In this document: one piece after another, positions 1 to 20,184 of the stretch
Position numbering within the stretch: the stretch's first letter is position 1
How the letters are laid out: every line of letters begins with the position of its first letter
IMG/VR virus record: IMGVR_UViG_3300000557_000578
Coordinates: 1-20,184 of that record
Strand: one strand, 5' to 3'
Source: a virus
DNA length: 20,184 nucleotides
Translations under genes and position numbers: made by a program
The notes under the pieces: model-generated
Database searches by the model: none
What the model was told of the DNA's origin: nothing
Seen by the model: only the letters and a program-made list of their open reading frames with translations

Positions 1-6
1 AATATT

Positions 7-33
7 CTGACAACTCGTTTTAAGTAATATTAT
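7..33 (+). promoter_or_regulatory. Weak candidate promoter for the partition operon
   Basis: CTGACA at 7-12 resembles a -35 box and TATTAT at 28-33 a -10 box. The spacer is only 15 bp, shorter than the usual 17. The 87 bases before the first gene are AT-rich and show no clearer promoter. The true promoter, and any centromere-like repeats for the partition system, may lie left of the window. Confidence 0.2.
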
Positions 34-96
34 TAAAAAAGGATAAATATAGATTATATGTAACAAACTTTAAAGAATATAAGGAGGTTGAAAAAA

Positions 97-501
97 ATGG
101 GATTAAATCAGGAAGCGGTTGACTATTTTCACGAAAATAAAGAGTTCACTTATAGTGATTCTTTTGTAAAAAGGGTAAAAGGTTTGAGGAAAGAACACGA
201 TATTTCACAAATAAAACTTGCTGAACTTCTAGGCAAATCTAATGGTGCTATTGGACATTGGGAAACTGGGAGGCGTGACCCCTCTCTTGAAACTTTAATA
301 CAGATGTGCAAGATTTTTAATTGTAGTTTGGATTATCTTTTTGGCTTATCTAATATTAGAAGGTATGAAGAAAGCCACAAATATATGCAAAGAGAAATGT
401 ATAAAGTAGGTATATTAAAAGATGGAAATATTGATAAGAAAGCTGTAGATGATTTTGTTAAAAAATTTGACTTAGTAAAGCAAATTGCTAGTGGAGGTTA
501 A
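97..501 (+). CDS. XRE-family HTH transcriptional regulator (repressor-like)
   Basis: A 134-aa DNA-binding protein. Residues about 23-83 form a helix-turn-helix of the XRE/Cro-CI type: LRKEHDISQIKLAELLG, then the recognition-helix region with WETGRRDPS, then the usual ending NCSLDYLFGLS. The remaining C-terminal 50 residues are charged and could dimerise. I chose ATG at 97 over TTG at 88 because AAGGAGG (81-87) overlaps the TTG but lies 9 nt before the ATG. It is the first gene of a plus-strand operon and ends 2 nt before parA. In phages and plasmids such a gene is typically the lysogeny or copy-control repressor and often represses its own promoter. That role is inferred from position only. 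Confidence 0.85.
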   Translation: MGLNQEAVDYFHENKEFTYSDSFVKRVKGLRKEHDISQIKLAELLGKSNGAIGHWETGRRDPSLETLIQMCKIFNCSLDYLFGLSNIRRYEESHKYMQREMYKVGILKDGNIDKKAVDDFVKKFDLVKQIASGG

Positions 502-503
502 AC

Positions 504-1265
504 ATGATTATATCTTTAGTAAATCAAAAAGGTGGCGTTACTAAAACCACTTCTGCTATCAATATAGGTGCAAGCCTATCTTTTCTTGGTCATAGGGTGC
601 TTTTAGTTGACCTTGACCCTCAAAGCAACTGTACAAGTGGTGTAGGCTTTAATAGTGAAGGTGAAAATAATATTTTTGATGTTTTAACTTTTAACAAAGA
701 TATAAATAGTTGTATTCATGAAACGGGTTATAAAAACTTATATATATTACCTTCTATTGATAGATTAGCTAATGTAGAACAAATATTAGTTAATGAAATG
801 GATAGAGAAAGAATTTTAAGAAATGAACTTAAAAAAATAGAAAATGATTATGATTTTATATTCTTAGATTGTCCACCTTCTTTAGGCTTAATAACATTAA
901 ATGCTTTAGTAGCAAGTGATAAACTATTAATACCTATGCTACCAAAACTATTTGCTTTTGAGGGTTTAACACTACTTTTAAACACTTATAAAAAAGTGAA
1001 AATAAAGATTAATAAAGATTTAGATATATTAGGCTCTTTCTTTTGCTATGTAGATAAGCGCACTAATATAGAAGAATATCGACAAGAATTAAAAGATATT
1101 TTTAAAGATAAATTTTTTGATAGTATCGTATATCAATATAAACATATCGCTGATTCACAAGAAGAAGGTACGCCTTTATGCTACCATAACAGAAGTTCAA
1201 AAGGTTCTCGTGAATACTTTAACCTTGCAAAGGAGATTTTAGAACATGCCCAAACAAAAGAATAA
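504..1265 (+). CDS. parA: ParA/Soj-family partition ATPase
   Basis: A 253-aa ParA-type ATPase for segregating low-copy DNA. The deviant Walker A box is at the N-terminus (KGGVTKTT, residues 9-16). The Walker A' box is DLDPQSN (36-42) and the Walker B box is FIFLDCPPS (118-126). The variant T in KGGVTKTT replaces the usual G, but both lysines are kept. There is no N-terminal HTH extension, so it is the short Soj/type Ib-like form. A GGAGG at 493-497 precedes the ATG. The 3' end overlaps the next gene by 20 nt, as in parAB operons. ParA binds DNA non-specifically in the ATP state and is stimulated by its ParB partner. A ParA in a phage window argues for plasmid-like maintenance, although soj-like genes also occur on chromosomes. 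Confidence 0.93.
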   Translation: MIISLVNQKGGVTKTTSAINIGASLSFLGHRVLLVDLDPQSNCTSGVGFNSEGENNIFDVLTFNKDINSCIHETGYKNLYILPSIDRLANVEQILVNEMDRERILRNELKKIENDYDFIFLDCPPSLGLITLNALVASDKLLIPMLPKLFAFEGLTLLLNTYKKVKIKINKDLDILGSFFCYVDKRTNIEEYRQELKDIFKDKFFDSIVYQYKHIADSQEEGTPLCYHNRSSKGSREYFNLAKEILEHAQTKE

Positions 1266-1734
1266 TAAGTCAAGCAAGCTTGCAAAAAAATCATTAGGTA
1301 TCCTTGATAGTTTAGAAGAAACTATTGCTGATAAAAGACAAGCAGAAGAAAGCAATGAGGATATTTTTTTAGATGATAATGTTAACACTAACAATAATGA
1401 TAATGATACTGTTAACACAAAAGCTAACAATAATACTAATGCTAAAGCTAACAAGAAAGCTAACACAAAAGCTAAAGTTAACACTAATGCTAATGTTAAT
1501 AAAAAAGATGCAAATATTAACAAAAATAATTCAGACAATGACAGCCTAAATGATAGCTTTAAAATTACTATTGCTGATAAAACACAAAAAGAAGAAACTA
1601 AGCTTAAAGGTATATATCTAAAGCTTACTACTATTGAAAAGGTTGAAATATTAAGCAAGAAAACTGGACAATCTCAAAGTTATATAATAGATGAAATACT
1701 ACAAAAAGCTTTAGAAAGGATTGATGTGAAATGA
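1246..1734 (+). CDS. Putative ParB-like partition partner (basic N-terminus, Asn/Lys linker, RHH-like C-terminus)
   Basis: A 162-aa protein overlapping the end of parA, where partition partners usually lie. The N-terminus is basic (KQKNNKSSKLAKKS), like the peptides of small ParB proteins that stimulate ParA ATPase. Residues about 45-100 are a low-complexity linker of Asn, Lys, Ala, Thr and Asp. The C-terminal 45 residues (GIYLKLTTIEKVEILSKKTG, then a helix ending LQKALERI) read as beta strand-helix-helix, as in CopG/Arc ribbon-helix-helix proteins. A short block, TIADKxQxEE, occurs twice (residues 26-35 and 108-117), once on each side of the linker. An AAAGGAG site lies about 11 nt upstream. 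The partner role comes from synteny and architecture. The family cannot be named from reading alone. Confidence 0.7.
   Translation: MPKQKNNKSSKLAKKSLGILDSLEETIADKRQAEESNEDIFLDDNVNTNNNDNDTVNTKANNNTNAKANKKANTKAKVNTNANVNKKDANINKNNSDNDSLNDSFKITIADKTQKEETKLKGIYLKLTTIEKVEILSKKTGQSQSYIIDEILQKALERIDVK
1381..1520 (+). repeat. Low-complexity repeats in the linker of the ParB-like gene
   Basis: Degenerate short repeats built on GTTAAC or GCTAAC followed by ACT or AAA units. An 18-nt string, GTTAACACAAAAGCTAAC, at 1411-1428 recurs with two changes at 1459-1476. GTTAACACT occurs at 1381-1389 and 1477-1485. They encode the Asn/Lys/Ala/Thr linker. Such tracts expand and contract by slippage. Confidence 0.7.
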
Positions 1735-1997
1735 TAAATAAAATGGTGGATTTAGCAGAATACAAAAAGCATAAAGTAGATATTAAAAAAGATGGTAATA
1801 AATACATCAATAATATTAGAATAAAATTCTACAAAGAGTTAACAATACAATTAGGTATAGATGCTAGCATAGCTTTAGAATTTGCTAATAGTGAAGAAGA
1901 TACTTTAATTGAAATGTATAATGATAAGCAATTCCCTATAGCAGAATATGCCAATTTTAAAGAAAATTGTGGTGATATATTTGCAAAAACAATATAA
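1731..1997 (+). CDS. Hypothetical protein of the partition operon
   Basis: An 88-aa protein that I do not recognise. The start overlaps the stop of the ParB-like gene (ATGA at 1731), with GAAAGGA about 10 nt upstream, so translation is probably coupled. The sequence is charged and mostly helical (for example DLAEYKKHKVDIKKDG near the start), with no membrane segment, cysteine motif or clear HTH. A second ATG at 1743 is possible but has poorer SD spacing. Tight linkage suggests co-expression with the partition genes. No function can be given. Confidence 0.7.
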   Translation: MINKMVDLAEYKKHKVDIKKDGNKYINNIRIKFYKELTIQLGIDASIALEFANSEEDTLIEMYNDKQFPIAEYANFKENCGDIFAKTI

Positions 1998-2232
1998 TAA
2001 ATCCAAAATAGATAAATATATAGATGATAATAAAGAGGTTTATACACTAGCTGATTATAAGCAAATAGCTATTAAAATGAGTAATGGAGATACTGAAAAT
2101 AAAGCTGTAAAATGGTTTGATAAAAAGATTGAAGAATCAAAAGATGGAGAAAATCAAATAGTAAAAGGTGATAAAAAAAAGATGCTGTGGTTTATAGAAT
2201 CTTTTGTATGGGAACAAGAAGGCTTATCATGA
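1981..2232 (+). CDS. Hypothetical charged protein, last gene of the plus-strand operon
   Basis: An 83-aa lysine- and glutamate-rich protein of unknown function, overlapping the previous gene by 17 nt. I prefer TTG at 1981, which has GGTGAT about 4 nt upstream. An ATG at 1948 would add 11 residues (MPILKKIVVIY) but has no SD and would overlap the upstream gene by 50 nt. The C-terminus has a short aromatic stretch (MLWFIESFVWEQEG). No motif or membrane segment is evident. The stop codon ends 5 nt before the terminator stem. Confidence 0.6.
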   Translation: MQKQYNKSKIDKYIDDNKEVYTLADYKQIAIKMSNGDTENKAVKWFDKKIEESKDGENQIVKGDKKKMLWFIESFVWEQEGLS

Positions 2233-2237
2233 TATTA

Positions 2238-2289
2238 AAAAAACACAAGCCCCTTAATCATACATACTTAAAAAAGGCTTGTGTTTTTT
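2238..2289. terminator. Bidirectional rho-independent terminator between convergent operons
   Basis: A perfect 14-bp inverted repeat: AAAAAACACAAGCC (2238-2251) and GGCTTGTGTTTTTT (2276-2289), with a 24-nt loop. Each arm ends in an A or T run, so it can end transcription from both sides. It lies between the plus-strand operon, which stops at 2232, and the convergent minus-strand gene, which stops at 2301. Confidence 0.9.
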
Positions 2290-2300
2290 CTTAAACTCTT

Positions 2301-2873
2301 TTATTTTATTAGGGTTTTATTTTTATCCCATTTTCTTTGATATTTCAAACTTCTATAAGCACCAATACATTCCAAATTAAACAAAACTAAGCTAGAACAA
2401 TCCCAACCATATAGGTTATATTCCCATTTTTTCAATGGTAATCTTAATTCTCTAATACCACTTTCTGTAAGATAAATACCATCATAATCTTTAGCAATTT
2501 CTTCATAATTAGGATAAGTAAAAGCTTTAGGCAAATAATCTTTGTGGGAATATCCAAAACTTTCAAAAGGGTTTACTTCTGTATAATTTTTTATTAATAT
2601 TACTAAATCTTCTTGCTTATCTAAAGTATAAATATTTGCATTATTTTCTAAGTTGAACAAAATAAAATCTTCGCTTAAGCCATCAAAGCTATTTTGAATA
2701 CACCACCTTTCCCATGAACAAATATATTTATCATCATTTATTATAGGTGATGCCCACAAACCGCCAATAGGTTTATTTGAGCAAGGCTGATTTTTTATTT
2801 CATCAAATTTTTCTTTATCAAGTTCACCTATACCAAAAGATAAGAAATGTTCTTTGCTGTGAAAATCATACAT
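2301..2873 (-). CDS. Conserved phage-type protein of unknown function, GGLWAS and WDC motifs (possible ADP-ribosyltransferase-like fold)
   Basis: A 190-aa protein. Visible landmarks are an N-terminal FHSKEH (residues 4-9), KPIGGLWASP (about 34-43), SWERWC (about 53-58) and, near the C-terminus, YGWDCSSLVLFN. I recall phage proteins of this layout with an early His-Ser, a KPxGLWxS block, a Trp-rich segment ending in WC, and a late aromatic-DC block. The early H-S and the GLW segment recall ADP-ribosyltransferase folds, but no catalytic Glu can be assigned, so this is a hypothesis. The ATG at 2873 has GGGGG (2880-2884) 6 nt upstream, partly overlapping the stop of the preceding gene. It is the last gene of the minus-strand accessory cluster. 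Confidence 0.6.
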   Translation of the reverse strand: MYDFHSKEHFLSFGIGELDKEKFDEIKNQPCSNKPIGGLWASPIINDDKYICSWERWCIQNSFDGLSEDFILFNLENNANIYTLDKQEDLVILIKNYTEVNPFESFGYSHKDYLPKAFTYPNYEEIAKDYDGIYLTESGIRELRLPLKKWEYNLYGWDCSSLVLFNLECIGAYRSLKYQRKWDKNKTLIK

Positions 2874-2883
2874 TAGATACCCC

Positions 2884-3186
2884 CTATTCTTTATTTAAGT
2901 CTAGTAAAAGTTCATTGCTTACTTCGTATAGATGAAAACAGTTTTGGTGCATATTAACATATTCTTTTTTAGGTGGTAAAAACATTACACAATCTTTATC
3001 TTCTCTTAATATCTCATATCTTGCCTTTTTAATTTCTTCCCAATGCGGATAGCGTTCAGGGTGGGATATAGATAGATGTGTATTTTTAAACTCATTACTT
3101 ACCAAAATAGTGCAACCAGTATCAGTATTATATACGTCTGCATATACGCCATCTAATTCTATTTTATTAACTTTTGTTATCTCCAA
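2884..3186 (-). CDS. Conserved phage hypothetical protein (SISHPERYPHW / FLPPKKEYVN motifs)
   Basis: A 100-aa soluble protein. It has the paired motifs HLSISHPERYPHWEEIK (about residues 39-55) and MFLPPKKEYVNMHQNCFHLY (about 72-91). I recognise this combination from small phage and prophage proteins of unknown function, recently treated as a DUF family. The TTG at 3186 is chosen because GGGGG (3194-3198) lies 7 nt upstream. An in-frame TTG at 3213 lies before that SD and would place the SD inside the coding region. The gene begins 23 nt after the double-HTH gene and its stop overlaps the SD of the next gene, so the cluster looks co-transcribed. Histidines and a cysteine in the motifs could bind metal, but this is untested. 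Confidence 0.75.
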   Translation of the reverse strand: MEITKVNKIELDGVYADVYNTDTGCTILVSNEFKNTHLSISHPERYPHWEEIKKARYEILREDKDCVMFLPPKKEYVNMHQNCFHLYEVSNELLLDLNKE

Positions 3187-3209
3187 AATAAAGCCCCCTT
3201 TTTTAAATA

Positions 3210-3665
3210 TCAATCAAGTATAGCTTCATCACAAAATAAGATTCTATCAGGTATATCAAGTATTTTTGCAATAGATTTTCTATTTCTTTCATTCGGCAAA
3301 GCGCCATCATAAACCCATCTTTGAACTATTCTATCGCTTACATCTAGCTTTTGTGCAAATTGTGATAGCTTAATATCTTTAGCAAAAAGCGCACCATATA
3401 AAAACATATTTTTAACACTCCACTTTTGAGTTTTTAAAGTGAAACGCTTTTTTCTTTTACCAGCGTGATTTTTTATTGATACATCTTGCTTATTTGTAAC
3501 TTCTATATCTAGTTCCCAGCATTTATGCCTGATTGATGCAGGTTTTCTTTTCATCTTTCTAGCTATTTGATTATAGCTTAAGCCTTCTTTTGCTAGTTTT
3601 TTTAATTGAGCCACCATTTCATCACTATAAACTAAGCCACTATTATCAGTATTATATTTAGCCAT
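3210..3665 (-). CDS. DNA-binding protein with two helix-turn-helix regions
   Basis: A 151-aa protein. Residues about 12-53 (YSDEMVAQLKKLAKEGLSYN, then ARKMKRKPASIRHKC) look like a Myb/SANT- or GcrA-like HTH with a tryptophan at the end of helix 3. A basic linker, AGKRKKRF, follows at about 68-75. Residues about 86-145 (LSQFAQKLDVSDRIVQRWVY, then ALPNERNRKSIAKILDIP) look like an XRE-type HTH. The two domains differ, so the protein may bind a composite site or bridge two sites. The ATG at 3665 follows AAAGGGG. It is the most obvious regulator of the 2301-4994 cluster. Whether it controls the accessory genes, lysis-lysogeny or replication cannot be seen. Confidence 0.75.
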   Translation of the reverse strand: MAKYNTDNSGLVYSDEMVAQLKKLAKEGLSYNQIARKMKRKPASIRHKCWELDIEVTNKQDVSIKNHAGKRKKRFTLKTQKWSVKNMFLYGALFAKDIKLSQFAQKLDVSDRIVQRWVYDGALPNERNRKSIAKILDIPDRILFCDEAILD

Positions 3666-3680
3666 AATTAAACAGCCCCT

Positions 3681-3842
3681 TTAAATCTTTACTCTAACTG
3701 TCATGCTATCAATAAAATCTTCATCAGAAACCTTACCAACAAAAGTATCATCATTTTCTTTGATAATATCTCTAATAACTATACCTTTTTTTATATAATC
3801 AAGCCACTCTGTTTTATCCATTTCTATTAGATATGCACCCAT
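3681..3842 (-). CDS. Hypothetical small protein
   Basis: A 53-aa acidic protein of unknown function, starting MGAYLIEMDKTEWLDYIKKG. The ATG at 3842 lies 8-9 nt after a GGGGG site (3853-3857 region). The longer in-frame reading from 3884 would overlap the upstream gene and bury this SD, so I reject it. It ends 16 nt before the double-HTH gene. No motif, Cys pair or membrane segment is visible. Its size and charge would fit a small protein-binding phage effector, but nothing in the sequence demonstrates that. Confidence 0.65.
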   Translation of the reverse strand: MGAYLIEMDKTEWLDYIKKGIVIRDIIKENDDTFVGKVSDEDFIDSMTVRVKI

Positions 3843-3861
3843 ATTATATATACCCCCTGTT

Positions 3862-4182
3862 TTAGTGATTATATTCAATATCAAATACCCTTAAATAGTT
3901 TATTTTTGGTGTAATAACTAATCTACAAAAGTATTCTTTGCTCTTTATCCTAGAAAATCTTCTATGGCAAATATAGCCAGCATTATTTTTCATTTGAGAT
4001 ACTTTCAAATTATCATTATCATACAAGTAATCTTTATCTTGTTTGCTAGGTTTTATTTCAATTATATTACTGCCAAATTCTATTGTAACAAAAGAAGGCT
4101 CTTTAATTGCTTGATAAGCACGTTCCAACATAAAAAGGTTTTTGTTGTAGCCCCTAAGCTGTTCACTTATTCTTATATACAT
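3862..4182 (-). CDS. Hypothetical protein
   Basis: A 106-aa basic protein that I do not recognise. The start is MYIRISEQLRGYNKNLF and the middle strand-like segment is PSFVTIEFGSNIIEIKPS. The C-terminal half holds the Cys/His/Arg-rich stretch GYICHRRFSRIKSKEYFC. ATG at 4182 follows AAGGTGG at good spacing. It lies 23 nt after the next upstream gene and 19 nt before the 53-aa gene, in the same transcription unit. The alternating beta-like segments and basic patch would suit nucleic-acid binding, but no family can be named. Confidence 0.6.
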   Translation of the reverse strand: MYIRISEQLRGYNKNLFMLERAYQAIKEPSFVTIEFGSNIIEIKPSKQDKDYLYDNDNLKVSQMKNNAGYICHRRFSRIKSKEYFCRLVITPKINYLRVFDIEYNH

Positions 4183-4205
4183 TTAGCCAGCCACCTTAAT
4201 TTGTA

Positions 4206-4403
4206 TTATAAAAATTTTTCTAAAACAGTTACTTCATCACGCCCAACCCATCTTTTAGCTTTAAGCCTATATTGAAAATAAGCTTTAGGTTCTCTAATAG
4301 TTTGAATCATTCTAATATCCCACAAATAGCCCTTTTCACCATCTATTTCAACTAAATCACCAACCTCTAAATCACTAACAGCCTGTGCATACTGATATTT
4401 CAT
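4206..4403 (-). CDS. Hypothetical small protein with a short SH3-like beta segment
   Basis: A 65-aa protein. Residues about 11-30 (DLEVGDLVEIDGEKGYLWDI) read as an L-x-V-G-D-x-V turn followed by beta strands, typical of small SH3-like barrels of the KOW or translation-factor kind. The remainder (YRLKAKRWVGRDEVTVLEKF) is basic then acidic. The SD AAAGGGG lies inside the 3' end of the Spo0E-like gene, whose stop is only 5 nt upstream of this ATG, so the two are very probably translationally linked. No function is known. Confidence 0.65.
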   Translation of the reverse strand: MKYQYAQAVSDLEVGDLVEIDGEKGYLWDIRMIQTIREPKAYFQYRLKAKRWVGRDEVTVLEKFL

Positions 4404-4408
4404 TTTTA

Positions 4409-4588
4409 CTAAGCCCCTTTATAGTTATTTAAATCTATTTTGAGAACTTCTATTATATGATTGTCTATGTATTGAGATAGTGCAAGCACTCTTTTTGACT
4501 TAAACCCTTCTTTAATAACAACATCATTAAGCCTTACTTTTAAAAACTCAATATCTTCTTCAATTATATCAACAATAGAATCGCCCAT
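4409..4588 (-). CDS. Spo0E-like sporulation phosphatase family protein (59 aa)
   Basis: A 59-aa helical protein matching the Spo0E/YnzD/YisI family of small aspartyl-phosphate phosphatases. In Bacillus the family removes phosphate from Spo0A~P and so delays sporulation. The N-terminal helix IIEEDIEFLKVRLNDVV is followed by a loop and the family signature, here LALSQYIDNHII (consensus LSQxLDxLI), in the second helix. Two antiparallel helices and about 60 residues are the normal family size. The ATG at 4588 has AGGAGAAGG about 7 nt upstream, a more canonical SD than most neighbours. The gene sits 28 nt after the zinc-ribbon-like gene and 5 nt before the next one. The direct target here, host Spo0A, is inferred from the family. 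Confidence 0.85.
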   Translation of the reverse strand: MGDSIVDIIEEDIEFLKVRLNDVVIKEGFKSKRVLALSQYIDNHIIEVLKIDLNNYKGA

Positions 4589-4616
4589 CTACCTTCTCCT
4601 TTAATATTTTTTTTAA

Positions 4617-4994
4617 TTAATATTTATTTTTTAAGCGTTTCATAAACTCACTTACATTTTCTTCATTATATTTTTGCTTTTGTTTTTTCTTTTTAGAATC
4701 TCTAATATTAAAATCTCTAAAAGATTTAAGAAAGCCTTCTAACTCTGCGCCTGTTAGTTGCTCTTTCATACTATTAATCATTTCTTCATCATTAAGCAAA
4801 TCATCAAATAATTCAGAAGTTTGGTCTTTGTGTATATTTATCAACTCGCTAATCAAAATATCCAATTCAAAAGGATTGATACTATCACACATAATTTTAA
4901 ACCCGTTATTTTTTTTAGCTACTATCATAAACCCATCACCTGTCATTACTTCTTTTCTTCCACAATCATCACAGTAATATTTTACCTTTTTCAT
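4617..4994 (-). CDS. Hypothetical protein with N-terminal CxxC zinc-binding-like knuckle
   Basis: A 125-aa protein. The N-terminus carries YYCDDCGRKE (CxxC at residues 7 and 10) and a further Cys in FKIMCDS, suggesting half of a zinc ribbon or a metal-bound dimer. The middle is acidic and helical (ISELINIHKDQTSELFDDLL). The C-terminus is strongly basic (DSKKKKQKQKYN). I chose ATG at 4994 because GGAAGGG lies about 10 nt upstream. An in-frame start at 5030 would add 12 residues across that SD. It is the first gene of the accessory transcription unit, behind the structured intergenic region. Function is unknown. Nucleic-acid binding is plausible from the Cys knuckle and basic tail. Confidence 0.7.
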   Translation of the reverse strand: MKKVKYYCDDCGRKEVMTGDGFMIVAKKNNGFKIMCDSINPFELDILISELINIHKDQTSELFDDLLNDEEMINSMKEQLTGAELEGFLKSFRDFNIRDSKKKKQKQKYNEENVSEFMKRLKNKY

Positions 4995-5030
4995 GATATA
5001 CAAACCCTTCCATTTTTTATTTTCTAACAA

Positions 5031-5197
5031 GATGTAAGCAACCAGCTTAAAAAAACACGATATTTCCTATAATGCATAATTTATGCAATAAAATGCTTAC
5101 AAATCGTTAAAATGGTTCTTCTTAGCAAGAATTATTGATAAAAACTACGCAAAACAAACCTTTTGCGCATATACTACATTTTTCTGCAATTTTCTTG
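5031..5197. promoter_or_regulatory. Structured intergenic region with three nested or adjacent inverted repeats
   Basis: This 167-bp non-coding stretch separates two minus-strand units. It contains the perfect dyad TGCATAA-T-TTATGCA (5073-5087), the pair TGTAAGCA/TGCTTACA (5033-5040 and 5094-5101) surrounding it, the pair TTAGCAAGAA/TTCTTGCTAA (5122-5131 and 5192-5201), and a 7-bp hairpin inside the last pair. The dyad probably marks an operator for the unit starting at 4994. On the minus strand it also contains CATAAATTA, which fits the -10 pattern of SigE/SigK promoters (CATANNNT), but no convincing -35 is present. No ordinary sigma-A promoter is clear. Confidence 0.5.
5137..5167 (-). terminator. 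Probable weak rho-independent terminator after the paralogue cluster
   Basis: On the minus strand, CGCAAAA (5167-5161) and TTTTGCG (5154-5148) pair perfectly across a 6-nt loop. The hairpin is followed by TAGTTTTTAT. It lies 31 nt after the stop at 5198. The stem is AT-rich, so termination may be partial. Confidence 0.5.
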
Positions 5198-5533
5198 CTA
5201 AATATTCTCTTTTTCTCTTATCATTGCCTTTACTTTCTCAATTTCTTCTTCTCTAGGCTTTATATTGCTTTTAATGTATTTAAATTTCAAATAAACCCTA
5301 TTTGCAAAATAAATGTTAGTTATTGCTAAAGATAAGTAAAAAAATCCTGATAGTATCGAATTGCTCAAAAATTCATTAATTGCTACAATACTTACAAAAA
5401 ATATAACTAATGCAGAAAAGCCCAAACTTATATAAGTATTTCTAACAGAATTTTTTGCCCCTTCATTAATTTCTTCCAACATCTTCAACCTATCTTCTAA
5501 ATTAGTAATCTCATATTTTTCTAATTTATTCAC
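5198..5533 (-). CDS. Small membrane protein with two transmembrane helices (paralogue A)
   Basis: A 111-aa protein. An acidic/basic helix with TNLEDRLKMLEEINEGAKNS comes first. It is followed by two hydrophobic segments, about residues 35-56 (ISLGFSALVIFFVSIVAI) and 60-80 (ILSGFFYLSLAITNIYFA), and then a charged helix with IKPREEEIEKVK. It is clearly paralogous to the preceding gene (NLxDRLKxL, then TNIYFANRVYLKFK against LNTYYGVKLYLERK, then the xxPREEEI block). The start is GTG at 5533, overlapping the upstream TGA, so it probably depends on reinitiation. A G6 run directly abuts it. Size and topology would suit a holin-like or regulatory membrane protein. The cluster is not next to the endolysin, so the role is open. 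Confidence 0.75.
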   Translation of the reverse strand: MNKLEKYEITNLEDRLKMLEEINEGAKNSVRNTYISLGFSALVIFFVSIVAINEFLSNSILSGFFYLSLAITNIYFANRVYLKFKYIKSNIKPREEEIEKVKAMIREKENI

Positions 5534-5877
5534 CCCCCATTATTACCATCTTTTATTTCTCTTAATTTTTTAATTCTACTAATCTCTTTTTCTCTAGGCT
5601 CTATGTTTTCTATTATAGATTTTCTTTCCAAATAAAGTTTAACCCCATAATAAGTGTTTAGTATTGTTACAAATAAGAAAAAAACTCCTGTTATTAATGA
5701 ACTATCTTTAAAACTTATTATTGAAGTAAAAACTGTAACAGGTGTAACTATAGTTGATAGCAAAATACAATAAAAAGTTTTCTTTGATACTTCTTTTGCT
5801 CTTTCATTTAATTGTATCAAAACTTTTAATCTATCATCTAAATTATCCACATTAAACAAATCATCAATTCTTTTAAT
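5530..5877 (-). CDS. Small membrane protein with two transmembrane helices (paralogue B), possible AUU start
   Basis: A protein of about 115 aa, built like its downstream paralogue: NLDDRLKVLIQLNERAKEVS, two hydrophobic segments (ILLSTIVTPVTVFTSIISF and LITGVFFLFVTILNTYYGV), then a charged tail with IEPREKEISRIK. No ATG or GTG fits the start. The G5 ribosome binding site at 5886-5890 lies 8 nt before ATT at 5877. The first standard start, TTG at 5859, is about 26 nt from that SD with no SD of its own. Starting at 5877 gives IKRIDDLFNVD before NLDDRLK, close in length and pattern to MNKLEKYEIT before NLEDRLK in the paralogue. I therefore prefer the AUU start, with TTG at 5859 (109 aa) as the conservative choice. 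Confidence 0.7.
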   Translation of the reverse strand: MKRIDDLFNVDNLDDRLKVLIQLNERAKEVSKKTFYCILLSTIVTPVTVFTSIISFKDSSLITGVFFLFVTILNTYYGVKLYLERKSIIENIEPREKEISRIKKLREIKDGNNGG

Positions 5878-5880
5878 TTC

Positions 5881-6375
5881 TTATTCCCCCTTATTATTCT
5901 TCCAAGGCTCAAGAAACTTATTTAAATCTACAATTAAACACCTTACTTCATCATTCCAATTTGCAATGTATCTTTTAGTATCACTAGAAATCATAGTTTC
6001 TAATCTACTTATAACAGTAGGCGCACTAAAAAAACGTGCATTACTACCGCTGTTTTGCTTACTAGGTTTATTTAATACTATACTACCATTTATTGAGTCT
6101 TCTAGCGGTTTAATAGCTAGTAAGCCTTTAAAAATATCTATTCCAACTTGTACTGCAATAAATTCTTTTGCATTTATATTTCTATGTATTAGGCGCATTG
6201 CATCTGAATTAATATAAAAGTTTGTAGTTTTAAGTGGTGATATAGTTACAAAGGGAAAACCGCTTTTTAAACCTTTACCGTTTTCTATCCATTCAAAATT
6301 GTACTTTGTAGGTTCATCACCTTCCCAATCAAATTTAAAATCATCTAGTTTTTTAACTTCCATTATATAATTCAT
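5881..6375 (-). CDS. Hypothetical soluble protein, paralogue of the gene at 6398-6808
   Basis: A 164-aa protein. From about residue 40 it runs parallel to the neighbouring upstream gene: a VTISP or LSIN strand, NFYINSDAMRLI against RFYLSSIAMELL, IAVQVGIDIFKGLLAIKP against ITYIKVGLDKEKKMLAIKP, a polar Ser/Asn loop, RFFSAPTVISRLE against KCFTSNTLYETIE, and VRCLIVDLNKF against YECLVVDLKEK. The A-x-x-LL, vGxD, laIKP pattern recalls small plasmid and phage proteins of unknown function. ATG at 6375 is only 2 nt from the G6 run. A second ATG at 6363 is possible, so the start is uncertain by four residues. No catalytic motif is visible. Confidence 0.7.
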   Translation of the reverse strand: MNYIMEVKKLDDFKFDWEGDEPTKYNFEWIENGKGLKSGFPFVTISPLKTTNFYINSDAMRLIHRNINAKEFIAVQVGIDIFKGLLAIKPLEDSINGSIVLNKPSKQNSGSNARFFSAPTVISRLETMISSDTKRYIANWNDEVRCLIVDLNKFLEPWKNNKGE

Positions 6376-6397
6376 TACCCCCCTTAAAGTATTTCTA

Positions 6398-6808
6398 TTA
6401 GTTTTTCTCTTTTAAATCTACTACTAAACATTCATACTTAGTATTAAATTTAGCCTTGTATCTATTACCATCATCTTCTGTATTTAAAAATGGTTCTATA
6501 GTTTCATATAATGTATTAGAGGTAAAACATTTAGAATTAGACTTGCTACCGCCTTTACTTAGCTTATAAGTTTTGCCATTTATATCATCACCTAAATAGG
6601 GTTTAATTGCTAGCATCTTTTTTTCTTTATCTAAGCCTACCTTTATATATGTAATATCATCTTCCTTAAAGTTATATTCTAATAATTCCATAGCTATTGA
6701 TGATAAATAAAACCTATTGTTGCCATTTGTGTTATTTATAGACAAAAAGGCTTGTCCTGTTTGACAACTATTTTTATAGTCTTTAACCCAATCAAATTGA
6801 TAACTCAA
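6398..6808 (-). CDS. Hypothetical soluble protein, paralogue of the gene at 5881-6375
   Basis: A 136-aa beta-rich protein with FDWVKDY at the start, RFYLSSIAMELL in the middle, YIKVGLDKEKKMLAIKP, a serine-rich basic loop (SKGGSKSNSKC) and YECLVVDLKEKN at the end. It is similar along its length to the next gene downstream and so forms the first of two adjacent paralogue pairs. The TTG at 6808 is well supported: GGGGGG at 6816-6821 is followed by exactly 7 nt. Divergence between the copies is high, which argues for old duplication or separate acquisition rather than a recent tandem copy. Function is unknown. Confidence 0.75.
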   Translation of the reverse strand: MSYQFDWVKDYKNSCQTGQAFLSINNTNGNNRFYLSSIAMELLEYNFKEDDITYIKVGLDKEKKMLAIKPYLGDDINGKTYKLSKGGSKSNSKCFTSNTLYETIEPFLNTEDDGNRYKAKFNTKYECLVVDLKEKN

Positions 6809-6898
6809 TTAAAAACCCCCCACTTGTATTAATTTTTTAGCTTATACATACTATTTCTTTAATTGTTGTATTATTCCTGCTTAAATTTTTACTTTTTG

Positions 6899-7219
6899 TT
6901 AGTTTTTTTTCATAGTTGTTACTTCTTTACTATATCTTTGATTAATTACTTCCATTTCACATTTTATCTTATTTAGTCTAATCTCTATATCTTTTGTTTT
7001 TAATTGTTCCATTCCCCTATAACTTGCAAAACCCTGCCATTTTTCAATTAATTGTTCTATTCTTTTTATATCTTTTAATGCATCTGTATCTTCAAAAACT
7101 TTGTATGGTTTAGGCTCTAAATTCTCATAACCGCCTACGCTTTGAGGACAAATATCTTCTCTGCCTTTATTGCAACCACCAAATATATCTTCATATTCAC
7201 AAAAAGCACTATAACACAT
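6899..7219 (-). CDS. Hypothetical protein with N-terminal four-cysteine cluster
   Basis: A 106-aa protein. Cysteines lie at residues 2, 7, 16 and 24 (MCYSAFCEYEDIFGGCNKG, then EDICP), a spacing that could hold zinc or an iron-sulfur centre. The remaining part is a charged helix, probably a coiled coil (IKRIEQLIEKWQGF, then DIEIRLNKIKCEMEVINQRY). ATG at 7219 has AAGGGG about 8 nt upstream. It is the first gene after the probable promoter at 7271-7299 and so leads the unit containing the two paralogue pairs. No family is recognised. Confidence 0.65.
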   Translation of the reverse strand: MCYSAFCEYEDIFGGCNKGREDICPQSVGGYENLEPKPYKVFEDTDALKDIKRIEQLIEKWQGFASYRGMEQLKTKDIEIRLNKIKCEMEVINQRYSKEVTTMKKN

Positions 7220-7270
7220 AATAACAACCCCTTAATATTAATTATCATTTCCCTCTTGTATTTACATTTT

Positions 7271-7299
7271 ATCATACTTCTTGTAAGAATATCAAGCAA
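7271..7299 (-). promoter_or_regulatory. Probable sigma-A type promoter with an internal inverted repeat
   Basis: On the minus strand, TTGCTT (7299-7294) and TATGAT (7276-7271) are separated by 17 bp. A shifted reading, TTGATA-N18-TAAAAT, also fits. The spacer contains the inverted repeat TTCTT-AC-AAGAA, suitable for a repressor. The first start codon is about 50 nt downstream at 7219. Just upstream, GTATAATATAC (7319-7309) is another short dyad. Confidence 0.5.
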
Positions 7300-7325
7300 A
7301 TAATAATGGTATATTATACTATATG

Positions 7326-7880
7326 TTAATGTGCTTTTATCTTTAATCTTACTTTTTTACTTGCTCTTTTTAATATCCTGCATACATAGCTTTGAGTAAT
7401 ATTTATTTCTTTTGCTATTTCCCTCTGATTCTTATTTTCAAAAAAAGATTTAATGAAAATTATTTTTTCTCTATCAGTTAACTCTTTTTCAATTATTTCT
7501 TTTACGCTTATCATATCATCAACAATAATAGTTTTATCATCTACTTCTAATTTTTCAATTAAATCTCTATGATAAACTTCAACGCCAGTATCATCATAAC
7601 TAATAAGCATATCTGTAAAAGTATTGCATCTTTGCTGTAACTTAGATTCACTTTTTCTTAATTCCATTTTAATTTCATTATCAATACATACACTTGCAAA
7701 AGTTATAAATTTTAACCCTCTGCTAAAGTCAAAATTAACACCAGCTTTAGTAATGCCAACATAACATAATTGTAAAAGTTCTTCATTGTCTAAGCTAGTA
7801 TTAAGGGTTTTCCATTTATTAAGTTTGAAGTATATAAAATTATAATTATCTTCAATCAATTTTTTTCTTCTTTCATTCAT
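7326..7880 (-). CDS. Phage-encoded RNA polymerase sigma factor, sigma-70 family, sporulation-like
   Basis: A 184-aa sigma factor with regions 2 and 4 only. Region 2 spans about residues 10-78 and contains DNEELLQLCYVGITKA and FITFASVCIDNEIKMELRK. The latter closely matches the Y-A-x-R-C-I-E-N-E-I-x-M-x-L-R block of SigE and SigK, although the Arg is replaced by Val. Region 4 spans about 125-181: LTDREKIIFIKSFF, then the HTH NQREIAKEINITQSYVCRI and a basic tail. Its ATG overlaps the stop of the 53-aa gene upstream (ATGA), so the two are translationally coupled. It probably redirects host RNA polymerase to phage late promoters or to sporulation-type promoters. The target promoters are not identified. 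Confidence 0.9.
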   Translation of the reverse strand: MNERRKKLIEDNYNFIYFKLNKWKTLNTSLDNEELLQLCYVGITKAGVNFDFSRGLKFITFASVCIDNEIKMELRKSESKLQQRCNTFTDMLISYDDTGVEVYHRDLIEKLEVDDKTIIVDDMISVKEIIEKELTDREKIIFIKSFFENKNQREIAKEINITQSYVCRILKRASKKVRLKIKAH

Positions 7881-8038
7881 ACTAACTTACACTTGCTTTT
7901 TTTATTTTCTTTTAGCTTATGGTTTTTGCAGTATTTTACAAATATCTCTTTATCTCTTAAAGTTCTAGGACAATAGCCTAAAGTTAATATATCTTTATCT
8001 TCTAGCCCTTTCATTATATCTATCATATTAATTATCAT
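7877..8038 (-). CDS. 53-aa Cys/His protein coupled to the sigma factor gene
   Basis: A small protein between the SpoIIID homologue and the sigma gene. It begins MIINMIDIMKGLEDKD and ends in a lysine-rich tail. Cysteines at residues 23, 37 and 50 and His at 40 (GYCPRTL, VKYCKNH, SKCKL) could form a single zinc site. The ATG at 8038 lies about 10 nt after GGGG and starts 2 nt after the stop of the SpoIIID gene. The TGA overlaps the sigma ATG. Position and size suggest a modulator of the sigma factor (an anti-sigma or accessory subunit) or simply a coupling leader. Neither is shown. Confidence 0.65.
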   Translation of the reverse strand: MIINMIDIMKGLEDKDILTLGYCPRTLRDKEIFVKYCKNHKLKENKKSKCKLV

Positions 8039-8040
8039 AT

Positions 8041-8310
8041 CTACATTGCCCCTTCTTTGTATAATTTCTTAGTGCTTAAACCGCCCCTTTTAACCGCTTC
8101 TGATTTATTGGTTTTTATAATATCTTTAACTTTTAGATATAAATTGTAGTCTATATTTTTAAGCTTTTTTGTTACATCTACATGTATTTGAGTTTTGCCA
8201 ACGGGAAAGGCTTTTTCTGCTTGCCTTAAAGTGCATTTATTTTCTATAATATAGTTTGCTTCTTCAATTATTCTTTTTTCTATATAAATTTCTGCTTGCT
8301 CTTTATTCAT
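8041..8310 (-). CDS. spoIIID: SpoIIID-family sporulation transcriptional regulator homologue
   Basis: An 89-aa DNA-binding protein, close to the 93 aa of Bacillus SpoIIID. Residues about 13-50 hold the HTH (EEANYIIENKCTLRQAEKAF, then VGKTQIHVDVTKKL), aligning with the family's KxTVRxxAKxFGVSKSTVHKDLTxRL. The C-terminal basic segment KRGGLSTKKLYK (about 74-85) matches the RGGEATKxKY ending that contacts DNA in SpoIIID. In sporulating cells SpoIIID acts in the mother cell with SigE and controls sigK and coat genes. I chose ATG at 8310 over GTG at 8325 because the GGGTGG/GGTTGG stretch lies upstream of the ATG. It heads a three-gene cassette with the sigma factor. A distant viral copy could either mimic or compete with host SpoIIID. 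Confidence 0.88.
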   Translation of the reverse strand: MNKEQAEIYIEKRIIEEANYIIENKCTLRQAEKAFPVGKTQIHVDVTKKLKNIDYNLYLKVKDIIKTNKSEAVKRGGLSTKKLYKEGAM

Positions 8311-8350
8311 AATTAAACCAACCACCCTATTTTAGAAAATATATTTTAAT

Positions 8351-8396
8351 AAGAAAATAAAAAAAGCAAGCTTTTAATTAAAAAAGATTGCTCTTT
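8351..8396 (-). terminator. Rho-independent terminator after the endolysin gene
   Basis: On the minus strand, AAAGAGCAA (8396-8388) pairs with TTGCTTTTT (8369-8361), with one G-U pair and an 18-nt loop. It is followed by a T-rich tract, TTTTTTTATTTTC. It lies about 27 nt after the amidase stop and marks the end of the virion-lysis unit. The AT-rich 50 bp that follow, up to 8310, must hold any promoter for the SpoIIID-sigma cassette. Only weak -10-like TAAAAT boxes are seen there. Confidence 0.75.
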
Positions 8397-8422
8397 GCAG
8401 GTATCTATTTTTTTATCTAAAA

Positions 8423-8998
8423 TTATTTTTCATATTCTAGCATATCATTATTTTTATCAACATATTTTTTCAAGCCAACTACAACAGCATTTGCATACTT
8501 ATGCCAGTTATCTAATAGATTTTCTCTATCATCTTTTCTATCAATAAAACCATATTCTATTATTAAAGCCTGTGTTTTATCTAAAGTATTTCTATTAATA
8601 AAGAAATAATCTTTGCCACTTAAATTAGGGTGTCCTACCGTATAAATACGCCTTCTTCTCTGCCCTTTTTCTACTATACTATCAAGTAACATATCAGCAA
8701 GTACACCATCATCACGTTTTGAATATATTATCTCTGCACCTTCGCCACCGCCTGCATTTATATGGTTGCTTAATACAAAGTGTGGCTTAAAATTATTTAT
8801 TCTTTTTATTCTTTCTTTAGCCCTTAAAGTTTCATCACCGTATCTAGTTAATACTACTGAAAAGTTTAGCTTTTTTAACTCTTTTAGCTGTAGATGTGAT
8901 ATTTTTAAAGCAAGTTCTTTTTCTTTTACATCACCATAACTAGCGCCATCATCTATGCCACCATGCCCAGCATCAATTACTACTCTAGGTTTACTCAT
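8423..8998 (-). CDS. Endolysin: N-acetylmuramoyl-L-alanine amidase (Amidase_3 family)
   Basis: A 191-aa zinc amidase that cuts the bond between N-acetylmuramic acid and L-alanine in peptidoglycan. The Amidase_3 landmarks are present: IDAGHGG (zinc His12), VKEKELAL (zinc Glu26), SNHINAG (zinc His79) and the catalytic-site Glu148 in IIEYGFID. The catalytic domain fills the protein. No signal peptide, membrane segment or separate wall-binding domain is seen, so export would depend on a holin. ATG at 8998 has GGGGG 13 nt upstream, which is rather long. It is the last gene of the structural operon and directly precedes the terminator. No holin lies beside it. Confidence 0.93.
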   Translation of the reverse strand: MSKPRVVIDAGHGGIDDGASYGDVKEKELALKISHLQLKELKKLNFSVVLTRYGDETLRAKERIKRINNFKPHFVLSNHINAGGGEGAEIIYSKRDDGVLADMLLDSIVEKGQRRRRIYTVGHPNLSGKDYFFINRNTLDKTQALIIEYGFIDRKDDRENLLDNWHKYANAVVVGLKKYVDKNNDMLEYEK

Positions 8999-9017
8999 AA
9001 TTAAATATAAACCCCCT

Positions 9018-10016
9018 TTAATTATTATTTTGCTCTAATGCTAAAAAATCAGTAACATCACCTTGCCCATATGCTAAATTACTTATTACTACTGTATTAG
9101 GGTCAATATCTGTACCTACAATGGTTGCGCCTAAATTCCCTGAAGAATTTCTTGCAATTACTGATAAATGTATTTCATCACCTTCATTTAAAAATCTTAT
9201 TCTAGTAAAAGCCTGCGCTATAGTACCGCCTACACCGCTTCTATGTACTTGGTCTCTTTCAACCTCTGTACCATTTAAAAACATGCTAACCTCTAAAGCG
9301 CTATCACCTGCAACCCCTGAAAAGTGTCGCATATAATATTGAATTAGATATAAACCACTTTTATTTATAGTAATTATTGTGTTGTCAACACCTAAATTAA
9401 AAAAATTATTATTATCAAATAAAACTTCGCCCCACTCAATTATAACATTTGCATTTTGTGGTGTATCTATAGATGAAGTAATTCTTGCCTTGCCAGTTTC
9501 AGGCAAATTGTGGTATATTCTCAAAGCATCAAAACTAGTATGGTGGCTTATATCTCTTGTATCTTCTATATCTTGTTGTACTATACTAACGGTTTCTAGT
9601 TGTTCAACATATACATTAGCCAGCCCTATTTCATATACTAAATTATTTTGAGTTAATAAAGGCGGTTCAGGCTCAATAGCAGGCACGCCTTCAACTACAT
9701 CAATAACTACTGCCCTTACCCCTGTATTTCTATCCATTCTAGCAACTATAGTATCTATTCTATCATTATTACCATCACCATCACTTATTGTAATATTTTC
9801 AGGGTTTTCTCTAACTCTAAAAAACCTACCTTGTACCCACCCTGTGCCTAGCTGTACATCAACACTCATGCCAGCCCCTGCCAATACCTCTAATTCATCT
9901 TCAACGCCTGCGCAAATACCATTAAGGCTTAATACATTTAAACTTCTGCTAAACTGTGTAGCACTATATACCCTATCGCCATCTATGCTTTCAAAAAATT
10001 TGCTTTCTACTACCAT
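9018..10016 (-). CDS. Putative receptor-binding/tail tip protein with C-terminal C1q-like jelly roll
   Basis: A 332-aa virion protein. Residues about 1-130 (FFESIDGDRVYSATQFSRSL, then GMSVDVQLGTGWVQGRFF) resemble the N-terminal baseplate-attachment part of siphovirus receptor-binding or upper-baseplate proteins. Residues about 185-316 have the strand pattern of C1q/TNF-like trimeric jelly rolls: ITINKSGLYLIQYYMRHF, LEVSMFLNGTEV, FLNEGDEIHLSVIARN. Such heads bind sugars or proteins on the host surface. ATG at 10016 is preceded by GGGGG at 11 nt spacing. It follows the tail hub gene and precedes the endolysin, the normal place for the receptor-binding protein. Trimer formation and receptor are inferred. 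Confidence 0.75.
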   Translation of the reverse strand: MVVESKFFESIDGDRVYSATQFSRSLNVLSLNGICAGVEDELEVLAGAGMSVDVQLGTGWVQGRFFRVRENPENITISDGDGNNDRIDTIVARMDRNTGVRAVVIDVVEGVPAIEPEPPLLTQNNLVYEIGLANVYVEQLETVSIVQQDIEDTRDISHHTSFDALRIYHNLPETGKARITSSIDTPQNANVIIEWGEVLFDNNNFFNLGVDNTIITINKSGLYLIQYYMRHFSGVAGDSALEVSMFLNGTEVERDQVHRSGVGGTIAQAFTRIRFLNEGDEIHLSVIARNSSGNLGATIVGTDIDPNTVVISNLAYGQGDVTDFLALEQNNN

Positions 10017-10039
10017 TTTTTTAAAAGCCCCCTTCTGCT

Positions 10040-11209
10040 CTAAATTCTTTCTCTATCATCATCACCATATTCTAAGTCTGACCTACTTTTTATTGTTGGA
10101 TATATTTCGCCTAATTGTATTTTTATTATAGGTTCACCAACCCCCGTATTTAATTCAACAGTAACCCCTACTATCTGTACATTTAAATCTAAGTTCCATT
10201 TAGTATTTCTAACTTTAACAATATTACCTATATCCCAATTTCTTCTATATTCTAAATTGACAGCTTCATTATAATCAATTTCTATAATATTTTCTCTTTG
10301 CCTTCTTCTTAAATAACTTCTGCCCCTACTTAATAAAGCACCTTCTTCTTCTAAATTACCAGCATCTAAAAAATCTTCTTTTCTTTCAAAGCCAGCAGGT
10401 TCTTCTTCTTCTAAAAATGCTTTTTCAATTATTCTTAAATTGCCTTCGCCTTCACCGCCTGCATAAACTAAACTTTTTGCCCCCAACTCTTTTTGTAAAA
10501 AACTTTGCGCTGTAGCAGTTTCAATTTCTACATCAAATATTATATTATCACTTACATCAATAGTTTCTATAATATCAAATATAAAAATATTAAAATCTAT
10601 ATCATAGAAAGTTTCCCAGCCTATAGCGCCAGCCCTGCTTATTTCTTGTAAAGTATCTTCTAACTTTTGAAATCTGCCTTTATATGTTACAAAATCGCCA
10701 CGCCCTAAATTAGGTGCAGTTGTTAGCCTAGGTATTCTTCTAGGCTCACTTGTATTTTCACCGCCATTATAATCAAGATAATGTTTCATCACTTGCTCTG
10801 CGCTACCTTCTTGATTATCAAAAGCCCATGCATCTATTATCTGATTTTCATTTTCTTCTTGTGGTGGTTTTGGTGGTAGTATTAAATCATCATTATTAAT
10901 AGGTGGTAAAATTATTCTATCTTCAAAAATACCACCAAATTGCCTACCACTTATACTTAATATTTCACCTTCCCTACCAGTATCATCTACTTCTAATTGT
11001 TTTTGCTCTATTTGATACAATAAATTATTAAATCCTAATTCTGTAGGCAAAATAAATAAGCCAATTTCTAAAAAGTCTGAAATATATTGGTTTTGATTTA
11101 TCTGTAACTCAAAAGCACCATGTGTATAAAACTGCCTTGAATAAGCAAAGCTTTCATAGTTTTCAATTTCTCCAACTAAATTACCTTCGCTATCTATAAT
11201 TAAAGCCAT
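10040..11209 (-). CDS. Tail hub/tip protein, siphovirus ReqiPepy6 Gp37-like family
   Basis: A 389-aa protein matching the Gp37-like (Tal-type) tail proteins. The N-terminal block is VGEIENYESFAYSRQFYTHG, then FELQIN and FLEIGLFILP. It continues with YQIEQKQLEVDD, ILSISGRQFGGIFEDRIILP and, in the C-terminal half, SLVYAGGEGEGNLRIIEKAF and IVGVTVELNTGVGEPIIKI. These are characteristic of the protein that caps the tail tube below Dit and joins it to receptor-binding proteins. A proline/glutamate-rich insert lies at about 110-125. ATG at 11209 directly follows the upstream TAA, with AAAGGCAGGTG as SD. No lytic domain is attached. Confidence 0.85.
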   Translation of the reverse strand: MALIIDSEGNLVGEIENYESFAYSRQFYTHGAFELQINQNQYISDFLEIGLFILPTELGFNNLLYQIEQKQLEVDDTGREGEILSISGRQFGGIFEDRIILPPINNDDLILPPKPPQEENENQIIDAWAFDNQEGSAEQVMKHYLDYNGGENTSEPRRIPRLTTAPNLGRGDFVTYKGRFQKLEDTLQEISRAGAIGWETFYDIDFNIFIFDIIETIDVSDNIIFDVEIETATAQSFLQKELGAKSLVYAGGEGEGNLRIIEKAFLEEEEPAGFERKEDFLDAGNLEEEGALLSRGRSYLRRRQRENIIEIDYNEAVNLEYRRNWDIGNIVKVRNTKWNLDLNVQIVGVTVELNTGVGEPIIKIQLGEIYPTIKSRSDLEYGDDDRERI

Positions 11210-12106
11210 TTAAACACCTGCCTTTAAACCTGTATAATATATAACCGCACTACCACCATCTATTGTATCAAAAAGTAAATCAACATCATTTAAGCCTTCT
11301 ATAAACTTCCAAAAATCTCTATATATCAAAGTTACTGTATTTATAGCATTTCTTCTTTCTCCTGTATTAACATTAACTATCTCAACCCTTTTTTCACCAT
11401 ATCCTGTATAAATTTCTATATATTCATCTTCTAAAATTAAAGCATCTAAATTTAATATTTCGCCTGTAGTATTGTTTATTATTGAAAAACCATCTACATA
11501 GCCATAAACCTGTAATAAAAAAGGTATAGGTATATCAGTATCTATATCAAAAATTTCTGTAACATTACCTGATACAAACTCTAAAGGAAACTCTAAAGTA
11601 TCTTCAAATAAAGCAGGTATATTTACCATTTCAAAATCAAACTCAACTTCTTCTGTTTTTTTAAAATAAGGGTTTGGTGCTAAAAATTCTATATCTACAT
11701 CAACAACATTACCCCTAATAGTAACATAAGATAAACTAGGTGATTCAATAGGTGTAACATTTATTTCTAAAGTTTCTTCTCCTGCTCTATGATATTCTAA
11801 AATACCTAATTCGCCTATTTTATGAAAATCTACATCTTTATCTAATTTTAAATATAGTTCTTCTATTAACTCATTTATCTCTGCTATAGAGTTTTTATTT
11901 AATCTTAAGTTTATAACAATATTTCTCATATCAACATTATTATTAAGATATTTTACCCCTTTTCTAAAAGGTATTTTTTTTGTAAGTGGTGTTACCTGTG
12001 TGCTAGCTAAACCATTAAAATCAACTAAATTAAAATCAGTATTAGCCCTAAAGGTTATGCCATCTTCTTTATCCTTTGTAGGATAAAATACAAAATAATT
12101 ACACAT
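11210..12106 (-). CDS. Second distal tail (Dit)-like protein, Sipho_tail family
   Basis: A 298-aa tail component. The first half follows the Dit/Sipho_tail pattern: an N-terminal beta region with FNLVDFNGLASTQVTP, GVKYLNNNVDMRNIVINLRL, a helix in LNKNSIAEINELIEELYLKL, and the domain-ending motif IRGNVVDVDIEFLAPNPYF. The same closing motif, TRGNVVNIDIEFFAPNPEW, ends the Dit domain of the upstream gene, so the two are paralogues. The second half is a beta-rich galectin-like or belt-extension region. ATG at 12106 is chosen because AAAGGGG (12116-12122) lies 9 nt upstream. The TTG at 12115 abuts the SD. Two adjacent Dit-like proteins probably form stacked rings at the tail end. Confidence 0.8.
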   Translation of the reverse strand: MCNYFVFYPTKDKEDGITFRANTDFNLVDFNGLASTQVTPLTKKIPFRKGVKYLNNNVDMRNIVINLRLNKNSIAEINELIEELYLKLDKDVDFHKIGELGILEYHRAGEETLEINVTPIESPSLSYVTIRGNVVDVDIEFLAPNPYFKKTEEVEFDFEMVNIPALFEDTLEFPLEFVSGNVTEIFDIDTDIPIPFLLQVYGYVDGFSIINNTTGEILNLDALILEDEYIEIYTGYGEKRVEIVNVNTGERRNAINTVTLIYRDFWKFIEGLNDVDLLFDTIDGGSAVIYYTGLKAGV

Positions 12107-12144
12107 GAAAAACAACCCCTTTAAATCAAATTATGCTTAATTAT

Positions 12145-13491
12145 CTATGGAGTACCTACTATTGTAAGTTCTGCGCTAAATTCTGATTCATTATTAACAG
12201 CACTTATAAGCCTATCTACTCTAGGCGCACTTGCACCATCTAAGCCTGCACCAAATAAATCAAAGTTTCTAACACTATCTACTTGATTCCAAAAACCCCC
12301 TACACCATTCCAATAACCGCTAGCTATATGATTAGTTTCTATTTCAAAAAGCCAATTTATAGGTTCATCTTCGCCATCTTCCCACCATTTAGCCTTGTAC
12401 TCATTGCCTTCTAGTCTTAACCTTAGCCAATAATAAGTGTCAACTTGCCAGTTATATTCTATTTCACCACCTGTAAATAAGGTATAATCTATATCTTCTT
12501 GCGCTAAATAATAACCGCATCTTATATAGCCAACATTATTTGCTTCATACATATCTAAAAAATACCCGTTTACATCTCTTTGTGCATAGTTAAAACTACG
12601 CTGTGTACCGCTCATTCTAGCTAGCAATCTGTTTTGTGTGCCTGCTCTATCACTTGTTTTAACCCTTGTAACTAACTCTATATCATTAATATTATTAATT
12701 AAATTCCAACTTAACATAGCAAGCACGCTAGAAATAGGGTTTGTATTTTCTAAAGTATTATCGCCTAATTCTTCTTGTTCATCAACTGTAAGCCAGCTAG
12801 CATATTCAGTTTCATTATGAATACTTTCAAGCCTAGGTGTCCACTCAAAAGGCGTTTCATTAACTTCATATTCACTAAAATCAGTAAACAGCCTTCCGCT
12901 AGCAGGTAATATAAAAAGATTGGAATTATTTAAATTGCTTGTATTAAAAGAAATACCTCTAGCTTTTTTTCTTAGCATTAAATTAGTATCTAACAAGCTT
13001 TCATTTTCAAATATAGTTATATTCGTGAATAATGGTGAAACTTGCCATTCAGGGTTTGGTGCAAAAAATTCTATATCAATATTAACAACATTACCCCTAG
13101 TTGATGCATTGGTAAAAACAGGCGAATTTATAGCCATTGCATCAATTTGCAATGTTCTTTTGTTTTGCCTAAAATAAAATAATGTACCTAAATTAGGTAT
13201 ATTAAATTCTCTATCAGGTATAGCAACACAAGCTTTTGCTAAATCTTGTTTTAACCTATTAATAACGCTTATATCTTTATCAATTAAAAAGGCTTGAATA
13301 CTTATTAGCCTACCGCTAATTTCAGCATCTAGAAAGCGTTCTCCATGTTGTAGCAAGCCTTTATAGGTTTGTGCCTGTGCAACATTACTAAGCGCACCTG
13401 TATAATCTCTAAGCCTGTAGTCGCTAGTTTGTGAAAATTCTATATCATCAACATTTTCATCAGCACTACGCCATATAAAAAAATTAGCCAT
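12145..13491 (-). CDS. Dit-like distal tail protein fused to a ConA/LamG-like lectin module
   Basis: A 448-aa protein. Residues 1-150 are a Sipho_tail (Dit) domain: FSQTSDYRLRDYTGALSNV, LDAEISGRLISIQAFLI, and closing TRGNVVNIDIEFFAPNP. Residues about 202-425 are a beta-sandwich of the concanavalin/laminin-G type: FTDFSEYEVNETPFEW, LAMLSWNLINNINDIELVTR, TYYWLRLRLEGNEYKAKWWE, EPINWLFEIETN and a closing FGAGLDGASAP. The same module occurs in the partial gene at 19470-20184. A short tail, ISAVNNESEFSAELTIVGTP, may complete the Dit fold. That would mean the lectin is inserted into an outward loop. It lies directly after the tape measure gene, the standard Dit position. Evolved Dits with carbohydrate-binding modules are known to bind cell walls. 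Confidence 0.83.
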   Translation of the reverse strand: MANFFIWRSADENVDDIEFSQTSDYRLRDYTGALSNVAQAQTYKGLLQHGERFLDAEISGRLISIQAFLIDKDISVINRLKQDLAKACVAIPDREFNIPNLGTLFYFRQNKRTLQIDAMAINSPVFTNASTRGNVVNIDIEFFAPNPEWQVSPLFTNITIFENESLLDTNLMLRKKARGISFNTSNLNNSNLFILPASGRLFTDFSEYEVNETPFEWTPRLESIHNETEYASWLTVDEQEELGDNTLENTNPISSVLAMLSWNLINNINDIELVTRVKTSDRAGTQNRLLARMSGTQRSFNYAQRDVNGYFLDMYEANNVGYIRCGYYLAQEDIDYTLFTGGEIEYNWQVDTYYWLRLRLEGNEYKAKWWEDGEDEPINWLFEIETNHIASGYWNGVGGFWNQVDSVRNFDLFGAGLDGASAPRVDRLISAVNNESEFSAELTIVGTP

Positions 13492-13504
13492 TTTTTCACC
13501 TGCC

Positions 13505-16066
13505 TTACCTTACTATTCTACCATCTTCAATATCCCAATTAACCGCAAATTCTCTAAACTTGCGCCTAGTAACCCTAACTATATCTTCGGGTCTAGTTAT
13601 CGCTTCTATTCTTTGATTAAAATTAACAACTCTGCCACCGCCACCATTCATGCCATTTAATCCAGCACCATTAAGTATAGCACCATTACCATTGCCAATA
13701 CCTATTTGTGCGCCATCTAGCCTGCCTAAGCTTGTAGTCATAGCGCTTACATTTCTTCTTAAGGCAGAAGATGCTTCACTACTAGTTTCAGCCATTCTAT
13801 TAAATGCCCTACTTATAAAATCATCACTTTTTAGCCCTAAAAACTCTCTTCCTTGATTTGCCAATTTAGATAAGCCTGAACCAAAATCTTTAAAAGGCTG
13901 TGTTAGTGCGCTAATTCTTTTTGTTACCTGTTCTGACATAGACTTAAATATTCTCTCTACGGTTCTGCCTAATTCAGTTACCGTTTCAATAATAGGCTTT
14001 ACATGTTTATCAAAAATACCTTCTACTGAATCCCATATTGTTTGTGCAGTACTTTCCATAAACTCTAATATTACCTTAACAGCATTTACCGACTTATCAA
14101 AATCAGCAACTATTTCTTGCCATATACCTGCAAAAAATGAAACTATGCCTTGCCAAACATCACTAGTAAATTTTTCAATACTACTCCAAGTTTCAGTAAT
14201 AAATTCATCAACTGCCTGCATAGATGTGGTTATAATTTCTATTAAATCCACGCCAAAAATACCGCCTATAAAAGCCAGCAATGCCCTTAACATATTGTGT
14301 ACAAAATCATCAAAGTGTGCAAATAAGCTTTCAGCCAATTCCCAAGCACCTGCAAAATCACCTTGTATTATTGCCAGTATTATTTCAACGCCATCAAGTA
14401 TTGCATTAACATAAGAATAAAAAGCTTCACTAAGTGGTGCAACCGCATCTATAACACCTTGAAATACTCTTAATACAACTGTTAAAAAGCTTTCTAATGT
14501 TAACATTAAGCTATCAAAAACAGGCTGTAAAACTTGTAATACACTATCTATTATAGGCTTTATTCTATCAAAAATAGGCTCTAAGCCAGCAATAAACTTA
14601 CCGCCTTCTTCTAATAAGGTGTTCATTAAAGCACTAAATTCTTTATAAAAAGCCGATAAAATAGGCTCTATTTTTTGCCATACACTATTTATTACACCTA
14701 AAACACTATTAAATACTTCTATAGCTATTGCTCTAAATTCTTCATTAGTTGCTATTAAAATAGCAATAGCGCCTATAAGTAAAAATACAACGCCAGCAGG
14801 TGATGCAAGCAAACCTATTATTTTGGTTACTTTAGCTATTATTGGTGCAACTTTAGTAAAAGCATCAATTAATTTGCCAGCTATCAAAAGTACGGGTCCA
14901 ATAGATGCAAGTAAAGCACCAAAAGCTATAACCATAGACATAGTAGTTTCATCTAATTCTCCAACCCATTTTGCCATAGCAATCATAGAATCTATTACCG
15001 TACTTATTGCAGGCTCTACTATTTCAAAAAAGCTTATGCCAACATCTTGTAAGGTGGCTAATAAAACTTTCAAATCTGCATTTAAAGTATCTCGCATAAC
15101 TTCTGCCATAGATTTAGTGTGACCTTCACTATTTATTAAACTTAGCGTATATTCATCTAGTTCATCAGCGCCAGCATCTAATACTTGTAGCATTGCACCC
15201 ATAGCATTTTGCCCAAATAATATTTGAGCGTGGCTTGCCTTTTGCGCCCCTGTCATATCTTCTGTGGCGCTTTCCCATTGCCTTGTTAACTCATTAATGC
15301 CTACAAACTCACCGCTTGCATCTTCTAAATCTAAGCCTAATGTTTTAATAGTTTCTTGCATAGCATCTGTGGGAGCAACCATTCTTGTCATAGCAGTACC
15401 TAACAGCCTTCCAGCCCTTGATGCCTTAATACCTGAATCTGCCATAACTGCAATAGCAGTAGCAGTTTCTTCCATACCTATGCCTAAAGTTGATGCTATT
15501 GGTGCAGAATAGGACATTGCTTCCCCTAAGCCTGCTACATCTATATTTGCAGTTGCACTAGTTTTAGCTAATATATCTGCTACTCTGCCTGCTTCTTCTG
15601 CTTCTAAGCTAAAACCTGCCATAATATCACTAGTAATCCTAGCACTCTCTGCTAAACTCATATTATCAGCTGTAGCCAAATCTAAAACATGTGTAAGTGC
15701 AGTCATTTGCTCTGTAGCGCTCCAACCTGCCCTACTCATAAACTCCATACCGCCTGCAACTTGTTCAGCACTAAACTCTGTTTCTATACCAAGCCTTCGT
15801 GCTTCATCTGTAAGTGCTTCAAATTCATCTGCTGTAGCACCTGATACCGCTTGTACTACTGCCATTTGTTCTTGAAAATCAGCACCTGATTTTATAGCCA
15901 TTGTAGCCATACCTACTAAAGGCAAAGTTAAACCCTTAGTAAGTGTTTTGCCAGTTTGTGTAGCACTTTTACCTACACTTTCTAAACCACCAGCAACACC
16001 GCCCATGTTCTTTTCAAAATCTGCAATATCAGCGCCTACACGAACTAATAAAGATGCAACTGCCAA
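13505..16066 (-). CDS. Tail tape measure protein
   Basis: An 853-aa protein. The N-terminus (SLLVRVGADIADFEKNMG) and the following region are typical of phage tape measure proteins. Residues about 65-330 match the PhageMin_Tail type, rich in A, M and G (for example EFMSRAGWSATEQMTALTHV and VADILAKTSATANIDVAGLG). Hydrophobic segments lie at about 377-405 (IAFGALLASIGPVLLIAG) and 415-440 (LLASPAGVVFLLIGAIAILI). Long amphipathic helices follow. The TTG at 16066 is preferred over GTG at 16075: GGGGG (16075-16079) overlaps the GTG but lies 8 nt before the TTG. By the usual proportionality, 853 residues imply a tail of roughly 130 nm, which is inferred. It follows the frameshifting chaperone gene. 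Confidence 0.95.
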   Translation of the reverse strand: MAVASLLVRVGADIADFEKNMGGVAGGLESVGKSATQTGKTLTKGLTLPLVGMATMAIKSGADFQEQMAVVQAVSGATADEFEALTDEARRLGIETEFSAEQVAGGMEFMSRAGWSATEQMTALTHVLDLATADNMSLAESARITSDIMAGFSLEAEEAGRVADILAKTSATANIDVAGLGEAMSYSAPIASTLGIGMEETATAIAVMADSGIKASRAGRLLGTAMTRMVAPTDAMQETIKTLGLDLEDASGEFVGINELTRQWESATEDMTGAQKASHAQILFGQNAMGAMLQVLDAGADELDEYTLSLINSEGHTKSMAEVMRDTLNADLKVLLATLQDVGISFFEIVEPAISTVIDSMIAMAKWVGELDETTMSMVIAFGALLASIGPVLLIAGKLIDAFTKVAPIIAKVTKIIGLLASPAGVVFLLIGAIAILIATNEEFRAIAIEVFNSVLGVINSVWQKIEPILSAFYKEFSALMNTLLEEGGKFIAGLEPIFDRIKPIIDSVLQVLQPVFDSLMLTLESFLTVVLRVFQGVIDAVAPLSEAFYSYVNAILDGVEIILAIIQGDFAGAWELAESLFAHFDDFVHNMLRALLAFIGGIFGVDLIEIITTSMQAVDEFITETWSSIEKFTSDVWQGIVSFFAGIWQEIVADFDKSVNAVKVILEFMESTAQTIWDSVEGIFDKHVKPIIETVTELGRTVERIFKSMSEQVTKRISALTQPFKDFGSGLSKLANQGREFLGLKSDDFISRAFNRMAETSSEASSALRRNVSAMTTSLGRLDGAQIGIGNGNGAILNGAGLNGMNGGGGRVVNFNQRIEAITRPEDIVRVTRRKFREFAVNWDIEDGRIVR

Positions 16067-16088
16067 TCGCTTCACCCCCGTTAATAAA

Positions 16089-16138
16089 AAAAAAGATAAA
16101 AAACCCTTTTATTATGCAAAAGAGTTTCTATCTTTTTT
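16089..16138 (-). terminator. Long hairpin with T-tract between the chaperone and tape measure genes
   Basis: Arms at 16118-16138 (AAAAGAGTTTCTATCTTTTTT on the plus strand, minus its last base) and 16089-16110 are near-perfect complements with a 7-nt loop, one bulge and a few mismatches. On the minus strand the hairpin runs into T9. It overlaps the end of the frameshift extension (stop at 16112). This looks like a terminator or attenuator that would lower tape measure expression relative to upstream genes. Confidence 0.6.
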
Positions 16139-16327
16139 ACTTAACTTTTTATTCTTGTTTTTGCGCTTTTGTTTTTTTTCTTCTTCTTCCATTCTCTTAG
16201 CTTTTATATCAAAATATATTTGCCATTCGCTTAATCTGTAACTACTCATTTGTAAAACTTCTTCAACTGATTTACCAAGAGTTTCTGCTAATTGAAAATA
16301 AAAGAAATACTCATGGTTTTCATTTAG
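16112..16327 (-). CDS. -1 frameshift extension of the tail assembly chaperone (gpGT-like second part)
   Basis: A 71-codon reading frame, lying in the -1 frame relative to the first chaperone gene and without a plausible start of its own. It begins at the codon after the slippery site (LNENHEYFFYFQLAETLGKS) and continues VEEVLQMSSYRLSEWQIYF, then a very basic tail ending RNSFA. The pattern of a YYFQLAxxLGK helix followed by SSxxLxEWxxYF is typical of the T part of phage GT chaperones. Read through the shift, the fusion is 201 aa. It keeps the tape measure protein soluble while the tube assembles around it. Confidence 0.82.
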   Translation of the reverse strand, partial: LNENHEYFFYFQLAETLGKSVEEVLQMSSYRLSEWQIYFDIKAKRMEEEEKKQKRKNKNKKLSKKDRNSFA

Positions 16328-16716
16328 TTTTTTTCTATTTCGCCCATTTCTTTAACAGTAATACCTGATAGTTCCATTGCTTTTTTCGCTATTTCCTCTA
16401 GCGCTTCCCCTGATTTTTTATTTAGCGCATCTCTATCAGCCATTTTAAATATCTTTTCTCTTGTTTTAGGGTTATAAGCTGTAGCTATAATTAGTTCAGG
16501 ATAAGCTTTGCCTATATCTACTTGCTTTGTTTTAGGGTTTATATTATTAGTTAATACACTATTTCTTGCTTCTCCTGTAAGCCCTCTAACTAGAATATCA
16601 ACACCCCAACTGTCAATAGTAATTATTTCCTCCCTAATATCCTTACTACTTAATATAGTTTGTCTTAAATCCATTGCATTATTTTCTTCGCCTTGTTTAA
16701 CTTTTTTATCAACCAT
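16324..16716 (-). CDS. Tail assembly chaperone (gpG-like first part)
   Basis: A 130-aa soluble protein, between the tail tube-type genes and the tape measure gene. That is the fixed position of siphovirus tail assembly chaperones. Visible segments: DLRQTILSSKDIREEIITID, WGVDILVRGLTGEARNSVL, KAYPELIIATAYNPKTREKI, then SGEALEEIAKKAMELSG and a short acidic end. The modest ALxEIAKKAMELSG ending is common in this class. ATG at 16716 follows GGGG at about 11 nt. The last codons, GAA AAA AAC TAA, contain the slippery heptamer A AAA AAC, allowing a -1 shift into the extension at 16327-16112. Confidence 0.87.
   Translation of the reverse strand: MVDKKVKQGEENNAMDLRQTILSSKDIREEIITIDSWGVDILVRGLTGEARNSVLTNNINPKTKQVDIGKAYPELIIATAYNPKTREKIFKMADRDALNKKSGEALEEIAKKAMELSGITVKEMGEIEKN
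16327..16333 (-). promoter_or_regulatory. Programmed -1 ribosomal frameshift site A AAA AAC
   Basis: The heptamer A AAA AAC (minus strand, 16333 to 16327) is in the correct phase (GAA AAA AAC TAA), immediately before the chaperone stop at 16326-16324. Sliding back one base continues in a conserved-looking frame for 71 codons. A GGGCG stretch about 10 nt upstream could act as an SD-like stimulator. No strong downstream stem is obvious within 30 nt. Confidence 0.82.
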
Positions 16717-16758
16717 TATTTTTTATACCCCTTTTGTTTTATATTTTTTAAAGTAATA

Positions 16759-17376
16759 TCAGCCAAAAGCTACACATAATCTTTCTTTGTCTGTAGTACT
16801 TTCAAAGTCTATTTCAGTTTCAACCAAATCTTCAACATCAGCGCTAGTTTCTCTACTTTCTAATAATGCCCTTACTCTAATATGATAATCTTCATTTTCA
16901 TCAACAAAAAATTCTATAACTGTAGCAATATCATCAACTAATAAATCAAAGAAAAACTCATAATTTAGTTCTTCAAATTTAGAAATACCACCACTTGCTT
17001 CCTTTAAAGTTTGTTCTCTTTTAATAAAAGTATTACCAAAAGTATTAGCTTCTGCATTTTCAGCGCTTAAATCTATTGCAAATTCAAAAGCCTGTCCTAC
17101 AACAATGCTAGGCAAATAGAATATATCAGCTGTAATATTTCTAACTTCTGCTGTGTCAAAGGATATTAGCCCTTGCAAGCGGTTTAAAGTGTATTCTTGT
17201 TCATCTACTTCTATAGCATCATCATATACAACAATATCTGCAAAAGCGTGCCAAATATCTTTATCTACATCATCAATAAAATAATTTAAATCATCAGTAG
17301 TGCTAAAGCTTTCACCTTCGCTTAAAATAGATTCGCCTGTAGCCTTTATCATTGCCCTTTTACCAGCTAATGCCAA
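16759..17376 (-). CDS. Phage tail protein (second tail tube-type protein)
   Basis: A 205-aa acidic virion protein starting (M)ALAGKRAMIKATGESI. This opening, and the internal FEFAIDLSAENAEANTFGNT followed by KREQTLKEASGGISKFEELN, resembles phage major tail or tail tube proteins with an anti-receptor-like beta fold. The C-terminus (EIDFESTTDKERLCVAFG) is short and uncapped. The TTG at 17376 is chosen because GGGGG (17385-17389) lies 8 nt upstream. The longer in-frame reading to 17418 runs through that SD and through the terminator hairpin. It lies between the tail tube gene at 17460 and the chaperone. It may be the main tube protein, or a second tube or tail decoration protein. Confidence 0.75.
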   Translation of the reverse strand: MALAGKRAMIKATGESILSEGESFSTTDDLNYFIDDVDKDIWHAFADIVVYDDAIEVDEQEYTLNRLQGLISFDTAEVRNITADIFYLPSIVVGQAFEFAIDLSAENAEANTFGNTFIKREQTLKEASGGISKFEELNYEFFFDLLVDDIATVIEFFVDENEDYHIRVRALLESRETSADVEDLVETEIDFESTTDKERLCVAFG

Positions 17377-17397
17377 TAAAGCCACCCCCTTATAAAT

Positions 17398-17443
17398 AAA
17401 AAAAATATAGCTAGCCATATATTATATATAAGCTAGCTAATAT
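17398..17443 (-). terminator. Hairpin terminator between the two tail tube-type genes
   Basis: On the minus strand, TAGCTAGC (17439-17432) pairs perfectly with GCTAGCTA (17415-17408). Further A-T pairs form at the base through one bulge, the loop is 16 nt, and T8 follows (17405-17398). It lies 17 nt after the stop of the tail tube gene and just before the SD of the next one. It probably terminates part of the transcripts, so the upstream gene is made in excess. Confidence 0.7.
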
Positions 17444-17459
17444 AAGCCTTTATTATTTT

Positions 17460-17870
17460 TTAAACAACTATTTCAACTGCGCCTGTGCCTTCTAAGTCAA
17501 TACTCAATTCAATAGCATCTTCAACAGTTGCATCAATTTCAAAACTAGCCACTCTTACCTGCTGTTTAAAGCCTTCGCCAGTATTTTTATCTATAATGTA
17601 TCTAACATATAAATCTTCATCATTTAGCCAGCTATCCCTTATAAGTATTTGTCCAAGAGTATCAGCAGGGTTATAAAAGCCTGATAAATCAAAAGTATTA
17701 TCTTTCAACCCCTGTATTCTTTGAATAAATTCACTACAAAAGGCTGTAACCTCAATATTTTCAGCTTCTAAGCCTATAGATGCTTCATTTAAATCAGCTA
17801 CAATATTATAAACAGTATCATCACTAGAAACTTCTATATTTACATTCTTACCTTTTAATGCTCCACTCAT
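17460..17870 (-). CDS. Major tail tube protein (candidate)
   Basis: A 136-aa acidic beta-rich protein, of the usual size for the small tail tube proteins of siphoviruses. The N-terminus is MSGALKGKNVNIEVSSDDTV. It contains DLNEASIGLEAENIEVTAFC, IQGLKDNTFDLSGFYNPADT, VRYIIDKNTGEGFKQQVRVA, and ends DLEGTGAVEIV. The progression from offset strand pairs (ENIEVT, FDLSGF) to VRVASFEID and a final SIDLEGTG strand matches the tube fold shared by phage tails. ATG at 17870 has GGGGGG 8 nt upstream, a strong site, and a terminator follows directly. Both fit high-level synthesis. It sits downstream of the connector genes, the expected place. Confidence 0.82.
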   Translation of the reverse strand: MSGALKGKNVNIEVSSDDTVYNIVADLNEASIGLEAENIEVTAFCSEFIQRIQGLKDNTFDLSGFYNPADTLGQILIRDSWLNDEDLYVRYIIDKNTGEGFKQQVRVASFEIDATVEDAIELSIDLEGTGAVEIVV

Positions 17871-17883
17871 TTTTTAAACCCCC

Positions 17884-18114
17884 CTATTCTTCAAGTTCTT
17901 CTTCTTTATACTCATAACCGCAAAGCTTGCAAACCCAATGCTCTTTACCACCCATAACAGTATAATTTTTCCTATTATTTGCAGGGTGGTTGCAGTTTTC
18001 TTGTATTTCTTCTTCGCTCAAATCATTTTTTTCCAAAAGAAAAAACAGGCTTTGTATCTGCGCCTGCATAGATAGAACAATGTTATATATTATTAGCTTT
18101 TCATTATCTTCCAT
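17884..18114 (-). CDS. Small zinc-ribbon protein within the virion operon
   Basis: A 76-aa protein. An N-terminal helix (EDNEKLIIYNIVLSMQAQIQ) is followed by ENCNHP and, after a short linker, WVCKLCGYEYKEEELEE. The C-x-H and CxxCG elements form a plausible zinc site (Cys, His, Cys, Cys). ATG at 18114 is chosen because AAAGGAGT (18125-18132) lies about 10 nt upstream. The longer in-frame start at 18147 would overlap the upstream gene. Small proteins with a helix and a C-terminal zinc ribbon occur in phage connector-tail regions, but their role is unclear. It could be a structural cofactor or a regulator. Confidence 0.72.
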   Translation of the reverse strand: MEDNEKLIIYNIVLSMQAQIQSLFFLLEKNDLSEEEIQENCNHPANNRKNYTVMGGKEHWVCKLCGYEYKEEELEE

Positions 18115-18122
18115 TTTTTTAT

Positions 18123-18542
18123 TTACTCCTTTTCTTGAACTATGCAAACAAAGTCTAAAATATAGTGCCTGTAAACACTAGGATTATTAGTTTCTCTATC
18201 AAAATTACCGTTTTCATATCTTAAGTAAACTGTGTGTAAATCATCTACTTCAATATTTGTATAGTCTAACAGCTGTTTTATTCTTGCGCCTATTTGATTA
18301 ATTTCTTTATTACCTTTGTATTGGGAAAATACATGTAAAGTAAAATCTATTTGCCTGCCCAGCTTATCAAAAGTATGGAAATTAGTGTCGCTAAAATCAC
18401 CAAAAACTATATAAGGGAAAGGGTGTTTTGCTTTAATATCATCAAATACACCCTTTGTGTTATTTCTTATATAATTATCGTTTCTTAATATGTTATATAC
18501 TTTTTCTTGTACTAAACCCATAGCTTCATGTATTGCTATCAT
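18123..18542 (-). CDS. Tail completion/terminator protein (DUF3168-like)
   Basis: A 139-aa protein. It has a helix at the start (HEAMGLVQEKVYNILRND), then FPYIVFGDFSDTNFHTFDK, then the strand-helix pattern IDFTLHVFSQYKGNKEINQI, and near the end RHYILDFVCIVQEKE. The GDxSDTxxxTFD segment followed by a helix after an FxLHVFSxYKG strand is the hallmark of DUF3168-type tail terminators, which close the upper end of the tail tube and join it to the head. The ATG overlaps the stop of the HK97 gp10-like gene (ATGA) and AAGGGGG lies 9 nt upstream, so translation is coupled. Confidence 0.85.
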   Translation of the reverse strand: MIAIHEAMGLVQEKVYNILRNDNYIRNNTKGVFDDIKAKHPFPYIVFGDFSDTNFHTFDKLGRQIDFTLHVFSQYKGNKEINQIGARIKQLLDYTNIEVDDLHTVYLRYENGNFDRETNNPSVYRHYILDFVCIVQEKE

Positions 18543-18991
18543 TCACCTAGCCCCCTTAAAATACGCTTTAAGCCTTCTGTGTAGCTATCTCTTTCGCCCA
18601 TAAAGGCAGGTTTTAGATATGGTTGCGGTTTTGTGCCACGCCTATATATATTAATAGCTATAGCCCATTCAGCGCCAGCCATACCCTTTCTTCTAGCCCA
18701 ACCAGCTAAAGCATCAGGTGGTGGGAAATGCCCTCTAGGTAAACCATATTCTATAGCAGGCGCATATACTTCTTGATTAAATATTTCTGTGCTTAAATCA
18801 GCTGACCTAATTTGTATATCTTCCCTTAAAGAACCTAAATCAACAGACACTTTACCCCTAGCACTTGATTGTATAGCCCTACCTGTTTTTTCGTTTAATA
18901 CTTCTACTTCACGCCTTGCGCTTACTTTTATTTCTTCAAATATTCTTTTTGCATCTTCTATGCCTTCAACTCTTATAGTACTAGTAGCCAT
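18539..18991 (-). CDS. HK97 gp10-like head-tail connector/minor protein
   Basis: A 150-aa basic protein of the HK97 gp10 family. It starts with a helix (IEDAKRIFEEIKVSARREVE) and has LNEKTGRAIQSSARGKVSVD followed by LGSLREDIQIR. It continues with YAPAIEYGLPRGHFPPPDAL, GWARRKG, and ends QPYLKPAFMGERDSYTEGL. The Y-A-x-x-x-E-Y-G segment with HFPPP and the QPYLxPAF motif are diagnostic. The family lies between head completion and tail completion genes and aids joining of tail to head. ATG at 18991 has AAGGGGG 7 nt upstream. Confidence 0.9.
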   Translation of the reverse strand: MATSTIRVEGIEDAKRIFEEIKVSARREVEVLNEKTGRAIQSSARGKVSVDLGSLREDIQIRSADLSTEIFNQEVYAPAIEYGLPRGHFPPPDALAGWARRKGMAGAEWAIAINIYRRGTKPQPYLKPAFMGERDSYTEGLKRILRGLGE

Positions 18992-19028
18992 AAAAAAACC
19001 CCCTTATTTTTAGAGGTTATACTATCTG

Positions 19029-19454
19029 CTATAATAATCTAATTTCTAAATCTTCAACTGCAAACCTTGCTGTATCACCTTGCTCTATTGTTTTTGGTAT
19101 TACCAGTTCACCCCAGCCCATGAAAACACCTGCATCATCTGCTATTATAAAATGTGTTACTGTACCCCATGTAGCTGTAGCTTCTGGAAAGGTTATCTCT
19201 ATAGCATTTTCTTTTATTGTAATACCCTCTGCTGTAGCGCCATCTTGTGTAACAGCTACATTCCAAGTTACTAAATCATTATCTTCTGTTACTCTAGCAT
19301 AACCATCAACGCCATCAGGTTCAGTAATATTTGTACCATCATCATTAGGTGCTGTAGTAGATAAACCAAATTCCAATGCAGTTGGTGCAGTATAGTTTTG
19401 CGCACCAAAAACTTCATCTAATAAATCTTCTCTTAAACTATTTCCAAAACTCAT
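19029..19454 (-). CDS. Phage virion protein, WGTxTH family (often called tail fibre-like)
   Basis: A 141-aa protein that I recognise as a small beta-rich virion family. The start is SFGNSLREDLLDEVFGAQNY, followed by TAPTALEFGLSTTAPNDDG, GYARVTEDN, ITFPEATATWGTVTHFIIAD and a closing GELVIPKTIEQGDTARFAVE. The successive landmarks (LD.vFG..nYtaP, GLST..P, GYARV, ITFPeAta.WGTvTHF, KTI..GDT) occur in many siphoviruses, where the protein is annotated as a tail fibre, minor tail or decoration protein. ATG at 19454 follows GGGGG at 8 nt. It sits between the lectin protein and the connector gene. Confidence 0.75.
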   Translation of the reverse strand: MSFGNSLREDLLDEVFGAQNYTAPTALEFGLSTTAPNDDGTNITEPDGVDGYARVTEDNDLVTWNVAVTQDGATAEGITIKENAIEITFPEATATWGTVTHFIIADDAGVFMGWGELVIPKTIEQGDTARFAVEDLEIRLL

Positions 19455-19469
19455 TAAACATACCCCCTT

Positions 19470-20184
19470 CTAAATTTCAATAACTTCAATTTCATCATGT
19501 TGTCTTAGCCCAGCAGTAACATTAGAAAATCCTATCCAGCCACCCCCTGTAATTTCAGTATCAGTAGCTTCAACAGTCCAATTAACAGGCTCACTATCGC
19601 CAACTTCCCATATTTTGCCTTGTAATGTACTGCCATTTACTCTAAATCTTAAATTGTAAAAAGTATTTGCAAACCATTCAAAGTTTTCTATATCTAAATT
19701 TAGAAAACTACCGTTTAAATACCGCCTTATAACTAGCCTTTTAACACCGCCAAATATATCAGCTTGCAAAATATAAGAATTTTCATTGCCAGCTGTGCCA
19801 CTTGCTCTAACAGCCAAGCCAAGTTGTATGCCAGTTTCATTTTCTGTTCTACTTTGTGCAAATATATCAACATTAACTAAATCATCTACCTCATTCCAAC
19901 TTAAAAGCCTTCTATCAGTAGCAAAACTTTCATGCTCTAAAACATTTCTGCCAGCAAATTGTACTACTTGCCAGTTTGAATTAGTTGTTACCCATCTTTG
20001 TTGCCAATCAGCAGGCTCAAAATTTAGTTCATATTCTTCAAAATCAGAAAAATGTGGTGGTGGTACAGGTACATCAGGTGCAGTAGCGCCATCAATGCCA
20101 ACACCTATTATATCCCACATTCTATCGCCTGCCCCTGTAAAGTTACCAACACCAATGCCACCGCTAGCAATATCATTATCAGTA
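19470..20184 (-). CDS. Partial protein with tandem ConA/LamG-like lectin modules (N-terminus beyond the window)
   Basis: The reading frame stays open to the right edge of the window, upstream of the first ATG at 20120, so this is the C-terminal part of a larger protein. The first ~37 residues (DIASGGIGVGNFTG, later IIGVGIDGATAP) match the end of the lectin module in the Dit-lectin gene (HIASGYWNGVGGF, later LFGAGLDGASAP). They are therefore the tail of one module. A PVPPPP linker and a second full module follow: FSDFEEYELNFEPADW, LLSWNEVDDLVNVDIFAQ, NTFYNLRFRVNGSTLQGKIWE, EPVNWTVEATDTEITGGGWI. It stops at 19470. It is likely a virion surface or tail-side lectin that binds host or matrix glycans. 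Confidence 0.85.
   Translation of the reverse strand, partial: TDNDIASGGIGVGNFTGAGDRMWDIIGVGIDGATAPDVPVPPPHFSDFEEYELNFEPADWQQRWVTTNSNWQVVQFAGRNVLEHESFATDRRLLSWNEVDDLVNVDIFAQSRTENETGIQLGLAVRASGTAGNENSYILQADIFGGVKRLVIRRYLNGSFLNLDIENFEWFANTFYNLRFRVNGSTLQGKIWEVGDSEPVNWTVEATDTEITGGGWIGFSNVTAGLRQHDEIEVIEI

Follow-up and report, generated by a model that had tools for sequence, protein, structure and literature searches.

Sporulation is a refuge from phages, and a Spo0E-like protein made by a phage would directly keep its host out of that refuge. The Spo0E of Bacillus is a small phosphatase that acts directly on Spo0A to inactivate it, and the Asp of the SxxxD signature is critical in the B. subtilis protein (PMC11115286). 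Spo0E also inactivates Spo0A in C. difficile, where a spo0E mutant over-sporulates and where, in a modelled complex, the two Spo0E helices lie against Spo0A, D42 of the SxxxD motif forms part of the interface, and the phosphorylation site seems to be blocked (PMC11115286). Spo0E-like proteins are further found in bacteria that do not sporulate, and they can regulate motility and toxin genes, so that sporulation need not be the output (PMC11115286).

Spo0E genes have been reported from Brevibacillus phages such as SecTim467 (PMC4909266) and, as gp51, from the Geobacillus phage TP-84 (PMC10969951); further phage Spo0E annotations are those of Sundance (Brevibacillus), PK2.1 (Geobacillus), and vB_BpsM-61 (Bacillus pseudofirmus). 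Viral spo0E homologues have also been described beside RRNPP quorum-sensing genes in phages and prophages, and manipulation of host sporulation was proposed for them (Bernard et al. 2023, PMC10075063). A 2023 survey of phage sporulation genes includes spoIIID, sporulation sigma factors, parA/soj, and cwlD (Schwartz et al. 2023, PMC10294663). Among the papers searched, we found none testing a phage-encoded Spo0E-like protein during infection. As phage Spo0E-like genes have already been published (PMC4909266, PMC10075063, PMC10969951), the gene described below is less novel than the first-pass annotation of this DNA implied: what is new is a divergent example of a Spo0E gene on a phage and not a new kind of gene.

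The window analyzed here comprises 20,184 nucleotides, positions 1 to 20,184 of IMG/VR record IMGVR_UViG_3300000557_000578, a linear tailed-phage fragment of 33,036 bases. The gene of interest and its surroundings are as follows.

4409..4588, minus strand: Spo0E-like gene, 59 amino acids, ATG start; product MGDSIVDIIEEDIEFLKVRLNDVVIKEGFKSKRVLALSQYIDNHIIEVLKIDLNNYKGA
4596..4601, minus strand: its ribosome-binding site, AAGGAG, separated from the ATG by 7 nt, read directly from the sequence
4617..5030, minus strand: upstream neighbor, 125 to 137 amino acids depending on the start chosen; no Pfam family at cut-off
4206..4403, minus strand: downstream neighbor, 65 amino acids; no Pfam family
5146..5169, minus strand: terminator-like stem-loop with a T tail

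The DNA 5' of the ATG reads AAAGGAGAAGGTAG. The gene begins 28 nt after the stop of its upstream neighbor (4617), and only 5 nt separate its own stop from the start of the downstream neighbor (4403), all on the same strand. With a codon-usage model trained on late genes of the same phage, this frame alone scored positive (+0.21, versus −0.49 to −1.61 for the other frames), and its score was similar to those of the neighboring genes. The ribosome-binding-site spacing, the position in a tight leftward row, and the late-gene-like codon usage together indicate that the open reading frame is probably a real gene. The first-pass annotation had proposed it with the same coordinates and strand and had pointed to its well-spaced Shine-Dalgarno sequence and its tight packing, all of which were borne out. 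The stem-loop at 5146..5169 is one of two terminator-like sites in the region (0.4 expected) and would stop the 5198-5533 transcript; hence, a separate leftward unit would begin beyond it, and we infer that this unit extends through the Spo0E-like gene. By-eye reading also revealed a near-palindrome, GCATAATTTATGC, at about 5070-5090 in the gap preceding the leftward gene row, a possible candidate operator. On the far side of the stem-loop, 5198-5533/5530-5859 and 5881-6375/6398-6808 are adjacent pairs of apparent gene duplicates with no Pfam family, the first pair resembling small membrane proteins.

The assignment of the product to the Spo0E family is carried by its sequence. The search with PF09388 that the first-pass annotation had suggested gave 32.9 bits against a cut-off of 23 (E = 6.2e-8; profile positions 1 to 40 of 42), and this match was the only one in the whole 33,036-base record. 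An independent HMM was built from ten proteins annotated as Spo0E family, encoded on Bacilli plasmids and by two phages, with the window protein left out. Among all 493 stop-to-stop frames of at least 25 amino acids in the record, this HMM ranked the window frame first at 22.7 bits, with the runner-up at 5.5 bits, and all 20,000 composition-matched shuffles stayed below it (best, 18.4 bits). The LSQYID stretch that had first drawn attention to the gene lies at residues 37 to 42, its SQYID signature at residues 38 to 42. In an alignment of the window protein with the ten annotated members, S38 and D42, the two fixed residues of SxxxD, are the only invariant columns. The core SQELD is common and not defining: the annotated members also have SQFID (in a Priestia plasmid member), SMELD, SKELD, SQKLD, and SQQLD. 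In the window protein, SQYID stands in the place of SQELD, and helix 1 lacks its customary Arg, which is replaced. Its 59 residues fall within the range of 40 to 100 amino acids used for Spo0E-like proteins in PMC11115286. No NCBIfam model matched the window protein, a result that is uninformative since two Spo0E controls were unmatched too. The profile of the alignment matched the solved structures 2c0s (E = 7e-15) and 2bzb (E = 6e-12), although it was built mostly from known members. A match to PF02760 (HIN) at 19.5 bits was subthreshold, with a corresponding hit to 5z7d at E = 0.04; a HIN-200 identity was therefore rejected and the match taken as chance.

A helical hairpin, the other family mark named at first pass, was likewise recovered. 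AlphaFold2 run on the single sequence predicted helix 1 at residues 5 to 27 and helix 2 at residues 32 to 58, with a mean pLDDT of 75.6 and a pTM of 0.42. The structural comparison with Spo0E that had been proposed gave a mixed outcome: 2c0s ranked first among 350,542 PDB chains in Foldseek, but the match was weak (E = 1.1; 29% identity), and the VIA-align Z score of 5.8 is unspecific, as two-helix hairpins are common and many unrelated chains score similarly. The fold is thus consistent with membership and not an independent proof of it. Taken together, the Pfam cut-off, the SxxxD signature, the independent HMM, and the predicted two-helix hairpin support the placement of the 59-residue product in the Spo0E family.

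Within that family the window protein is a very divergent member. Its identity to the sampled Spo0E proteins in the alignment is 16 to 33%, with one pair at 41% over 32 residues. A tblastn search with the window protein at an E of 10 found no match in 50,697 phage records or 72,556 plasmid records, and a peptide-pattern scan of IMG/VR, which finds close relatives only, found no relative. Neither a Spo0E-like consensus query, perhaps masked as low complexity, nor a viral scan with plasmid Spo0E proteins as queries returned a phage or viral match, respectively. A coiled-coil viral protein with a chance QELDTLI (L152), from a second scan with plasmid Spo0E queries, was rejected as a relative. A plasmid search with a Spo0E sequence as bait found such genes to be common on plasmids of Bacilli.

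The record as a whole carries portal (PF06074), E-type capsid, XkdF-like protease, tape measure, and tail genes, and host contamination was rejected on that basis. No terminase was seen on its 33,036 bases, so that the record is probably incomplete. Its GC content is 31 to 32%, falling to 27% in the early region. The following genes bear on lysogeny.

504..1265, plus strand: ParA partition ATPase (PF13614, 196 bits; phrog_164, 213 bits)
88-501, beside ParA: Cro/C1-type repressor (HTH_3)
1246-1734, beside ParA: lysine/asparagine-rich open reading frame

The ParA and C1-type repressor genes suggest plasmid-like lysogeny. Relatives of the portal and capsid are present in IMG/VR, and no tape measure relatives were found; a capsid scan of genome contigs returned distant matches only, in MAGs of Thiotrichales, Ignavibacteria, and Sulfuricurvum. 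A Spo0E-like match was seen in 0 of 50 related phage records, an absence that is weak evidence because many of these records are fragments. The genes around the Spo0E-like gene had no relative in the related-phage loci compared, and the region therefore looks like an accessory module. Elsewhere on the record, at about 27154-29274 (L002:6970-9090), a 706-residue protein combines an XkdF-like prohead serine protease with uracil-DNA-glycosylase-like and rubrerythrin/rubredoxin-like domains; a related record (G001) has a 1,255-residue protein at the corresponding place, with glycosylase-like and protease parts that are similar by eye.

Three further genes that resemble sporulation genes lie in the window.

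8041..8325, minus strand: SpoIIID-like regulator, 94 amino acids (PF12116, 80.7 bits, cut-off 27; phrog_11726)
7326..7880, minus strand: sigma-70-family factor, 184 amino acids, best full-length match SigK (phrog_351)
8423..8998, minus strand: N-acetylmuramoyl-L-alanine amidase, Amidase_3, CwlD-like (PF01520, 98.2 bits)

By profile score the gene at 8041..8325 is SpoIIID-like; its 72.2 bits against TIGR02844 are below the equivalog cut-off of 111.5. It lies outside the gene row of the Spo0E-like gene on the same record and is the best sign that the host, probably a low-GC bacterium, is a spore former. A SpoIIID-like gene exceeded the cut-off in 4 of the 50 related phage records, including the closest by portal or capsid, and in at least one of them its location, directly after the portal gene, differs from that on this contig; an IMG/VR search with the SpoIIID-like protein found no close relative. 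The sigma factor (84.9 bits against NF004471, below the cut-off of 252) may serve late phage genes, and the CwlD-like amidase (64.6 bits against TIGR02883, below cut-off) is probably simply an endolysin. In the tail region, the protein encoded at 9018-10016 resembles the C-terminal domain of BclA, an exosporium protein, at a subthreshold score (23.2 bits; cut-off, 38).

Based on what is known of the family, we hypothesize that this phage hairpin binds the receiver domain of host Spo0A, lowers Spo0A~P, and keeps the cell vegetative, a reading to which we give a probability of roughly 0.6. The gene would be translated within the leftward row of small early-region genes, and the 59-residue hairpin would bind the phosphorylated receiver domain with D42 of SxxxD positioned at the active site. 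Spo0A~P would then be lowered either through hydrolysis or through blocked phosphorylation, the threshold for sporulation would rise, and an infected or lysogenic cell would stay vegetative, such that fewer cells sporulate. We infer from the family that Spo0A is the target, that the protein acts as a phosphatase or by blocking, when it is expressed, and what the phage gains. Against this reading stand the low identity and the lack of tblastn matches, the replaced SQELD core and helix 1 Arg, the weak match of a common fold, the subthreshold HIN score, the presence of Spo0E-like proteins in bacteria that do not sporulate, and the absence of a Spo0E-like match from the 50 related phage records. 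The idea put forward at first pass, that delayed sporulation keeps the host productive, is plausible, and so is the anti-dormancy role it implies, which has been published in outline.

The main rival accepts a true Spo0E-family protein with a different output: it would bind a TPR regulator, or a receiver domain other than that of Spo0A, and tune motility, competence, or lysogeny. Spo0E orthologs occur in non-sporulating and non-motile bacteria, and the C. difficile protein binds RstA (PMC11115286); further, the change of the core from SQELD to SQYID means that partner choice may differ. However, the SpoIIID-like gene on the contig points to a spore former, the signature Asp and Ser are retained, and no RRNPP or TPR regulator was found among the neighboring proteins scanned. 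We regard this rival as possible though unlikely.

Alternatively, the gene could be a passenger from a host chromosome or plasmid that serves no function for the phage. The frequency of Spo0E genes on Bacilli plasmids, the location of the SecTim467 Spo0E gene in a putative transposable region (PMC4909266), and the absence of the gene from the 50 related phage records would all fit such an origin. It is nevertheless improbable, given the intact frame, the good Shine-Dalgarno sequence, the phage-like codon usage, and the tight packing among phage genes, and the divergence from known Spo0E proteins is too large for the gene to have been acquired recently from any of the sampled plasmids or phages. 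Least probable of all is convergence, in which an unrelated small helical phage protein happens to combine a two-helix hairpin and an SxxxD stretch: the low identity, the generic fold (E = 1.1, with unrelated chains at similar Z), and the subthreshold HIN match leave some room for it, but the score exceeds a curated cut-off with a match covering profile positions 1 to 40 of 42 and stands 4.3 bits over the best of 20,000 shuffles and 17 bits over the next frame.

The Spo0A-directed reading could also be extended to a coordinated set, in which the Spo0E-like brake would act first and the SpoIIID-like and SigK-like regulators, with the CwlD-like amidase, would then turn the mother-cell program to phage late genes. 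Such a phage would block entry into sporulation and redirect the mother-cell program once sporulation had started; we consider this extension doubtful. More generally, a divergent 59-residue SQYID member on the same contig as SpoIIID-like and SigK-like genes supports the view that phages have captured sporulation regulators repeatedly, and the Spo0E-like gene is a small, easily assayed candidate.

Compared with the solved B. anthracis Spo0E-like phosphatases 2c0s and 2bzb, the window protein is likewise predicted to be a two-helix hairpin of about 60 residues with SxxxD on helix 2. Those are cellular proteins to which its identity is low and its fold match weak, and its own activity is a prediction. 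The phage counterparts, SecTim467 gp70, TP-84 gp51, and the Spo0E proteins of Sundance, PK2.1, and vB_BpsM-61, are encoded, as here, by a small Spo0E-family gene on the genome of a phage of a spore former, although the host of this contig is only probably spore-forming. The two of them that were aligned, from SecTim467 and TP-84, keep the signature S and D as the window protein does, but their cores are SQQLD and SQELD, respectively, in place of SQYID, and none of the five matches the window protein by tblastn. The RRNPP-linked genes are viral spo0E homologues as well, whereas no RRNPP receptor was found here among the neighbors scanned. Finally, spoIIID, sporulation sigma factors, parA/soj, and cwlD, as surveyed by Schwartz et al. 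(2023), all have counterparts on this contig, which also carries a Spo0E-like gene; spo0E is absent from Table 1 of that survey (PMC10294663).
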